Shown: one piece after another, positions 1-64,000 of the stretch | How the letters are laid out: every line of letters starts with the position of its first letter | Position numbering within the stretch: position 1 is the first letter of the stretch | DNA from: Arthrobacter sp. QXT-31 | Lineage (GTDB): Bacteria; Actinomycetota; Actinomycetes; Actinomycetales; Micrococcaceae | NCBI RefSeq assembly: GCF_001969265.1 | Contig: NZ_CP019304.1 | Span: forward strand, 558,001-622,000 | Direction of reading: 5' to 3' | Length of the DNA stretch: 64,000 nt | Translations under genes and position numbers: made by a program | Notes under the pieces: model-generated | The model's input: only the letters and a program-made list of their open reading frames with translations | Databases searched by the model: none | What the model was told of the DNA's origin: nothing

Positions 1-545
1 AACAGGGAGCCGGCCGTCGAGCGGACCGCCTTGGGGTTGTAGATGTCCACACTGGATCCGGTCAGGATGACGGCATCGGCGCCGGCGGCGTCGGCGGCCC
101 GGAGCACGGTGCCGGCGTTGCCCGGGTCCCGGACCTGGCAAAGCACGGCGATCAGCCGTGGACCGGCGTCGAGCACGTCCGCCAGGGCGACGTCCACGAA
201 ATCGCATACCGCGACGATCCCCTGCGGGGTGACGGTGTCCGCCATGGAGGCCAGGACGTCATCGGTGGCGAGCCGGGCAGTGGTTCCCACGGCCAGTTCC
301 TCGAACTCCGGGTAACGGTCCAGGCAGGCCTCGCTGGCATACACCTCGCGGACTATGCCGGGCTGTCCGGCGGCGATCCGCTTGCCGTGCAGCACCAGGG
401 CCTCACGGACTGCCTGCGGGCCCTCGGCCAGGAACTGCCGGCGCCTTAAACGGGCCGGGCGCCCTGCAAGCTTTGCCACGTCCCTCACCCGATCTGCTCG
501 GGGATTGGAGAGTGGAAAGTCTTGCGGGCGCCCGGTTTCGTTCAT
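1..545 (-). CDS. TrmH/SpoU-family RNA 2'-O-methyltransferase, C-terminus cut by window edge
   Basis: About 181 residues can be read from an ATG at 545 to the left edge, with no stop, so the gene continues outside the window. The N-terminal part is a substrate-binding domain (QFLAEGPQAVREAL at about 36-49). The start of the SPOUT methyltransferase domain follows, with motif 1 NAGTVLRAADAAGADAVIL, which holds the conserved Asn and Arg. Family members methylate the 2'-OH of a ribose in rRNA or tRNA using S-adenosylmethionine; the exact target cannot be told here because motifs 2 and 3 are off the edge. It is the last gene of the infC-rpmI-rplT operon, about 50 nt after rplT, an order common in Actinobacteria. 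AAGG lies about 8 nt before the start. A short hairpin (GTGGC/GCCAC, 559-572) lies in the gap and could lower read-through. Confidence 0.9.
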   Translation of the reverse strand, partial: MNETGRPQDFPLSNPRADRVRDVAKLAGRPARLRRRQFLAEGPQAVREALVLHGKRIAAGQPGIVREVYASEACLDRYPEFEELAVGTTARLATDDVLASMADTVTPQGIVAVCDFVDVALADVLDAGPRLIAVLCQVRDPGNAGTVLRAADAAGADAVILTGSSVDIYNPKAVRSTAGSL

Positions 546-598
546 ATAAGAAACCTTAGTGGCTGTTGCCACCGGTCCTTGAACTGGGAGTTGCCTGC

Positions 599-1051
599 TT
601 ACTCGGCAGCTGCAGCAGCCGGCTTCGCAGCGCGTGCGCGCGTAGCCTTGGCCTTCGGTGCAGCCTCGGCCTTGGCGGCCGGAGCGGAGGTGTCTGCGGG
701 CAAGGAGTCCTTGGCAACCTGGACCAGCGCAGCGAAAGCGTTGGCGTCGGAAACGGCGAGCTCGGCCAGCATACGGCGGTCAACCTCAACCTCAGCGGCC
801 TTCAGGCCCTGGATCAGGCGGTTGTAGGTCAGGCCGTTGGCGCGGGATGCAGCGTTGATGCGCTGGATCCACAGGCGGCGGAAGTCGCCCTTCTTCTTCT
901 TGCGGTCGCCGTAGCTGTACACAAACGAGTGCAGCAGCTGTTCTTTTGCCTTGCGGTACAGGCGTGAGCGCTGCCCACGGTAACCTTTGGCGCGTTCGAG
1001 GACAACCCGGCGCTTCTTGTGGGCATTTACCGCCCGCTTCACACGTGCCAC
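599..1051 (-). CDS. rplT: 50S ribosomal protein L20
   Basis: A 150-residue protein beginning [15 protein letters not shown], an unmistakable L20 start. L20 binds 23S rRNA early in large-subunit assembly. The core (about residues 1-120) is normal, including the WIQRINAA segment. It is followed by about 25 extra residues rich in Ala and Lys ([17 protein letters not shown]...), making it longer than the usual 117-128. Such basic Ala-rich tails are seen in other actinobacterial ribosomal proteins and probably lie on the ribosome surface; this is inference. It is the third gene of infC-rpmI-rplT. In other bacteria L20 represses its own operon through the infC or rpmI leader; whether that holds here is not shown. 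Confidence 0.97.
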
Positions 1052-1168
1052 GTGCGTACTCCTTCAGAATTCTTGTCCCAAGCATCTTCCGCCGGTGATC
1101 CGGCTGGCCTGAGAAGGCTTTATTTATTGGTGGCCGCTGCCTGATGACGGCGGCCGGAGAGCTTGGAA

Positions 1169-1363
1169 CTAGATGCCGAGCATCTTCCGGATGACCTTGG
1201 CGTCGCCCTTGAAGACGATTTTGTCACCGGCGAGGCGGCGGGTCAGGCGGGTGGACTTGTGCTCCAGGTAGTGGCGGCGGTTGGCCTGCTGGCGGCGCAG
1301 CTTGCCGGTACCGGTCAGCTTGAAGCGCTTCTTAGCACCACTGTGGGTTTTCATCTTCGGCAT
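1169..1363 (-). CDS. rpmI: 50S ribosomal protein L35
   Basis: The 64-residue protein starts [20 protein letters not shown] and matches L35 end to end. The reading frame is open upstream of the start, but ATG at 1363 is chosen because the family always begins MPKMKTHS and because TTAGGAGAT lies about 9 nt before it. L35 is a small basic protein of the large subunit. It sits between infC and rplT, with about 117 nt to each neighbour, in the classic operon order. Confidence 0.97.
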
Positions 1364-1480
1364 GGGAACCGATCTCCTAACGTTTCCGCAGACCATGTCT
1401 GCAGTCATTCGCGCAGCCGTCCCTGGGGACGGCGTGCTGGTTGCTGGCTGCCTGAAGGGAATGCCTTCCGCAGTTTCGAA

Positions 1481-2530
1481 CTAGTTGGTCTTCTTGCCTG
1501 CCGGCTTCGGCGTGGGCCGCGGTGCCGCAGGACGTGCCACCGGTTTCGGCGCTGCGGGCCGGGCCACAGGCTTCGGCGGGGCAGGCACGGCCGCGGGCTT
1601 CGGCGCTGCCGGGGCAGGCGTTTCGGCCTGGGGAGCCTTCGGCGCAGGCGCCTTGGCGGCAGCCGGGGCGGCGGGCTCCGCGGGAGCTGCAGCCTTCGGC
1701 GCAGGCGCCTCGGCGGGTGCAGCAGCGGCGGGTGCAGCAGCCTTTGGCGCGGGCGCCTCGGCAGGCGTCGCAGCTTCGGGTGCCGCGGCTTCGGCGGCCG
1801 GGGCCTCCGCAGCCGGAGCTTCCTGGGCCGGCTCAGCCGGCGCCTCGGCGGCGGTGTCCGCAGAAACCTTGAAACCCTCCGGCAGGAGGTCACCCAGCGA
1901 CTGCGTCATCGGTGCCTGGTCCTTGCCGGAAACGTCCACGCGGGCGGCGGCCTTGGCTTCGTTCTGGGCCTTGGCCTCGGCACGCTGGGATGCGCGGCGG
2001 GCCTCGGCCTTCGCCTCGGCCTTGTTCTTCAGCGGACCGATGACCATCACCATGTTGCGGCCGTCGATGCGCGGGCTTGACTCCACGACACCGACTTCAG
2101 CAACATCCTCAGCGAAACGCTGCAGGAGGCGCAGGCCCATTTCGGGACGCTGCTGCTCGCGTCCGCGGAACTGGATCATGGCCTTGACCTTGTCCCCGGC
2201 TCCGAGGAACCGCAGGGCGTGGCCGCGCTTGGTCTCGTAGTCGTGGGTGTCGATCTTCAGGCGGAACCGGATTTCCTTCAGAACCGTGTTCGTCTGGTTC
2301 TTCCGGGCCTCACGGGCCTTGACTGCGGCTTCGTACTTGTACTTGCCGAAGTCCATCAGCTTGCACACCGGAGGCTTGGCCTGCGGTGCAACTTCAACGA
2401 GATCCAGGTCGGACTCGGCAGCCAGACGCAGGGCATCCTCGATGCGGACGATCCCTACCTGTTCGCCGGCAGGGCCGACCAGCCGCACCTCAGGGACGCG
2501 GATACGCTCATTGATTCTTGGCTCGCTAAT
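1481..2530 (-). CDS. infC: Translation initiation factor IF-3, ATT start codon, long Ala/Pro tail
   Basis: IF-3 binds the 30S subunit and checks start-codon pairing. The conserved N-terminus [19 protein letters not shown] is encoded directly after an ATT codon at 2530. No ATG, GTG or TTG in frame includes it, and GTG at 2488 would remove 14 conserved residues. AGGAGC stands 6 nt upstream of the ATT. ATT is the known special start of infC, which lets IF-3 repress its own translation. The N-domain, linker and C-domain (ending near [17 protein letters not shown], about residue 185) are standard. About 150 extra residues follow, almost wholly Ala, Pro, Glu and Lys, ending in Pro/Lys-rich repeats (PKPVARPAA twice). 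The tail nearly doubles the usual 180 residues and is probably disordered. Confidence 0.95.
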
Positions 2531-2778
2531 GTTAAAGCTCCTGTGTTTGTAATGGGTGTTCCACCGGCAAAATGGAGAAGGCCCCCAATTGCCGGAGCAA
2601 TCGAAGGCCTCGAAGATCGGATGTGCACCTCCCCGCAGGGACTACACGCACTTCCCCGGGCTCCTGCCCGGTGAACCGCCCGACCGTTACCCGGCAACCT
2701 TGCTGCCCTGAACCTTCCAGGGAAAACGGCTGACGCGGGTGGGAGAGACCTCCGCTTGCAAACTGAATATCAATTCTA
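2531..2778 (-). promoter_or_regulatory. infC promoter and long structured 5' leader
   Basis: A TAGAAT -10 box lies at 2773-2778 on the minus strand, so the infC transcript would have a leader of about 235 nt. The leader has several strong hairpins. One is CCGGGC-AGGA-GCCCGG in the middle. Near the ribosome binding site there are two that cannot form together: ATTGC/GCAAT (2597-2601 with 2588-2592) and CCGGCAA/TTGCCGG (2589-2595 with 2564-2570). Such competition is typical of attenuators. Leaders of infC operons are known regulatory targets of L20 in other phyla. No -35 box was clear. The regulatory role is inference. Confidence 0.5.
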
Positions 2779-2871
2779 CAGAAAGATACCCGCCGACCGC
2801 ACATTCGCGGCAGTGGGTCTCATACACGGCAAAATAACGACATCCAGTCGGTCTGTGACAAGCTTACCAGT

Positions 2872-3258
2872 ATGAGCACTCCCGACAGCAATTCACACGT
2901 CTACCGGGCGCCCGGCGCCGGGGACGACGTCACGCAGCAAATCCGCGACATCTCCGAGGTTCCCGCGATCGAGGTCATCACCACGGCCGCCGTGCACCTC
3001 ATGAGTGCGTCCGCCGTCAAGCTTGGCCTGGCCGCTGAGGAGAACGCCGCAGAGCTGAAGGACCTGGATGAGGCCCGCAAGCTCATCACCGCCCTCGCCG
3101 GCCTGGTGACGGCAGCCGCCCCGGAGATCGGCTCGCAGCACGCCGGTCCGTTGCGCGATGGCCTGCGGTCCCTGCAGCTTGCCTTCCGCGAGGAGTCCAT
3201 CATCCCGGATCCTCCGGGCAAGGGCCCCGGTGAGAAGTTCACCGGAGCAGTGAACTAA
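2872..3258 (+). CDS. DUF1844 domain protein
   Basis: 128 residues, beginning MSTPDSNSHVYRAP. The central part (IEVITTAAVHLMSASAVKLGL, then LDEARKLITALAGL) is the DUF1844 pattern: two amphipathic helices followed by a leucine-rich helix pair. The C-terminus is Pro/Gly-rich. Function is unknown. DUF1844 genes lie divergent from infC in many Actinobacteria, which supports the family call. No clear Shine-Dalgarno sequence precedes the ATG. The gene ends just before a strong terminator and is convergent with the MFS gene. Confidence 0.85.
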   Translation: MSTPDSNSHVYRAPGAGDDVTQQIRDISEVPAIEVITTAAVHLMSASAVKLGLAAEENAAELKDLDEARKLITALAGLVTAAAPEIGSQHAGPLRDGLRSLQLAFREESIIPDPPGKGPGEKFTGAVN

Positions 3259-3288
3259 GGGCGCCGTGAACTAAGGATTGAATTACGA

Positions 3289-3326
3289 CGGCGGCGGGCC
3301 GGCTCGTCGGAGCCGGTCCGCCGCCG
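3289..3326. terminator. Strong bidirectional intrinsic terminator
   Basis: A 17-bp stem (3289-3305 with 3310-3326, one G-U pair) and a 4-nt GTCG loop, followed on the plus strand by TTGTT. It lies between the convergent DUF1844 and MFS genes and can serve both. Confidence 0.85.
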
Positions 3327-3378
3327 TTGTTGCACACTGAAGCCCGCGGTCGCTTTGCATGCCGACGCCCGCGGCCGG

Positions 3379-4677
3379 TCAGGATGCAGTGGCGGCCCGG
3401 CGAAGCCGCTGCAGGACAAGGCCCACAACGCACAGCAGCACGCCAGCCACACCGACGGACACGAAGCCGCCCGACGGTCCGACGCCGTCAATGAAGAGTC
3501 CCGCCACCGGAGCACCCAGCGCAACACCGGCCGTCAGCGCCGACCCGTACCAGCCCATCGCCTCGCCGCGCCTGTCCTCGTCGACAAGTTCCGTCACCGT
3601 CTCGGAGGCAGCCGAAAGGACAGGCGCACAGAGGAGACCCGGCAGCACGGACAGCAGGCTCAGGGTCAGGGTATCGGTGGCGAAGCCCATGGGGATAGTC
3701 AGCGCCGCCATCGCCAGCAGCAGCAGGATCGGCGAGACGGGCCGGTGCATGGCACCGTACACGAGGCCGCCCACCACCGACGCGGCGCACCAGAAGAAGA
3801 ACACCAGGCCGATTTCGCCCTGACGGCCGCCGGTCTCCAATGCGGCCACGATGCCGACGTCGGTGCCGCTGAGCACCATGCCCGCGCCGGCAGCAACGGC
3901 GAACACCGCGGCTACCGCAGCGGTGAACCAGCCGAGGCTACGGGCCACCCTGCCCCTGAGGACTCCCCGCCGCCTGGTGCCCGCAGCCGCCGGACCGAGG
4001 TCTGAAGCAGCCTCCTGCAGATGTGCGGGCGCAGCAGCCACGACGGCAACCTCGGCAGCCTCCTGCTCGTCCGCTTCGCAGGCCGCCGAACGGTCGGCAC
4101 TGCGGGTGGGCGGGTTGAACCACATGAGAAAAAGCCCGGCCAGCGACGTCGAGACGCCGACGGCGGTCAGCCCCAGCGCGGAATGGCCGCTCGTGGCCAC
4201 CACAGCACCGACAGCCGGCCCGAACATGAACACCATCTCGGTGGTAACTGAATCCAGCGCGAAGGCGGTCCTGCGCTGGTCGCCGTCCGCCAGGACCCCC
4301 AGGGACTGCCGCACCACGCTAAAGATGGGAAGCGTCAGGAGGCCCCCGACAAACACGAGGGGCAGCAGCCACTGGTAGGAGACGTGCGGCACGATGGACC
4401 AAATGACGGTTTCCGAAATGACCGAAGGTATCAGCGCCTTCCGCAGGCCTGCGGTATCCACGCGGCGGCCTCGCCACGGAGCACCGAGCGCAATGCCGAT
4501 GGTCATCACGGCCGCCGCCGTTCCCGCAGCCGCGTAGCCCTCACCGAGGGTCAGGACGATGTGCAGAGTCAGCAGGACACCTGCCGCCGAATGGGGAATG
4601 CGGGCAATCATGCCGACGGCCAGGAGCCGGCGGATGGGCCGGACGGCCAGCAGCTCCCGGTACAGGGTGAAATTCAC
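3379..4677 (-). CDS. Major facilitator superfamily transporter
   Basis: 432 residues, if GTG 4677 is used. This start is preferred over the upstream ATG at 4710 because GAGGAC lies about 9 nt before it and because the protein then begins NFTLYRELLAVRPIRRLL, a normal MFS entry. Roughly 12 hydrophobic segments can be counted, in two groups of six, with a hydrophilic, Ala-rich central loop (about 200-250). It probably exports a small molecule by proton antiport; the substrate cannot be told. It is the last gene of a minus-strand run that starts with hisC and follows the SseB-like gene by about 57 nt. Confidence 0.85.
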   Translation of the reverse strand: MNFTLYRELLAVRPIRRLLAVGMIARIPHSAAGVLLTLHIVLTLGEGYAAAGTAAAVMTIGIALGAPWRGRRVDTAGLRKALIPSVISETVIWSIVPHVSYQWLLPLVFVGGLLTLPIFSVVRQSLGVLADGDQRRTAFALDSVTTEMVFMFGPAVGAVVATSGHSALGLTAVGVSTSLAGLFLMWFNPPTRSADRSAACEADEQEAAEVAVVAAAPAHLQEAASDLGPAAAGTRRRGVLRGRVARSLGWFTAAVAAVFAVAAGAGMVLSGTDVGIVAALETGGRQGEIGLVFFFWCAASVVGGLVYGAMHRPVSPILLLLAMAALTIPMGFATDTLTLSLLSVLPGLLCAPVLSAASETVTELVDEDRRGEAMGWYGSALTAGVALGAPVAGLFIDGVGPSGGFVSVGVAGVLLCVVGLVLQRLRRAATAS

Positions 4678-4734
4678 AGGTGGGTCCTCAGTTCCGCCGC
4701 CGGACAGCACCGGAACGGATGCCCGCCCCCGCGG

Positions 4735-5661
4735 CTACTGCGCGGCGCGCCTTAGCTTGACTTCGATCGAATCAACGCGCTCACCAAACAATACATTCCG
4801 GCTCCACTCCGACTGGAGTCGGGCAACAAGCTCCTGGACCGCAGCCGCATCGAGACCGTCCTCAAGGTAAAGCACCACCCGCAGTTCCGGTCCGGATCCG
4901 CCGCCGTCGATACGGCGGCCGGATGCAGTGGCGGTGCCCACTCCCCCGCCGGGAAGGACGTCGAGTCCGCGGACCGCAGGCTTGCCTTCGGCTCCCGCCC
5001 GCAGCACTGCGGCGAGCTCGGTGTCCAGGTAGGAGGGCACCCACTCCCGCTGCTGCGCGAGGGCCCAGACGCCCGGACGACGGACCACGAAGGTCACCTC
5101 GGAGCCAGGGTCCACGACCAGCAGCTCCGCCCCTTCGGAAACGGCGGACAGGGCTGCCCTCGCGGCATAGACAGCCACGGGGCGCGCCTCCGGGTGCCAG
5201 GCCGCCAGGGCTGCTGCCGACGTAAACACGGGCATCGCAAGACGGCCGTCCGGCGCCTTTAGAGTCACCAGCGCCATGTCCGCCTGTTTGTCGGCGTGCA
5301 CGCCGTGCGCGCCCTCGGCTTCCTCCGCCAGCTGGGCGACGACGGGGACAAAGACGCGGGCGGTGGCGAGCGAAGCCACTACCGCGGCCTCATCGCCCTC
5401 GCCTGCAACGAGAGCAGAGACTGCGGCGAGATAACCGGCGTCGGCCGTTCCGTCGTCGTCCTCGAAGTTGTGGATCTTGGCGTCTTCGCCGGCAAGGCTG
5501 CGCCCGGCCCAGGGCTGGCCTGCGGAATCAGTGGCGCCACCCGCCCCGGCGAGGGCGGCCTCGATATGGCCGGGCAGCCGGCGTGCCTGTACGCCCGGGG
5601 CGGCAGGGGGCAGCTCCGCTGCCGGTCCGCCATCCGTCCGGTGGCTGTGGTGCTCGGCCAC
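4735..5661 (-). CDS. SseB-family protein
   Basis: 308 residues. It starts with GTG, with AAGG shortly before it, 9 nt after the priA stop. The middle (MALVTLKAPDGRLAMPVFTSAAALAAW, about 135-160) is the SseB N-terminal pattern, and the C-terminal third has an SseB-type alpha/beta fold. The first 80 residues are Ala/Gly-rich. The exact function of SseB proteins in Actinobacteria is unknown. A gene of this family follows hisA/priA in many Actinobacteria, which suggests co-expression with histidine synthesis. Confidence 0.8.
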   Translation of the reverse strand: MAEHHSHRTDGGPAAELPPAAPGVQARRLPGHIEAALAGAGGATDSAGQPWAGRSLAGEDAKIHNFEDDDGTADAGYLAAVSALVAGEGDEAAVVASLATARVFVPVVAQLAEEAEGAHGVHADKQADMALVTLKAPDGRLAMPVFTSAAALAAWHPEARPVAVYAARAALSAVSEGAELLVVDPGSEVTFVVRRPGVWALAQQREWVPSYLDTELAAVLRAGAEGKPAVRGLDVLPGGGVGTATASGRRIDGGGSGPELRVVLYLEDGLDAAAVQELVARLQSEWSRNVLFGERVDSIEVKLRRAAQ

Positions 5662-5670
5662 GGCGATGCC

Positions 5671-6417
5671 TTAGCGGCGTCCGGCGACGTCGAGGGCCTC
5701 GGGCAGGGTGAAGGCGCCGGCGTACAGCGCCTTGCCGACGATGGCACCTTCGACGCCGAGCGGCACCAGGGAACGCAGGACCTTCAGGTCATCAAGGCTC
5801 GAGATGCCGCCGGATGCCACCACGGGCTTGCCGGTCTTCTCCACCATCTGGCGCAGCAGCTCAACGTTCGGCCCCTGCAGCGTGCCGTCCTTGGTGACGT
5901 CGGTGACCACGTAGCGGGCGCAGCCGGCGTCTTCGAGGCGGCCCAGCACGTCCCACAGGTCACCGCCTTCCTTGGTCCAGCCACGTCCCGCGAGGGTGGT
6001 CCCGCGGACGTCCAGGCCGACGGCGATCCGGTCACCGAAGCGGTCGATGGCCCGCGCGGTCCATTCCGGGTTCTCCAGGGCGGCGGTGCCGAGGTTGACC
6101 CGGGCGACGCCCAGGTCCAGCGCCTTCTCGAGCGACTCGTCGTCGCGCAAGCCGCCGGAGAGCTCAACCTTGATGTCCAGCCGGCCCACTACTTCGCGCA
6201 GCAGGTCCGCGTTCGAGCCGCGGCCGAAGGCAGCGTCCAGATCCACCAGATGGACCCACTCCGCGCCCTGCTGCTGCCAGTTGAGTGCGGCCTCCAGCGG
6301 CGTTCCGTAGCTGGTTTCGCTGCCGGCCTCGCCCTGGACCAGGCGGACGGCCTGGCCGTTCACGACGTCGACGGCGGGCAGCAGTTCAAGTACCGGCAGC
6401 TCGTTTTGGCTGGTCAT
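5671..6417 (-). CDS. priA: Phosphoribosyl isomerase A, bifunctional HisA/TrpF
   Basis: 248 residues, a (beta/alpha)8 barrel. It isomerises ProFAR to PRFAR in histidine synthesis. In Actinobacteria without trpF the same enzyme also isomerises PRA in tryptophan synthesis. Catalytic Asp17 ([10 protein letters not shown]) and Asp173 (VTDVTKDGT) are present. So are Arg25 and the Arg145/Trp147 pair ([11 protein letters not shown]), which matches the residues that rearrange for PRA binding in M. tuberculosis PriA. Both phosphate-binding loops are present ([15 protein letters not shown]). ATG 6417 has GAGGA about 9 nt upstream. The call as PriA rather than HisA rests on phylum and these residues; no trpF is in the window. 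Confidence 0.93.
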
Positions 6418-6489
6418 CGGGTCCTCAGTTCTTGTAGGCGCTGGTTCCCGTGGGCCCGTCTGATGCGGCGCCCACGGCGGTTTGGTTGG

Positions 6490-6648
6490 TTACTTGCCGG
6501 GGAGGGTCAGCAGGTAGGCGGCCAGCAGCGACATGGCTGCCAGCACGCAGAAGCCGATCTGGATCCAGAGCGGCCGGCGCTGCTGCCTGAAGGACAGCGC
6601 GCCGCCCACTAGGAGGCCGGCCAGTGCCATCAGGAGGACGGACCACAT
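6490..6648 (-). CDS. Small two-helix membrane protein in the his operon
   Basis: 52 residues, starting MWSVLLMALAGLLVGGALSF and ending LLAAYLLTLPGK. Two hydrophobic helices (about 3-20 and 30-48) are joined by a basic turn with FRQQRRPLW, so it should be an integral membrane hairpin. Its ATG follows the hisH stop with no gap (TGAATG), so translation is probably coupled to HisH, and priA starts about 72 nt later. No family is recognised and the function is unknown. The clean reading frame, hydrophobic pattern and coupled start argue that it is a real gene. Confidence 0.7.
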   Translation of the reverse strand: MWSVLLMALAGLLVGGALSFRQQRRPLWIQIGFCVLAAMSLLAAYLLTLPGK

Positions 6649-7386
6649 TCAGGCGTCCGCCGGCTGCCGGGAATGCGCCGCGCGAAGTCCGTCGACCCAG
6701 TTCTTCAGCAGACGCGCGCCGGCGTCTCCGGACTTTTCCGGGTGGAACTGTGTGGCGCTGAGGGGGCCGTTCTCCACGGCGGCGATGAAGGGCGCGCCGT
6801 GTTCGGACCACGTGACCAGCGGCGGGGCCATCCGGGGCTGGATGACGTCGAAATCCCAGTTCTGGACGCCGTAGGAGTGCACGAAGTAGAAGCGCTCACC
6901 TTCGACGCCGTCGAAAAGCTTCGAGCCTTCGGGGACTTTGACGGTGTTCCACCCCATGTGCGGAACCACCTCGGCCGGGAGGAGTTCCACCTTGCCGGGC
7001 CACTCCCCCATGCCTTCGGCTTCGGTTCCGTGTTCAACGCCGGCTTCGAAGAGCACCTGAAGGCCCACGCAGATGCCCAGCACCGGACGCCCGCCGGCGA
7101 CACGGCGGCCGATCATGCGGATGCCGTCCACGGCCTTGAGTTCGCGCATGACCGTTTCGAAGGCGCCGACGCCGGGCACGACCAGGCCGTCGGCGTTCAG
7201 TACGTCCTCGGGCTTGGAGCTCAGGATGACTTCCGCGCCGGCGCGCTCCAGGGCACGCACGGCCGACCGGACGTTGCCGGAGCCGTAGTCCAGGACGGTC
7301 ACGGTGGGCTTGCCCTCCGGCGAGGCCGGTTTCAGGGTGGCGGAAGGATCGAGGATCGCGCCCTCGTGCAGTACTTTTCCGGTCAC
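6649..7386 (-). CDS. hisH: Imidazole glycerol phosphate synthase, glutaminase subunit
   Basis: 245 residues, a class I glutamine amidotransferase. It supplies ammonia to HisF for making IGP and AICAR. The nucleophile is Cys106 (LGICVGLQ), with His215 and Glu217 (QFHPEKS). The first 27 residues extend beyond the usual HisH start ([12 protein letters not shown]). The GTG start at 7386 overlaps the hisB stop as GTGA, indicating coupling. hisF is not in this window; in Actinobacteria it usually lies a few genes away. Confidence 0.95.
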
Positions 7387-8009
7387 AGTGCCCCCTTGGT
7401 GGACGGGATGCCCTCGACGCGGGGATCCGGCTCGACTGCGGCGCGGAGCGCCCGGGCGAAGGCCTTGAACTGGGCTTCGACGATGTGGTGCGGATCGCGG
7501 CCGGCGATGACGTTCATATGCAGGCAGATGCCGGCGTGCAGCGTGATTGCCTCGAACACGTGCCGGGTCAGCGATCCCGTGAAGTGCCCGCCGATCAGGT
7601 GGTATTCCTGCCCGGCGGGCTCGCCGCCGTGCACCAGGTAGGGCCGGCCGGAGACGTCGACCACGGCGTGTGCCAGGGCTTCATCCAAGGGCACGGTGGC
7701 CTCACCGAAGCGGCGGATGCCCGCCTTATTGCCCAGGGCGGTGCGCAGGACCTCGCCGAAGGTGATGGCCACGTCCTCGACGGTGTGGTGCACGTCAACG
7801 TGGGTGTCGCCGGTGGCCTTGACGGTCATGTCGATCAGTGAGTGCTTGCACAGCGCGGTCAGCATGTGGTCATAGAAGGGGACCGAGGTGCTGATGTCCG
7901 ACACTCCGGTGCCGTCGAGGTTGATCTCCACCAGCACGGAGGATTCGCTGGTCTCGCGCTCCATGCGGGCAGTCCGGGCCTCGGCAGCCTTGATTCCGGT
8001 GTCGCTCAT
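7383..8009 (-). CDS. hisB: Imidazoleglycerol-phosphate dehydratase
   Basis: 208 residues, the monofunctional form without a phosphatase domain. It dehydrates IGP to imidazole acetol phosphate, the sixth step of histidine synthesis. Metal-binding motifs are visible: DVHHTVED at about 72-79 and the matching late motif [18 protein letters not shown]. The first 20 residues are a variable extension. AAAGGAC lies about 10 nt before the ATG. The preceding 58-nt gap after hisC contains a small hairpin (GGACCATGACTGGTCC). Confidence 0.95.
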
Positions 8010-8067
8010 GGTGATAGATGTCCTTTGACGAGGATGGGGGCGGACCAGTCATGGTCCATATTCAAGT

Positions 8068-9186
8068 TTAGGCCGGAAGTGCGGCCTGCCTGGCCAGGAT
8101 GCTTTCCAGCGCCTCCAGGAAGGCTGTGGTTTCCGTCTCAGTGCCGGCGGTGACCCGCAGGTGGCCGGCGATGCCGACGTCCCGGACGAGCACCCCGGCA
8201 TCCAGCAGCTCCTGCCAGACCTCATGGGGCTTTTCCAGACCGCCGAAGAAGACGTAGTTGGAATCGGATGCCGCCGGCCGCAGCCCCATCCGCGTCAGCT
8301 CGGCGACAATCCGGTCGCGCTGGCGCTTGATGTCCTGCACATCCGCCATGAGCGCCTCCCGGTGCTGCAGCGCCGCGAGGGCGGTTGCCTGCGTGACGGC
8401 CGAGAGGTGATATGGCAGGCGCACCAGCCGGAGGGCGTCGGTCACCTCCGGCGCCGCGGCCATGTAGCCGAGGCGGGCACCGGCCAGGGCGAACGCCTTG
8501 CTCATGGTCCGGGAAACGATGAGCCGCTCCCGGCCCGGCAGCAGCGTCAGGGCGCTGGGCGTGCCGTCGTGCGCAAACTCGTGGTAGGCCTCGTCCACGA
8601 CCACGACAGCCTGGCTTTCCTCACCTGCCTCGTAAACGGCTTCGACCACATCCAGGCCCAGGCCGGTACCGGTCGGGTTGTTGGGTGAACACAGGAAGAC
8701 GATGTTGGGCTGGAGTTCGCGCACCTGGCTGGCGGCGGACTCGGCGCTGAGGCCGTAGTCATCGGCGCGCTTGCCGGCGATGTACGCGGTGTCCGTGCCG
8801 CTGGCGAGGAGCGGGTACATGGAGTACGTCGGGGGAAAGCTCAGCAGCGTGCGGCCGGGGCCGCCGAAGGCCTGAAGGATCTGCTGGAGGACCTCGTTGG
8901 AGCCGTTGGCTGCCCAGAGGTTGTCCGGGCTGAGTCCGTGGCCCAGGTACTCCGCCAAGGCTTCCCGAAGTTCCGTGAATTCGCGGTCGGGGTAGCGGTT
9001 GAGCCCGGCGGCGGCCTCGCTCACCGCCGCGGTGATGGCCGCCCGCACGTCGGCGGGCACGCCATGGGTGTTCTCGTTGACGTTGAGCAGGATCGGCACA
9101 TCCAGCTGCGGGGCGCCGTAAGGGCTCAGCCCCTTCAGGTTGGTCCGCAGGGGCAGTCGGTTCAGTCGCTCAAGCTGGTCAGTCAC
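8068..9186 (-). CDS. hisC: Histidinol-phosphate aminotransferase
   Basis: About 372 residues, a fold-type I PLP enzyme. It transfers an amino group from glutamate to imidazole acetol phosphate. PLP Lys230 sits in SRTMSKAFALAGARLGY; NPTGTG and VVVDEAYHEF are the other cofactor motifs. GTG 9186 is preferred to TTG 9189 because a TAAACT -10 box (9193-9198) lies 6 nt upstream, which suggests a leaderless mRNA starting at the GTG. This would be the head of the histidine operon. Confidence 0.93.
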   Translation of the reverse strand: MTDQLERLNRLPLRTNLKGLSPYGAPQLDVPILLNVNENTHGVPADVRAAITAAVSEAAAGLNRYPDREFTELREALAEYLGHGLSPDNLWAANGSNEVLQQILQAFGGPGRTLLSFPPTYSMYPLLASGTDTAYIAGKRADDYGLSAESAASQVRELQPNIVFLCSPNNPTGTGLGLDVVEAVYEAGEESQAVVVVDEAYHEFAHDGTPSALTLLPGRERLIVSRTMSKAFALAGARLGYMAAAPEVTDALRLVRLPYHLSAVTQATALAALQHREALMADVQDIKRQRDRIVAELTRMGLRPAASDSNYVFFGGLEKPHEVWQELLDAGVLVRDVGIAGHLRVTAGTETETTAFLEALESILARQAALPA

Positions 9187-9263
9187 CAAGACAGTTTAAG
9201 GAACCCGGAGGGCTGGCCGGAAACTGTGACGGCTGAGGCACCCCTGCCCCACTTCTGGCCGCC

Positions 9264-9749
9264 TTATTTCCGGGGCACGAACAGCTGCTGGCCTGGCATG
9301 ACCTTGCCTGCCTGGAGATCGTTGAGCCGGACGATGTCCGCGATGACATCCCGGGGATCACGGTCCGGATCCACCTTTCCGGCGATGGCCCAGAGGGACT
9401 CACCGGGCTGCACCGTGACCGAAACCGCCGGGGTGACGGTCAGCCCGCTGGCATTGTCCGCCGCCTTGGCCGGGGAGTTCAGGAGCCCTGCCAGGGAAAG
9501 AATGAGGGCGGCGAGCAGGACAAGCGGCAGGCCGATCAGGACAATGCGGCCGCGGCGCGTGAGCCGCAGGCGCGGCGGCTTGCCCGGGCGGGATGCGGCA
9601 CCGGACTTGGCCGGGACGGCGTGCTTACCACTGTCCCGGGAATCTGCGAACCGGGCTGCTGGTAAAACGGCGCTCGGTGAAACGGCGCGCGGTGAAGCTG
9701 CGTGCGTTGAACCGGCGTGCGGTGAAGCGACGTGTGTTGAAGCTGACAT
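9264..9749 (-). CDS. LysM protein next to lexA, likely SOS-induced cell-division inhibitor (YneA/Rv2719c-like)
   Basis: 161 residues from ATG 9749, with AGGAGGG about 8 nt upstream; the longer frame to 9836 has no such signal. Order: low-complexity Ser/His/Ala/Pro N-terminus made of five-residue repeats (1-30), basic stretch (60-68), one transmembrane helix (about 69-90), and one LysM domain (about 111-159, VQPGESLWAIAGK...GQQLFVP). It is therefore membrane-anchored with LysM outside, binding peptidoglycan. Single-TM LysM proteins divergent from lexA are known as SOS division inhibitors (YneA in Bacillus, Rv2719c in mycobacteria). LexA boxes upstream support the same role here. The function is inferred from architecture and place. 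Confidence 0.8.
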   Translation of the reverse strand: MSASTHVASPHAGSTHAASPRAVSPSAVLPAARFADSRDSGKHAVPAKSGAASRPGKPPRLRLTRRGRIVLIGLPLVLLAALILSLAGLLNSPAKAADNASGLTVTPAVSVTVQPGESLWAIAGKVDPDRDPRDVIADIVRLNDLQAGKVMPGQQLFVPRK

Positions 9750-9750
9750 G
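9661..9750 (-). repeat. Six tandem 15-nt repeats in the LysM gene
   Basis: Six imperfect 15-nt units (plus strand GGTGAAACGGCGCGC type) run from 9661 to 9750 without gaps. They encode five-residue units such as STHVA, SPHAG, STHAA, SPRAV at the cytoplasmic N-terminus and include the start codon. Because 15 is a multiple of 3, copy-number change would keep the frame. Confidence 0.85.
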
Positions 9751-9803
9751 GCGTGAGCCCTCCTGGACCAAGTTGTACTGCCTCGCGGTTGTACTGCCTC
9801 GCG

Positions 9804-9822
9804 TTCGAACAAACAGTTCGAA
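9804..9822. promoter_or_regulatory. Perfect palindrome upstream of LysM gene, possible LexA-related site
   Basis: TTCGAAC and GTTCGAA arms separated by 5 nt (AAACA). The half-sites equal LexA half-sites, but the spacer is 5 rather than 4, so it may be a weak or variant LexA site or an unrelated operator. It lies 55 nt before the LysM start. Confidence 0.45.
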
Positions 9823-9847
9823 CACCGGGCCGACAAGCGAGCCTAAC

Positions 9848-9863
9848 TAGAACACATGTTCGA
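9848..9863. promoter_or_regulatory. LexA box (SOS operator), LysM side
   Basis: TAGAACACATGTTCGA fits the actinobacterial consensus TCGAAC-N4-GTTCGA with intact GAAC/GTTC cores. It lies in the divergent LysM-lexA gap and is placed to control the LysM gene. Confidence 0.85.
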
Positions 9864-9915
9864 ACTTTGCTTTTCCTAGTTTTAGCACCTATCAACGAAT
9901 TAAGTCGAGACTCGC

Positions 9916-9931
9916 TAGAACAAATGTTTGA
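9916..9931. promoter_or_regulatory. LexA box (SOS operator), lexA side
   Basis: TAGAACAAATGTTTGA has GAAC-N4-GTTT, one change from consensus. It overlaps the -35 box of the lexA promoter, so bound LexA would block its own transcription. Confidence 0.8.
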
Positions 9932-9956
9932 AAAAGCTGTATGGCTGGCCTACGTT
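9928..9956 (+). promoter_or_regulatory. lexA promoter
   Basis: -35 TTGAAA (9928-9933) and -10 TACGTT (9951-9956) with a 17-nt spacer. The -35 box overlaps the end of the LexA box. This gives a leader of about 110 nt before lexA. Confidence 0.6.
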
Positions 9957-10074
9957 GGAAATCACAGAACAACCACATCTGCAGTTGATCAGCAGGGTCT
10001 GACATTTTTCAGGCCGGAAGTTCCCGGCCACTGCAGCTACCGCGGCCGGGAGGAACGGAAAGGCGTTGGCGAAC

Positions 10075-10833
10075 ATGGCAGCACAGGCCTCTGACGGCAA
10101 GGCTCCCCAGCGCAGCCCGCGGTCTCAGCGGACCCCTAAGGGACTCACAGTCCGGCAGAAAAAGATTCTGGAAACCATCCAGCGGTCAGTGAACGAGAAC
10201 GGCTACCCGCCGTCGATGCGTGAAATCGGCGACACCGTCGGCCTTGCGAGCCTGTCCAGCGTCACCCACCAGCTCTCCCAGCTGGAGAAGCTCGGCTACC
10301 TGCGGCGTGACCCCAAACGGCCCCGCGCCATGGAAGTCCTGATGCCGCTGACCCTGGATGCGGGGGCAGCAAAGCCCGGCGGCGCGGACAAGGCCTCCGC
10401 CCTGAGTCCGGCAGGCACAGCCGCAGGCGCAACGGTGACAGAACTGCCCAGCGCCATGGACACGGCCATGGTGCCGTTGGTCGGCCGGATCGCCGCCGGC
10501 GGTCCCATCCTCGCGGACCAGATGGTGGAGGACCTGATGCCGCTGCCCCGCCAGCTGGTGGGACACGGCGAACTGTTCATGCTCAGGGTCGCGGGCGATT
10601 CCATGGTGGACGCCGCCATCTGCGACGGGGACTGGGTTGTGGTCCGCAGGCAAAGCGACGCCGTCAACGGTGACATCGTCGCCGCGCTGCTCGACGATGA
10701 AGCCACGGTCAAGACCTTCCGGCAGCGCGACGGCCACACCTGGCTGCTCCCGCAGAACACCCAGTACGAGCCCATCCTGGGCGACCACGCTGTGGTCATG
10801 GGCAAGGTGGTTTCCGTACTCCGCTCGCTGTAG
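10075..10833 (+). CDS. lexA: LexA repressor, SOS regulator
   Basis: 252 residues from ATG 10075; TTG 10066 is an alternative three codons upstream. GGAAAGG lies about 11 nt before the ATG. The N-terminal winged HTH (about 24-90; [20 protein letters not shown] is the recognition region) binds SOS boxes. The linker is Ala/Gly-rich. The C-terminal S24 domain has the self-cleavage bond Ala141-Gly142 (RIAAGGP), Ser176 (GDSMVD) and Lys213 (ATVKTF), so RecA-stimulated autoproteolysis should work. It represses itself, the LysM gene, recA and probably the gene at 30561-31028, judging from LexA boxes. Confidence 0.97.
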
Positions 10834-10878
10834 CACCGGTCGCAGTAGCCCACGTAAGCTGCGGCAAGAACTCCATTG

Positions 10879-10906
10879 GCCCCGGGCAGCATCAGCAGCC
10901 CGGGGC
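10879..10906. terminator. Hairpin between convergent lexA and dinG-like gene
   Basis: Nine-bp GC-only stem GCCCCGGGC/GCCCGGGGC with a 10-nt loop. No run of T follows on the plus strand, so its strength is uncertain, but the position 45 nt after lexA and 5 nt after the helicase stop suits a shared terminator. Confidence 0.55.
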
Positions 10907-10910
10907 TTCG

Positions 10911-12977
10911 CTATGCCTGCGCGCCGGCCAGCCGTTCCAGTGCGGCGACTGCGGTCTTCCGGTCCGTCGTGGGCCAGAACGGCGGCAGCGCGGCGCGCAG
11001 GAATCCGCCATAGCGTTCCGTGGACAGCCGGGAATCCAGCACCGCAACCACCCCCTTGTCATTCGTGGACCGGATGAGCCGTCCCGCCCCCTGGGCAAGC
11101 CTGATGGCCGCGTGCGTGGCCGATACCGACATAAAGCCGTTGCCGCCGGCCTGGGCGACGGCCCGGGACCGCGCGGTCATCAGCGGATCGTCCGGCCGCG
11201 GGAAGGGAATCCTGTCGATCACCACCAGGCGGCACGATCCGCCCGGCACGTCGACGCCCTGCCACAGTGACATCGTGCCGAACAGGCAGGTGTCCGGTTC
11301 GTCGGCGAACTGCTTCACCAGCGCCGTCATGGTGGATTCGCCCTGGCAGAGAATGCTCACATCCAGCCGCATGCGCAGGGCATCTGCCGCTTCCTCCGCG
11401 GCGCGCCGGGAGGAGAACAGACAGAGTGCTCCCCCGCCGGACGCGCGAATCAGTGACTCGAGCTCGTCGAGCGCCTCTGGCGACGTGCCGCGGCCGGGCT
11501 TCGGCAGGTGGCCTGCCACGTACAGGATGCCCTGCCGGGGATAGTCGAAGGGCGAACCCACGTCGACGCCGGTCCAGCTGGGCGCGCCGTCGCCCACCAG
11601 GCCCAGGCCGCCTGCGGCGGGTTCGAAGGCGGAGCCGATGGCGAGCGTGGCCGATGTGAGCACGACAGTATGCCCGGCGAACAGGCCTTCCCGGAGCCGG
11701 CCGGCCACGCTCAGCGGCGCGATATTGATCAGTGCCGGGGCGGTCTCGTTGGGCGCCGAGTATCCCTGCTGGGGGTCAAACGTGCTGTTCCGTGAGAACC
11801 AGACCACCTCGCGGTTTTCCCGCGCGGCGATGAGCCGTTCACACAGCTCCAAAATCACCAGCAGGCGGGACCGCGCAAGCTGCCGCCCGCCGTCGGCCGT
11901 TGTGTTGCTGTCCCCCTTGGAATCAGACAGCGCCGCACGGCAGGCCTCACGAAGCTGGTCCACACAGTCCAGCTGTTCATCGTTCAGGCCGTTCGGCAGG
12001 AGGCCGCCCGGCACTCCGGCAAGCGCCACCTCGAGGTTGGCGGCCGCCGAGTTGAGGGCGTCAACGGTAATTCCCGTGTGCTTGCGGGCACCGGACGCCG
12101 CGGCATGGACCATTGCCACTGACAGCTGCCCCGATACCGCGCCCGTCACCCGGTCCTGGAGTTCGTGGGCCTCGTCCACCACCACGACATCGTATTCGGG
12201 CAGCACAGCCAGCCCTTCGAAGGCGCTGACCGCCAGCATGGCGTGGTTGGTCACCACGACGTCGGCTTCCGCGGCGTTGTGGCGGGCAAGTTCGCTGAAG
12301 CACTCTTCGGCGAGCGGGCATTTCTGCGAGCCGAGGCATTCCATGGACGTGACGGACACCTGCCGCCAGGCCCTGTCGGTCACGCCGGGAAGCAGCTCGT
12401 CACGGTCGCCGGTGGTGGTCTGTTCGGCCCATTCGCGGAGCCGGACCACCTCCTTGCCGAGCTGTGATGAAGGGCCGCCCACCGCCGCGGCGAAATGCGG
12501 GACGCTGGTGTCCTCGCCCAGGGAGAAGAGCTGGCCCTCCGAGGGTTCCTCGCTGGGAAAGCCGCCCTCCAGCTTGTGCCGGCAGACGTAGTTGGCACGG
12601 CCCTTGACCAGCGCCACCTTTACGGGCCGGTCGAGTGCCGGTTTGAGGCTTTCCAGCAGACGGGGAAGGTCCCGGCCCACGATCTGGGTCTGCAGGGCCA
12701 GGGTAGCGGTGGACACGAGCGCCGGCTTGTCGCTCTCCAGCGAGTGGGCGATGAGCGGGATCAGGTAGGCCAGCGACTTGCCGGTACCCGTGCCGGCCTG
12801 GACCAGCAGGTGGTCACCCGTTTCGATTGCGCGAGCCACCTGCCGGGCCATCTCATGCTGGCCGGTGCGGCTTTGGCCGCCCATGCCTGCCACGGCACGG
12901 TCAAGCAGCTCGACCACGCGCTGCTCGCCGGCCGTGGCATCCGCTGGGGCTGCCGCACCCGCCGCCCCGTCAGTCAT
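10911..12977 (-). CDS. DinG-type ATP-dependent DNA helicase (XPD-like, Fe-S)
   Basis: 688 residues, if ATG 12977 is used; this start overlaps the hflX stop (ATGACTGA), implying coupled translation. Motifs: Walker A AGTGTGKS (about 65-72), DEAH box VVVDEAHEL, helicase C-terminal motifs MSLWQGVDVPG and QGAGRLIRS. Four cysteines between Walker A and DEAH (VCRHK; ECLGSQKCPLAEEC) match the 4Fe-4S site of XPD/DinG helicases. These enzymes unwind 5'-3', acting on R-loops, G-quadruplexes and repair intermediates. It is convergent with lexA, but no LexA box lies in front of the hflX-helicase pair. Confidence 0.92.
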   Translation of the reverse strand: MTDGAAGAAAPADATAGEQRVVELLDRAVAGMGGQSRTGQHEMARQVARAIETGDHLLVQAGTGTGKSLAYLIPLIAHSLESDKPALVSTATLALQTQIVGRDLPRLLESLKPALDRPVKVALVKGRANYVCRHKLEGGFPSEEPSEGQLFSLGEDTSVPHFAAAVGGPSSQLGKEVVRLREWAEQTTTGDRDELLPGVTDRAWRQVSVTSMECLGSQKCPLAEECFSELARHNAAEADVVVTNHAMLAVSAFEGLAVLPEYDVVVVDEAHELQDRVTGAVSGQLSVAMVHAAASGARKHTGITVDALNSAAANLEVALAGVPGGLLPNGLNDEQLDCVDQLREACRAALSDSKGDSNTTADGGRQLARSRLLVILELCERLIAARENREVVWFSRNSTFDPQQGYSAPNETAPALINIAPLSVAGRLREGLFAGHTVVLTSATLAIGSAFEPAAGGLGLVGDGAPSWTGVDVGSPFDYPRQGILYVAGHLPKPGRGTSPEALDELESLIRASGGGALCLFSSRRAAEEAADALRMRLDVSILCQGESTMTALVKQFADEPDTCLFGTMSLWQGVDVPGGSCRLVVIDRIPFPRPDDPLMTARSRAVAQAGGNGFMSVSATHAAIRLAQGAGRLIRSTNDKGVVAVLDSRLSTERYGGFLRAALPPFWPTTDRKTAVAALERLAGAQA

Positions 12978-14547
12978 CGGTGCTGAAGGATTCCAGTTCA
13001 GCCGCAAGGCCTTCCCGGACCATGACCACAGCGCGCGTGCCGCCCTCCTCGTGATCCATGCTCAGGATCTCCGCGTCGGAGTCGTGCAGCTTGCTGATCA
13101 GATCGCCGCGGTGGTACGGGACGAGGAGCTGCATCTTGACGTTCGGCCGCGGGATGGAGTCGCTGATCGCCTTGAGCAGCTCGGAGATCCCCTCGCCGGT
13201 ACGTGCCGAAACCACGACGTGCCGCGGTTCGCGCTGCTTGAGCCGCTCCACCACGAAGGGGTCGGCGGCGTCGGCCTTGTTCAGGACGATGATCTCGGGC
13301 ACCTTGCGGGCATCCACCTCGGCGAACACCGAGCGCACGGCCGCGATCTGGCCCTCCGGGTCCGGGTGGGACACGTCCACGACGTGCAGGATCAGGTCCG
13401 CATCCGCAACTTCCTCGAGGGTGGAGCGGAAGGCCTCCACCAGCTGGGTGGGAAGGGAGCGGACGAAGCCCACGGTGTCGGCAAGCGTGTAGCCCACGCC
13501 GTCAGCCGTCTCGGCCTTGCGGACGGTGGGGTCGAGGGTGGCGAACAGGGCGTTCTCCACCAGGACACCGGCGTCGGTCAGGCGGTTCAGCAACGAGGAC
13601 TTGCCGGCGTTGGTGTATCCGGCGATGGCCACCGAGGGCACCTCATTACGACGGCGGTTGGCCCGTTTGGTCTCCCGTGCCGGCTTCATCGCGGCGATCT
13701 CGCGCCGCAGCTTGGCCATCCGGGTGCGGATCCTGCGGCGGTCCAGTTCGATCTTGGTTTCACCGGGACCACGGGAGCCCATGCCGGCGCCTGCGCCGCC
13801 CACCTGGCCACCGGCCTGGCGGGACATGGATTCACCCCAGCCGCGCAGGCGCGGGAGCAGGTATTCGAGCTGTGCCAGCTCCACCTGGGCCTTGCCTTCG
13901 CGGCTCTTGGCGTGCTGGGCGAAGATGTCGAGGATGAGCGCCGTGCGGTCGATGACCTTCACCTTGACGATGTCTTCAAGGCCACGCCGCTGGGACGGGG
14001 CGAGTTCGGCGTCCACCACCACGGTGTCGGCGCCGGTGGACATAACGACGTCCTTGAGCTCCAGGGCCTTGCCCGCCCCGAGGAATGTTCCAGGGTCCGG
14101 CTTGGCGCGCCGCTGGACGAGTCCGTCGAGGACTTCCGAGCCGGCTGTTTCCGCCAGCGCGGCGAGTTCACGCAGCGAGTTTTCGGCGTCGGCGAGCGTG
14201 CCTTCGGTCCAGAGTCCGGCGAGGACTACGCGCTCCAGGCGCAACTGCCGGTATTCGACTTCGGTGACGTCTTCAAGTTCGGTGGAAAGCCCGGCCGTGC
14301 GGCGCAGTGCCCGGCGTTCCTCGAGATCCTGCTGGTCGCCGTCGAACGCGCTGTGCTCTTCGGAGAGCTGCGAGATGGCCTGCGCCTTGCCCAGGACGCC
14401 CTGGCTGTCCGTGCGGCTGCCATTGGCAGGCGCGGCATTCTTCGCCGGGATGTCCTTGGCGAGGATCCGGTCGATAACAGCCTGGATTTCCTCAGGACTC
14501 ATGTCCTGGGCGGCCGGGTCGGATCCTGGGTTTTGCTGATTCGTCAT
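12970..14547 (-). CDS. hflX: GTPase HflX, ribosome-associated
   Basis: 525 residues from ATG 14547, preceded by AAAGGAG 5 nt away. A second in-frame ATG at 14637 also has AGGAG before it, so a longer 555-residue form is possible. The N-terminal HflX domain (about 110-280, with the Gly-rich QAGGQVGGAGAGMGSRGPGE loop) precedes the G domain: G1 GYTNAGKSS, G3 DTVGF, G4 NKAD. HflX splits stalled 70S ribosomes during stress. It forms an operon with the downstream helicase. A long leader with hairpins precedes it. Confidence 0.93.
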   Translation of the reverse strand: MTNQQNPGSDPAAQDMSPEEIQAVIDRILAKDIPAKNAAPANGSRTDSQGVLGKAQAISQLSEEHSAFDGDQQDLEERRALRRTAGLSTELEDVTEVEYRQLRLERVVLAGLWTEGTLADAENSLRELAALAETAGSEVLDGLVQRRAKPDPGTFLGAGKALELKDVVMSTGADTVVVDAELAPSQRRGLEDIVKVKVIDRTALILDIFAQHAKSREGKAQVELAQLEYLLPRLRGWGESMSRQAGGQVGGAGAGMGSRGPGETKIELDRRRIRTRMAKLRREIAAMKPARETKRANRRRNEVPSVAIAGYTNAGKSSLLNRLTDAGVLVENALFATLDPTVRKAETADGVGYTLADTVGFVRSLPTQLVEAFRSTLEEVADADLILHVVDVSHPDPEGQIAAVRSVFAEVDARKVPEIIVLNKADAADPFVVERLKQREPRHVVVSARTGEGISELLKAISDSIPRPNVKMQLLVPYHRGDLISKLHDSDAEILSMDHEEGGTRAVVMVREGLAAELESFSTDD

Positions 14548-14887
14548 GTTCTCCTTTGAAGGTTCTGCATCTTCAGAATAGTGCTGATTGCCGCCCTTGG
14601 CTGCGGTATTCGCGCTGGGCTGACTGCGAGGGGTCATGGAGGTGCTCCTGACATGCCGGCAGCGGAAGACGCTGGACGGCGGGAAGTGGACTGATCGAGT
14701 GCTGTGTGGGCTGCGCTGGGCCGTTTGAAGCTGAGCTGTTTCAGCTGAGCTTCTTTAGGCTGCGCCATGGCGGAAGGTGGTACACCTGCATCGCGCGAGT
14801 GGGACGCCCCGGGCCGGTACCGGCGGCTGAAAGCCGCGGGCAAAGAAAGCCGGCTACTCAAAAATCAGGAACATGCCCTCTAGGATA
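14548..14887 (-). promoter_or_regulatory. hflX promoter and structured leader with a possible six-codon leader peptide
   Basis: A TATCCT -10 box on the minus strand (14882-14887) lies 7 nt before an ATG at 14874 that opens the short ORF MFLIFE and stop. The transcript would then run about 330 nt before the strong hflX ribosome site. Two hairpins lie within it: GCGGC/GCCGC near 14820-14836, and a 12-bp nearly perfect inverted repeat with a TTT loop (14727-14738 with 14742-14753). A 44-codon ORF beginning MAQPKEAQLK spans the second hairpin and ends overlapping the ATG at 14637. A role in stress or translation-sensing control is possible but unproven. Confidence 0.4.
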
Positions 14888-14960
14888 GCAGAACACCGTT
14901 ATCGCTTTTCGCATCCGCCCGGTTTCCCATCAGGCGGGCAGCCCACTAATCTGGCCAGTT

Positions 14961-15575
14961 ATGGAGTCTGCCCATTATTTCAGCGCCTCACCTGCGGGGC
15001 CATTCACCCGCAAGCCCCTCACAGTGGAACTGGCCGGTGAAACGCGGAAGCTGCAGACCTCATCGGGCATCTTCAGCCCCGACGGCATCGACAAGGGAAC
15101 GGCCATCCTCCTGGCCGAGGTTCCCCCTCCCGCACCCCAGGGGAACCTGCTCGACATCGGTTGCGGCTGGGGACCCATCGCCCTGACCATGGCGCTGCGC
15201 GCCCCGCACGCGCACGTCTACGCGGTCGACGTCAACGAGCGGTGCATCGCCCTTACCAACGGGAATGCGGAGCTGCTGGGGCTAGGCAACGTCACGGCCA
15301 GCACGCCGGACGAAGTGGACCCCGAGATTCGTTTCGACACCATCTGGTCCAACCCGCCGATCCGGATCGGCAAGGATGAACTCCACACCCTGCTGCTGCT
15401 GTGGCTGCCGAGGCTGGCGCCGGGCGGTTCTGCATGGCTGGTGGTGCAGAAGAACCTGGGCTCGGATTCACTTCAGCGCTGGCTGGCCGAGGTGCTGGAT
15501 GATTCCTTCACGGTGACCCGGGAAAGCACATCCAAGTCGTTCAGGATCCTGCGGGTCAGGAAAGCGTCCCGGTAG
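14961..15575 (+). CDS. Class I SAM-dependent methyltransferase, RsmC-like
   Basis: 204 residues. SAM-binding motif I LLDIGCGWGPIALTMAL (about 60-76) is followed by the acidic residue in YAVDVNERC and the catalytic NPPIRIGK motif (about 131-138), typical of enzymes that methylate an exocyclic amino group of a base, such as RsmC/RsmD. Its length equals the C-terminal half of E. coli RsmC, as is usual in Actinobacteria. A TAATCT -10 box (14947-14952) lies 8 nt before the ATG, so the mRNA is probably leaderless. The last 20 nt overlap dapF on the other strand. Confidence 0.88.
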   Translation: MESAHYFSASPAGPFTRKPLTVELAGETRKLQTSSGIFSPDGIDKGTAILLAEVPPPAPQGNLLDIGCGWGPIALTMALRAPHAHVYAVDVNERCIALTNGNAELLGLGNVTASTPDEVDPEIRFDTIWSNPPIRIGKDELHTLLLLWLPRLAPGGSAWLVVQKNLGSDSLQRWLAEVLDDSFTVTRESTSKSFRILRVRKASR

Positions 15576-16512
15576 CAACGATCGTTGCCGGGCCGCTGAG
15601 TTCAACGTGCTCGCGGCCGCCGGCAACGGTGAAGAACTTCACGCCCACGACGCCGCCCGGAACCTTTACCTGCCAGGCGTCCGGGGCGCCTTGCCCGGCC
15701 CAATGGCGGATGGCCACCGCCGCCGCACATGCGCCGGTGCCGCAGGACTGCGTTTCACCGACGCCGCGTTCGTGGACGCGCATGGTTACGGTGCCCACAC
15801 CGTCGTGCACCAGAGGCTCCGCCGGAACAACGAACTCGACGTTGGTGCCATTGGCCGGGGTCGGGTCGACGTGCGGGGCGGTGAAGAGCTGGGTGTCCTG
15901 GAGTTCGGACAGCTCGGCCAGGGCGACGACGGTGTGGGGGTTACCCATGCTGACCGACAGCGCCGGCCGTGGCACCTCAAGGCCGTCGGCGGTGACCAGC
16001 GAGTCCATGGCGCGGGCCGCTGCTTCGTCCGGGAAGATGAACTCCCAGGGGCCCATGTCGACGGCGTAGCCGTCACCTGCGCGGACAATGGTCTTGACCC
16101 CGCCGCGGGTGCCGATGGTCAGCGAACCGCCGGCAGGCAGTTCCGCCAGGCCTTCGGCCAGGAGGAAGTGGACAAACACCCGCACGCCGTTGCCGCACAT
16201 TTCGGACAGCGAACCGTCACCGTTGCGGTAGTCCATGAACCATTCGGCGTCGGGGTTCCCGGCAAGCAGCTGACGGCCCTCGTCCAGGAGCCGGGACGGG
16301 ACGGCGCGGATCAGGCCGTCCCCGCCGATGCCGCGGTGGCGGTCACACAGCTGGGCCACCTGCTCCGCAGAGATGGCGTGCACGCCTTCCGGGTCAGCGA
16401 CCAGGACGAAGTCGTTGCCAGTGCCATGGCCCTTGGAGAACCGCAGTCCGCTCAGTGTCGAACCCCCGGTGGTGGCGGCGGGCCGGACTGTTTCTGCAAG
16501 GGTCTCATTCAT
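15556..16512 (-). CDS. dapF: Diaminopimelate epimerase
   Basis: 318 residues. It converts LL-DAP to meso-DAP for lysine and peptidoglycan. The two catalytic cysteines are present: Cys106 (SEMCGNGVRVF) and Cys257 (TQSCGTGACAAA). The fold is a pseudo-symmetric two-domain barrel. The ATG overlaps the stop of the upstream EamA gene as ATGA, so they are co-translated. dapA and dapB are elsewhere in the window. Confidence 0.96.
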   Translation of the reverse strand: MNETLAETVRPAATTGGSTLSGLRFSKGHGTGNDFVLVADPEGVHAISAEQVAQLCDRHRGIGGDGLIRAVPSRLLDEGRQLLAGNPDAEWFMDYRNGDGSLSEMCGNGVRVFVHFLLAEGLAELPAGGSLTIGTRGGVKTIVRAGDGYAVDMGPWEFIFPDEAAARAMDSLVTADGLEVPRPALSVSMGNPHTVVALAELSELQDTQLFTAPHVDPTPANGTNVEFVVPAEPLVHDGVGTVTMRVHERGVGETQSCGTGACAAAVAIRHWAGQGAPDAWQVKVPGGVVGVKFFTVAGGREHVELSGPATIVATGTLS

Positions 16513-17480
16513 GATTCAAGGTTACCCGGCTGCCGTCGGCGCCAGGAAAACGGCCCGGAGCTCCCGCGCTGGCCGCGGGCGCTGGTCAGGAGGATGCCGG
16601 CAATGACAATCACACCCCCTGCTATCTGGGCCATGGAGTAGGGATGCCCGGAGAGGATCGTGAACAGGGCGGTAAAGACGGTGATGAGATTTAGGAACAC
16701 ACCGGCATTGCCGGCCGGGATGACTGTCAGGGCCCGGTTCCAGAGCAGGTAGGACAGCACCGACGGGAAGACCGCGATGAATGCCAGGGAGGTGATGGCG
16801 CCCTGGGTGGCTGGCAGGGCAGGACCGCCGGCGGCGAGGCTGAGCGGTGTGAGCACAACAACGGTGATCGCGGCCTGCGCGGCTGTGGCAGTTATCGGGG
16901 GCAGCGGCGGGGCCAGGCGTCCGGTGATCGTGTAGGCGGACCATGCTGCAATGGCCGCGATCATGAACAGCTCACCGGCCCCGAATCCCACCTGCAGCAG
17001 CTTGCCGGCGTCACCGTTGCTCAGAACGAGGAGCACCCCGATCAGCGCGATCAGAACGCCGCCAACAGCCCTGCCAGTCAGGCGTTCACGTAGGCACGCG
17101 GCAGCTGCCAAGGTAATGAGTGCCGGGTTGAAGGCATTGATGAGGGAGGCGCTGAATGGATCCGTGTGTTCCAGGGCCGTGTACAGAAGCAGGTTGTAGC
17201 CCAGCAGCCCGAACACGCTGAGCGCGACCAGCCACGGCCAGGCGGCCAGTACCTGGCGCCATTGCGGACGTTCCACCATCTGGGCGATGGCGAGCAGCGG
17301 AACCACGGCGAGCGACCAGCGCAGGAGGACGAGGCTAAGGGGGTCGATGCTTTCCACTGCGCCGGCCCCGACAACGTAGTTGCCGGCCCAGAACAGCGTT
17401 GCCCCCAGCAGCGAGGCGATCGCAACCGTCAGGGACCGCCGCGAAGCGCGCTTGGGTTTGGTGCCGACGGCGAGGGTCAT
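16509..17480 (-). CDS. EamA/DMT-family transporter
   Basis: 323 residues from ATG 17480, giving a short basic N-terminus (KPKRASRRS) before the first helix; the open frame upstream overlaps miaA and is not used. Ten hydrophobic helices in two five-helix EamA repeats can be traced (first repeat about 15-140, second 155-300, with SYLLWNRAL near the end). Family members export amino acids or metabolites; the substrate is unknown. It lies between miaA and dapF and is coupled to dapF by a 4-nt overlap. Confidence 0.85.
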   Translation of the reverse strand: MTLAVGTKPKRASRRSLTVAIASLLGATLFWAGNYVVGAGAVESIDPLSLVLLRWSLAVVPLLAIAQMVERPQWRQVLAAWPWLVALSVFGLLGYNLLLYTALEHTDPFSASLINAFNPALITLAAAACLRERLTGRAVGGVLIALIGVLLVLSNGDAGKLLQVGFGAGELFMIAAIAAWSAYTITGRLAPPLPPITATAAQAAITVVVLTPLSLAAGGPALPATQGAITSLAFIAVFPSVLSYLLWNRALTVIPAGNAGVFLNLITVFTALFTILSGHPYSMAQIAGGVIVIAGILLTSARGQRGSSGPFSWRRRQPGNLES

Positions 17481-17512
17481 GTGAGTCTTTCTTCCGGTGT
17501 GTTGGTGCCGGC

Positions 17513-18412
17513 TCAGCGGCAGAGGGCTGCTGCCTTTGCAGCCAGCCCGGGGTCCTGCCAATCCAGCCAGGTGATGCGGGGGTCGGCCCGGAACCACGTC
17601 AGCTGCCGGCGGGCAAACTGCCTGGTGGCCACGATGGTTTCCTCGGCTGCCTGCGCCACGTCCGCCTCGCCGTCGAGCACTTTAAGGAACTGGGCGTAGC
17701 CCAGTGCGCGGGGCGCGGTCTTGCCCCGGCGAAGGCCTTGGGCGTCCAGCCGTTCGACCTCCGCCAGCAGTCCCCGCTCCACCATCCGGTGGACCCGGAC
17801 GGCCAGCCGGTCCCGCAGCTGCTCGCGGTCCACCTCCAGTCCGATCTGGATGGCCGGCTGATAGTACTCGCGGGTTGGCATGAAGGAGCTGAACGGGCGG
17901 CCCGTCAGCTCGAACACCTCCAGCGCGCGGATGATGCGCCGGGCGTCGCCGAGGCGCCCCGCGGAGACGGGATCCACCGCCTGGAGGCGGTCCAGCAGCG
18001 CCCCAGTCCCGGCCTCGGCGTTCTCCCGCTCAAGCCGGGCACGGATGTCCGGATTGGTCCCCGGAAAGTCCAGCACGTCAAGGGCGGCGCGCACGTAGAG
18101 GCCGGAACCGCCAGCCAGGACGGCGCGCTTTCCGCGGCGGTGGATATCGGCGACGGCGGCCCTGGCCTGCTGCTGGAAGTCGGACACCGAGGCCTCCTGC
18201 GTCACGTCCAGGACGTCCAGCAGGTGGTGCGGTACGCCCCGCTGTTCAGCCTCGGTGACTTTGGCGGTGCCGATGTCCATGCCGCGGTAGAACTGCATGG
18301 CATCGGCGTTGATCACCTCACCGTCCAGGGAAAGTGCAAGTTCGACGGCGAGGTCGGACTTCCCCGATCCGGTGGGCCCAACGACCGCTATGACGGGGGG
18401 CTGACCCGCCAC
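17513..18412 (-). CDS. miaA: tRNA dimethylallyltransferase
   Basis: 299 residues from GTG 18412, which begins 4 nt after the miaB stop; the open frame upstream is miaB antiframe. It adds an isopentenyl group to A37 of tRNAs reading UNN codons. Walker [12 protein letters not shown] (about 10-20), the [15 protein letters not shown] tRNA/substrate motif and the GGSGLYVRA loop are present. It acts before MiaB, encoded directly upstream. No good Shine-Dalgarno sequence is seen, so translation may depend on coupling with miaB. Confidence 0.94.
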
Positions 18413-18416
18413 CGGG

Positions 18417-19979
18417 TCAGCGGCCCCGCGCCGGGATCGACGGCATGCCGAGCGAGACGCCCGTCCCGCCGCCCCCGCCCGCACCGGGTGCCGCCGTACC
18501 CGGCGCAGGGGTACCGCAGGAGTCGGCCTGTGCCCTGTCCCAGGCATCGCCCGCACGGGACCGGCGCAGGGAGTAATCGGATGCGCTGGCCGGATCCGCG
18601 ATCAGGTGGAAGGCGGCCGCTTCGGTGATGGTGACAGTCACGAGGTCGCCGGGCCTCGGGGCGGGAGCGCCGTCCGGAACCGTGAAGTGGACCAGGCGCT
18701 GGTCCTGGGAGCGGCCCGAGAGGCGGTGGGTTTCCTCGGACTTGCGGCCGGACTGGGCGGTGACCATGACTTCGACCTGGCGTCCCAGCTGCTTGGCGTT
18801 CTCTTCGGCAGCGATGCGGTCCTGCAGTGCGGTGAGGCGCTCAAAGCGTTCCTGCACCACGGCCTTGGGCAGCTGGTCCGGCAGGTCCGCGGCCGGGGTG
18901 CCGGGCCGCTTGGAGTACTGGAAGGTGAAGGCGGTGGCGAAGCGGGACTTTTCGACGACGTCCAGCGTTGCCTGGAAGTCCTCTTCGGTCTCCCCCGGGA
19001 ACCCGACGATGATGTCCGTGGAGATCGCGGCATGCGGCATCTTGGCGCGGACCTTCTCCAGGATGCCCAGGAACTTTGCCGACCGGTAGGAGCGCTTCAT
19101 GTCCCGCAGCACCTTGTCCGAGCCGGACTGGAGCGGCATGTGCAGCTGCGGCATGACGTTGGGTGTCTCGGCCATGGCATCGATGACGTCGTCGGTGAAC
19201 GCGGCAGGGTGCGGACTGGTGAAGCGCACCCGTTCGAGGCCCGGGATCTCGCCGCAGGCGCGCAGCAGCTTGGAGAAGGCCTGGCGGTCCCCGAATTCCA
19301 CCCCGTACGAATTGACGTTCTGCCCGAGCAGGGTCACCTCGATGGCGCCGTCGTCCACCAGCGCCTGGACCTCGGCGAGAATCTCTCCGGGCCGGCGGTC
19401 CTTCTCCTTGCCGCGCAGGGACGGGACGATGCAGAAGGTGCAGGTGTTGTTGCAGCCGACGGAAATGGATACCCAGCCGGAGTAGACGGAGTCGCGCTTG
19501 GTGGGCAGCGTGGACGGGAAGACGTCCAGGGACTCGAGGATCTCCAGTTGCGCCTCGTTGTTGTGGCGGGCCCGGTCCAGGAGAGCGGGCAGGGCGCCGA
19601 CGTTGTGCGTGCCAAAGACCGCGTCAACCCAGGGCGCCTTCTTCAGGATGGTGTCGCGGTCCTTCTGCGCGAGGCAGCCGCCCACCGCGATCTGCATGCC
19701 GGGGTTTGCAGCCTTGATAGGCGCCAGCTGGCCCAGGTTGCCATAGAGCTTGTTGTCGGCGTTCTCCCGCACCGCGCACGTGTTGAAAACCACGACGTCG
19801 GCCTGGCCGCCGTCGGCCGGTATGTAGCCGGCTGCTTCGAGCATGCCCGCCATGCGCTCGGAGTCGTGGACGTTCATCTGGCAGCCGAAGGTGCGCACCT
19901 GGTAGGTGCGGTGCTCAACGGCGTCGCCGGTGGGTTCGTTCTCGGTGCCGGTTGCGGGGGAAGGATAGGTCAGACTCAC
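18417..19979 (-). CDS. miaB: tRNA-2-methylthio-N6-dimethylallyladenosine synthase
   Basis: 520 residues, a radical SAM methylthiotransferase that turns i6A37 into ms2i6A37. The N-terminal cluster uses Cys in [16 protein letters not shown] and VGGCLAQKD; the radical-SAM cluster is CNNTCTFC. The TRAM domain follows ([11 protein letters not shown]...). The last 50 residues (Gly/Ala-rich, ending MPSIPARGR) are beyond the usual length and low in complexity. A TACCCT -10 box (19986-19991) lies 6 nt before the GTG start, so the message is probably leaderless. It is the head of miaB-miaA-eamA-dapF. Confidence 0.95.
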
Positions 19980-20001
19980 CCATTAAGGGTAACGGGTGCA
20001 C

Positions 20002-20646
20002 TCACTCCCAGTGAGCGGTGGCCTCGCTTGTGCCCTCGTAGTCCTCGGCAGTACCGGCGGCAGCGTCCAGGACCTCGCCCACGACCCGGAAGGCCTGTGC
20101 GGGCTGGTACCCCTTCCGGGCGAGCATGGAGGCAAGCCGCCGTGTGGTCTTGTCGCGTTCCGCCCGATCTGTGAGGTCCGTTCCCGGCCGCAGCTTGCGT
20201 TGCACGAGATGGCGTGCGGCGGCTTCCTCGTCCTCATCGCTCAGCTGCCGCAGTGCGGAGGCCGCCGTGTCGGCGTCAATGCCTTTTTCCGCGAGTTCGC
20301 GACGCAGCGCCCCCTTGGCCAGCCTGCGCGACTGCGACCTGCTCCGGACCCACATGTCCGCGAATTCAGCGTCGTCCACGAGCCGGACCTCTTCGAACCG
20401 GTCCAGGACGGCGGCGGCAACATCCGCCGGTACGTTGCGTTCGGCCAGCTTGCGTTCCAGCTGGAGCCGGCTCTTGGGTGACGCGGTCAGCTGGCGCAGG
20501 ACGATGGCGCGTGCCACCGACGCCGGATCAGCTTCCCGGTCCTCGTCAGGCTCCGGGCCGGGTCCTGGAGTGCCGGGTCCTGGAGTGCGGTCCCCTCCGG
20601 CCTTTACGAAGGCCGAAGAGGACCGGCGTTTGTTAGAAGCCGTCAA
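20002..20646 (-). CDS. recX: RecX, regulator of RecA
   Basis: 214 residues from TTG 20646, which overlaps the last codons of recA by 14 nt; AAGG lies about 5 nt before it. RecX binds and caps RecA filaments. Three three-helix RecX repeats can be traced from about residue 45 ([21 protein letters not shown]...). The first 40 residues are Pro/Gly-rich with a short repeat (PGPGTPGPG). Overlap with recA is the usual actinobacterial arrangement and keeps RecX at low levels by coupling. Confidence 0.93.
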
Positions 20647-21685
20647 CGGCCTTCAGCTTCGGTGAGGCCTCAGCATCGGCGGCGGGCTTGGTTCCCACGC
20701 CGAGCTTTTCTTTGATGAGCCGTTCGAGTTCAGCGGCGAGTTCGGGGTTGTCGCGCAGGAAGCGGCGCGAGTTCTCCATGCCCTGGCCGAGCTGGTCGCC
20801 GTCGTACGTGAACCAGGAGCCGGACTTCTTGATGATGCCGTGCTCCACGCCCATGTCGATGATGCCGCCCTCACGGGAGATGCCCTGGCCGTAGATGATG
20901 TCGAATTCGGCGACCTTGAAGGGCGGGGCCATCTTATTCTTGACGATCTTGGCCTTGGTGCGGTTACCGACGGAGTCGGCGCCTTCCTTCAGGGTCTGGA
21001 TGCGGCGGACGTCGATGCGCACGGAGGCGTAGAACTTCAGCGCTTTACCGCCGGTGGTGGTTTCCGGCGAGCCGAAGAACACGCCGATCTTTTCGCGCAG
21101 CTGGTTGATGAAGATGGCGGTGGTCTTGGTCTGGCTCAGCCGTCCGGTGATCTTTCGCAGGGCCTGGCTCATGAGGCGTGCCTGCAGGCCGACGTGGCTG
21201 TCGCCCATGTCGCCTTCGATTTCCGCGCGCGGCACCAGGGCTGCCACGGAGTCGATGACCACGATGTCCAGCGAGCCGGAACCCACCAGCATGTCCATAA
21301 TCTCCAGGGCCTGCTCACCGGTGTCCGGCTGGGAGACGAGCAGGGCGTCCGTGTCCACGCCGAGCTTGGCGGCGTACTCGGGGTCAAGGGCGTGCTCGGC
21401 ATCGATGAAGGCAGCGATGCCGCCATTGCGCTGGGCGTTGGCCACGGCATGCAGGGCGACCGTGGTTTTACCCGACGATTCCGGGCCATAGATTTCAATG
21501 ACACGGCCCCGCGGAAGGCCTCCAATTCCCAGCGCGACGTCCAGTGCGATGGAGCCGGTGGGGATGACCTCGATGGGAGCGCGGGTTTCGTCGCCCAGCC
21601 GCATGATCGATCCCTTGCCGAACTGCTTGTCAATCTGTGCGAGCGCTGCTTCAAGCGCTTTTTCACGATCCGGGGCTGCCGCCAT
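20633..21685 (-). CDS. recA: RecA recombinase
   Basis: 350 residues. It forms filaments on ssDNA, drives strand exchange and activates LexA self-cleavage. Walker [10 protein letters not shown] at about 67-75, the [12 protein letters not shown]alker B, the L2 loop region ([22 protein letters not shown]) and the C-terminal acidic/Lys region are normal, and there is no intein. AGAGGTG lies about 8 nt before the ATG. A LexA box and promoter lie about 135-160 nt upstream. Confidence 0.98.
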
Positions 21686-21817
21686 GGTTCACACCTCTAA
21701 TGCTTTCTCGCTTTGGAGGGGCCTGTGCGGCCCTTTGTCTGTCATCACCGACGCTAGCGCCACCCGCTGACATTGTTGCCGGGCAGGCGCGCGTATGTGG
21801 ATAACCCGCTGCCAAAA

Positions 21818-21847
21818 AGCATAGTCGCACCCGAACAGATATTCGAA
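21818..21847 (-). promoter_or_regulatory. recA promoter with LexA box
   Basis: Minus-strand -10 TATGCT (21818-21823) and -35 TTCGAA (21842-21847), 18 nt apart. The LexA box CCGAACAGATATTCGA (21831-21846; GAAC-N4-ATTC, one change from consensus) lies between and over the -35, so LexA should repress recA. The recA leader would be about 125 nt. Confidence 0.75.
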
Positions 21848-21882
21848 CAATCGGTCGGCGTGTCAGCGGCGGGGTCGAGTTT

Positions 21883-22122
21883 CTAGACCAGGTCTGGCCC
21901 GGACTGGCGTGGTTTGATGTCGCGGCCAAGGCGGCGCTCCTCAGGGACGTCCTGCACATCGCACACCGCCAGCCAGATGTCGCGGGGGTTGACGCCTGCG
22001 GCCAGGGCCTGGGCTGCCGTCCGGCCGCCGACTCCCGCAAGGACGAGGGAGCCGCCCAGCACGCGCGAGTAGCCGGAGCCGAATTCGTCGTCCATCAGCC
22101 GCCAGAAATCACTAATCCTCAC
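21883..22122 (-). CDS. DUF3046 protein
   Basis: 79 residues starting at GTG 22122: RISDFWRLMDDEFGSGYSRVL, then GGRTAAQALAAGVNPRDIWLAVCDVQDVP. This matches the DUF3046 pattern (FW..M...FG.AY and the W.AVC motif), a small actinobacterial family usually directly upstream of recA, as here. Function is unknown. The frame is open far upstream, but that part overlaps the MarR gene on the other strand and is not coding. Confidence 0.85.
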   Translation of the reverse strand: MRISDFWRLMDDEFGSGYSRVLGGSLVLAGVGGRTAAQALAAGVNPRDIWLAVCDVQDVPEERRLGRDIKPRQSGPDLV

Positions 22123-22164
22123 GAAATAGAGTCTCTCACGGACGCTCGCTCTAGAATGGTTGCC

Positions 22165-22674
22165 ATGAGCAACCCCGCTGAAGCCCCCGGAGTCGCGGTC
22201 CCCGTCGAGGACACGCTTGATACGGCACTGACCAATGTGGAGCATCAGATCAGCATTTTCTGGCGCCGGGCGCGGTCCGTCTCCCAGCAGCTTTCCCGCG
22301 AAGTCCACCCGGACATGGAGCCCGCCGCCTACGGCCTGCTCACCGTGATCCGGAAGAACGGGCCCATCCGGCTCACCGAACTTGCCTCCTGCATCGGCGT
22401 CGGCAAGCCCTCCGTCAGCCGGCAGATCGCCTTCCTTGAGAGCATCGGCCTGGTGGTAAAGGAAGCCGACCCGCTGGACGGCCGGGCCCAGACGATCCGG
22501 CTCACGGACGAGGGCGAAGCGAAGATGCACCAGGTGCAGGACGCCCGGCGGCAGGTGTTCCGCGAACGGCTGGGTGAATGGCCGGTGGAGGACCTCGAGG
22601 CACTGGCTGCCTACATGGCCAAGCTCAATGCCACCTACGAACGCGACGGCTTTCCCCGCGACGGCGCCTCCTAG
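22165..22674 (+). CDS. MarR-family transcription regulator
   Basis: 169 residues. The winged helix is clear: ILTELASCIGVGKPSVSRQIAFLESIGLVVK-type recognition region (about 65-95), then wing with DPLDGRAQTIRLTDEG. Flanking helices form the dimer. Ligand and targets are unknown. ATG 22165 is chosen because a TAGAAT -10 box (22152-22157) lies 7 nt upstream, so the mRNA probably starts at the ATG; a second ATG at 22156 lies inside that box. It diverges from the DUF3046-recA run. Confidence 0.9.
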   Translation: MSNPAEAPGVAVPVEDTLDTALTNVEHQISIFWRRARSVSQQLSREVHPDMEPAAYGLLTVIRKNGPIRLTELASCIGVGKPSVSRQIAFLESIGLVVKEADPLDGRAQTIRLTDEGEAKMHQVQDARRQVFRERLGEWPVEDLEALAAYMAKLNATYERDGFPRDGAS

Positions 22675-22721
22675 CAACTAGCGACGGCAGGCCAGGAAAG
22701 GCTGGCTGCGCGCGCCCGGCC

Positions 22722-22780
22722 CAAATCGCAGGGCACAGTGAAATTCCAGGGCACAGCGACTCAAATCTCAGGGCACAGCG
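22722..22780 (+). repeat. Three tandem ~19-nt repeats before a terminator
   Basis: Three copies of AAATNNCAGGGCACAGNG at 22722-22740, 22741-22758 and 22762-22780, directly before the terminator hairpin and about 50 nt after the MarR stop. No coding potential is seen. Confidence 0.75.
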
Positions 22781-22811
22781 AAGGCCTCCGGCACAGTGCC
22801 GGAGGCCTTTG
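22781..22811. terminator. Terminator between convergent MarR and clgR
   Basis: A perfect 14-nt inverted repeat (AAGGCCTCCGGCAC and its complement) separated by one base, so the real loop is a few bases, followed by TTT. Placed to end both genes. Confidence 0.85.
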
Positions 22812-22844
22812 CTGCAGTTATGTGGTCCGGCTTACCGGATTTTA

Positions 22845-23201
22845 CTAGCGGGCCGAGAGCAGTTCCGTGGCGAGCTCGTTGTTAAGCTCGCTGCTCAGGT
22901 CACGCTCAAGGTCACGGCCGTAGCGCTGGGAAAATTCCTGCGGGACGGTGTCCGGCACGGCAACGCCTTCAGCGACGGCCACGCGGTCGCTGACCTCGCG
23001 AAGCATGCTGGAAAGCGGAACATCCAGCGCCGAGCAAATCGAGGACAGGAGTTCCGAGGAAGCTTCCTTCTGGCCGCGTTCCACTTCACTCAGGTAACCC
23101 AGGGACACCCGGGCGCTGTGCGAAACTTCGCGGAGCGTACGCCCCTGACGCTGGCGGACATCGCGCAGGACATCACCGATTTCGTGACGAAGTACAACCA
23201 T
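22845..23201 (-). CDS. clgR: ClgR-type helix-turn-helix activator of protease genes
   Basis: 118 residues from ATG 23201, with AAGGAG 6 nt upstream. The start [27 protein letters not shown] and the [29 protein letters not shown] are nearly identical to ClgR of Streptomyces and mycobacteria (Rv2745c). ClgR activates clpP/clpC and other stress genes and is itself removed by Clp protease. A longer frame from ATG 23294, also with a weak AAGG, would add 31 residues; the family start favours 23201. The neighbours cinA and pgsA are the usual ones. Confidence 0.9.
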
Positions 23202-23365
23202 CTTGCGCTCCTTCTGTTCGCTCTTGGCCTGATCGGCGAGGCCCACGTCCTTCCAGCGGACAACGCCGTTTACGGACACGGGCTGCTTTACCATCTGTAT
23301 CGCCTTGCTCCCTCATGGTTCCGGTTCACTGTGACGCAAACCGCATATGTTCTCTTCATCCTAGG

Positions 23366-23386
23366 CGCCTCCCTCAAGGAGAGGCG
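23366..23386. promoter_or_regulatory. Imperfect palindrome upstream of clgR
   Basis: A 21-nt element with CGCCTC and GAGGCG ends, about 165 nt upstream of the clgR start (70 nt before the longer start). It could be an operator or the base of a hairpin. It does not fit the short-spaced ClgR box well. Confidence 0.35.
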
Positions 23387-23497
23387 ACACAATGTGACAA
23401 CTATTCGGAATCGCTTTTTGTTCCCAGCAACCTTACTGTCGGTAGCTTAGCGCACTCGGCGGGCCATCCGCGGGTAAGTCGGCGGGCAGCCGGAGGG

Positions 23498-23983
23498 TCA
23501 GCTCAGCGCGTTCAAGGCTTCCTGCAGGCGCTCCAAAGCAGCGCCACAGGCCAGCCCGCGAATCTCTGCCCGCGTGCCCTGGAAGATGTAAGGGAAGGCA
23601 TGCGCACCCTCCGCAGTAGCCACGCCCACGAAGACGGTCCCCACGGCCTTGCCGTCATGGGCGCCAGGGCCCGCCACGCCGGTGGTGGAAACGGCGAGGT
23701 CTGCGCCGCATACCCGCCGCGCCCCTTCCGCCATGGCAGCGGCCACCGCCTCGTCCACTGATCCGACCGTGTCCAGCAGCTCCTGGGGAACGCCAAGAAC
23801 GTCCCGCTTCACCGTGTTGTTGTAGGAAACCACACCACCCTGCAGCATGGCCGACGCGCCGGGAGTGTCGGCCAGGACGGCGGCGACCATTCCCGCGGTC
23901 AGCGACTCCGCCGTGGCGACTGTGACGCCACGGCCTACGGCCGCCGCTACGGCCTCTCCGGCGATCCGGTGCAGATTCGTCAC
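23498..23983 (-). CDS. cinA: CinA C-terminal-domain protein, nicotinamide-nucleotide amidohydrolase
   Basis: 161 residues, the stand-alone C-terminal (PncC) domain of CinA. It should deamidate NMN to NaMN in pyridine nucleotide recycling. TAESLTAGMVAAVLADTPGAS and GAGCAGPG-type segment TTGVAGPGAHDGKAVG are the active-site motifs, with the catalytic Ser in AESLTAG. The GTG start overlaps the pgsA stop as GTGA. The order pgsA-cinA-clgR is conserved in Actinobacteria. Confidence 0.92.
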   Translation of the reverse strand: MTNLHRIAGEAVAAAVGRGVTVATAESLTAGMVAAVLADTPGASAMLQGGVVSYNNTVKRDVLGVPQELLDTVGSVDEAVAAAMAEGARRVCGADLAVSTTGVAGPGAHDGKAVGTVFVGVATAEGAHAFPYIFQGTRAEIRGLACGAALERLQEALNALS

Positions 23984-24660
23984 AGCTGGCCCTCCTGCTT
24001 GGGCGTGTCCGGGTTGGAAACGTCACTGTTGGAGGCGTCCTGGGCCCGCCTGCGGAGCCCCTCCGACCTGACCTTCAGGGCCTGGACAACGTATTCGACG
24101 CCGGTCCAGACGGTGATCAGCACGGCCGCCAGCATTACGGCAAGGGCTACCCAGGTGAGCCAGGGCGCAATGGTGGCCAGCGGCAGAAGGTAAAGGAAAA
24201 TCGCGACGGTCTGCACGACGGTCTTGAGTTTGCCGCCGCGCGATGCCGGGATGACGCCATAGCGGATCACGAAGAACCGCAGCGCCGTGATTCCCCATTC
24301 CCGGACCAGGATTACCAGGGTGATCCACCAGGGCAGCTCGTTCAGGAGGGACAGCATGACCAGGGCGGATCCGGTCAGCAGCTTGTCGGCAATGGGGTCG
24401 GCGATCTTGCCGAAGTCGGTGACCAGTCCCCTGCTGCGGGCGATGTCGCCGTCGAGCTTGTCCGTGTAAATCGCGACGGCGAACGCCGCCACGGCGGCCC
24501 AGCGCCACCCGCTCGACTCGCTGTGCAGGCCCGGGGCGTCGGCGATGAGGAACCACACAAAGAAGGGCACCAGCACAATGCGGAGCATCGTGAGGATGTT
24601 GGGGAGATTCCAGATCCCGGAGCTGTTGGAGCCGGCCGCGGCCGCTTCGGTGCTAGTCAC
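23980..24660 (-). CDS. pgsA: CDP-diacylglycerol--glycerol-3-phosphate phosphatidyltransferase
   Basis: 226 residues, an integral membrane enzyme that makes phosphatidylglycerol phosphate. The CDP-alcohol phosphotransferase motif D-x2-DG-x2-AR-x8-G-x3-D-x3-D is complete (TDKLDGDIARSRGL then GKIADPIADK, about 75-102). Five or six TM helices can be counted. The GTG start has TAGCCT 6 nt upstream (24667-24672) and AGAAGG in the gap, so it may be read either as a leaderless or a normal message. It lies 17 nt after the ftsK stop. Confidence 0.92.
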   Translation of the reverse strand: MTSTEAAAAGSNSSGIWNLPNILTMLRIVLVPFFVWFLIADAPGLHSESSGWRWAAVAAFAVAIYTDKLDGDIARSRGLVTDFGKIADPIADKLLTGSALVMLSLLNELPWWITLVILVREWGITALRFFVIRYGVIPASRGGKLKTVVQTVAIFLYLLPLATIAPWLTWVALAVMLAAVLITVWTGVEYVVQALKVRSEGLRRRAQDASNSDVSNPDTPKQEGQL

Positions 24661-24677
24661 CCTTCTAGGCTACGGGA

Positions 24678-27569
24678 CTAGCGGCCGGTGAGGGACCAGG
24701 CGTCCTCGGAGCCGTCCTCGTCGTCACCGGAACTGTCGGCGCCGTCGTAATAGTCGACGCTCTGGGTGCGGTTGTCCAGGTCGGCGGCAACGAGGTCCTC
24801 CGCGTAGCCGCCCTGGGCAATGTTGGCGTTGGCGTTGTCGCTCAGCGCCGCAGTCTGCGAATCAGCAGCGGCCGGCGCCTCCTGGCCCTTCATCGCAGCC
24901 AGCACGGCGGCGAGATCGTCCGGCTTGACCAGCACGTCGCGTGCCTTGGAGCCTTCCGACGGCCCGACGACGCCGCGCGATTCGAGCAGGTCCATGAGGC
25001 GGCCGGCCTTGGCGAACCCCACGCGGAGCTTGCGCTGCAGCATCGACGTCGAGCCGAACTGGGTGGTGACCACCAGCTCCGTGGCCTGCAGCAGCACTTC
25101 GAGGTCGTCCCCGATGTCGTCGTCGATCTGTTTCTTCTCGGCTTCGGGTGCGACGTCATCCCTGTAAACGGCCTGGAGCTGGCCCTTGACGTGCTCAACC
25201 ACCTTGTGGATCTCGGATTCGCTGACCCAGGCGCCCTGCACACGCATCGCCTTGGAGGCACCCATCGGCAGGAAAAGCGCGTCACCCTGCCCGATCAGCT
25301 TCTCCGCCCCGGGCTGGTCCAGGACCACCCGGGAGTCCGTCACCGAGGACGTGGCGAACGCCATGCGCGACGGCACGTTGGCCTTGATCAGGCCGGTGAC
25401 CACATCGACGGACGGGCGCTGGGTGGCGAGCACCAGGTGGATCCCGGCGGCACGGGCCAGCTGCGTGATGCGGACAATGGAATCTTCGACGTCGCGCGGT
25501 GCCACCATCATCAGGTCGGCAAGCTCGTCCACGATCACCAGGAGGTACGGGTAGGGCCGGATGACGCGCTTGGAATCCACCGGCGGCTGGACCTTGCCGG
25601 CACGCACTGCCTTGTTGAAGTCGTCGATGTGCTTGAAGCCGTAGTTGGCGAGGTCGTCATAGCGGGCGTCCATCTCACGGACCACCCACTGCAGCGCCTC
25701 CGCGGCCTTCTTGGGGTTGGTGATGATGGGCGTGATGAGGTGCGGCACGCCTTCGTAGGCGGTGAGTTCCACACGCTTGGGGTCCACCATGACCATGCGG
25801 ACCTCGTCCGGGGTGGCGCGCATCAGCAGCGACGTGATCATGGAGTTCACGAAGGAGGACTTACCGGCGCCGGTGGCACCGGCCACGAGCAGGTGGGGCA
25901 TTTTCGCGAGGTTGGCCACGACGTAGCCGCCCTCCACGTCCTTGCCGACGCCCATGACCATGGGATGGTCCGTGCGGCGGGCGTTCTGGCTGCGCAGCAC
26001 GTCACCGAGCGATACGGTCTCACGGTCCGTGTTGGGGATCTCGATGCCGATGGCGGACTTGCCCGGGATGGGGCTGAGGATGCGCACGTCGCTCGAGGCG
26101 ACAGCGTAGGAAATGTTCTTGGACAGGGCGGTGACCCGCTCCACCTTGGTGCCGGGGGCCAGCTCGATCTCGTACCGGGTCACGGTCGGGCCGCGGCTGA
26201 AGCCGGTCACCGTGGCATCGACGTTGAACTGCTGGAGCGTGTCGGTCAGGGCGGCCACGACGGCGTCGTTGGCTTCCGTGCGCTCCTTGGGAATTGAGCC
26301 GGGCGTCAGCACATCCGACGACGGCAGTGTGTAGGTGACGTCGCCGGCGAGGGACAGCTGCTCCGTGCGCTGCGGGATCGGCGTGGGCGCCGGTGCGGGC
26401 GCCACCGGCTTGGAAGGCACGTGCACCGCAGGAGCCGCCGCGGGTGCACCGGCCGCGCCGGGCATGCCCGGGGCGACGAGCGGGATGGCTTCCGTGGCGT
26501 TCTCGGCGTCGGCGCCCTTGGCGCCGAGTCCCTGGGCGGCCTTGATCTTTTCGACGGCGATCTCTGCCTGGGTGGGCCGCCGGACTCCGGGGGCCACAGC
26601 GGGCGGTTCCTTGCCGGCGGCCGGTGACGCGTCGTCGTCGTCGATTACGGCATGCTCAAAGGCTTCGTCCCCGACGTAGCCCTCCAGCCGGGGGTCGGCT
26701 TCCTCATCCTTGCCAAAGAGGCGCTTGCGTTTCTTCTTCGGTGCAGGCGGGGTGTTCTCGTACAGGTAGCTGCGGTCGTGGACGTCACCGCCGTTCTCCT
26801 GGAGGTCGATGCCCATCAGGTGCTCATAGGCAGCGCGGAGACGCCGCGGAATCGCACTGAACGGTGTGGCCGTGACAATGAGCACGGACACGAAGGCCAG
26901 CAGCCCGTACAGGACCACCGGGACAGCGGGGTGAATGGCGGCCAGCGGGGAGGCCGCGAGGAACCCCAGCATGCCTCCGGCCTGCCGCAGTCCGTCGAAG
27001 CCCGCACTGACTGTGGGCTGGCCGCCCACGATGTGGGCGATGCCGCAGCCGGCGAACGTCATGATGAGGAAGCCGATGCCCACGCGGTTGTTTCCGCGGC
27101 CGTCGACGGGCTGCCGAAACAGCCTGCAGGCGCATACGAAGAGCATGAGCGGAAGGACCAGGGACATCCAGCCGAAGGTACCGTTGACTACGGCATAGAC
27201 GGCGTCCGGGAACCAGCCGCGCAGACCCCACCAGGCGAAGGTGGCGATGAAGATCGCCAGCGCCAGGTTGAACAGGGCGGCCCCGTCGCGGCGGTCTTCG
27301 GGCGCCACGTCGCTGACGTCCTGGCCGATGCGGCGCACTCCCCCGCCCACCACGTGGCCGATGCCCAGCCAGGCCCCGCCGGCCACCCGCAGCAGCCAGG
27401 GCTGCCGGTGTTCGACGGCGGGAAGCTGGCGTGTGCGGGCACTGCCGCCGGACGATCCGGCCCGGCCGGATTTGGCTGCGGACGAACCGCTGCGGCCGGT
27501 GGATGCGCCCGATTTACTGCTGGGGGTTCGTTTTGGCGCGGGGGAAGTACGAGTGGCCATATCTGCCAC
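24678..27569 (-). CDS. ftsK: DNA translocase FtsK/SpoIIIE
   Basis: 963 residues. It pumps chromosome ends through the closing septum and helps dimer resolution. Order: Ser/Thr/Lys-rich N-terminus (1-60), four or five TM helices (about 60-255), Pro/Ala-rich linker (to about 420), RecA-like motor with Walker A GATGAGKSSF (about 570) and Walker B LLVIVDELADLMM, and the gamma winged helix that reads KOPS (TTQFGSTSMLQRKLRVGFAKAGRLMDLLE). The GTG at 27569 has GGAG 4 nt upstream; ATG 27560 is the alternative. Confidence 0.95.
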   Translation of the reverse strand: MADMATRTSPAPKRTPSSKSGASTGRSGSSAAKSGRAGSSGGSARTRQLPAVEHRQPWLLRVAGGAWLGIGHVVGGGVRRIGQDVSDVAPEDRRDGAALFNLALAIFIATFAWWGLRGWFPDAVYAVVNGTFGWMSLVLPLMLFVCACRLFRQPVDGRGNNRVGIGFLIMTFAGCGIAHIVGGQPTVSAGFDGLRQAGGMLGFLAASPLAAIHPAVPVVLYGLLAFVSVLIVTATPFSAIPRRLRAAYEHLMGIDLQENGGDVHDRSYLYENTPPAPKKKRKRLFGKDEEADPRLEGYVGDEAFEHAVIDDDDASPAAGKEPPAVAPGVRRPTQAEIAVEKIKAAQGLGAKGADAENATEAIPLVAPGMPGAAGAPAAAPAVHVPSKPVAPAPAPTPIPQRTEQLSLAGDVTYTLPSSDVLTPGSIPKERTEANDAVVAALTDTLQQFNVDATVTGFSRGPTVTRYEIELAPGTKVERVTALSKNISYAVASSDVRILSPIPGKSAIGIEIPNTDRETVSLGDVLRSQNARRTDHPMVMGVGKDVEGGYVVANLAKMPHLLVAGATGAGKSSFVNSMITSLLMRATPDEVRMVMVDPKRVELTAYEGVPHLITPIITNPKKAAEALQWVVREMDARYDDLANYGFKHIDDFNKAVRAGKVQPPVDSKRVIRPYPYLLVIVDELADLMMVAPRDVEDSIVRITQLARAAGIHLVLATQRPSVDVVTGLIKANVPSRMAFATSSVTDSRVVLDQPGAEKLIGQGDALFLPMGASKAMRVQGAWVSESEIHKVVEHVKGQLQAVYRDDVAPEAEKKQIDDDIGDDLEVLLQATELVVTTQFGSTSMLQRKLRVGFAKAGRLMDLLESRGVVGPSEGSKARDVLVKPDDLAAVLAAMKGQEAPAAADSQTAALSDNANANIAQGGYAEDLVAADLDNRTQSVDYYDGADSSGDDEDGSEDAWSLTGR

Positions 27570-27652
27570 GGTACTCCACCGCCGCGGCAGAACCGCGGAT
27601 TTCCCGGCCTGCGGGGGCTGTGTTCAGGTGCACCCAGCCCCCGGAACCGCCC

Positions 27653-29344
27653 TTAGGCCTCCAGGACCACCGGGATGATCATGGGGCGCCGGCGGAGCTT
27701 CCGGTTGACCCAGGTGCCGATGACGCGGCGGACGATCTGCTGCAGCTGGTGGTTGGTGTGGTCCGCGTTGCTGAGCACAGCCTCCTCCAGCGCGGCATTG
27801 ATCTTGGGGATGATGTCGTCAAAGACCGAATCGTCCTCGGCGACACCGCGGGCGTGGATTTCGGGGCCGGAGACCACCTTGCCGGTGGCCCGGTTGATGA
27901 CCGTGATGATGGAGATGAAGCCTTCATCGCCCAGGACGCGGCGGTCCTTAAGGTCCGCGTCGGTGATTTCGCCCACGCTGGAGCCGTCCACGTACACGAA
28001 GCCGACCTCGACCTGGCCCACGATGTCAGCCTGGTGGTCGCGGAGATCGATCACGGTGCCGTTGTCTGCCAGCAGGACGCTGGCAGTCGGTACTCCCGAT
28101 TCCTCTGCGATCCTGCCGTTGGCGATCAGGTGGCGGGTTTCGCCGTGCACCGGCATGGCATTCAGCGGCTCGAGGATGTTGTAGCAGTAGAGCAACTCCC
28201 CTGCCGCGGCGTGGCCGGAGACATGGACCTTGGCGTTGCCCTTGTGGATCACGTCGGCGCCGAGCTTCAGCAGGCCGTTGATGATGCGGAAGACTGCGTT
28301 CTCGTTGCCGGGAATGAGGCTTGACGCGAGGATGACGGTGTCGCCCTGGCCCACCACCACGCGGTGATCGCCGTTGGCCATGCGGGACAGCGCGGCCATG
28401 GGCTCGCCCTGGGAACCGGTGGACATCAGCACCACCCGGTTGTCCGGCAGCGTGTCGATGTTCTTCAGGTCCACGAGGATGCCATCCGGCACGTGCAGGT
28501 AGCCGAGCTTGGCGGCGATGGCCATGTTCCGGACCATGGAACGCCCCACGAACGCGACGTTGCGGCCGTGCTTGTACGCGGCGTCGAGGACCTGCTGCAC
28601 CCGGTGGACGTGCGAGGAAAACGACGCCACGATGATCCGCTTGCTGGCCTGGGCGAAGACCCGGTCCAGGGTGGGGCCGATCTCCTTCTCCGCGGTGGTG
28701 AATCCCGGGACGTCGGCGTTGGTGGAGTCGGACATGAACAGGTCCACGCCCTCTTCGCCTAGCTTGGCGAAGTGCCGGAGATCGGTGATGCGGCCGTCGA
28801 GCGGCAGCTGGTCCATCTTGAAGTCACCCGTATGCAGCACGGTGCCGCCGGCAGTGCGGATGAAGACCGCCAGGGCGTCGGGGATCGAGTGGTTGACCGC
28901 AACGAACTCGCACTGGAAGGGGCCGAACTGTTCCACCTGCCCCTCTTTGACGGACAGGGTGTAGGGCTTGATCCGGTGTTCCTGCAGCTTGGCCTCAACC
29001 AGGGCCAGGGTCAGCTGCGACCCCACGAGCGGGATGTCGCTGCGGAGCCGCAGCAGGTACGGAACGGCCCCGATGTGGTCCTCGTGGCCGTGCGTCAGGA
29101 CGACGGCGGCGATGTCGTCGAGCCGGTCCTCGATGTAGGAGAAATCGGGCAGGATCAGGTCAACGCCGGGCTGGGTTTCCTCGGGGAAAAGGACGCCGCA
29201 GTCGACAACCAGCAACTTGCCGTCGATCTCGAACACAGCCATGTTCCGGCCGATTTCGCCGAGCCCGCCCAGCGGAACAATCCGCAGGGTGCCCTGGGGA
29301 AGGCGGGGAGGCGTAACGAGGCCGGGGAGGGCTACTTGGGTCAT
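27653..29344 (-). CDS. rnj: Ribonuclease J
   Basis: 563 residues, a metallo-beta-lactamase/beta-CASP RNase with 5'-3' exo- and endonuclease activity. It takes part in rRNA and mRNA processing. The zinc motif HGHEDH is at 85-90; further metal residues lie in HTGDFKMD; the beta-CASP motifs follow (STNADVPG, FSSHVHR, STGSQGEP). The C-terminal domain is normal. It lies between dapA and ftsK as in mycobacteria. Confidence 0.95.
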   Translation of the reverse strand: MTQVALPGLVTPPRLPQGTLRIVPLGGLGEIGRNMAVFEIDGKLLVVDCGVLFPEETQPGVDLILPDFSYIEDRLDDIAAVVLTHGHEDHIGAVPYLLRLRSDIPLVGSQLTLALVEAKLQEHRIKPYTLSVKEGQVEQFGPFQCEFVAVNHSIPDALAVFIRTAGGTVLHTGDFKMDQLPLDGRITDLRHFAKLGEEGVDLFMSDSTNADVPGFTTAEKEIGPTLDRVFAQASKRIIVASFSSHVHRVQQVLDAAYKHGRNVAFVGRSMVRNMAIAAKLGYLHVPDGILVDLKNIDTLPDNRVVLMSTGSQGEPMAALSRMANGDHRVVVGQGDTVILASSLIPGNENAVFRIINGLLKLGADVIHKGNAKVHVSGHAAAGELLYCYNILEPLNAMPVHGETRHLIANGRIAEESGVPTASVLLADNGTVIDLRDHQADIVGQVEVGFVYVDGSSVGEITDADLKDRRVLGDEGFISIITVINRATGKVVSGPEIHARGVAEDDSVFDDIIPKINAALEEAVLSNADHTNHQLQQIVRRVIGTWVNRKLRRRPMIIPVVLEA

Positions 29345-29386
29345 AATGCACTTCTTTCCAGACGGAAGAGTGCCGGTCTCAGTCCG

Positions 29387-30295
29387 TCAGGAAAAGACCA
29401 GCCCTCCTTCCGCCAAGTCCTCGCGGATGGTTTCGATCTCGGCTTCGTCCGGCTCCACGAGGGGCAAGCGGACAATCGAGTTGGGCAGGACTCCCTGCCA
29501 CTTAAGAATTTGCTTCGCGGCAACGGCACCTTGGACGCGGGTCATCGTTGCGCGCACTACCGGCTCCAGCTCGAAGTTGATCTTGCGGGCGGTTCCGAGG
29601 TCGTTCGCGTTCATCGCGTCGATGAGCTCCCGGAAGCGGCGGGTGGCGACGTGCGTGGTGACACCCACGAGGCCAACGGCGCCCATGGCCATCCACTGCA
29701 GGGTCAGTCCGTCGTCGCCGGAGTAGAAGGCGAGGTCGGTCTCGGCGAGCACGCGGGTGGCTGCAGCGAAGTCGGCCTTGGCGTCCTTGACGGCAACGAT
29801 GTTCGGGTGCTGGGCCAGACGGATCATGGTGTCCGGGGCGATCGCGATGGAGGACCGACCCGGGATGTCATAGAGCATGACGGGCAGGTCAGTGGCGGAT
29901 GCGACGGTCTCGAAGTGGGCCCGGACGCCGGCCTGGCTGGGCTTGTTGTAGTACGGCGTGACGATCAGCAGGCCGTCGACGCCCAGCTTGGCGGCTTCCT
30001 GGGACAGGTGCACGGAGTGGGCGGTGTCGTTGGTACCGGTGCCGGCGATGACGGCGGCACGCCCGCCAACGGCTTCCATCACGGCGCGGAACATTCCGAG
30101 GTTTTCCTCGTCGGTGAGGGTGGACGTCTCGCCGGTGGTGCCCGTGACGACGAGGCCGTCGCAGCCGTCGTCAACAAGCTTGGTGGCCAGTTCCGCGGCC
30201 TGCTGGTAATCGACCTTGCCGTCCGTCGTGAACGGGGTGACCATGGCGGTCAGGAGGGTGCCCAGAGCAGGAATATTCGCGGAAGTGTCAGCCAT
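29387..30295 (-). CDS. dapA: 4-hydroxy-tetrahydrodipicolinate synthase
   Basis: 302 residues, a (beta/alpha)8 aldolase. It condenses pyruvate with aspartate semialdehyde in the lysine/DAP pathway. Schiff-base Lys170 (NIVAVKDAK), Tyr142 (LYDIPGR) and GTTGE are present. A TAACGT box (30304-30309) lies 8 nt before the ATG with a fair -35 (TTGTCC) 19 nt further up, so the transcript is probably leaderless. It is the first gene of dapA-rnj. Confidence 0.95.
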   Translation of the reverse strand: MADTSANIPALGTLLTAMVTPFTTDGKVDYQQAAELATKLVDDGCDGLVVTGTTGETSTLTDEENLGMFRAVMEAVGGRAAVIAGTGTNDTAHSVHLSQEAAKLGVDGLLIVTPYYNKPSQAGVRAHFETVASATDLPVMLYDIPGRSSIAIAPDTMIRLAQHPNIVAVKDAKADFAAATRVLAETDLAFYSGDDGLTLQWMAMGAVGLVGVTTHVATRRFRELIDAMNANDLGTARKINFELEPVVRATMTRVQGAVAAKQILKWQGVLPNSIVRLPLVEPDEAEIETIREDLAEGGLVFS

Positions 30296-30412
30296 GGGAA
30301 AAACGTTACCTTGTCACGTGCAGGTTAGGACAATGGCCGCCGCGTGATGAGCGTCAAATTGCGGCGCGGACGCCCGCGGCGGCCTGTGGAGAGGGCTGGC
30401 CGGAACCGTCCT

Positions 30413-30508
30413 TTCCTGCCCTTCCCAGGCGGAGTCTTCGTGCCCTTCCCAGGCGGACTCTTCCTACCACTCCCAGACGGGGTTTTCCTGCCCCTCCCAG
30501 GCGGAGTC
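30413..30508. repeat. Four tandem 24-nt repeats
   Basis: Four imperfect 24-nt units (each with the core CTTCCCAGGCGGA or a variant) at 30413-30436, 30437-30460, 30461-30484 and 30485-30508. Plus-strand reading gives octapeptides like FLPFPGGV; minus-strand reading gives Lys/Pro/Gly units. Neither has a credible start site, so I treat it as intergenic. It lies between dapA and the SOS-box gene. Confidence 0.8.
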
Positions 30509-30523
30509 CGCGTTACGCAGGGT

Positions 30524-30548
30524 CTGCCCCAGGCAGGGTCTGGGGCAG
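30524..30548 (-). terminator. Hairpin after the SOS-box gene
   Basis: Perfect 9-bp stem CTGCCCCAG/CTGGGGCAG with a 7-nt loop, starting 13 nt after the stop codon of the upstream minus-strand gene. No T run, so terminator function is likely but not certain. Confidence 0.5.
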
Positions 30549-30560
30549 GTAGCATCTGCC

Positions 30561-31028
30561 TCAGGCGGGTTCTGGCCCCGAGCAGTATCGCTCCACGGCC
30601 GTTTCCCGCAGCGATTCGGCCCACAATGCGAGGCGCTGGGCGGCGCGGACGTAGTGGAACAGCTCCGTGGGCGTCAGCGCGTCGACATCCGTTTCGGACA
30701 GCCGGCGAGCCAGCTCCGCACCGGGCGCCTGCGCAGACAGCGCGACACCCTCCCGGCCCCACTGGACGTCCTCGGCCGGCTCCCCTGCCACGAGCTGCCG
30801 GAAGAGGTAGTCCACCACGCCGGGACTCATCGCCTTGAGCGGATCACCTTTGGGCGCGTCAGCCACCGGCGAGTCAGCCCTGGGCAGACCAGCCTTGGAC
30901 GAATGAGCTCTGGGCGAATGAGCCTCGGACAAACCAGCCTTGGACGCATCAGCCTCGGACTGTTGGCGCCGACCGAGCGCGCGCCCTTCCAGCTGGTGAT
31001 CTGCCGCACGCCCGGATGACTTCTTCAT
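30561..31028 (-). CDS. Unrecognised protein with repeat N-terminus, behind a LexA box
   Basis: 155 residues. The first 65 residues are hydrophilic and built of degenerate five-residue units (EADAS, KAGLS, EAHSP, RAHSS, KAGLP, RADSP). The C-terminal 90 residues form a compact helical domain (VVDYLFRQLVAGEPAEDVQW ... LTPTELFHYVRAAQRLALWAE). The last part faintly resembles the first helices of DUF222 proteins, but I do not assign it. ATG 31028 lies only 13 nt from a near-perfect LexA box, so it is probably SOS-induced. There is no TM helix and no cysteine cluster. A DNA-damage role is an inference from the operator only. Confidence 0.65.
   Translation of the reverse strand: MKKSSGRAADHQLEGRALGRRQQSEADASKAGLSEAHSPRAHSSKAGLPRADSPVADAPKGDPLKAMSPGVVDYLFRQLVAGEPAEDVQWGREGVALSAQAPGAELARRLSETDVDALTPTELFHYVRAAQRLALWAESLRETAVERYCSGPEPA
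30861..30965 (-). repeat. Seven tandem 15-nt repeats in the SOS-box gene
   Basis: Seven imperfect 15-nt units (plus strand AGCCTTGGACGAATG type) run without gaps and encode the pentapeptide region of the gene. Unit length keeps the frame if copy number changes. The layout resembles the 15-nt array in the LysM gene at 9661-9750, which is also near LexA boxes, but the unit sequences differ. Confidence 0.85.
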
Positions 31029-31041
31029 GCCGAAATTCTAT

Positions 31042-31057
31042 TCGAACATATATTCGA
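31042..31057. promoter_or_regulatory. LexA box in divergent promoter region
   Basis: TCGAACATATATTCGA matches TCGAAC-N4-GTTCGA at 15 of the 16 positions if the spacer is ignored. It lies 13 nt before the minus-strand gene at 31028 and about 86 nt before the plus-strand gene at 31144. Its place overlaps the expected promoter of the minus-strand gene. Confidence 0.8.
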
Positions 31058-31143
31058 ATACAAGACTTCGTCAGGGCCCGATGCTGGCGGCTTCTCCGGG
31101 CACGGAGCCCAAGGTCGCCGTGCCAATGTGAGACGATCACATC

Positions 31144-32379
31144 ATGACCTCGCGGAGCACGGCTGCATCGTCCAAAACAGCGAAGGGGCCGGCGTCAGGC
31201 GTCCGTCTTGCTGGAATAGATGCTGCCCGCGGCCTCGCCCTGCTCGGCATGATGGCCACGCACCTGCTCCCGACCTTCGAGCCCAATGCCGCCCTGACCC
31301 CGACCTGGGTGGGCCTGACGTTCTCCGGCCGCGCTGCCGCCCTGTTTGCGGTGCTGGCAGGAATCGGCCTCGCCCTCTCCACCGGCAAGCAACAGCCTCT
31401 TGACGGACCGGCACTCACGGCTGCGCGCCGCGGCATCGCGATGCGCGCCCTGGTGATCGCCGTCGTCGGGCTCGCTCTCGGCGGACTCGACGTCAACGTG
31501 GCGATAATCCTGGTGCACTATGCGGTGCTGTTTCTGTGTGTGCTGCCGTTCATCGGGCTGCAGCTGAAGGCCCTGTGCGCCTGGGCAGCGGGCTGGATCC
31601 TGCTTTCCCCGCTCATTGCCTTCCTGCTGCGGCCCTGGCTCATGGCGCCGGATCCGCCCCTGCAGCTCAACCACAACCCCGGCTGGGAAGACCTCACCAC
31701 CCCGGGACAACTGCTTGGCGAACTGTTCCTGACCGGGTACTACCCGGTGTTCCAGTGGATCTCGTATCTGCTCGTGGGACTCGCCATCGGCCGGCTCGCC
31801 CTGACCAAAGCCATCGTTCCAGCGTTCCTGTTGCTCGGCGGCATCGTGGTGGCGGCCTTCGCCAAAGTCCTGGGCACCGCGGCGATGGAGCAATGGGGCG
31901 GCCGCGCCGCCCTGCAGGACATCCTCACGGACCCCAACTATCCGCTGGACAGCCTCCTGCAAGTGAATCTGGCCGGCGTCCGCCAGGAAGGGTCCTGGTG
32001 GTGGCTGGCCAGCAGTGCACCCCATTCCGGAACCACACTTGATCTGCTGCACACCAGCGGCGTGGCGGCAGCCGCCGTCGGCCTTTGCCTCCTGGTGGGC
32101 CGGCTGGGACAGTGGCTGGCTCTGGATCTGCTGCTTCCGCTGCGCGGAGCCGGCGCCATGCCGCTGACGCTGTACACCGCCCACGTGTGCGTCGTGGCGT
32201 CGTTCCACCTCAAGCCGTTGCCCGTGGGCTGGACCGAGGACGGGATGTACTTCGCGCACGCGGCGCTGGCCATCGTGATCGGGATGGTTTTCGCCGTCCT
32301 CAAATGGCGCGGTCCGCTGGAATGGCTCGGGCACGCCGCGAACCAGGTAGGACGGCACCAGCCGGCAAGGGTTCGCTAA
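31144..32379 (+). CDS. Membrane protein of the DUF418/DUF1624 acyltransferase-like group
   Basis: 411 residues with about ten TM helices. After a 20-residue Ser/Ala N-terminus comes RLAGIDAARGLALLGMMATHLLP, the typical first helix of heparan-alpha-glucosaminide N-acetyltransferase-like and DUF418 proteins (RGxALLGM). The C-terminal part (GAMPLTLYTAHV, then WRGPLEWL) is the DUF418-type end. These are thought to transfer acyl groups across the membrane to cell-envelope sugars; the substrate is unknown. It is transcribed away from the SOS-box gene and shares its 115-nt upstream region. No good Shine-Dalgarno sequence is seen. Confidence 0.8.
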   Translation: MTSRSTAASSKTAKGPASGVRLAGIDAARGLALLGMMATHLLPTFEPNAALTPTWVGLTFSGRAAALFAVLAGIGLALSTGKQQPLDGPALTAARRGIAMRALVIAVVGLALGGLDVNVAIILVHYAVLFLCVLPFIGLQLKALCAWAAGWILLSPLIAFLLRPWLMAPDPPLQLNHNPGWEDLTTPGQLLGELFLTGYYPVFQWISYLLVGLAIGRLALTKAIVPAFLLLGGIVVAAFAKVLGTAAMEQWGGRAALQDILTDPNYPLDSLLQVNLAGVRQEGSWWWLASSAPHSGTTLDLLHTSGVAAAAVGLCLLVGRLGQWLALDLLLPLRGAGAMPLTLYTAHVCVVASFHLKPLPVGWTEDGMYFAHAALAIVIGMVFAVLKWRGPLEWLGHAANQVGRHQPARVR

Positions 32380-32427
32380 CGCAGGGCGGCCGGTCGGGAG
32401 CGTGACCAACCAACGGTGTTAGTACAC

Positions 32428-32916
32428 CTAGCGGGCCACCGCGTCCCCGGAGGCGCGGAACAGGCGCACGGCATCGCGCATGGACGAACGTGCACGCTTC
32501 CGGTCACCGGAGGCGTCATAGGCGCAGCTGAGCCGGAACCAGGACCGCCAGTCGTCCGGTGCCGCTTCCGTTTCCGCGCGGTACTTCTCGAACTCCTGGT
32601 CCGCGGCGGCGCGGATGATCCGGCCGGCCGGCGTGCGGGGCAGGTTGTCCTCCGGCAGGCCGCCTTCGGCCTCAAGCACCCGTGCCATCTGTTCGGTCCG
32701 GGCGCCAAAGAGAAGTTCCCGGATCAGTGCCCAGGCGCCGATTACCGGCAGCACGAGATATGCAGCACCGATGGCTTTGGCTACGGGCTCGGCGTCCGTC
32801 AGCAGCAGAACGGAGCGCTGGAAGGACACCACAAGATAGAAGACCAGCAGCAGTGTGACCGCGCCCACCCAGATCTTGGTGCGGTTTGCCTTCAGCCAGC
32901 CAAGAAGCGGTTTCAC
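32428..32916 (-). CDS. Small conserved membrane protein downstream of dapB
   Basis: 162 residues from GTG 32916, 4 nt after the dapB stop. Two TM helices (about 14-32 and 47-68) are followed by a soluble helical C-terminus (EDNLPRTPAGRIIRAAADQEFEKYRAETEAAPDDWRSW... split by family-like helices) that looks like one TPR-type helix pair (WFRLSCAYDASGDRKRARSSM). Function unknown. A membrane protein also follows dapB in mycobacteria (Rv2772c by recall). The longer frame upstream is antiframe of dapB. Confidence 0.8.
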   Translation of the reverse strand: MKPLLGWLKANRTKIWVGAVTLLLVFYLVVSFQRSVLLLTDAEPVAKAIGAAYLVLPVIGAWALIRELLFGARTEQMARVLEAEGGLPEDNLPRTPAGRIIRAAADQEFEKYRAETEAAPDDWRSWFRLSCAYDASGDRKRARSSMRDAVRLFRASGDAVAR

Positions 32917-32920
32917 TGCC

Positions 32921-33679
32921 TTACAGCCCCAGGTCCAGGTAACCGTCCAGACCCACCGTGAGTCCGGGATGCGCTGCAACGCTCCGCACGCCCAGAAGAA
33001 CCCCTGGCATGAACGACGCCCGGTCGAAGGAATCATGGCGCAGCACCAGCTGCTCCCCCGGGCCGCCCAGCAGGACTTCCTGATGGGCCACGAGCCCGCG
33101 CAGCCGGACGCTGTGGACACGCACGCCGTCCACCTCACAGCCGCGGGCACCGGCCAGTTCGGTCGTGGTGGCGTCAGGGCTGGGACCGACGCCGGCCGCC
33201 TCGCGTTCCGCTGCCACCAGCTGCGCGGTGCGCACCGCGGTACCCGACGGCGCATCCACCTTATCCGGGTGGTGGAGTTCGATGATCTCCACAGATTCAA
33301 AGTACTTGGACGCCTTGGCGGCAAACGCCGAAGTAAGCACGGAGCCCAGGGCGAAGTTGGGTGCAATCAGCACCCCGACCTCCGGGTGGCCGGCCAGCAG
33401 GGTCTCCAGCGACTCCAGCCTGCCCAGGTCCCAGCCCGTGGTGCCCACAACGGCGTGCATGCCGTGTTCGACGGCGAAGCGGACGTTCTCCTCGGTGCTC
33501 TCCGGAACGGTGAGGTCCACGACGTACCGGGCACCGGCGTCGACCAGGGATTCGAGGGAGTCACCGCGTCCCAGCGCGGCGACGAGCTTCATGTCGGGAG
33601 CGGCCTCCACAGCTTTCACGGCCTCGGCGCCCATGCGCCCATTTGCGCCCAGAACGGCGACAGGAAGTTGTTGGGTCAT
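32921..33679 (-). CDS. dapB: 4-hydroxy-tetrahydrodipicolinate reductase
   Basis: 252 residues. It reduces the DapA product with NAD(P)H. The nucleotide site is VAVLGANGRMG (about 7-17); the catalytic motif ELHHPDKVDAPSGTA holds the active His pair and Lys. A TAGTGT -10 box (33687-33692) lies 7 nt before the ATG, so the mRNA is probably leaderless. It forms a pair with the membrane protein behind it. Confidence 0.96.
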   Translation of the reverse strand: MTQQLPVAVLGANGRMGAEAVKAVEAAPDMKLVAALGRGDSLESLVDAGARYVVDLTVPESTEENVRFAVEHGMHAVVGTTGWDLGRLESLETLLAGHPEVGVLIAPNFALGSVLTSAFAAKASKYFESVEIIELHHPDKVDAPSGTAVRTAQLVAAEREAAGVGPSPDATTTELAGARGCEVDGVRVHSVRLRGLVAHQEVLLGGPGEQLVLRHDSFDRASFMPGVLLGVRSVAAHPGLTVGLDGYLDLGL

Positions 33680-33763
33680 GGGTTCAACACTACCGTTCGC
33701 CCGTGGGCCGGACGGAACCGGAGCACATGCGTTACCTCACGCTGAGTGTGTGCCCAGAGGCCC

Positions 33764-34249
33764 TTATTCCCCGGCCCCGACCCATTCCACGGTGCCGTCG
33801 CTGAAGAACTGTTCCTTCCAGATCGGCACCTGGGCCTTGACCCGGTCCACGAGCTCGGAGCACACCGCGAACGCCTGCCCGCGGTGGGCGGCGGATACAG
33901 CGCAGACGAGCGCCGGGTCACCGATTTTCAGCGGGCCCACCCGGTGCGCCACCCAGATCCGCACCGGCGGGGTCCCTCCCGCACCGTCAGGCTCCTCAGT
34001 TCCCGCCGCTTCGGCCTGTTCGGCCACCAGCTTCGCCACAAGGTCGTCCAGCACCTTCGCCGCCGTCGGGTGGGCACTGTAGCTGAGCCGGTCCACCGGC
34101 TTGCCGCCGTCGTGGTTCCGGACCACGCCGCTGAAGCTGACCACCGCGCCGGCGGTATCCGATTCCACGGCGGCGATGGCCTGGTCCACGGAGATGGGTT
34201 CGGTGCTGAGCACCGCGTGTACTACTTCGAACGATGCCTCAGTGGCCAT
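33764..34249 (-). CDS. moaE: Molybdopterin synthase catalytic subunit
   Basis: 161 residues. With MoaD it inserts sulfur into cPMP to make molybdopterin. GAVVSFSGVVRNHDGG, YSAHPTA, RVGPLKIGDPALVCAVSAAHR and the two catalytic lysines in KAQVPIWKEQFF are present. An insert of about 15 residues (AGTEEPDGAGGTPP) is unusual. Its start overlaps the mogA stop by 11 nt. It is the last gene of moeA-moaC-mogA-moaE. Confidence 0.95.
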   Translation of the reverse strand: MATEASFEVVHAVLSTEPISVDQAIAAVESDTAGAVVSFSGVVRNHDGGKPVDRLSYSAHPTAAKVLDDLVAKLVAEQAEAAGTEEPDGAGGTPPVRIWVAHRVGPLKIGDPALVCAVSAAHRGQAFAVCSELVDRVKAQVPIWKEQFFSDGTVEWVGAGE

Positions 34250-34766
34250 GTCCGCCCTCCAACTGGTCGCACAGGTGCCCGATCACCGGGTCCAGGACGG
34301 ACAGGCCGTCCATGACACCCTTGGGTGATCCGGGCAGGTTGATGATGAAAGTCCGGCCCGCCGAACCGGCATGCCCCCTGCTGAGCATCGCGTGAGGCGT
34401 CTTGGCCGTTCCGTATTGCCTGATGCCTTCCATGATGCCGGGAATTTCGCGGTCCAGCAGCGGCAGCGTCATCTCCGGCGTTCGGTCATCCGGGCTCAGG
34501 CCGGTGCCGCCGCTGGTGATGACGACGGCGGGTTCCTGGGTCAGGAGCGCCCGGATGGCCGCCCCCACGGGCTCGCCGTCAGGCACCACCATGACGGGAT
34601 ACGGCACGAAGCCGTGTTCGGTCAGCCAGTCGGTGATGACTGGTCCGGTCTCATCCCGGTAGACGCCGGAGGCCGCGCGCGTTGACGCGATGACGACGCC
34701 GGCTTTGCGCCCGTGCACCTCGCCGTGGACGTGTGCCGCCCTGGCGTTGGGGTTGGGTGTGCTCAC
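34239..34766 (-). CDS. mogA: Molybdopterin adenylyltransferase (MogA/MoaB type)
   Basis: 175 residues from GTG 34766, which overlaps the moaC stop as GTGA; the open frame upstream is an antiframe of moaC. It activates molybdopterin as the adenylate for molybdate insertion by Moe[19 protein letters not shown] is the signature, and [10 protein letters not shown] the second. The first 20 residues are a short hydrophilic extension. Confidence 0.94.
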
Positions 34767-35257
34767 AGGGCCCAGTCCCCGCTCTTGCCGCCGCTCTTGG
34801 CCAGCACCTTGATGTCGGTGAGGACGGCGTGCTTGTCCACGGCCTTGATCATGTCGTACACACTCAGCGCTGCCACGGAAGCGGCCGTCAGGGCCTCCAT
34901 TTCGACGCCGGTCACGCCCCGGGTTTTGACGGTGGCCAGGATGTCCACGGTCTCGGTCCCGAGCTGAAAGTCGACCGTGACTTTGGAAATCGGCAGCGGG
35001 TGGCACAGCGGGATCAGTTCAGGGGTTTTCTTTGCCGCCATGATCCCTGCAACGCGGGCCACGGCCAGGGCGTCGCCCTTCGGCAGGCCGCCGGTGCCCA
35101 GCAGCGCCAGGACCTCGGCAGTACTGTGGACCGTCGCCGTGGCCGTGGCCTCGCGCGTGGTCTCCGGCTTTTCCGAGACGTCCACCATCTGGGCGGTGCC
35201 GTCGCGGCGCAGGTGCGTCAGGGCGCCGTGGTCATTTTCTGCAGTCACAGCATCCAT
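34763..35257 (-). CDS. moaC: Cyclic pyranopterin monophosphate synthase
   Basis: 164 residues. It converts the MoaA product to c[37 protein letters not shown] (in two adjoining motifs) and [13 protein letters not shown] are the conserved segments. Its ATG lies 13 nt inside the moeA 3' end, so the four moa/moe genes here form a tightly coupled unit. Confidence 0.96.
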
Positions 35258-36564
35258 ACTTCCACTTCAGCGCCCTCGTTAAGAACGGCGGTGCCGGCAG
35301 GGACGTGCACAAGTGCGTTGGAGTGGGCCAGCGCCTGCACCAGGTGGGAGCTTTCTCCGCCCTGCAGCCGGACTGTTCCGTCGCCCTGCAGCGACCCGCG
35401 GCGGACCTGATGCTTGCCGGCCGGGGAGGACAGCGGCTGCGCCAGCCGGGCCCGGACCGCGGGCCTGGGCGCGGGTGCACCGAACAGTTCCCCGAGCACC
35501 GGCCGCAGAAACATCTCAAAGGAAACGAGGCAGCTGACGGGGTTGCCCGGAAACGCCAGGAGGGGAACGCCGTCGAACCTTCCCAGCCCTTGCGGGCCGC
35601 CTGGCTGCATGGCCACGTGCCCGAATGTTACGTCCTGGCCGTCCATGGCCTGCCGCACCACCTCGTACGCCCCCTTGCTGACTCCCCCGGTGCTGACAAT
35701 GAGATCCACGGCAGAAGTGTGGCTTCGCAGCAGCGCCCGCAGGGCCTCCGGGCTGTCGGCGGAAATGCCGGCCCTCGTCACGGCCAGTCCCGCCTGCCGC
35801 AGCGCGGATTCCAGGAGGGTGCCGTTGGCATCGTAGATCTTGCCGTCGCCCAGCGGTTCCCCGGGTTCCACCACCTCATCGCCGGTGGTGACCAGCAGGA
35901 CGGACAGCTGCTTGTGAACCAGGACTTCCGGCAACCCCAGCGCGGCCAGCAGGCCCAGCTGCGCCGGACCCAGGCAGGTGCCTGCGGCCAGGGCCTGCTG
36001 GCCGGCTGCGATGTCGCTTCCGACGGCGCGGACAAAGGTCCCGGCGGCCGTGGCCGGCAGTCTCACCTCGGCCTCTTCGCCGGCGGCCGGAAAGACGGAG
36101 GGTAAAGCCTGTTCAATGGGTACGACGGCGTCCGCCCCGGCGGGCAGCATGGCACCGGTCATGATGGGGACAGCGGTGCCCGGCTCCAGCGGCGCAGGAC
36201 TTGCGCCCGCTGGTACCGGAGCCGCGACGCGCAGGCTCGTGCCGCCGTCGGGCACGTCCCCGGAGCGGATGGCAAAGCCATCCATCTGCGAGTTGGGAAA
36301 CGGGGGGAGGCTCAGCGGCGCCGTAATGTCTTCGGCGAGGCCGCGGCCCAGGGCCTGGACCAGCGGCAGCAGCTCGGTCCGCTCCCGCGACAGCAGCGGT
36401 TCGAGGAGCTCCCTGACCGCCTGCCGGTGATCCGCGACGCTGCGGTGCGTGCTGTGGTCACCGGTGCTGTGCCCGTGCTTGCCGGCGCCCGCATCAGGGG
36501 CGGCGGCGAAGGGCTCGGCAGAAGGTACGGCAACGTCGCCGTGTGGCTGCGAATGGCTGTGCAT
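35245..36564 (-). CDS. moeA: Molybdopterin molybdenumtransferase
   Basis: 439 residues. It inserts molybdate into MPT-AMP. The N-terminus (about 1-45) is His-rich ([24 protein letters not shown]), which may bind metal; the rest is standard Moe[18 protein letters not shown], the MPT-binding domain with [11 protein letters not shown] and STGGVSKG, and the C-terminal domain IV. It starts 18 nt after the oxidoreductase gene. Confidence 0.94.
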
Positions 36565-36582
36565 GGTCCGGCCTTAGGTGGG

Positions 36583-38148
36583 CTACGTTTTCACGTCCAC
36601 TCTAATGGTGTGCAGGCCCGTGGCACCGTCCGGAGCCACCGAGCGCCGTTCCTCGATCTGCACAGTGCCTTTCAGGTCCGTCGCCCGCACCTGGACCTCG
36701 TGCTCGCCGGGCTGCAGGTCAAGGCCGAGTTCCCACTGGTACCACGTGTCCACTGAGATGCCCGGGGCGAGCCGGGCCGGCTGCCAGTTCCCCCGGTCCA
36801 CACGCAGCTCCACCTTCCCGACACCGGTGTGCTGTGCCCAGGCCACGCCGCCGAACATCACGTTCCCGGCCGGTACCGAGGCGCCGTTGCGCGGCACATC
36901 GATCCGGGATGACAGTTTGATGGGGCCACGCTCCGACCAGCCCCGGGGCGTCCAGTAGGCAACGTCGTCGGCGAACCTGGTGACCTTGAGTTCGGTGAGC
37001 CACTTTGTCGCGGAAACGTACCCGTACAGCCCGGGGACGATCATGCGCACGGGGAAGCCGTGTTCGAGCGGAAGCGGTTCGCCGTTCATGCCCACGGCGA
37101 GCAGCGCATCACGCCGGTCGGTGAGCACTTCCAGCGGGGTGCTCGCCGTAAACCCGTCCGAGCTCCGCGACAGGACCATGTCCGCCTCCGGTTTGGTGCC
37201 CGCCATCGCCAGCAGCTCCCGCACGGGCCAGCCCAGCCAGCGGGCGTTGCCGATCAGGTCGCCTCCCACCTCGTTGGACACGCAGGCGATGGTCACGTGC
37301 CGCTCGATCAGGGGCTTCGCCACCAGGTCCTCGAAGGTGAGCGCCACGTCGCGTTCCACCAGGCCGGTGACCTTGAGCCTCCACTCGCGGGAATCAAGCA
37401 CGGGAACGGACAGTGCCGTGTCAATGCGGTAGAAGTCGGGATTCGGCGTGACCAGCGGGGCAACTCCTGCCAGTCCGATGTCGGCGCCGGCCGGAATGGG
37501 GGGTGCCGGGGATTGCGGCACGGGCAGCCGCAGGGCCCGGCGGACCTCGTTGACGCCGGCGGCTCCGCCACGCCAGCGGGTAACGACGGCGCCGCCCACC
37601 AGGACGCCGGCGGCGGTGCCTCCCAGCATTTGGAAGAAGCCACGGCGGGCCGGTGCTTCCCCGGTACCGCCGGCTTCCCCGGCACCGCCGGCACCGGCGG
37701 CAGCCAGCCGCCTGACCAGCTTGAGCAGTACGGCGATACCGATGCCGGCTGCCAGGAAGGGAAGGACGACGGCGGTTGCGGTCACCTGGGCGCGGGTCAG
37801 GACCGCGGCCAGGCCCACGATGCCGAAGACCGCAAAGACAGCGACACCCGCGAAGCGCCGGCGCAGTTCAAGGACGCCTGCCGCGGCGGCGATCACAGCG
37901 ATGGTCAGCGCCATGCCGGCCAGCAGGGCGAGCTTGTCCGCCGTTCCGAAGAGGGCAACAGCCCAGTCCTTGACACCCGGCGGGACCGCATCGATGACGG
38001 CGCCGCCAAGGGCTGTCACCGTTGACAGTGAGGGACTGATGAAGCCCGCAACGAGTTCGCTGGCGATGACTCCCGTGCCTGCTGCCACCGCTCCCGCAAC
38101 CGCTGCCCACAGGCGCCAGTGCCCGCCTGGCTCATGGGACCCGTTCAC
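36583..38148 (-). CDS. Membrane-anchored molybdopterin-dependent oxidoreductase, sulfite-oxidase family
   Basis: 521 residues. The N-terminal 190 residues hold about four TM helices and a Gly/Ala linker. Next comes ARRGFFQMLGGTAAGVLVGG, which looks like a twin-arginine-like helix. The catalytic domain (about 240-440) has the Mo-ligand Cys in TIACVSNEVGGDLIGNARW, and the C-terminal domain is the immunoglobulin-like Mo-co dimerisation type. It should work outside the membrane. Substrate unknown. It is the only Mo enzyme in the window and heads the moeA-moaC-mogA-moaE run. The GTG start has TATGCT 6 nt upstream (38155-38160). Confidence 0.88.
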   Translation of the reverse strand: MNGSHEPGGHWRLWAAVAGAVAAGTGVIASELVAGFISPSLSTVTALGGAVIDAVPPGVKDWAVALFGTADKLALLAGMALTIAVIAAAAGVLELRRRFAGVAVFAVFGIVGLAAVLTRAQVTATAVVLPFLAAGIGIAVLLKLVRRLAAAGAGGAGEAGGTGEAPARRGFFQMLGGTAAGVLVGGAVVTRWRGGAAGVNEVRRALRLPVPQSPAPPIPAGADIGLAGVAPLVTPNPDFYRIDTALSVPVLDSREWRLKVTGLVERDVALTFEDLVAKPLIERHVTIACVSNEVGGDLIGNARWLGWPVRELLAMAGTKPEADMVLSRSSDGFTASTPLEVLTDRRDALLAVGMNGEPLPLEHGFPVRMIVPGLYGYVSATKWLTELKVTRFADDVAYWTPRGWSERGPIKLSSRIDVPRNGASVPAGNVMFGGVAWAQHTGVGKVELRVDRGNWQPARLAPGISVDTWYQWELGLDLQPGEHEVQVRATDLKGTVQIEERRSVAPDGATGLHTIRVDVKT

Positions 38149-38300
38149 CCTTCCAGCATAGATTCGCCGGCGTTTTCCGGCACCGGTGTCCTCCCCGCTG
38201 TCCTCCCGCGGTCTGCCGCATTTTGCAGCCCTGCGGCCCCGCGCCAGTCACCAGGCGGGACGGATGTGATCGGCGGCCCGCGGTGGCGTAGCCTGAATTC

Positions 38301-39485
38301 ATGAGTGTTCAGCTTGGCATCCCGCAGTTCCGTGAAGGAGGCGCACCCGTTACCGGTTCGCAGCCCCTCCCGGCTGCCGGTCCGGCCGGGGTTCCCGCCC
38401 GCCCGGCTGACGCGCCTGCCGGCCTCGCGGACCGGTACGGACGCCGGGCCACGGATATGCGGCTTTCGCTCACGGACAAGTGCAACCTGCGCTGCACCTA
38501 CTGCATGCCCGCCGAGGGGCTGGAGTGGCTCGCCAAGCAGGCGGTCATGACGGCCGAGGAAATCGTCCGGATTGTGGGCGTCGGCGTGAACCTGCTGGGC
38601 GTGCGCGAACTGCGCCTGACGGGCGGCGAGCCGCTGGTGCGGGCCGACCTGGTCGACATCATTGGCGCACTGCGGCAGGCACACCCCGAACTCCCGATCT
38701 CCATGACGACGAACGGCGTGGGGCTGGACCGGAAGGCTGCCGCCCTCAAGGCCGCCGGCCTGACGCGCATCAACGTCTCCCTGGATTCGCTGCATGAGGA
38801 GACCTTTGCCAAGCTGACCCGCCGCCCGTTCCTGGACCGGGTGCTCGCCGGGGTGGATGCCGCCTGGGCTGCCGGCCTGGGCCCCGTGAAGCTCAACGCC
38901 GTCCTGATGCGGGGCATCAATGACACGGAATCGCCGTCCCTCCTGGCCTGGGCGCTGGAGCGCGGCTACGAACTACGCTTCATCGAGCAGATGCCGCTGG
39001 ACGCCGACCACGGCTGGACCCGCCGGAACATGATCACCGCGGCCGAGATCCGCGAACTCCTCTCGGAGGAGTTCGTGCTGAGTCCGGACCCGCGTGCCCG
39101 CGACGGGGCACCGGCGGAACGCTTTGAAGTACGACGCCGGACGGCCGGTTCCGCTGGTCCGACCGGTGCCGCTGTGCCGGCCGGTGATTCAAACAGCCCG
39201 GTGCTGGGAACCGTGGGGATCATCGCCTCGGTCACCGAACCGTTCTGCTCCGACTGCCGGCGGACCCGCATCACGGCCGAAGGCAAGATCATGAGCTGTC
39301 TCTTCTCCCGCGAGGAGTTCGACCTGCTCGGCCTGCTGCGGCAGGGCGCCAGCGACCAGCAGCTCGCCGAACGCTGGCAGGATGCCATGTGGCTGAAGCC
39401 CAAGGCCCACGGCATGGACCACGTGGGACTCGACGCTCCGGACTTCGTCCAGCCGGACCGCAGCATGAGCGCCATCGGAGGCTAA
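38301..39485 (+). CDS. moaA: GTP 3',8-cyclase
   Basis: 394 residues, a radical SAM enzyme for the first step of Mo-cofactor synthesis. The first Fe-S cluster uses Cys61, 65 and 68 (KCNLRCTYCMP). The C-terminal cluster uses FCSDCRR and, 13 residues on, MSCLF. An insert rich in Gly/Pro/Ala (about 275-298) lies before the C-terminal cluster. A TAGCCT -10 box (38289-38294) lies 6 nt before the ATG, so the mRNA is probably leaderless. It diverges from the oxidoreductase gene. Confidence 0.96.
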   Translation: MSVQLGIPQFREGGAPVTGSQPLPAAGPAGVPARPADAPAGLADRYGRRATDMRLSLTDKCNLRCTYCMPAEGLEWLAKQAVMTAEEIVRIVGVGVNLLGVRELRLTGGEPLVRADLVDIIGALRQAHPELPISMTTNGVGLDRKAAALKAAGLTRINVSLDSLHEETFAKLTRRPFLDRVLAGVDAAWAAGLGPVKLNAVLMRGINDTESPSLLAWALERGYELRFIEQMPLDADHGWTRRNMITAAEIRELLSEEFVLSPDPRARDGAPAERFEVRRRTAGSAGPTGAAVPAGDSNSPVLGTVGIIASVTEPFCSDCRRTRITAEGKIMSCLFSREEFDLLGLLRQGASDQQLAERWQDAMWLKPKAHGMDHVGLDAPDFVQPDRSMSAIGG

Positions 39486-39488
39486 TCC

Positions 39489-39755
39489 TTGAACGTAAGA
39501 TACTTCGCTGCCGCACGCGCCGCGGCAGGCGTGGATGAAGAGCGCTTCAAACTCCCGGCCGGATCCACGGTGGAGTCCCTGCTGGCCGCAGTACTCGACG
39601 TCGAACGCCCGGAACCTCCGGCCGGTACGCCGTCGCTGGAGAGGATCCTGGCCCGCAGCAGCTTCCTGCTGAACGAGGTGGCCGTCCGTGACCGGGCCAC
39701 CGTGTTGGCCCATGGCGACGTGGTGGACGTTCTGCCGCCTTTCGCCGGCGGCTAG
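39489..39755 (+). CDS. moaD: Molybdopterin synthase sulfur carrier subunit
   Basis: 88 residues, a ubiquitin-like fold ending in the required Gly-Gly (VLPPFAGG). The C-terminal glycine carries the thiocarboxylate used by MoaE. It starts with TTG at 39489, 3 nt after moaA, with GGAGG 7 nt upstream. The pair moaA-moaD completes a set with the divergent genes; only moeB/thiocarboxylate activation is missing from the window. Confidence 0.93.
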   Translation: MNVRYFAAARAAAGVDEERFKLPAGSTVESLLAAVLDVERPEPPAGTPSLERILARSSFLLNEVAVRDRATVLAHGDVVDVLPPFAGG

Positions 39756-39785
39756 CCCCACCGGGTCTCCCACAACCCTCCCTCA

Positions 39786-39946
39786 CGTTTCGTCACCTCA
39801 AACCCAACGCTCTATCACTTTTCGCCGCCTCAAGCCCAACGCACTTTCAGAAAACCCGACAGGACGTGAGGAAGCGTCTGGGAAAACCCGACAGGACGTG
39901 AGGAAGCGTCTGGGAAAACCCGACAGGATCTGAGCGTGCGGTCTGG
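39786..39946. repeat. Two families of tandem repeats after moaD
   Basis: First, two copies of a ~30-nt unit with the core CCTCAAACCCAACGC (39786-39848). Second, two identical 32-nt units and one diverged copy (39850-39881, 39882-39913, 39914-39946) with the core CCCGACAGGACGTGAGG. No ORF with a start signal covers them. Together they fill most of the moaD to 40071 gap of 315 nt. The remaining part holds nothing I can name. Confidence 0.85.
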
Positions 39947-40070
39947 CGTCTAGGCCTCGGAGTGGGTGGTACCGGCAGGTGCCGGGGCCTACCATGGCAC
40001 TACCTCGCCGTTCACCGCGCGGATGGGCCGCGCCGGGAATCAGGCCGAGGCAGGTCAAAGGAGACCGGAA

Positions 40071-40352
40071 ATGTTCGCCCTGCAGATTGAACACGCCGTC
40101 AAGGACTTCGACATGTGGAAGGCGGTCTTTGACCGTGACCCCGCGGACCGGGCAGGCTCCGGCGTCGTGGCTTACCGGATCGGCCGCCCCGTTGAGGACG
40201 AGAAGTACATTGTGGTGGAACTCGACTTCGAGCGCCGCGACCAGGCTGAGGCGTTCCTGGCCAAGCTGCGTTCAAGTGTGTGGGACTCCCCCGACGTCGC
40301 GCCTGCACTTGCGGGTTCCCCGCAGACCCGGGTCATCGAGCTGGTGCGCTGA
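40071..40352 (+). CDS. Small protein of ferredoxin-like (dimeric alpha-beta barrel) type
   Basis: 93 residues, MFALQIEHAVKDFDMWKAVFD... The pattern beta strand, helix (VKDFDMWKAVFDRD), two strands, helix (RDQAEAFLAKL), strand suggests an antibiotic-monooxygenase-like alpha-beta barrel, but no catalytic motif is seen and function is unknown. AAAGGAG lies about 8 nt before ATG 40071, which fixes the start; the upstream open frame crosses repeats. Convergent with the DUF1579-like gene. Confidence 0.75.
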   Translation: MFALQIEHAVKDFDMWKAVFDRDPADRAGSGVVAYRIGRPVEDEKYIVVELDFERRDQAEAFLAKLRSSVWDSPDVAPALAGSPQTRVIELVR

Positions 40353-40377
40353 GCGCACCGCCGGGTGCGGAGCTGGC

Positions 40378-40857
40378 TCAGGCGCGGCGGCAGACGGAGG
40401 TCAGGAATGGCTGGAAATCCTGGGCCTCCCCCAGCCGCAGCTCAGCTGTGTGAATCAGCACGCCCTGGTCAACCCGGAACGTGTGCCGGGCGGCGCCGCG
40501 GTCGCTGTGCCGCTCCACCGTGAGCGTCGAGTCGTGCCAGACACCGCGGGCCGGCGCTGCCGGTGGCCGGCCCATGCTGTCGACGTAATACCAGAGTGTT
40601 TCGTCGTGGTCGGGGTCCACGGTGAAGACCCCATGGCCCTCGAAGTGCGTGCCGTCTGGTTCGGTGTGCCGGTAGGACTGGACGACGGCGAACCCTCCGG
40701 CCGCGCGGGTGAAAGTCACCTCCGCCGCGGCGGTGCGTGCCGGACCCCACGGGGACGCGGCCAGTTCAGTGGTTCCCAGCCATCGCCCGACGAAGATCTC
40801 CAGCGCCTCGTGCGCCGTACTTGGTTGGGGCGCGGAGCCCTGCTGCGGCTGGTCCAC
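40378..40857 (-). CDS. DUF1579-like / lipocalin-type small protein
   Basis: 159 residues from GTG 40857, with GGAGGG 5 nt upstream; an ATG at 40902 lies inside the peptidase gene and lacks such a site. The start HEALEIFVGRWLGTTELAASPWGPA followed by many short beta strands (GGFAVVQSYRHTEPDG, GHGVFTVDPDHDETLWYYVD) resembles DUF1579/THAP4-like beta barrels that hold a hydrophobic ligand. Function unknown. It follows the M16 peptidase by 16 nt. Confidence 0.75.
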   Translation of the reverse strand: MDQPQQGSAPQPSTAHEALEIFVGRWLGTTELAASPWGPARTAAAEVTFTRAAGGFAVVQSYRHTEPDGTHFEGHGVFTVDPDHDETLWYYVDSMGRPPAAPARGVWHDSTLTVERHSDRGAARHTFRVDQGVLIHTAELRLGEAQDFQPFLTSVCRRA

Positions 40858-40873
40858 TGTTCCCTCCGTAGGT

Positions 40874-42217
40874 TCAGAGCCCGAAGGTTTCCGATTCGTC
40901 AAAGGGTCCGACCACCGTCACGGTCCGGGGTGCCGCGGCCAGTTCACTGGCCAGCTCCTGGACCTGTTCCGCGGTCACGGCCTTGATGAGCCGCAGTGTC
41001 TCGTCGATGTCCTGGTATTCGCCGGAGACCAGTTCGGCACGGCCCAGCCGGGACATGCGGGAGCCGGTGTCCTCCAGGGCCAGGACGATGCCGCCGCAGA
41101 GCTGCCCCACCGCCTTGCGGAGCTCGTCGTCGGAAATGCCCCCGGCGGCGAGGTTGTCCAGTTCGGCGCCGAGGAGCTCCAGGACCTGCCGGACCTTCGT
41201 GGGCGTGCAGCCTGCGTACATGCCGAAGTATCCGGCGTCGGCGTAGGACGAGGCAAAGGAGTAGGTGGAGTACACGAGGCCGCGCTTCTCGCGGATCTCC
41301 TGGAACAGCCGTGACGACATCCCGCCACCGAGCACCGCGTTCAGCACGCTCATGACGTAGCGGCGTTCATCCGTGGCCACGATGGTGGGGCAGCCCATGA
41401 TGATGTTGGCCTGCTCCACAGGCCGGGTGACCACGTGCAGCCCCGCGGTCCCGGTGATCTGTGCCCGCTCGGTGGAGCGGCGCTCCACCGGAGCCGCCCC
41501 CGGCTCAAGTGACCAGCCGGCCGAGTGGAGGGCATCCACCACAAGCCGGCAGACGACGTCGTGCTCCAGGCCGCCGGCGGCGGTGATCACCAGCTCGTCC
41601 GGGCGGTAGTAGCGGCGGTAGTGGTCCCAGACGGAGTCGCGTGCGACGGCGCGGATCGCCTCCGGAGTGCCGCCGATGGGGCGGCCGAGCGGATGCGTGC
41701 CGAGCACCGCGGCGACGAAGTGTTCGTGGGCGACGTCCGTGGGGTCGTCGCTGTCCATGGCGATTTCCTCGAGGATGACGTCCCGCTCCTGCTCCATCTC
41801 CGAAGGGTCCAGCACGGCGCCGGTGATCATGTCGGCGATGACGTCGATGGCCATGGGCAGGTCTGTGTCCAGCACGCGCGCGAAGTAGCAGGTGCTTTCC
41901 TTCGCGGTGGCGGCGTTGGATTCGCCACCTACCTCGTCAAAGGCGGAAGCGATCTCCAGGGCGGTCCGCCTCTTGGTCCCTTTGAACAGCAGATGCTCAA
42001 GAAAGTGCGTCGAGCCGTGCTGCCCTGGGGCCTCGTCGCGGGAACCGACTCCCACCCAGAACCCGATGGTGGCTGAACGCTGCCCCGGCATGGCCTCAGT
42101 TAGGACGCGCACCCCGCCGGGGAGCACCGAGCGGCGGACTTCCGAACCGCCGTCGGCTCCGTGGATCAGGGTGTCGCCGGGGTGGTTCTGCTCCAGCGGC
42201 AGGGGTACGACAGTCAT
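40874..42217 (-). CDS. M16-family zinc peptidase
   Basis: 447 residues from ATG 42217. The zinc motif HFLEH (HxxEH, about 77-81) and the downstream Glu in GGESNAATAKEST are present, so it should be active. The second, inactive half has the usual RLFQEIREKRGLVYS motif. M16 peptidases next to pnp are conserved in Actinobacteria (PepR in mycobacteria). GAAAGG lies 5 nt before the start. The open frame to 42493 crosses the pnp terminator and is not coding. Confidence 0.93.
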   Translation of the reverse strand: MTVVPLPLEQNHPGDTLIHGADGGSEVRRSVLPGGVRVLTEAMPGQRSATIGFWVGVGSRDEAPGQHGSTHFLEHLLFKGTKRRTALEIASAFDEVGGESNAATAKESTCYFARVLDTDLPMAIDVIADMITGAVLDPSEMEQERDVILEEIAMDSDDPTDVAHEHFVAAVLGTHPLGRPIGGTPEAIRAVARDSVWDHYRRYYRPDELVITAAGGLEHDVVCRLVVDALHSAGWSLEPGAAPVERRSTERAQITGTAGLHVVTRPVEQANIIMGCPTIVATDERRYVMSVLNAVLGGGMSSRLFQEIREKRGLVYSTYSFASSYADAGYFGMYAGCTPTKVRQVLELLGAELDNLAAGGISDDELRKAVGQLCGGIVLALEDTGSRMSRLGRAELVSGEYQDIDETLRLIKAVTAEQVQELASELAAAPRTVTVVGPFDESETFGL

Positions 42218-42339
42218 CAAGGCCTTTCGGGAAGCGGAGCCAAATCTGCCTGCAATCGTACCAGCGGGCCCCGCCGTCGGCGTGGCTCCGGGGTGGGCTG
42301 TTTTGCCGCCGCAAGCGGGGTTTGGGAGCGGGTTAAAGG

Positions 42340-42374
42340 GGGCGGGGCCGGTGGTACAACCAACGGCCCCGCCC
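42340..42374 (-). terminator. Terminator after pnp
   Basis: Perfect 11-bp stem GGGCGGGGCCG/CGGCCCCGCCC with a 13-nt loop that itself contains GGTTGTACCACC-like pairing. It lies 40 nt after the pnp stop and before the M16 gene. Confidence 0.8.
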
Positions 42375-42413
42375 AAATCGGTTCCGGCAGCATGCAGCTG
42401 CCGAAGTCTGGAA

Positions 42414-44678
42414 CTACTCGGAGGCGTCCGAGCCTTCTGCCGGAGCCGAAGCGGGAACGCGGTCGGCTTCGCCGGCGCCTTCCTCTTCAGCAACCACGGG
42501 CGACAGGGACAGCTTTCCGCGGTCGTCGATCTTGGTGATCTCGACCTGGATCTTCTGGCCCACGGAGACGACGTCTTCCACGTTGTCCACGCGCTTGCCG
42601 CCGGCGATCTTGCGCAGCTCGGAGATGTGCAGCAGGCCGTCCTTGCCCGGGGTCAGGGACACGAACGCGCCGAAGGTGGTGGTCTTGACGACCGTGCCCA
42701 GGTAGCGTTCGCCGACCTCAGGAACCTGCGGGTTGGCGATGGCGTTGATCGCGGACCGTGCTGCGTCGGCAGAAGGGCCGTCGGTGGCGCCGATGTAGAC
42801 GGTGCCGTCGTCCTCAATGGAGATGTCGGCGCCGGTGTCTTCCTGGATCTGGTTGATCATCTTGCCCTTGGGGCCGATGACCTCACCGATCTTGTCCACG
42901 GGGATCTTGACGGCGATGACGCGCGGAGCGAACTCGGAGAGCTCATCCGGGGTGTCGATCGCGGCGTTGATGACCTCGAGGATGTGCAGTCGGGCCTCGC
43001 GGGCCTGCTTCAGCGCTGCTGCCAGCACGGAAGCCGGGATGCCGTCGAGCTTGGTGTCCAGCTGGATCGCCGTGACGAACTCGGAGGTACCGGCCACCTT
43101 GAAGTCCATGTCACCGAAGGCATCTTCGGCGCCGAGGATGTCGGTCAGAGCGGCGTAGCGGGTCTGGCCGTCCACCTGGTCGGAGACCAGGCCCATGGCG
43201 ATGCCGGCAACAGCGGCCTTCAGCGGAACACCGGCGTTGAGCATGGACAGCGTCGAGGCGCAGACCGAGCCCATGGAGGTGGAGCCGTTGGAGCCGAGGG
43301 CTTCGGACACCTGGCGGATAGCGTACGGGAACTCCTCGCGGGACGGCAGCACAGGAACGAGCGCGCGCTCGGCCAGGGCACCGTGGCCGATTTCGCGGCG
43401 CTTCGGGGAACCGACGCGGCCGGTCTCACCGGTGGAGTACGGCGGGAAGTTGTAGTTGTGCATGTAGCGCTTACGCGTTACCGGCGACAGCGAGTCGATC
43501 TGCTGTTCCATCTTGAGCATGTTCAGCGTGGTGACGCCCATGATCTGGGTTTCGCCACGTTCGAAGATGGCCGAACCGTGCACGCGGGGCAGAACCTCGA
43601 CCTCGGCGGTGAGCTGGCGGATGTCCGTCAGGCCACGGCCGTCGATGCGGATCTGGTCCTTGAGGATACGCTGGCGGACCACGTGCTTGGTCACCGAGCG
43701 GAAGGCTGCGGACAGCTCCTTCTCGCGGCCTTCGAACTGTCCGGCGAGGGAGGCAACAACCTCGTCCTTCAGCTCGTCAGCGGCGTTGTCGCGCTCCTGC
43801 TTGTCGGCGATCTGGAAGACAGTGGTGAGCTTCTCGGTGGCGGCGGCCTCGACGGCGGCGTAGACGTCGTCCTGGTAGTCCAGGAAGACAGGGAACTCGA
43901 CCGTGGGCTTGGCGGCGCGGGCAGCCAGATCCTGCTGGGCTTCGCAAAGAGCCTTGATGAACGGCTTGGCAGCCTCCAGGCCCTCGGAAACGACCTCTTC
44001 GGTGGGGGCGGTGGCGCCCTGTTCCTTGATGAGGTTCCAGGAGTTGTCCGTGGCTTCGGCCTCAACCATCATGATGGCGACGTCGTCACCGGCAACGCGG
44101 CCGGCAACCACCATGTTGAACACGGAGTTCTCAAGCTGGGAGTGCTTCGGGAAGGCCACCCACTGCGAACCCTGCTCGTCGGCGACGAGGGCGACGCGGA
44201 CGCCACCGATCGGGCCGGAGAACGGCAGGCCGGAGAGCTGGGTGGACATGGAGGAGGCGTTGATGGCCACGACGTCGTAAAGCTCGTCCGGGTTGATCGC
44301 CAGGACGGTGACGACGATCTGGACCTCGTTGCGCAGGCCCTTGACGAACGCGGGGCGCAGCGGGCGGTCCATCAGGCGGCAGGCCAGGATGGCTTCGGTG
44401 GAAGGGCGGCCTTCCCGGCGGAAGAACGAGCCCGGGATGCGGCCTGCGGCGTACATGCGCTCTTCGACGTCCACCGTCAGGGGGAAGAAGTCAAAGCCTT
44501 CACGCGGGTGCTTGCCGGCGGTGGTGGCGGAGAGCAGCGCGGTGTCCTCGTCGATGTACACCATGGCTGCGCCGGCTGCCTGCTTGGCAAGACGGCCGGT
44601 TTCAAAGCGGATTACCCGCTTGCCGAAGCGGCCATTGTCAATGACTGCTTCTGAGAACTGGATTTCGGGACCCTCCAA
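42414..44678 (-). CDS. pnp: Polynucleotide phosphorylase
   Basis: 754 residues from TTG 44678. This start gives [16 protein letters not shown], which aligns with the usual actinobacterial start (ME....EAVIDNG). GTG 44687 is the alternative, three codons upstream. Two RNase PH domains, a helical linker, a KH domain ([18 protein letters not shown]) and an S1 domain ([28 protein letters not shown]) are in order. It degrades RNA 3'-5' by phosphorolysis. Its leader contains a folded RNA and it follows rpsO. Confidence 0.96.
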
Positions 44679-44712
44679 GAGAGTCACCCCCGTTTCTTTT
44701 GTAACGGAAGTC

Positions 44713-44846
44713 CAGCCGCATCAACCCAGTCCAGCATCTGTCTACTGGCCCTGCACCCGGTCATCGATCGAGACCCACGGGCCGGCTTCAATCAGCGAAG
44801 CTTCCCGGGGATCACTACCGAGGACCGCGAATGCGTGATGCGGTTG
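44713..44846 (-). ncRNA. Structured leader RNA of pnp, probable Actino-pnp motif
   Basis: The two ends pair over 11 bp with one G-U: CAACCGCATCA (44836-44846, minus strand) and TGATGCGGCTG (44713-44723). Inside lie further pairings: GGCCC with GGGCC enclosing CCGTGGGT...ACCGGG, CCAGT with ACTGG, and GAAGC/GCTTC-type pairs. A closed multi-branch RNA just before pnp in an actinobacterium fits the described Actino-pnp motif, thought to control exoribonuclease expression. I cannot run a covariance search, so the family name is provisional; the long-range stem is plain in the sequence. Confidence 0.6.
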
Positions 44847-44877
44847 ATCCTCCTGTTTAGTTTTTATGTACTGAAGA

Positions 44878-44907
44878 GGCGGCCCGTTCCGGGAGGAAAG
44901 GGCCGCC
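44878..44907 (-). terminator. Hairpin between rpsO and pnp
   Basis: Perfect 8-bp stem GGCGGCCC/GGGCCGCC with a 14-nt loop, starting 10 nt after the rpsO stop. It can end the rpsO message or stabilise its 3' end. Confidence 0.65.
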
Positions 44908-44917
44908 CCACACAAGA

Positions 44918-45187
44918 CTAGCGGCGCAGGCCGAGACGCTCGATGAGCGAACGGTAGCGGGCGATGTCGGTGTTCTTCAGGTAGGTCAGCATGCGCTTGC
45001 GGCGACCAACCATGGCCAGCAGACCGCGCTGGGTGTGGAAGTCGTGCTTGTGCTCCTTCATGTGCTCAGTCAGATCCTTGATCCGCTGAGTCAGAACCGC
45101 AATCTGGACCTCCGGCGAACCGGTGTCGCCCTCGGACGTTGCGTATTCCTTGATGATGGACTGCTTTACGGCGGCGTCAAGTGCCAC
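44918..45187 (-). CDS. rpsO: 30S ribosomal protein S15
   Basis: 89 residues, full family length: [20 protein letters not shown]..., [25 protein letters not shown], ending IERLGLRR. It binds 16S rRNA and bridges to the 50S subunit. GTG start with TAGGAG 6 nt upstream. A leader of about 140 nt follows a plausible promoter near 45320 (TAAACT). S15 represses its own translation in other bacteria; here no operator is claimed. Confidence 0.97.
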
Positions 45188-45366
45188 AATAACTCCTAGA
45201 GATGTGCCGTGAGGCCCGAGTCAGAAAATCACTGCCGGGGGTGCCGGAGCGGACTTCCACAGAAGATTCCGCATAAGACAGGACCCAGCAACCACGGACT
45301 GCAGCCGGATCCACCGCTTAGTTTACCGGCCGTATTGCAATCTTGTCGAAACGGCCACGGGGCGTC

Positions 45367-46605
45367 TCAGGCCTCAGGGAGCAGGTCCCGGATGGCCGCC
45401 ATGCCACGGTGGAGCTCGGCAAAACCGGTGCTCAGCGGCGAAAGTCCGATCCTGATGCCCTGCGGCGCCCGGAAGTCCGGAATGACATCGCGCTCCCACA
45501 GCGCCGCGGTCACCTCACGGAAAGCGGCATGGTCAACGGTGATGTGGCCTCCGCGGCGCTCCGGATCCCGCGGCGTGGCCAGCCGCGCCCCGGCCGGCGC
45601 CAGCCAGGCGTCGTGCAGCTCCAGCGCGTAGGCAGTGAGCTGCCGCGACTTTTCCCGGATGGCGGCCATGCCGGCCTCTTCAATCAGGTCCAGGGTGCCG
45701 CGCATGGCGATCATTCCGAAGATGGCCGGCGTGCCGCTCAGGAAACCCCGGATACCGGCGGCCGGTTCATAGCCGGGTCCCATCTCGAACGCGTCCTTCC
45801 GGCCCATCCATCCCCAGATGGGCTGCGCCAGTCCGGGCAGGTGCCGGTCATTGACGTAGGCGAAGGCGGGCGATCCCGGTCCCCCGTTCAGGTATTTGTA
45901 GGTGCAGCCCGCGGCAAAGTCCACGCCCCAGGCATCCAGCTGCAGCTCCACGGACCCGGCAGAATGGCACAGGTCCCAGACCACCAGCCCGCCGGCGTCG
46001 TGCACGGCCGCAGTGATGGCGGGCAGGTCCGCGAGGTAGCCCGAGCGGTAGGCCACGTGGCTCAGGAGGACGACGGCGGTGGCCGGCCCCACAGCCTCCC
46101 TCACCTGTTCGAGGTGGACCCCTGAGGCGGGATCCGCCTCGATCCAGCGCAGGGTCAGGCCCTCCTCCTTGGCGATGCCCTCGACGAGGTACCGGTCGGT
46201 GGGAAAGTTGTCCGTGTCCACCACGATCTCCGTCCGCGCCGGATCTCCGACGGCGGCCAGGGCCGCCCGGATCAGCTTGTACAGGACCACGGTGGTGGAG
46301 TCGGCGATGATGGTCTGGCCCGCCGCGGCGCCGAGCACCGCCCGCCCCAGCTGGTCGCCGATGGCCTGGGGCAGTTCCAGCCATTCCTCATCCCAGCCCC
46401 TGATCAGGCGCCCGCCCCAGCCCTCCTCGATGAAGGCGGATATGTCTCCTGCGGTCCGTTTGAGCGGCCGGCCCAGGGAGTTGCCGTCAAGGTAGGACAG
46501 CTCGGTCTCCGCGCCGACGAACAGGTCCCGGTAACGGGCCAGCGGGTCGGCGGCATCAAGGCGGGCGGCTTTTTGCAGCAGGGCGGTCCCTGCTTCGGTA
46601 GTCAC
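45367..46605 (-). CDS. kynU: Kynureninase
   Basis: 412 residues from GTG 46605, which overlaps the kynA stop as GTGA; the frame open upstream is a shadow of kynA. A PLP enzyme that splits kynurenine to anthranilate and alanine. PLP Lys is in AAGCTYKYLNGGPGSPAF; YLDGNSLGR near the start and WDLCHSAG are family motifs. With kynA it can turn tryptophan into anthranilate if a formamidase acts outside this pair (none is in the window). Confidence 0.94.
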   Translation of the reverse strand: MTTEAGTALLQKAARLDAADPLARYRDLFVGAETELSYLDGNSLGRPLKRTAGDISAFIEEGWGGRLIRGWDEEWLELPQAIGDQLGRAVLGAAAGQTIIADSTTVVLYKLIRAALAAVGDPARTEIVVDTDNFPTDRYLVEGIAKEEGLTLRWIEADPASGVHLEQVREAVGPATAVVLLSHVAYRSGYLADLPAITAAVHDAGGLVVWDLCHSAGSVELQLDAWGVDFAAGCTYKYLNGGPGSPAFAYVNDRHLPGLAQPIWGWMGRKDAFEMGPGYEPAAGIRGFLSGTPAIFGMIAMRGTLDLIEEAGMAAIREKSRQLTAYALELHDAWLAPAGARLATPRDPERRGGHITVDHAAFREVTAALWERDVIPDFRAPQGIRIGLSPLSTGFAELHRGMAAIRDLLPEA

Positions 46606-47456
46606 TGTCCAATCTCCGTGCGCACGGCGAACAGCTCCGGAAAGAACGTCAGCTCGAGGGCCTTTTGCAGGAACGCGACTCCGGAGGAACCGCCTGTTCC
46701 GGTTTTCATGCCGATGGTGCGCTGCACGGTCCGCAGGTGGCGGAACCGCCACAGCTGGAAGTTGTCCTCCAGGTCAACCAGCTCCTCGCAGGCCTCGTAG
46801 GCGCCCCAGTTGGCGGCGGCGTTCTCATAGATGTGTTTGAAGAGGGGCACCAGGGCTGGCTCGAACTCGTGCGCCCGGGTCACATCCCTGTTCAGCACCT
46901 CCTCGGGAACATCGAAACCCTGGCGGTGCAGGTAGGCGATGAACTCGTCGTAGATGCTGGGCGCATGCAGCAATTCCGTCAACATGGCGTGGGCCTCGGG
47001 ATCGGACTCGAAGACGGGCAGCATCTTCCTGTTCTTGTTGCCCAGCACGAACTCGACGGCGCGGTACTGGCTGGACTGGAATCCGGACGAATTGCCCAGG
47101 AAGCCGCGGAATTCCGCGTACTCGGTGGGTGTCAGCGTGGCCAGCACGGACCACTGTTCAGTGAGGGTCTTCTGGATGTGCTTGACCCGCGCGATGCCTT
47201 TCAGGGCCGACCCGAGGTCGTCTTCACGCAACCACTGGGAAGCGCTGCGGAGCTCGTGGAGCACCAGTTTCAGCCAGAGCTCGGTGGTCTGGTGCTGGAT
47301 GATGAACAGCAGTTCGTCGTGGTGTTCCGGGACGCTGACGGGCTGCTGGGCGCTGAGCAGCGTGGGCAACTGGAGGTAGGACGCGTAGCTCATCCGGGAG
47401 CTGAAGTCGCGCACAATCCCTTTGTCCAGTTTCCTGGTGTTCTTCTCTACCGTCAC
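46602..47456 (-). CDS. kynA: Tryptophan 2,3-dioxygenase
   Basis: 284 residues, a heme enzyme that opens the indole ring to N-formylkynurenine. MSYASYLQLPTLLSAQQP, HDELLFIIQHQTTELWLKL (substrate-side His) and the C-terminal HLRTVQRTIGMKTGTGGSSG (heme-ligand His) are present. GTG start, AAGG about 9 nt upstream. It leads a two-gene kynA-kynU operon placed between ribF and rpsO, where related genomes usually have no such genes. Confidence 0.95.
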   Translation of the reverse strand: MTVEKNTRKLDKGIVRDFSSRMSYASYLQLPTLLSAQQPVSVPEHHDELLFIIQHQTTELWLKLVLHELRSASQWLREDDLGSALKGIARVKHIQKTLTEQWSVLATLTPTEYAEFRGFLGNSSGFQSSQYRAVEFVLGNKNRKMLPVFESDPEAHAMLTELLHAPSIYDEFIAYLHRQGFDVPEEVLNRDVTRAHEFEPALVPLFKHIYENAAANWGAYEACEELVDLEDNFQLWRFRHLRTVQRTIGMKTGTGGSSGVAFLQKALELTFFPELFAVRTEIGQ

Positions 47457-47540
47457 AGCGTCGCCTTCCTTGCCAATACTGTGTGCCGCGGGACCGCGTG
47501 GGGCGGGACTGCGGGGTGCGGGTCTGCGCCGTGCAGCCGG

Positions 47541-48524
47541 TCAGCGCTTAAACAGGATGTCGTGCGTCTGCAGGACGTCCTGGCGCATCTGCTCCACAAG
47601 GGCTTCAGGCCCACGGTACGCCACCATGCCGCGGAGCCTGGCCACGAACTCCACGACTACTGTCTGGTCATACAGATCGAAGTCCTCGATGCGTTCTTCG
47701 GGCCTGTCGATGACGTGCGCCTCCACCTGGCGGCTCACGCCGTCGAACGTGGGGTTGGAGCCAACGGAGATGGCGGCCGGCCAACGCGTTCCGGCCTCAT
47801 CCACGAGCCAGCCGGCGTAGATGCCGTCGGCGGGAATCAGTCCGCTCGCATCGCTGGAGAGGTTGGCGGTGGGGAATCCCAGATCCCGGCCGCGCGCCGC
47901 GCCGTGGACCACCTCGCCCCGCATCCGGTGGGAGCGGCCCAGGACCGCGGCGGCGGTGCCGACGTCTCCCTCGCGCAATGCCTCGCGCACCCAGGTGGAG
48001 GAACAGCGGCGGTCCGTCCCGCCGTCGTCATGCAGCGGAAAACCCTCGGAGCCAAACTCGCTGATCACCAGCACTTCGAACCCGAACTTGTCCCCCAGTT
48101 CCTGCATGGTGTTCAGGTCGCCGGAGTTGCCCTTGCCGAAGCGGGTGTCGTGGCCGATGACGACGTGGCTCGCGTGGAGGCTGTCTACGAGGACCGAGCC
48201 AACGAACTCTTCGGGCGTCAGGCTGGCGAGTTCCAGGGAGTACTTCATGACCAGGATGGCGTCGAGGCCCAGTTCGCCCAGAGCCTGGAGTTTATCCTGC
48301 AGCCCCATGATCAACTCGGGGGCACTTTCCGGCCGGTGGACCACTGCCGGGTGGGGATCGAATGTCACGGCGACCGACTTGGCGTTGTTCAGCCGCGCCG
48401 TCCTGATGAGCTGGGACAGCACCTGCTGATGGCCGCGGTGGACGCCGTCGAAATTGCCGATAGTGACAACGGAAGGACCAAAGTCTTCGGGGACCTCGGT
48501 CGGATCATTCCAGATGTGGACCAT
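47541..48524 (-). CDS. ribF: Bifunctional riboflavin kinase/FMN adenylyltransferase
   Basis: 327 residues from ATG 48524. The N-terminal nucleotidyl-transferase domain has GNFDGVHRGHQ (about 22-32) and SSTWVREALREGD; the C-terminal flavokinase domain has the GFPTANL motif and DFDLYDQTVVVEF. It makes FMN and FAD. It is normally directly after truB; here two small membrane protein genes and the opposite-strand DUF937 gene lie between them. Confidence 0.95.
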   Translation of the reverse strand: MVHIWNDPTEVPEDFGPSVVTIGNFDGVHRGHQQVLSQLIRTARLNNAKSVAVTFDPHPAVVHRPESAPELIMGLQDKLQALGELGLDAILVMKYSLELASLTPEEFVGSVLVDSLHASHVVIGHDTRFGKGNSGDLNTMQELGDKFGFEVLVISEFGSEGFPLHDDGGTDRRCSSTWVREALREGDVGTAAAVLGRSHRMRGEVVHGAARGRDLGFPTANLSSDASGLIPADGIYAGWLVDEAGTRWPAAISVGSNPTFDGVSRQVEAHVIDRPEERIEDFDLYDQTVVVEFVARLRGMVAYRGPEALVEQMRQDVLQTHDILFKR

Positions 48525-48802
48525 CAACCTCGCCTTTTACTGCCTGCCAGAAATTGCTCCCGGCGCACTCCGGGCCGGAACTCTCTAAGGTTACCCGCAA
48601 TCCCTGCCTGTCACGGACGGCAGGGACGGATGGCCGGCACGGACGGCGATGAGCGGCCGGGCGAACGGCAGTGCGGGCCTACCGCCAGCAAGTATGCCCG
48701 GTTAGGATGCAAAGGCACCGGCCCGGGCGCGTTGTCCTGGGCTTTCTCGAACGTCAAGGCAGGAACGCCCGCTTGGATGAGCGGGCCGGAAGGAGCCATG
48801 CC

Positions 48803-49513
48803 ATGAGCGACATCCAGGAGCTTTTGGGACAGATTCCTGTCCAGCAGATCGCCTCCATGCTGGGGACAGATACGGCGTCCGCACAGGCCGCCGTCGAGGC
48901 CGCGGTGCCCACACTGCTAGCCGGAATGCAGAGCAACGTCCAGGCGCCGGACGGTGCAGCGGCGCTGGAGTCCCAGCTGGCCAGGCACCGGAACGGACTC
49001 GCTGATGGCGGCGTGGATCCGTCGCAGGTGGACACCCAGGACGGTGAAAAGATCGTTGGCCATGTCTTCGGCGGCCAGCAGGACCAGGTGGCGAACCGGC
49101 TGGCCGGAACGGCAAACCTCGGCGGAGTCGGCGGGGACCTTGTCCGCAGGCTGTTGCCGATCCTCGCCCCGATCGTCATGTCGTACCTGGCCAAGAAGGT
49201 CCTCGGCGGCGGCCAGGGTTCCGCCGGCCAGACATCCCCGGCTGGCGGGATTGACCTGGGGAGCATCCTCGGAGGAATCCTGGGCGGCGGGCTGGGGTCC
49301 GGCGGACCCGGTCCTGGCGGACCGGGCGGCGGGCACGGTTCTGGCGGCCTTGGCGACATCCTGGGCGGTATTCTCGGTGGCGGTCCGCAGCCCCGGCAGT
49401 CCCCGCCGGCAGCACAGGGCGTGGAACCAGGCACGCTGCCCGCGCCGACGGGCCCGCGGACAGTGACGCCCGGCGAGCTGATCGAGGTGGACCTGCCCGA
49501 CGAGAACCGCTAG
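48803..49513 (+). CDS. DUF937 protein
   Basis: 236 residues from ATG 48803, with AAGGAG 8 nt upstream. The N-terminal region (ELLGQIPVQQIASMLG...VEAAVPTLLAGMQ) and HVFGGQQDQVANRL, with LLPILAPIVMSYLAKKVL, are the DUF937 pattern (YidB-like). The last 90 residues are extremely Gly/Pro-rich (GSGGPGPGGPGGG type). Function unknown. Confidence 0.85.
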   Translation: MSDIQELLGQIPVQQIASMLGTDTASAQAAVEAAVPTLLAGMQSNVQAPDGAAALESQLARHRNGLADGGVDPSQVDTQDGEKIVGHVFGGQQDQVANRLAGTANLGGVGGDLVRRLLPILAPIVMSYLAKKVLGGGQGSAGQTSPAGGIDLGSILGGILGGGLGSGGPGPGGPGGGHGSGGLGDILGGILGGGPQPRQSPPAAQGVEPGTLPAPTGPRTVTPGELIEVDLPDENR

Positions 49514-49537
49514 CTTCGGGATATCAGCGGGACGGAA

Positions 49538-49975
49538 TCAAACAGCGGGGGCCGAGGGCCGCCGTCGATACAGCCAAATGAGGCCCAGGACGGGCAGGAT
49601 CAGCGGAACGAAGGCATAGCCGCGGCCAAAGGCGGACCACACGGTTTCGTGGGGGAACTGCACGGCGTCGAACAGGCTCAGCGCGCCCACGATGATGACG
49701 CCGACCAGTTCCACCAGGACGGCGACCAGGGAAACCTTGAACCACGTGCGGCCAGCCTTTGCCAGCGACACGGTGGCCACGACGTAGACCACGGCGGCGA
49801 AGGCGGACAGCAGATAGGCCAGCGGGGCCTCGGAGAACTTGGTGAGGATCTGGTAGCCGGCCCGTGCGGTGGCTGAGATGGCAAAGATGGCGTAGACGGC
49901 GATGAGGAGCCGGCCGGGACCGGTGTTCCTCGTGTTGCCGGGGCGCTGGCCGGTGTGTTCGGACGTTTCAGTCAC
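49538..49975 (-). CDS. Small four-helix membrane protein
   Basis: 145 residues from GTG 49975 (GAAG 8 nt upstream; GTG 49993 is possible). Four TM helices at about 22-40, 48-68, 78-98 and 115-133; hydrophilic N-terminus TETSEHTGQRPGN. No family recognised. It lies 19 nt after the next membrane gene, probably in one operon with truB. Confidence 0.75.
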   Translation of the reverse strand: MTETSEHTGQRPGNTRNTGPGRLLIAVYAIFAISATARAGYQILTKFSEAPLAYLLSAFAAVVYVVATVSLAKAGRTWFKVSLVAVLVELVGVIIVGALSLFDAVQFPHETVWSAFGRGYAFVPLILPVLGLIWLYRRRPSAPAV

Positions 49976-49994
49976 TTTACGTGCTTCTTCCACT

Positions 49995-50348
49995 TCAGTA
50001 CCAGATCTGATTCATGCGGGCGGCCATGACGAGGGCGGTAACTCCGACGGCGGCCAGGACAAAGTTGCTCCAGCGGGTCCGTTCCAGAATGGACCAGTAC
50101 ACGGCCGCAACGGGCAACAGAAGTGCGGTGGCCAAATAGCCCCAAAATTCCCAGGCCTCCCCGGCGATCTGCTCCCCCGCGATGACCCGCACGATAGAGC
50201 CCAAGAGATAGATCAGCAGGGCCAGTTCGACGGCGGCCACCGAGAGGATGGTGATGTCGTTCGGGGCCTTCTTCATGATGCCCGCCGCCACGCAGATGAT
50301 GGTGGACAGCAGGCCAACGCCCAGGATGATGTAGAAAAAGGCGTCCAA
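49995..50348 (-). CDS. Small four-helix membrane protein
   Basis: 117 residues from TTG 50348, which directly follows the truB stop. Helices at about 5-23, 33-52, 68-85 and 93-109; the ends are short. No family recognised. Location suggests coupling with truB. The TTG start is weakly supported. Confidence 0.7.
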   Translation of the reverse strand: MDAFFYIILGVGLLSTIICVAAGIMKKAPNDITILSVAAVELALLIYLLGSIVRVIAGEQIAGEAWEFWGYLATALLLPVAAVYWSILERTRWSNFVLAAVGVTALVMAARMNQIWY

Positions 50349-50350
50349 CG

Positions 50351-51364
50351 CTAGGCCCGCCCGCCGCTGTCGGCACGCGAACCGTTAGGGACGCCGGCCC
50401 CTGCGTCGGAACTGCTGGATGCGCCGGAACTGTTGGAGACGCCGGGTCCCGTCCCCGGGGCGAAGACCAGCACAGGTTTGGCGAAGCTTCCGCTGTCCGC
50501 GAGTAGCGCCACCAGCGAACCGTCCGGCGCGAACGCGGCCGCGGGCTTCTCCGCCGTCGCCGCCCCCGGTGTGCCGGCAGCGGCGCCGGCCGCGATGCGC
50601 CGGCCGAAGGAAATCTCCGTGGTTTCGTCTGCACTGAGCTCGCGGTTGGGCATCAACGCCCTGGCCGCCTGGGACATTTCCAGGACTTCGAGGTCTTCGG
50701 CGAGCTGCTCGAGGGTGCGGGCCTGGTCCAGCGAGTATGGGCCCACATTGGTCCGGCGCAGCGCAGTCAGGTGGCCACCGACGCCGAGCGAATTTCCAAG
50801 GTCCCGTGCCAGGGCACGGATGTATGTGCCCGACGAGCATTCAACCGTCACGTCGATGTCCACCACATCCGTGTCGTGCCCTGCGGCGTGGTCCCGGCGG
50901 ATTTCGTGAATGTCGAAGCGGTGGATGGTGACCGGCCGGGCAGCCAGCTGGACGTCTTCCCCGGAACGGACACGGGCATAGGAGCGCTCACCGTTGACCT
51001 TGATGGCACTGACGCTGCTGGGAACCTGCTGGATCTCCCCCGTCAGGGAGTCCACTCCGGAGCGGATGGCGTCCTCGGTCAGGGACGCTGCGCTGGTCCG
51101 GCTCACCACTTCGCCTTCGGCGTCATCGGTAATGGTGGATTCCCCCAGCCGGATGGTGGCCGTATAGGTCTTGGACGTGCCCACGATGTACGTCAGCAGC
51201 CGGGTGGCCTTGTTGATGCCGAGGACCAGCACGCCCGTGGCCATCGGATCCAGTGTGCCCGCGTGGCCCACTTTCCGGGTGCCGGCGATCCGCCGCATCC
51301 GTCCAACCACATCGTGGCTGGTCCATCCCTGCGGCTTGTCCACTATTACCAGTCCAGAAAGCAC
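50351..51364 (-). CDS. truB: tRNA pseudouridine(55) synthase
   Basis: 337 residues from GTG 51364. It makes Psi55 in the T arm. The start SGLVIVDKPQGWTSHDVV and the catalytic Asp in KVGHAGTLDPMATGVL are clear. The C-terminal 60 residues are Ser/Gly/Ala-rich and beyond the usual length. A TATACT -10 box (51372-51377) lies 7 nt before the GTG, so the mRNA is probably leaderless; this also rejects the longer open frame, which covers the aminotransferase gene. Confidence 0.95.
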   Translation of the reverse strand: MLSGLVIVDKPQGWTSHDVVGRMRRIAGTRKVGHAGTLDPMATGVLVLGINKATRLLTYIVGTSKTYTATIRLGESTITDDAEGEVVSRTSAASLTEDAIRSGVDSLTGEIQQVPSSVSAIKVNGERSYARVRSGEDVQLAARPVTIHRFDIHEIRRDHAAGHDTDVVDIDVTVECSSGTYIRALARDLGNSLGVGGHLTALRRTNVGPYSLDQARTLEQLAEDLEVLEMSQAARALMPNRELSADETTEISFGRRIAAGAAAGTPGAATAEKPAAAFAPDGSLVALLADSGSFAKPVLVFAPGTGPGVSNSSGASSSSDAGAGVPNGSRADSGGRA

Positions 51365-51449
51365 GCCTATCAGTATATCGGCGACGGGGAGGGGCCCTGG
51401 GCGGCGGCGCCATCGGAGCCGCCGCTGCGTCCGGCATAGGATGGCAGTC

Positions 51450-52613
51450 ATGCCCGAGCTTTCCGCCCACATACGCGACGTCCCCGTAAACCAGATCCGC
51501 GAGATCACCGAGGCCGCGTGGCGCACCCCCGGTGCGCTGATCCTGAGTATCGGGGAGCCCGGGTTCCCGCTCCCCCGCCACGTGCTGGATGCCGGAATCG
51601 CCTGCCTTGACCGCGACGAGACCAACTACACTCCCAACGCCGGCTTTCCGGCGCTCCGCGAGGCTTTCGCCGCAAGGTTCCGCGAACTGTCGGGCGCAGA
51701 CATAGGAGCGGACCGTGTTTACGTGGTTGATGGCGCACAGCAAGGCCTGCACTTTGCCATGAGCCTGCTACTGGCTCCCGGTGACGAGATCCTGATTCCC
51801 AATCCCGGCTATCCCACGTTTGCCATGACCAGCCGGCTGCTGCATGCCGTGCCCGTGCAGTATCCCCTGTATCCCGCCCACGATTTCCAGCCGCGCATCG
51901 CGGACATCGAGGCGCTCATCACGGACCGGACACGCGTGCTCGTGCTCAACTCGCCGTCGAACCCCCTGGGCGCAGTCCTCCGGGAGGACCTGACCCGGGA
52001 ACTGGTGGAGCTGGCCCGCCGGCACGACCTGTGGATCATCTCGGACGAGTGCTACGAGGCCTTCACCTACGACGTTCCGCACGTGAGTCCTGCCCGGTTC
52101 GACAGCACCGTTCCCGGCGAGGCCCGCGTCTTCACATCGCTGACGCTTTCCAAGACCTATGGGCTCACCGGGCTGCGCATCGGCGCCCTGGTCTGCCCGC
52201 CCGGTCTGGAGCAGCGCATGAACAACGTCATGGAGGCCATCGTCTCCTGCGTGGCATCGCCGTCCCAGTACGCGGCGCTCGCCGCCCTGACCGGCCCCCA
52301 GGACTACGTGTCGCAGGCCCACGCGCACTACCGCGCCAACCGTGACGCCGCATCCGCTGTGCTGGCAGAGAAGGGCATTCCATTTCTCAGTGCCCAGGGC
52401 GCGTTCTACCTCTGGGCGGACGTCTCGCACGTGAGCGGCGGAAACGTCAGGGCCTGGGTGAAGCAGTTCCTCGCCGACGCCGGTGTCTCTTTTGCTCCCG
52501 GAACTGCTTTTGGTTCCATCGGCGAGGGCTGGATCCGCATAGCCCTGTGCGGGGATCAACGCGAATTGGTCGAGGGCGTGGGCCGGTTGCCCCGCAGGCA
52601 TCCGGCTCCGTAG
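51450..52613 (+). CDS. Class I/II pyridoxal-phosphate aminotransferase
   Basis: 387 residues. PLP Lys in TLSKTYGLTGLRIG; substrate motifs NSPSNPLGAV and ISDECYEAFTYD. It belongs to the aspartate-aminotransferase fold; the acceptor is not evident. ATG 51450 is chosen because TAGGAT (51437-51442) lies 7 nt upstream and suggests a leaderless mRNA; ATG 51441 overlaps that box. It is divergent from truB with only 85 nt between starts. Confidence 0.9.
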   Translation: MPELSAHIRDVPVNQIREITEAAWRTPGALILSIGEPGFPLPRHVLDAGIACLDRDETNYTPNAGFPALREAFAARFRELSGADIGADRVYVVDGAQQGLHFAMSLLLAPGDEILIPNPGYPTFAMTSRLLHAVPVQYPLYPAHDFQPRIADIEALITDRTRVLVLNSPSNPLGAVLREDLTRELVELARRHDLWIISDECYEAFTYDVPHVSPARFDSTVPGEARVFTSLTLSKTYGLTGLRIGALVCPPGLEQRMNNVMEAIVSCVASPSQYAALAALTGPQDYVSQAHAHYRANRDAASAVLAEKGIPFLSAQGAFYLWADVSHVSGGNVRAWVKQFLADAGVSFAPGTAFGSIGEGWIRIALCGDQRELVEGVGRLPRRHPAP

Positions 52614-52655
52614 AGGGTCTCTAGTTTGCTTTGGTTTTAGTAGTCGGCAGCGGGT

Positions 52656-53141
52656 TTAGTAGTTGGTCCGTTCGGCGTTGCTGCGCCACGCATCGAATGG
52701 GCTGCCCGACGTCGGAACCGGAGTGTGGCTGACCGGCAGCAATTCCGGCCGGGAGCCATCGAAGTACTCATAGAAGACGGCGTCGTCAAAACCCGCCGCT
52801 GCTGCACCGTGCCTGTCGGCCGCGAAGTACACCCGGTCAATCCGCGCCCAGAGGGCGGCCGCGAGGCACAGCGGGCATGGCTCGCAGCTGGCGTAAAGGA
52901 CTGCGCCACTCAGGTCGAAATTTTTCGTCTCAGCAGCGGCAGTGCGGATTGCCACCACCTCGGCATGGGCGGTGGGGTCGTTGTCCCGTGTGACGCGGTT
53001 GACCCCTTCGTGGACGGTGCCGTCGGCCGTGACCACCAGTGCGCCGAAGGGTCCGCCGCCGGCCGCGACGTTCCGTTCAGCCAGGGCCACCGCCTCGGTC
53101 AGGTAGCCGGTCACGTCTGCAGCTGATGGGTGGGCGCGCAT
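52656..53141 (-). CDS. Nucleoside/guanine deaminase family protein
   Basis: 161 residues from ATG 53141; TATGAT (53148-53153) lies 6 nt upstream, indicating a leaderless mRNA. Zinc site: His and catalytic Glu in PTAHAEVVAIR, and the Cys pair in ASCEPCPLCLAA. The length and the C-terminal FDAWRSN fit guanine or related base deaminases rather than TadA. The substrate is not proven. Confidence 0.88.
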   Translation of the reverse strand: MRAHPSAADVTGYLTEAVALAERNVAAGGGPFGALVVTADGTVHEGVNRVTRDNDPTAHAEVVAIRTAAAETKNFDLSGAVLYASCEPCPLCLAAALWARIDRVYFAADRHGAAAAGFDDAVFYEYFDGSRPELLPVSHTPVPTSGSPFDAWRSNAERTNY

Positions 53142-53276
53142 GGTCTGATCATAGCCAGCCCGACGGGTGTGGCGGGACAGGTTTGCCCCCCGCATTCCGG
53201 GAGCCGGTGGGCAGTAGCTCACCGCCAGCCTGATTGTGAGGACAACGGATCCCTTGCATGTTCTCGCCGGCGCCCT

Positions 53277-54876
53277 TCATTCCCGGTGGGGGCGTGATCT
53301 GAAGTATTGGTTGCGGCGGGGTTTACGCCCCCGGTCGAGTTCTGGTGGTGGTTTGAACCAGGGGACTTCGTTGGTGACTTCGATGGTCCAGTTTTCCTTA
53401 TGGATCAGGTGGTGGTGATAGCTGCAGAGGAGGACGCCGTTTGCGGTGCTGGTGGGTCCGCCGCGTGACCAGTAGGTGATGTGGTGGGCTTCGCACCAGG
53501 GTGCGGGCATGGTGCATTGCGGGAACGCGCAGCCTTGGTCGCGGGCCATGATGGCTTTGCGGATGTGGGGCGGGAAGATCCGTGAGGCGCGGCCGACGTC
53601 GAGGATGCGGCCGCCGGTGCCGAGGACGACGGGGATGAGGTCGGCGTCGCAGGCGATTTTGCGGATCGTGGCCGGGTTCACCGGCCCGCTGAACGCGAAC
53701 AGGGCTGTGCCGTCGCCGGTTCGGGCGGCGTTGAGCGGACCGGCGGAGGCTGGCTGCAGATCCTGATCGCCTTGGGCCCACTGTGTGTCCAGCGCTCCTT
53801 GGAGACTGGCGGTGCTGGGCTGGCCCAGCCATTGCTCGACTCTGGCGAGCAGGTCGCGGTAGTCGATGGTGACCAGGATCTGCGGGCGGTGCCGCCGTTG
53901 GCGGGCAGGGCGTCGGTGGTGAGGGCGGTTTGGCAGGCGCCGACGAGCCCGTCGAGGCGTTTCTGCCCCTGCGACCGGTGATCCAGGTCGATTTCCGGTA
54001 CACCCGGGCTGTCCCACCGGGCAAGGACAGCATCAGCATCCGCCGCCCCGCTGGTCCCGCCGCCGCCGCGCCGTCCCGCCGCCGGCGCCGTGGCTGCCAT
54101 TCCCGCCATCGCCGTCGCTGCCATTCCCGTCTGCGTGTTCCGGGGCCGGGGTGCGGGGGTTGGTGGCGGTGTTCATGGCGGTGGTGAGGGTTTCGAACTG
54201 TTCGGGGGTGGCGAAGATTTCCAGGTGGTGCAGGCCGTGTTTGGGGCGGCGGATGAAGGCGCCCTGGATCTGGCGGAGCGCGGGTTCGGAGGGTTCGGGG
54301 CCGTCCTGGTCGATCGCCTCGGCCCAGTGCCGGGCGACGCGCGTGACGAAGTCGGCGTCATTGTCGATCGCCGTTTGAGTGAGTTCGTGTTCCATCGCGG
54401 CGGTGCGGGCGGGGGTGGTGAAGTGCCGGGCCCGGTCCAGGGCGAGGGTGATCGTGGTCGCGGCACGGGAGCTGACCTGGGCGGTGCTGACCGCCGTCGC
54501 GAGTTCCCCGTAGCGGGGCGGTAGCTGTTGGCCGCCGAATCCTGCCCTGGGAAGGATGGAGTCGGCCAGGGTGAGGCGGCGGCGGGCCTCGCAGGCGCTG
54601 ATGCCCAGCCTGGTCCGAAGGAAATCCACGGTATTCCGGGAACCATCAGCATTGGGGTCCGCATCCGGGACGGGAACGGCGTCGGGGACCAGGGGTGCCG
54701 CGGCGGCGGTGAGGGCCGCGGTGCGGGACCTCTCCACGGCACCGGCGGCGACTACCTGCAGATGCTCCACCCTCCGGGAGAGCCGCTCCACCGCCGTCAT
54801 CCCCCGAGACAGAACCCAACCCACCGGCACCGGGCCCTAAGGCCCGGTTCCCGGTGAATCCCCCCATGGCTTCCAT
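53277..54876 (-). pseudogene. DUF222/HNH endonuclease (13E12-type), broken by frameshifts
   Basis: The protein is spread over three frames. Frame 1 (54830 to about 54060) starts at MTAVERLSRRVEHLQ (ATG 54800) and carries the DUF222 helical domain. The middle part (about 54060-53890, ADADAVLARWDSPGVPEIDLDHRS...) is in another frame. The last part (about 53890-53277) returns to frame 1 and has the HNH nuclease: CAFPQCTMPAPWCEAHHITYWSRG then HHHLIH. One extra base lies in a CGGCGGCGG tract and one base is missing near 53885, so the two shifts cancel. The repeat upstream also holds an ATG (54876, MEAMGGFTG) in a third frame that may be the ancestral start. The gene could be dead or could reflect sequencing errors. 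Confidence 0.8.
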
Positions 54877-54904
54877 AGACCGAGTCTGGACTGGGGGTCT
54901 GACA
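54791..54904 (-). repeat. Long repeat, copy 1, at the 5' end of the HNH gene
   Basis: About 114 bp shared with 54978-55090 and 56838-56946, all in the same orientation. On the minus strand it reads GTCAGACCCCC, a variable stretch, GGTCTATGGAAGCCAT, then GGGGGATTCACCGGG. This copy runs into the coding part of the HNH gene, so the repeat looks like that family's leader and first codons. Confidence 0.85.
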
Positions 54905-54977
54905 TTTTTCGCCGCGTCATCCGGCGTCCAGCCCTCGGAAGCACTACCGTCGGGAGCCGCTCCGGTGAGCCAGCCGC

Positions 54978-55090
54978 CGCCGTCGATCCCTGCCACGGAG
55001 CCTGACCCACCGGCACCGGGCCCGACGGCCCGGTTCCCGGTGAATCCCCCAATGGCTTCCATAGACCTATTCTGCTCAGGGGGTCTGACA
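54978..55090 (-). repeat. Long repeat, copy 2, orphan
   Basis: Second copy, ~113 bp. It encodes MEAIGGFTGNRAVGPGAGG in its own frame but no HNH gene follows; about 70 bp downstream copy 1 begins. It marks the left side of the IS110 segment. Confidence 0.85.
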
Positions 55091-55099
55091 GTAATGATG

Positions 55100-55336
55100 A
55101 AATTGGCTTGTGCTGCCGGTGTGGCTCTGGTTCTGACTGACGCCCCCCGCGAAGGGTTTGTCTTGAAAATGATTTGTCCGGCCGTCGGCACAGGCTGCAG
55201 TAAACGCGGCGGCCAGGTGGACATGACCTCATAGGAGCCTGCTCGAAGAATCCCATTACTGTCTTGTCTGCCCACCCGGCCGGCGTGCCCCTTTGTGTCC
55301 CCACCGCACGCAACGGAAGGCAGGGCTAGCTTCATC
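55100..55336 (+). ncRNA. Non-coding left end of the IS110-type element, candidate bridge RNA region
   Basis: IS110-group elements carry a guide (bridge) RNA in the non-coding end upstream of the transposase. The 236 nt here have no ORF and contain possible hairpins (GGCCG/CGGCC near 55183-55217). The segment GACCTCATAGGAGCC to CCCATTACTGTCTTG looks like the left ends of other actinobacterial IS110 elements by recall. The exact RNA limits and loops cannot be given. Confidence 0.35.
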
Positions 55337-56620
55337 ATGGCAAACCAACATCTGAAAGTCATCGCCGGGATCGACACTCACGCCGACACCCACCACGTCG
55401 CAATCATCGACGAGACCGGCAGACACATTACGGACAAAGAGTTTCTCGCTGTGGGTTCGGGCTACCGGAGCATTGCGGCCTTCATCATCGGGTTCGGCCA
55501 GGTCATTGCCGCCGGGGTGGAAGGCACCGGCAGCTACGGTGCCGAACTCGCCCGTGTCCTGACCGGGGAAGGCATCCGGGTTCTGGAAGTCATGCGCCCG
55601 AACCGGCAGGGACGCCGGCTCAGGGGCAAATCCGATCCCCTGGACGCGTACCAGGCGGCCGAGGCTGCGCTGGCCGGCCGGAACGTTGCAACACCAAAAT
55701 CCAGGGATGGCGCGGGTGGAATCCCTGCGGGTCCTGCGCGCCGAGCGGGCAACGGCCATGCGCGCCCGGGTAGCGGTCATGACCCAGATCAAAAGCATCC
55801 TCACGGCAGCACCCGAGACGCTCCGGGCCAAATACCGGCACCTGACCCGCGCCGCCATGATGGCCGCCCTGGAGAAAACCCGCCCCGCAGGGGACATGAC
55901 AAAACCCGTGAACGCCACCGCGGCCGTGCTCAAACGCCTCGCCATCCGTTACCGCGCCTTGGATCAGGAAGTGGCCCGTGATCGACGCCGAGCTCGACGC
56001 GATCATCAGAATTCATGCCCCGATGCTCCGCGACGTCAGGGGCGTAGGAACGGACGTCGCCAGCCAACTGCTGGTTACCGTCGGCGATAACCCCGAACGG
56101 ATCACCTCTGAAGCCAAATTCGCTGCCCTCGCGGGTGTCGCGCCGATACCGGCTTCCTCAGGAAGAACGACGCGGCACCGGCTCAGCCGCGGTGGTGACA
56201 GGCAGGCCAACAAAGCCATCCACCACGTCGCCCTGGTCCGGATGAGAACCGACGCCCGTACCAGGAACTACGTGGCTAAGCGCCAGGCCGAAGGCAAAAG
56301 CACCACCGAGATCATCCGGTGTCTCAAACGCTACATCGCCCGCGAAATCTACGACCAAATCATCCATCCGCATCCGGCACCGGACGCCGGGTCACTTCGC
56401 GTACTGCGCAAGACCAAGAACATCACCCTCCAAGCCGCAGCGGACAGCCTGCACGTCTGGCCCACCTCGCTCTCCCGCCTCGAACGCGGAATTACGCGCA
56501 ACGACGAGTTCTACCAACGGTACGAAGACTGGCTCAACTCGCCGTCCGCAGAAACCGCAAAAACACCTTCTGTGTTGCGGATCCGGCCGGCTGGCGCCTA
56601 GAAGGGGCACGGACCAACGG
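55130..56620 (+). mobile_element. Decayed IS110-family insertion sequence (limits approximate)
   Basis: Contains the broken transposase at 55337-56601 and a probable non-coding left end. IS110 elements lack terminal inverted repeats and target duplications, so the ends cannot be set from one copy. It lies between orphan repeat copies 2 and 3. Confidence 0.75.
55337..56601 (+). pseudogene. IS110-family transposase with two frameshifts
   Basis: Three frames carry one protein. Part 1 (55337 to about 55705): DEDD RuvC-like domain, GIDTHADTHHVAIIDE, VEGTGSYG, KSDPLDAYQAAEAAL. Part 2 (about 55706-55975): helical linker, ARVESLRVLRAERATAMRARV. Part 3 (about 55976-56601): Tnp20 serine domain (ALAGVAPIPASSGRTTRHRLSRGG) and an extra C-terminal HTH-like segment (LQAAADSLHVWPTSLSRLERG). 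The shifts near 55705 and 55975 both move the frame by +1, so they do not cancel. The element should no longer move by itself. Confidence 0.88.
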
Positions 56621-56626
56621 TGACCG

Positions 56627-56773
56627 GGCTCGGCGCCCCGCGACCCCTGCAGTAATGACCGGGGACGCTCTGGGGTCAAGGGCGGCCGGAGGCCGTCGCG
56701 CAGCGATCGATAGACCCTTGACGCCACTAGGCAGTTCCCCGGTCACCCCTGTCACGACGCGGGGCGCCGAACC
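56627..56773. repeat. ~147-nt nested inverted repeat
   Basis: Four nested arms pair around one centre: 56631-56642 with 56758-56769 (12/12), 56656-56665 with 56736-56745 (10/10), 56671-56682 with 56715-56726 (11/12), and CGGCC 56683-56687 with GGCCG 56691-56695. The whole can fold into a long rod or cruciform. It begins 25 nt after the end of the transposase frame. No ORF. Possibly a MITE-like palindrome or a structured RNA; see findings. Confidence 0.8.
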
Positions 56774-56837
56774 GTTGACACCAATAGGAGCATCATTATT
56801 AGTCCCCGCATTGGTGACGTCCCCGCCCAGCCGGCCA

Positions 56838-56946
56838 CCGCCGTCGTTCCCGGAGATGGAAGCCAGCCCACCGGCACCGGGCGGCCCGGTTCCCGGTGAA
56901 TCCCCCGATGGCTTCCATAGACCAAGTGTGAGCCGGGGGTCTGACG
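56838..56946 (-). repeat. Long repeat, copy 3, orphan
   Basis: Third copy, ~109 bp, same orientation as copies 1 and 2, 1.75 kb from copy 2. It lacks a few bases in the middle (after CGGGCC). No HNH gene follows on the minus strand; instead the palindrome and the IS110 remnant lie there. Confidence 0.85.
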
Positions 56947-57136
56947 TTAATGGTCTGACATTCTTCCCCGCCGGCGCCGATGGCTCCCATAAGTCCTTGG
57001 TAAGAGCACTTGGAGAGCATCGGCCCATCGACAGGCTCCGAAGGCGGGCCTAGAATACGCGCGTCGGGGGACCCGATTTTCGGACCACATATCGGTCTCA
57101 ATGTTCTGGATGCGCACCATCGACATTGGAGACGGT

Positions 57137-58258
57137 ATGGAAAAGCAACGAGCATTTTTGGCGGCGGTCGCGGCTGCCGCACTCCTGTTGTCGGCGTCCC
57201 CGGCGGGCCATGCAGCCCCGGCCGGCGACGCGAAAGGGAGCCAGCCCGCACCGGTTGTGCTTGCGAAAGGCCTCTTGAGTCCGCTCCACCTCAGCGACGG
57301 CCAGGACGGTTCCGTGCTGGTCAGCGAGGAATTCGCGGGGCGGCTGACCAAAATCGCCCGGGACGGCAGCAAGTCGGTGGTCTACCGGGATGCAGCCTGG
57401 GATGTGGCTGGCACCGACCGCCGCGGCCGGACCATCTACATCGCCGAGAGCCAGGGCGCCGGCCCCATGGATCCGAGGCCCTTGGCCGGACACATCAGGA
57501 GCATTGACGCCGACGGCAAGCAACGTACCTTCGGCGACCTGGCCGCCCTTGAGACGAAGCACAACGCCGACGGCGGCACCAGCTTCGGTTTCAAGAATCT
57601 CCCTGCCGCCTGCGCTGCAAAACTGCCGAAGGACGTGCCCATCTCCTACAAGGGCCAGATCGATTCGCATCCCTATGGAATCGACGTCTATGGCAGCACC
57701 ATCTACGTTGCCGACGCCGGAGCCAACAGCATCGTTTCGGTCGACGTGAAGTCAGGTGAGGCTGAGACGGTTGCCGTGCTGCCGGCCCGGCCGCACACCT
57801 TCACCGCCGCGGAGGCTGCGGCCCTCAAACTTCCGGGCTGCATCGTCGGGCACACCTACCGGTTCGAGCCGGTACCAACCGATGTTAAGCGCGGACCGGA
57901 CGGCTGGCTGTATGTCTCCGTGCTGCCCGGCGGTCCGGAGGACCCGGCACTGGGAGCCCGCGGAGCTGTGTTCAAGATCAATCCGGACAACGGCCGCGTC
58001 AAGCTGTTTGCCGACGACGTCATGTCACCGACCGGCGTGGACATGGACGACGACGGGCACGTGTATGTCGCGTCCCTGTTCGGCAAGGGCGTGCTGAGGC
58101 TGTCTGCCCATTCCGGCAAGCAGACGGTGGTGCTTCCGGGTGTGCTCACGGCCGACGTCGACATCAGGGGCGAAACCGTCTATGCCACGGTCAATTCCCT
58201 GCCGGTTCCGAATGCGGCACCGGACGGCCGCGTCGTGAAGATGCCGCTGGACGACTGA
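57137..58258 (+). CDS. ScyD/ScyE-like secreted beta-propeller protein
   Basis: 373 residues from ATG 57137 with GGAGA 6 nt upstream. A signal peptide is clear (KQRAFLAAVAAAALLLSASPAGHA, cleaved near 25). The rest has NHL/SMP-30-type propeller strands (DGSVLVSEEFAGRLTKI, HPYGIDVYGSTIYVADAGANSI, SPTGVDMDDDGHVYVASLF). ScyD/ScyE-type proteins are named after scytonemin cluster genes but occur widely; function here is unknown. It is the last gene of the accessory segment before rbfA. Confidence 0.85.
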   Translation: MEKQRAFLAAVAAAALLLSASPAGHAAPAGDAKGSQPAPVVLAKGLLSPLHLSDGQDGSVLVSEEFAGRLTKIARDGSKSVVYRDAAWDVAGTDRRGRTIYIAESQGAGPMDPRPLAGHIRSIDADGKQRTFGDLAALETKHNADGGTSFGFKNLPAACAAKLPKDVPISYKGQIDSHPYGIDVYGSTIYVADAGANSIVSVDVKSGEAETVAVLPARPHTFTAAEAAALKLPGCIVGHTYRFEPVPTDVKRGPDGWLYVSVLPGGPEDPALGARGAVFKINPDNGRVKLFADDVMSPTGVDMDDDGHVYVASLFGKGVLRLSAHSGKQTVVLPGVLTADVDIRGETVYATVNSLPVPNAAPDGRVVKMPLDD

Positions 58259-58279
58259 TAGAGGAGATGTTAAATGCAA

Positions 58280-58314
58280 GGGCGCGGCAGGACCGTAAAG
58301 ATCCTGCCGCGCCC
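58280..58314. terminator. Strong terminator between ScyD-like gene and rbfA
   Basis: Perfect 13-bp stem GGGCGCGGCAGGA/TCCTGCCGCGCCC, 9-nt loop, between two convergent genes. No strong T run. Confidence 0.75.
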
Positions 58315-58360
58315 TGGGCTCTGCCTGATGGCGCAGGTTCTGCCCTGCAGACCGGGAAGG

Positions 58361-58870
58361 CTAGTGGTTCCGGTCCTCATCGATTGAGTCGCCGTCCACC
58401 AGATCGAGGTCCTCTTCGTCGAAGTCGTCTTCGTCGATTTCCACGTCCGGCTGGACGTCGCTCTTGTACGGGTCGGCCTCGCCCGCATGCTTGGCGTTCC
58501 GTGCCAGTTCGGCCACCTCGGCGTCGCGCTGCTTCGCCGTGCGGAGCAGCTCCTCGAGGTTGGACGCATTCACGGGGATCTGGTCCGCCACGAACTCAAG
58601 CGTGGGGGTCAGCCGGGCAGTGATGTTCCGGCCAACTTCCTGCCGAAGCACGCCCTTGGCCTTCTCCAGCCCCTTGGCGGCATCAGCCTGCACGGCCTGG
58701 TCGCCGAACACGGTGTAGTACACGGTCGCATGCTGCAGGTCGTTGGTCACCCGGGCGTCGGTAACGGTAATCCCCTCAAGCCGGGGATCCTTCACCTTCC
58801 GGCCCAAAGCCTCAGCAACAACAACCTTAATCCGCTGCGCCATCTTGGCAGCGCGTGCCGGATCAGCCAT
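58361..58870 (-). CDS. rbfA: 30S ribosome-binding factor A
   Basis: 169 residues from ATG 58870, AGGAG 6 nt upstream. KH-type fold: KMAQRIKVVVAEALGRKVKDPRLEGITVTDARV, VYYTVFGD, NITARLTPTLEFVAD. Needed for 16S maturation and cold growth. The C-terminal 40 residues are very acidic (EIDEDDFDEEDLDLVDGD). It lies 296 nt after infB, further than usual, with a terminator and a hairpin in between. Confidence 0.95.
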   Translation of the reverse strand: MADPARAAKMAQRIKVVVAEALGRKVKDPRLEGITVTDARVTNDLQHATVYYTVFGDQAVQADAAKGLEKAKGVLRQEVGRNITARLTPTLEFVADQIPVNASNLEELLRTAKQRDAEVAELARNAKHAGEADPYKSDVQPDVEIDEDDFDEEDLDLVDGDSIDEDRNH

Positions 58871-59070
58871 TTTTACTCCTAGAAAAATTTGAGGGTACGA
58901 CGGCGGCACAATAGCTGCGTCGACCGTAGCAGTTATCTGCCACGCACCTGAGGCGAGTCTACGACGCACCCGTTGGATTTTTTGCGGCGGCGTGGGAGGG
59001 CATCCAAGGTGGCAGCAGAGGGCCCCGATGCGGGCTTGCGAGCATTGGAAGGCTGACTCCGCTGCCGAAG

Positions 59071-59106
59071 CTGGGTGACCGACGTCGTTAGACGTAGGCC
59101 ACCCAG
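59071..59106. repeat. 36-nt hairpin between infB and rbfA
   Basis: CTGGGTG/CACCCAG outer arms and ACGTC-GTTA-GACGT inner hairpin, with two small mismatches between them. It lies just beyond the infB terminator, so it may be a second terminator, a processing site or an operator for rbfA. Confidence 0.55.
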
Positions 59107-59113
59107 CGAAGGG

Positions 59114-59145
59114 GCGGGGCCGCCGGGAAAACCCAACGGCCCCGC
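59114..59145 (-). terminator. Terminator after infB
   Basis: Perfect 9-bp stem GCGGGGCCG/CGGCCCCGC with a 14-nt loop, 22 nt after the infB stop. It resembles the pnp terminator (shared GGGGCCGTTGG-type core). Confidence 0.75.
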
Positions 59146-59166
59146 ACTTCGGAACGCTAAACCGCC

Positions 59167-62034
59167 TTAGACGCGCGGCTTCTCGCGCATCTCGAAGGTC
59201 TCGATGATGTCGCCTTCAACGATGTCGTTGTACGAGCCAAGTCCGATACCGCACTCGAAGTCCGTGCGGACCTCGGTGACGTCGTCCTTGAAGCGCTTGA
59301 GCGTCTCCACCGTGAGGTTGTCGCCGATGAGCTTGCCGCCGCGGCTGATGCGGGCCTTCGTGTTGCGTCGGATGGTACCGGTGCGAACGATGGAGCCTGC
59401 AATGTTGCCGAACTTGGAGGAACGGAACACTTCGCGGACTTCGGCCGTGCCAAGCTGGACCTCTTCGTACTCCGGCTTGAGCATGCCCTTGAGGGCCAGC
59501 TCAATGTCATCGATTGCGGAGTAGATGACGGAGTAGAAGCGCATGTCCACGCCTTCGCGGTCTGCCAGTTCGGCAACCCGCTCGGCAGGCTTGACGTTGA
59601 AGCCGATGATGACGGCGCTGTCGACGGTCGCCAGGTTGACGTCGTTCTGCGTGATCGCACCAACACCGCGGTGGATAACGCGGAGCTGGACGCCTTCGCC
59701 GACATCGATCTTGAGCAGCGCGTCTTCGAGGGCTTCCACGGCACCGGACACGTCACCCTTGAGGATGAGGTTGAGGGTGTCGATCTTGCCTTCGGCGACG
59801 GCCTGGTCGAAGTCTTCCAGGCTGATGCGCTTGCGGCGCTTGGCGAGCTGGGCGTTGCGCTCAGCGGCTTCACGCTTCTCGGCGATCTGGCGGGCGGTAC
59901 GCTCGTCGGCGGTCACCAGGAAGGTGTCACCGGCGCGCGGCACGTTGGACAGGCCGAGGACCTGGACCGGGCGGGACGGCAGTGCCACGTCGAGTGCTTC
60001 GCCGTCCTCGTCGAACATGGCGCGGACGCGGCCGTGGGCCGTACCCGCCACGATCGTGTCGCCGACAGCGAGGGTACCGGACTGCACCAGGACGGTGGCC
60101 ACGGAACCGCGGCCCTTGTCCAGGTTCGCTTCGATGGCGATACCGCGGGCGGCCTTGTCCGGGTTGGCCCGCAGGTCAAGCGCGGCGTCAGCGGTCAGCA
60201 GGACAGCGTCGATCAGCTCGTCAATGTTCAGGTTCTGGCGGGCAGAGACCTCAACGAACATGGTGTCGCCACCGTATTCTTCGGGAACCAGGCCGTACTC
60301 GGTGAGCTGGCCCTTGACCTTGTCCGGGTTCGCGCCTTCCTTGTCGATCTTGTTCACGGCCACGACGATCGGCACGTTGGCCGCCTGGGCGTGGTTGAGG
60401 GCTTCAACGGTCTGGGGCATCACGCCGTCGTCCGCTGCCACAACCAGGATGGCGATGTCCGTGACCTTCGCACCACGGGCACGCATGGCGGTGAACGCCT
60501 CGTGACCCGGGGTATCGATGAAGGTGATGTCGCGCAGCGCACCCTCATGCTCGTGGCTGATCTGGTAGGCACCGATGTGCTGCGTGATGCCGCCGTGCTC
60601 GCCGGCAACGACGTCAGAGTTACGGATGGCATCCAGCAGGCGCGTCTTACCGTGGTCAACGTGGCCCATGACGGTGACTACCGGAGGACGTGCCTCAAGC
60701 TCTTCGTCACCTTCGGCCTCGAGTTCGGCTTCGACGTCAATATCGAACGTGCTGAGCAGCTCGCGCTCCTCATCCTCCGGCGAAACAACCTGCAGCTTGT
60801 AGCCGAGTTCCTCGCCGAGGAGTGCAAAGGTGTCCTCGTCCAGCGACTGGGTTGCCGTTGCCATTTCACCGAGGTGGAAGAGCACGGTAACCAGCGCGGC
60901 GGGGTTCGCCTCGATCTTGTCAGCAAAGTCCGTGATGGACGAGCCACGGCGAAGCCGGATAACAGTGTTGCCGTCGCCGCGGGGTACGCTCACGCCACCC
61001 AGCGACGGTGCGCTCATCTGCTCAAGTTCCTGGCGCTTTGCGCGCTTCGACTTGCGCTGCTTGCCGCGGCCAGCGCCGCCCTTGCCGAACGCACCCTGGG
61101 TTCCACCGCGACCGCGGCCACCCTTGCCGAAGCCACCGCCGGCCGGAGCACCGCCGCCGCCACCGGGACCGCCGGTTCCGGGAGCGCCGGGACGGCCGGG
61201 GCCGCGTCCGCCGCCACCGGGACGGCCGGCACCTGCAGGTGCTGGACGCTCGGTGCGGTTAGGCATCATGCCAGGCGTGGGCCGGTTTCCGCCGGCGCCC
61301 GGACGGGGACCGCCGGGGCGGGGTCCGCCTGCACCGGCTGCCGGACGCGGACCGGGCGTAGCGCCCGGACGCGGAGCACCGGGGCGGGGTCCGCCTGCAC
61401 CGGCTGCCGGACGCGGACCGCCGGGACGGTCGGCGTCAGTGCGGCCGCCGCCGGGACGGGGCATGCCCTGGGACGTGGCAAACGGGTTGTTGCCCGGGCG
61501 CGGCGGACGTTCGCCGTCTCCTCCGCGGCCGCGGGGCATGCCCTGGGACGTAGCGAAGGGGTTGTTGCCGGGGCGGGGGCCACCGGGACGCGGAGCGCCG
61601 CCCGGACGTGCGGGGGTCTCAGCCTTGGGCGCGGGACGGGCTCCCGGCTTGGCACCGGTGGAGGGTGCAGCAGGCGTTCCGGCAGCGGGAGCTGCCGGGG
61701 CGGCGGGAGCTGCAGGCGCCTCCGCCTTGGGGGCGGGTGCCGGAGCGGGCGCCGGGGCCGGAGCGGGTGCCGCAGCCTTGGGTGCAGCAGGACCGGGAGC
61801 CGGCGCGGGACGGGATTCGGCCGGCTTGGCCGGGGACTTGGGTGCAGCTACGGGCGCTTCGGACTTCGAAGCGGCGGCAGCCGGGAATGCGTTGCGGAGT
61901 TTCCGCACCACGGGGGCCTCAATGGTGGATGAGGCGGAGCGAACAAATTCGCCCAGTTCCTGCAGCTTGGTTACTGCATCTTTGGAAGTGATACCGAGCT
62001 CTTTCGCGAGCTCGTGTACGCGGACCTTGGCCAC
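59167..62034 (-). CDS. infB: Translation initiation factor IF-2
   Basis: 955 residues from GTG 62034, AGGAG about 6 nt upstream. The start [20 protein letters not shown] is the IF2-N domain. Residues 50-330 are Pro/Gly/Ala-rich and contain repeats ([12 protein letters not shown] twice, [15 protein letters not shown] units) before a second basic IF2-N part. Next come the G domain ([18 protein letters not shown]) and domains II-IV. It brings fMet-tRNA to the 30S subunit. The low-complexity segment is typical of Arthrobacter IF-2. Confidence 0.96.
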
Positions 62035-62186
62035 ATTTCTCCTGTCTCGGTCCGCACCGAGCCAGGCACGAACCGTCTACTTCTTACTGCGGGCCCCCGC
62101 TGCTGTTACAGCTGAAAGGCCCATTGCAGAGCGCAACAAAGTTGTCATCGTTACGCACTCATCGCTGGGAACTCATCGGGTTTCCA

Positions 62187-62528
62187 TCAGATTTCTGACC
62201 CGCTTTCAGGTTGGACGGTTGGTACTGCAGACGCCGGGACATCCGCAGCGTGCGCTCCTGCCGTTATCCGGCGTTCGACGGCGGCGGTTCCGGTTGACCC
62301 GTTGAGGGCCCTTCCGAAGGCTCGCCGCTTGACCGCCAGGGCCAGGCACGCTTCGCTGGGGTGCAGCCATGCACCCCGGCCAGCCATCCGGCGTCGTTCA
62401 TCCACTACGACGGCGGACGAACCGCCGGCGTCGGAGACGAGCCGGAGTAACTCTGACCGCGGCCCCTTTTTCCGGCATCCGATGCAGGTACGCTGCGGCT
62501 GATTCCCGACATGTTGCACGTGTGCCAC
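62187..62528 (-). CDS. ylxR: YlxR (DUF448) protein
   Basis: 113 residues. The motif RTCIGCRKKGPRSELLRLV, then GRGAWLHPSEACLALAVKRRAFGRAL, matches DUF448/YlxR, a small RNA-binding-like protein between nusA and infB in many Gram-positives. GTG 62528 is used; GTG 62519 is an alternative. YlxR has been proposed to be nucleoid-associated or RNase P-interacting; its role here is not evident. Confidence 0.88.
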   Translation of the reverse strand: MAHVQHVGNQPQRTCIGCRKKGPRSELLRLVSDAGGSSAVVVDERRRMAGRGAWLHPSEACLALAVKRRAFGRALNGSTGTAAVERRITAGAHAADVPASAVPTVQPESGSEI

Positions 62529-62767
62529 TTCCGAGTATCTTCCTGCCTGTACCTATCTGCCTGCCCGGCCGCCTGCCTCTGCCTTTCGGCAGGACCCGGC
62601 GCCCGAACACGCTGATGCCGGCCGCTAGGCGCGGCCAAGTTCTATTCTAGCCCCTCACGGGCCTTATACCCGAAACCGGAAACCGGAACTGCCCGCCACA
62701 GGAGCTGACAGTCCGGTCGGCATCAGGTGCTGTGCCGGATGGTTTTTCGGCCGTTCGGCCACGCCTC

Positions 62768-63745
62768 CTAGCCGCGGGGAGCGGCGGCGTCGGAGACGAT
62801 ATCGATGCGCCAGCCCGTCAGCTTGGCGGCAAGCCGGGCGTTCTGGCCTTCCTTGCCGATGGCGAGTGAGAGCTGGTAGTCCGGAACCACAACGCGGGCC
62901 GAACGGGTTGCCTCGTCGGTGATCGTGACGGAATTCACGCGCGACGGCGACAATGCGCTGGCGATGAACGTTGCCGGATCCTCGCTGAAGTCAACGATGT
63001 CGATCTTCTCGTCGTTCAGTTCGGTCATGACCGCCCGCACGCGCGAGCCCATTTCGCCGATGCACGCGCCCTTGGCGTTGATGCCCGGGGTGTTCGCCTT
63101 GACCGCAATCTTGGTGCGGTGCCCGGCCTCGCGGGCCAGGGCGACAATCTCCACGGAGCGGTCGGCGATCTCGGGGACCTCCAGTTCGAAAAGCTTCCGA
63201 ACCAGGCCCGGGTGCGAACGGGACAGGGTGATGGACGGGCCCTTGGTACCGCGGTGCACGTCGATCACGTACGCGCGGAGCCGGTTCCCGTGAATGTACT
63301 TCTCCCCCGGCACCTGTTCCGGCGGCGGAAGCAGGGCCTCCACGGTGCCGAGGTTGACCTGGATCATGTGCGGGTTGTTGCCCTGCTGGATCAAACCGGC
63401 AACAAGCTCACCCTCGCGCCCCTTGAACTCGCCCAGGACGTTGTCGTCCTCAACGTCGCGCAGCCGCTGCAGGATGATCTGGCGCGCGGTGCTGGCGGCG
63501 ATGCGGCCAAACCCGGCCGGCGTGTGTTCGAACTCGCCGATCGGTGCGCCGTCGTCGTCAATCTCGGTGGCCCAGATGGTCACATGGCCGCTCTTGCGGT
63601 CCAGCTCCGCCCTGGCCTTCTCAAAGGCGCCCGGCGACTTGTGGTAGGCAACGAGCAGTGCCTGCTCGATTGTGGGGATGAGGAGATCCAGCGGGATTTC
63701 GCGCTCACGCTCCAGGAGTCTCAGCGCGCTCATATCAATATCCAT
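62768..63745 (-). CDS. nusA: Transcription termination/antitermination protein NusA
   Basis: 325 residues. N-terminal RNAP-binding domain, S1 domain (around 130-200), and two KH domains ([61 protein letters not shown]). The actinobacterial form lacks the C-terminal AR repeats. The ATG overlaps the rimP stop by one base (TGATG). Confidence 0.95.
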
Positions 63746-64000
63746 CAGGCCTCCTCAGAAGGTCCATTGTGCTCAGTTTCCAGACCGGCCTCGTCGAGGC
63801 GGCTGAACTCAATTTCGACTTTTCCGCTGCGGATCTTGTCGAAAGGAAGTTTTACGGGGTCGCCCTGCCTGGGCTTCATACCCTTTTTCACGGCGATTTC
63901 GGGGACGATGGTCACGCCGGCGTCGTCGACGGAACTGATCCTGCCCGTGACATTCTCATCCTGGATCACGTTCACGGTGACCATGCGGCCACGGGCGCGG
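63745..64000 (-). CDS. rimP: Ribosome maturation factor RimP, C-terminal part only
   Basis: 84 C-terminal residues are visible: [40 protein letters not shown], ending NGPSEEA. This is the Sm-like C-terminal domain of RimP, needed for 30S assembly. The N-terminus is beyond the right edge. First gene of rimP-nusA-ylxR-infB. Confidence 0.9.

Follow-up and report, generated by a model that had tools for sequence, protein, structure and literature searches.

A nested palindrome inside an IS110-family element of Arthrobacter sp. QXT-31 is probably a passenger from a widespread family of branched palindromes

The window analysed in this study, a stretch of 64,000 nucleotides from Arthrobacter sp. 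QXT-31 (contig NZ_CP019304.1), contains an IS110-family insertion sequence with a long nested palindrome in its right end. The following features were assigned, with all positions referring to the window:

55091-56795, plus strand: IS110-family insertion sequence, 1705 bp; its two genomic copies diverge near the ends, which are shared by multi-copy relatives
55099-55336, plus strand: left non-coding end, candidate bridge RNA with guides; relatives with a short right end share this left end
55129-55137, plus strand: left target guide GGTTCTGAC, 8 of 9 bases matching the left target GGGTCTGAC (55081-55089)
55231-55238, plus strand: left donor guide ATAGGAGC, identical to the IS right terminus at 56784-56791 (direct reading)
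55254-55263, plus strand: right donor guide CATTACTGTC, complement of GACAGTAATG at 55087-55096 (direct reading)
55337-56601, plus strand: IS110 transposase gene (PF01548, E 6.1e-14; PF02371, E 6e-20)
56615-56777, no strand assigned: nested palindrome, a rod with a branched tip, probably a passenger unit in the right end of the IS110 element
56674-56722, plus strand: conserved core with the closing stem GGTCAAGGG (56674-56682)/CCCTTGAC (56715-56722), from an alignment (A1) of 16 right ends and from the wider family
56684-56694, plus strand: hairpin 1, GGCC-GGA-GGCC, with a GNA triloop
56696-56706, plus strand: hairpin 2, TCGC-GCA-GCGA, with a GNA triloop
56775-56795, plus strand: IS right terminus TTGACA-CCAATAGGAGCATCA, conserved in relatives with and without the palindrome

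The host element carries both the DEDD and the Transposase_20 domain (PF01548, PF02371) that define the IS110 group, and the core dinucleotide CA is common to both of its ends (55089-55090 and 56794-56795). Copies and relatives give approximate borders, and the end position to the exact base was set by reading. The initial annotation had described the palindrome as lying next to an IS110 remnant; it is located inside the element. The whole neighbourhood, palindrome included, has a second copy of 99% identity on the opposite strand at 1240610-1242358. At locus L022 of another genome, a related uninterrupted site reads GACATTATTAG, and the window has the IS between GACA and TTATTAG there. Comparison with the intact relative at locus L108 (three tblastn pieces) revealed frameshifts in the transposase gene at about 55714 and 55975, and the IS copy in the window is therefore probably inactive. 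The TTGACA of the right terminus could represent the -35 box of a putative circle-junction promoter.

The window contains three copies of a repeat (GGTGAATCCCCC.ATGGCTTCCATAGACC...GGGGGTCTGAC; 54821-54915, 55005-55090 and 56868-56950) beside DUF222/HNH frames, and the IS110 element is inserted at one copy of this repeat, which we assume to be linked to 13E12-type HNH genes. The repeat is found again at 4.68 Mb, adjoining similar sequence (L005), and the uninterrupted target-site relative L022 (G002:C17) adjoins it as well, with a run of N directly before. On the minus strand, the DUF222 (PF02720) and HNH (PF13391) domains are encoded at 53277-54830 in two frames, perhaps one broken gene. The earlier proposal that the HNH nuclease recognises the palindrome found no support, as the HNH gene is part of the separate DUF222/HNH repeat beside the IS insertion. 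Elsewhere in the window, an Actino-pnp RNA motif (RF01688) is located on the minus strand at 44756-44829.

The palindrome itself was recovered by an arm search of the window sequence, which returned outer arms of 16 nt with 94% pairing (56627-56642/56758-56773), fully paired arms of 10 nt (56656-56665/56736-56745), inner arms of 12 nt with 92% pairing (56671-56682/56715-56726) and fully paired outermost arms of 7 nt (56615-56621/56771-56777). The arm centres all lie between 56696 and 56701, and an alternative pairing of 56619-56628 with 56738-56747 (10 nt, 100%) is centred elsewhere. The nesting noted initially was thus confirmed, with a span nearer to 163 than to 147 nt and with slightly varying centres in place of a single one. 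Its symmetry is indeed far above chance: folded as RNA, the region 56600-56830 reached -118.8 kcal/mol on the plus strand (z -4.82) and -133.3 kcal/mol on the minus strand (z -5.88), and none of 200 shuffled sequences did equally well on either strand. For the plus strand of the core, the same branched shape is predicted under DNA and RNA parameters. A search of the whole IS against Rfam yielded no match at gathering score and just weak sub-threshold matches at E values up to 10. A further inverted pair, CACCAAT/ATTGGTG, had also been listed; it exists, but it is not part of the palindrome structure, because CACCAAT lies in the IS right terminus and ATTGGTG is host flank past the IS end (56795), and at the second genomic copy of the IS the first half is present and the second absent.

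Across the genus, the second half of the transposase matched in 143 of 206 genomes, distant IS110 elements included, and the core model R1 matched in 22 of 206 genomes at 29 places. The IS terminus AGGAGCATC follows downstream at 26 of these 29; at L094 the transposase is present and the terminus altered, and L112 and L117 lie just past the transposase gene of a different IS110-family element, in a stretch also found on the Arthrobacter plasmid pHiyo8-1. Within the genome of strain QXT-31 (G000), R1 found the core at two places, both inside copies of the window IS110, and there is consequently no sign of the palindrome moving alone in this genome. Six relatives (L045-L048, L051, L055), 77-82% identical to the window IS over the second half of the transposase, have no palindrome and measure 34 nt from TGGCTC to the IS end, compared with 203-270 nt in full-length palindrome bearers. 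Palindrome-free relatives reach three copies per genome in G087, G225 and G083, so recognition of the palindrome by the transposase, as considered initially, is seemingly not needed. At the sequence level, the palindrome lies inside the IS, is additional to the parts of the IS and is absent from close relatives. In favour of an insertion, a minority of elements have the 9-bp direct repeat TGGCTCAAC on either side of the extra segment: among 25 palindrome-bearing or remnant right ends, its right copy is exact in 5 and has at most one mismatch in 8, and both copies are exact in 4 (L020, L049 and two remnants, L079 and L024). Within the clade of the window IS (L008, L016, L043, L044, L101), the right copy is unrecognisable, with 3-5 mismatches of 9, and in L093 the direct repeat reads 14 bp with one mismatch, which is long for a target duplication. 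No terminal inverted repeats were seen at the borders of the extra segment in the window. In L050 (G192:C46), a tandem duplication of 99 bp affects the 3' half of the right end of the IS110 and takes in part of the palindrome.

The transposase tree (34 rows, of which 16 were labelled as palindrome-bearing and 18 as lacking it) requires three changes of the palindrome label; one bearing label (L060) is wrong, and 9 of the 18 rows labelled as lacking it are without a motif-detectable right end. Losses can be seen in L056, which lies inside the palindrome clade and has none, and in L024 and L079, which keep partial palindromes. A single ancestral gain followed by such losses is likely and the simplest reading, not proof, in view of the mislabelled row, the missing right ends and the three label changes. 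A MAFFT/RNAalifold model of 16 IS right ends contained no pair altered on both sides; there is little variation of the core within the IS, and the alignment of the outer arms appeared faulty in this model.

Beyond the genus, a pattern scan detected the core, made up of the closing stem TCAAGGG/CCCTTGA and GNA-triloop hairpins, in at least 120 genome stretches. Among the matches listed, 51 of the 80 titled stretches belong to Streptomyces, most others are from Actinobacteria, and a few are from Caulobacter, Rhizobium and other Gram-negative bacteria. The set of 134 core matches comprises 133 among the pattern-scan matches listed and one viral contig; 126 of the 134 parse as closing stem plus hairpins and eight fail. 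Three of the unparsed sequences (L151, L161, L255) resemble chance matches in coding DNA. In a sample of 396 genomes from across the phylum, the core model R1 had matches in only 2, its own and a weak one, which is below the expectation from the pattern scan; this low yield may be due to the tuning of the model to IS110 and to strict filters. A reversed control pattern gave no match in any of 8 genomes.

As the search pattern preset the letters TCAAG, GGCC and TCGC/GCGA, only free positions count when pairing is assessed. Among the matches listed, the Y-R pair, which was free in the pattern, covaries in all 126 copies (T-A 108, C-G 18). Outer-arm positions 3 to 6 pair in 112, 102, 109 and 100 of the 116 distinct copies listed, compared with 54-60 in shuffles, a comparison which overstates independence since many copies come from related Streptomyces; positions 1 and 2 pair at chance in the same copies (69 and 43 of 116 versus 71 and 40 after shuffling). 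The covariation comes from the wider family, with none within the IS alone. The palindrome is thus neither a single occurrence nor devoid of compensatory changes, two of the grounds on which the initial annotation would have given it up. GNA triloops are present in hairpin 1 of 98/126 and hairpin 2 of 111/126 of the matches listed, and because they are confined to one strand, the palindrome has polarity. Regarding the neighbourhood of the core, a single tRNA gene was found within 1 kb across 146 loci (ARAGORN), and no common neighbour gene emerged, the biggest neighbour family comprising 6 loci.

Signs of mobility were found in Candidatus Mycobacterium methanotrophicum (G984), which harbours ten pattern matches to the core. 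Nine of these are 282-bp MITEs with sharp ends and 8-bp duplications in 9/9 cases; a script identified eight of them, and L287, the ninth, which follows a 9-base duplication of its own start, was read by eye. The tenth (L282) is a variant without MITE ends. Other elements of this genome share the MITE terminal sequence, and four of the eight examined, three of 1388-1389 bp and one of 1037 bp, have 8-bp duplications of their own. One such element, L293, encodes an ISL3 transposase (PF01610, E 2.7e-50). Based on the shared termini, the 8-bp duplications and the ISL3 gene of L293, the core-bearing MITE was very probably moved by an ISL3-type transposase. A reverse-transcriptase-like frame was read in the locus of L292 (G984:C1:285284), an element of 1037 bp with ISL3-type ends and an 8-bp duplication.

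Relaxed searches located the core in plasmids of Streptosporangium, Prauserella, Pseudonocardia, Micromonospora, Nocardia, Mycobacterium branderi and Acidiphilium (13 records in one search and 11 in another, 10 of them inspected); in one of the searches, matches outside the genus at E above 1e-5 are weak and possibly due to chance. In two genomes, the core stands just 5' of TrwC-type relaxase genes; there are four such places, and Pfam confirmed two of them. On pACRY01 (L142), it lies 124 nt before an ISL3 transposase gene, and terminal repeats enclosing it were not found there.

A different arrangement was observed in S. lavendulae, S. toxytricini and Streptomyces sp. NBC_00249, which carry 23-36 core copies per genome and contain 10, 10 and 11 adjacent pairs within 4 kb, respectively. 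By eye, all 31 pairs were counted as minus-then-plus and none in the opposite order. In S. lavendulae, the inverted arms of the 10 pairs measure 160-476 bp, with 74-99% identity within the compared stretches, and a unit of about 1.1 kb is common to four pairs (L266, L269, L271, L272) at 90-96% identity. In NBC_00249, 9 of the 10 fetched pairs contain a called reading frame; Pfam was applied to 10 of the 15 frames and identified HAD-like, NUDIX, GNAT, NmrA-like, GntR/UTRA (two), DDE transposase and GDSL lipase-like proteins. The pairs at L265-L274 and L321-L330 enclose varied accessory genes or common filler, with a single polarity. Inside L273, L321, L327 and L328, a small protein (YEYVPHRLLRRRVRDI..., about 84-91 aa) is found repeatedly, and the one copy tested had no Pfam match.

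By sequence comparison, then, unrelated mobile elements share this core, with compensatory changes among its copies. We consider it probable that the palindrome of the window is a foldback, MITE-like passenger of a widespread family that was captured by IS110 and has been copied along since. A palindrome unit would have entered the 3' end of the IS110 transposase gene in an ancestor within the genus, and most likely it has since been copied together with IS110, travelling along without serving it. The extra segment would accordingly have been gained by insertion rather than lost in relatives, foreign transposases would move such units in trans, and selection would keep the folded single strand.

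The suggestion of the initial annotation that the palindrome is a MITE or an independent palindromic element comes close to this, given that the core is also present in MITEs, inverted pairs and plasmids and that some relatives of the IS lack the palindrome. MITEs and foldback elements are non-autonomous and are moved in trans by a DDE transposase. The G984 unit resembles them in its length of 282 bp, its ISL3-shared termini and its 8-bp target duplications; around the copy in the window, no terminal repeats were recognised. Unlike in typical MITEs, the conserved part is an internal branched palindrome, which is common to elements with differing ends, to IS right ends and to plasmids.

The strand reading TCAAGGG...CCCTTGA is predicted to form a rod tipped by C-GNA-G triloop hairpins. 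C-GNA-G triloops are very stable in single-stranded DNA, and GNA triloops are known from Streptomyces telomeres; attC sites, oriT/sso hairpins and the telomere palindromes of parvoviruses or Streptomyces all function as folded single strands. As one strand is predicted to form a rod with these stable loops, our guess, held with somewhat less than even confidence, is that the unit works as single-stranded DNA or as a cruciform and that a protein belonging to conjugative or replicating mobile elements recognises it. The polarity of the palindrome and the type of its loops both suggest that one DNA strand folds on its own, and the location of the core next to relaxases hints at a connection with conjugation or single-strand replication. 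More doubtful is the proposal that the copies are strand-specific, phylum-crossing sites of single-strand folding, namely a cis-site of actinobacterial conjugative elements 5' of TrwC which was borrowed by MITEs, by IS elements and by the gene-capturing pairs of Streptomyces and which one protein would recognise as a common handle.

An unlikely explanation is that the palindrome terminates transcription behind the transposase gene or acts there as an insulator. It lies shortly after the transposase stop, the nearest gene end is a 3' end for 36 of the 50 other copies flanked by called genes (crude gene calling), and a part of the copies would, by reading, form UNCG-type RNA loops on the other strand. 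However, no T run follows the palindrome, copies stand in either orientation relative to the nearest 3' end (27 antisense and 9 sense under the same crude gene calling, with the IS copy in sense), and four copies linked to TrwC are located 5' of the gene; a terminator leaves the loop type conserved on one strand unexplained.

Quite improbable, in our view, is that the element originally had the palindrome and that the short-ended relatives lost it through deletion between the 9-bp direct repeats, an event that palindromes favour. While the known losses, complete in L056 and partial in L024 and L079, agree with deletion, both outgroup rows whose right end could be read (L080, L085) have short ends, as do the basal rows of the group, and the core is found independently elsewhere.

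For a palindrome in the right end of an IS110-family element, a role as the guide RNA of the IS itself, in the manner of an IS1111-type seekRNA or bridge RNA, has to be weighed; we regard it as very unlikely. Two reports describe this RNA as residing mostly in the left end in IS110 and usually in the right end in IS1111, with exceptions that include a downstream location in some IS110-family members (PMC11187229; PMC11208160). The palindrome resembles these RNAs as a structured sequence at a non-coding end of a DEDD transposase element, and it folds strongly, while the left end alone folds no better than shuffles (z +0.32, 111/200 equally good). By sequence, however, the putative guides of this IS lie in its left end. 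Of 18 relatives compared, four were dropped for an unreadable left end and one had no left flank; in 10 of the remaining 13 elements, the left target has its best match at a single, common place of the left end, with 7/8 bases or more in 7 of the 10, the exceptions being L008 (the second copy in the QXT-31 genome), L046 and L054. Against shuffled left targets, this place reached p < 0.05 in 6 of 9 rows and the plus strand of the palindrome in none of the 9 (lowest p 0.07), two of the rows being both copies from the QXT-31 genome. For the right target, no clear guide emerged in the left end (mean of 5.8/8 for own matches versus 5.6 for targets of other elements). The core is nearly invariant among IS elements whose targets differ, relatives at three copies per genome manage without the palindrome, and the core also occurs in MITEs and in plasmid stretches without annotated IS110 (incomplete annotation). 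With a left-target match and two donor guides that fit, the left end is a candidate bridge RNA, and by its sequence the element is an IS110-group element with left-end guides; the initial idea of a right-end structured RNA, in this guide sense, is not supported.

Least likely of all, a REP sequence mobilised by a RAYT-type (Y1) transposase would share with the present family its dispersed imperfect palindromes, which lie mainly outside called genes and are numerous in the three high-copy Streptomyces, and Y1_Tnp was detected in 3/9 genomes searched, including the MITE-bearing G984, but the present palindromes are longer with a branched tip, Y1_Tnp was not found in any of the three high-copy Streptomyces or in the QXT-31 genome, and the G984 units end in ISL3-type sequence.

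Judging by titles and the openings of abstracts, we recognised no description of this palindrome family among the PMC papers searched, which does not show its absence from print. For the biology of IS110 elements, our results are a warning that a strongly folded right end is not necessarily a guide RNA. The inverted pairs of Streptomyces, some of them around accessory genes, look like a gene-capturing device. Finally, a folded core that remains near-invariant across differing ends, transposases and hosts suggests a shared recogniser.
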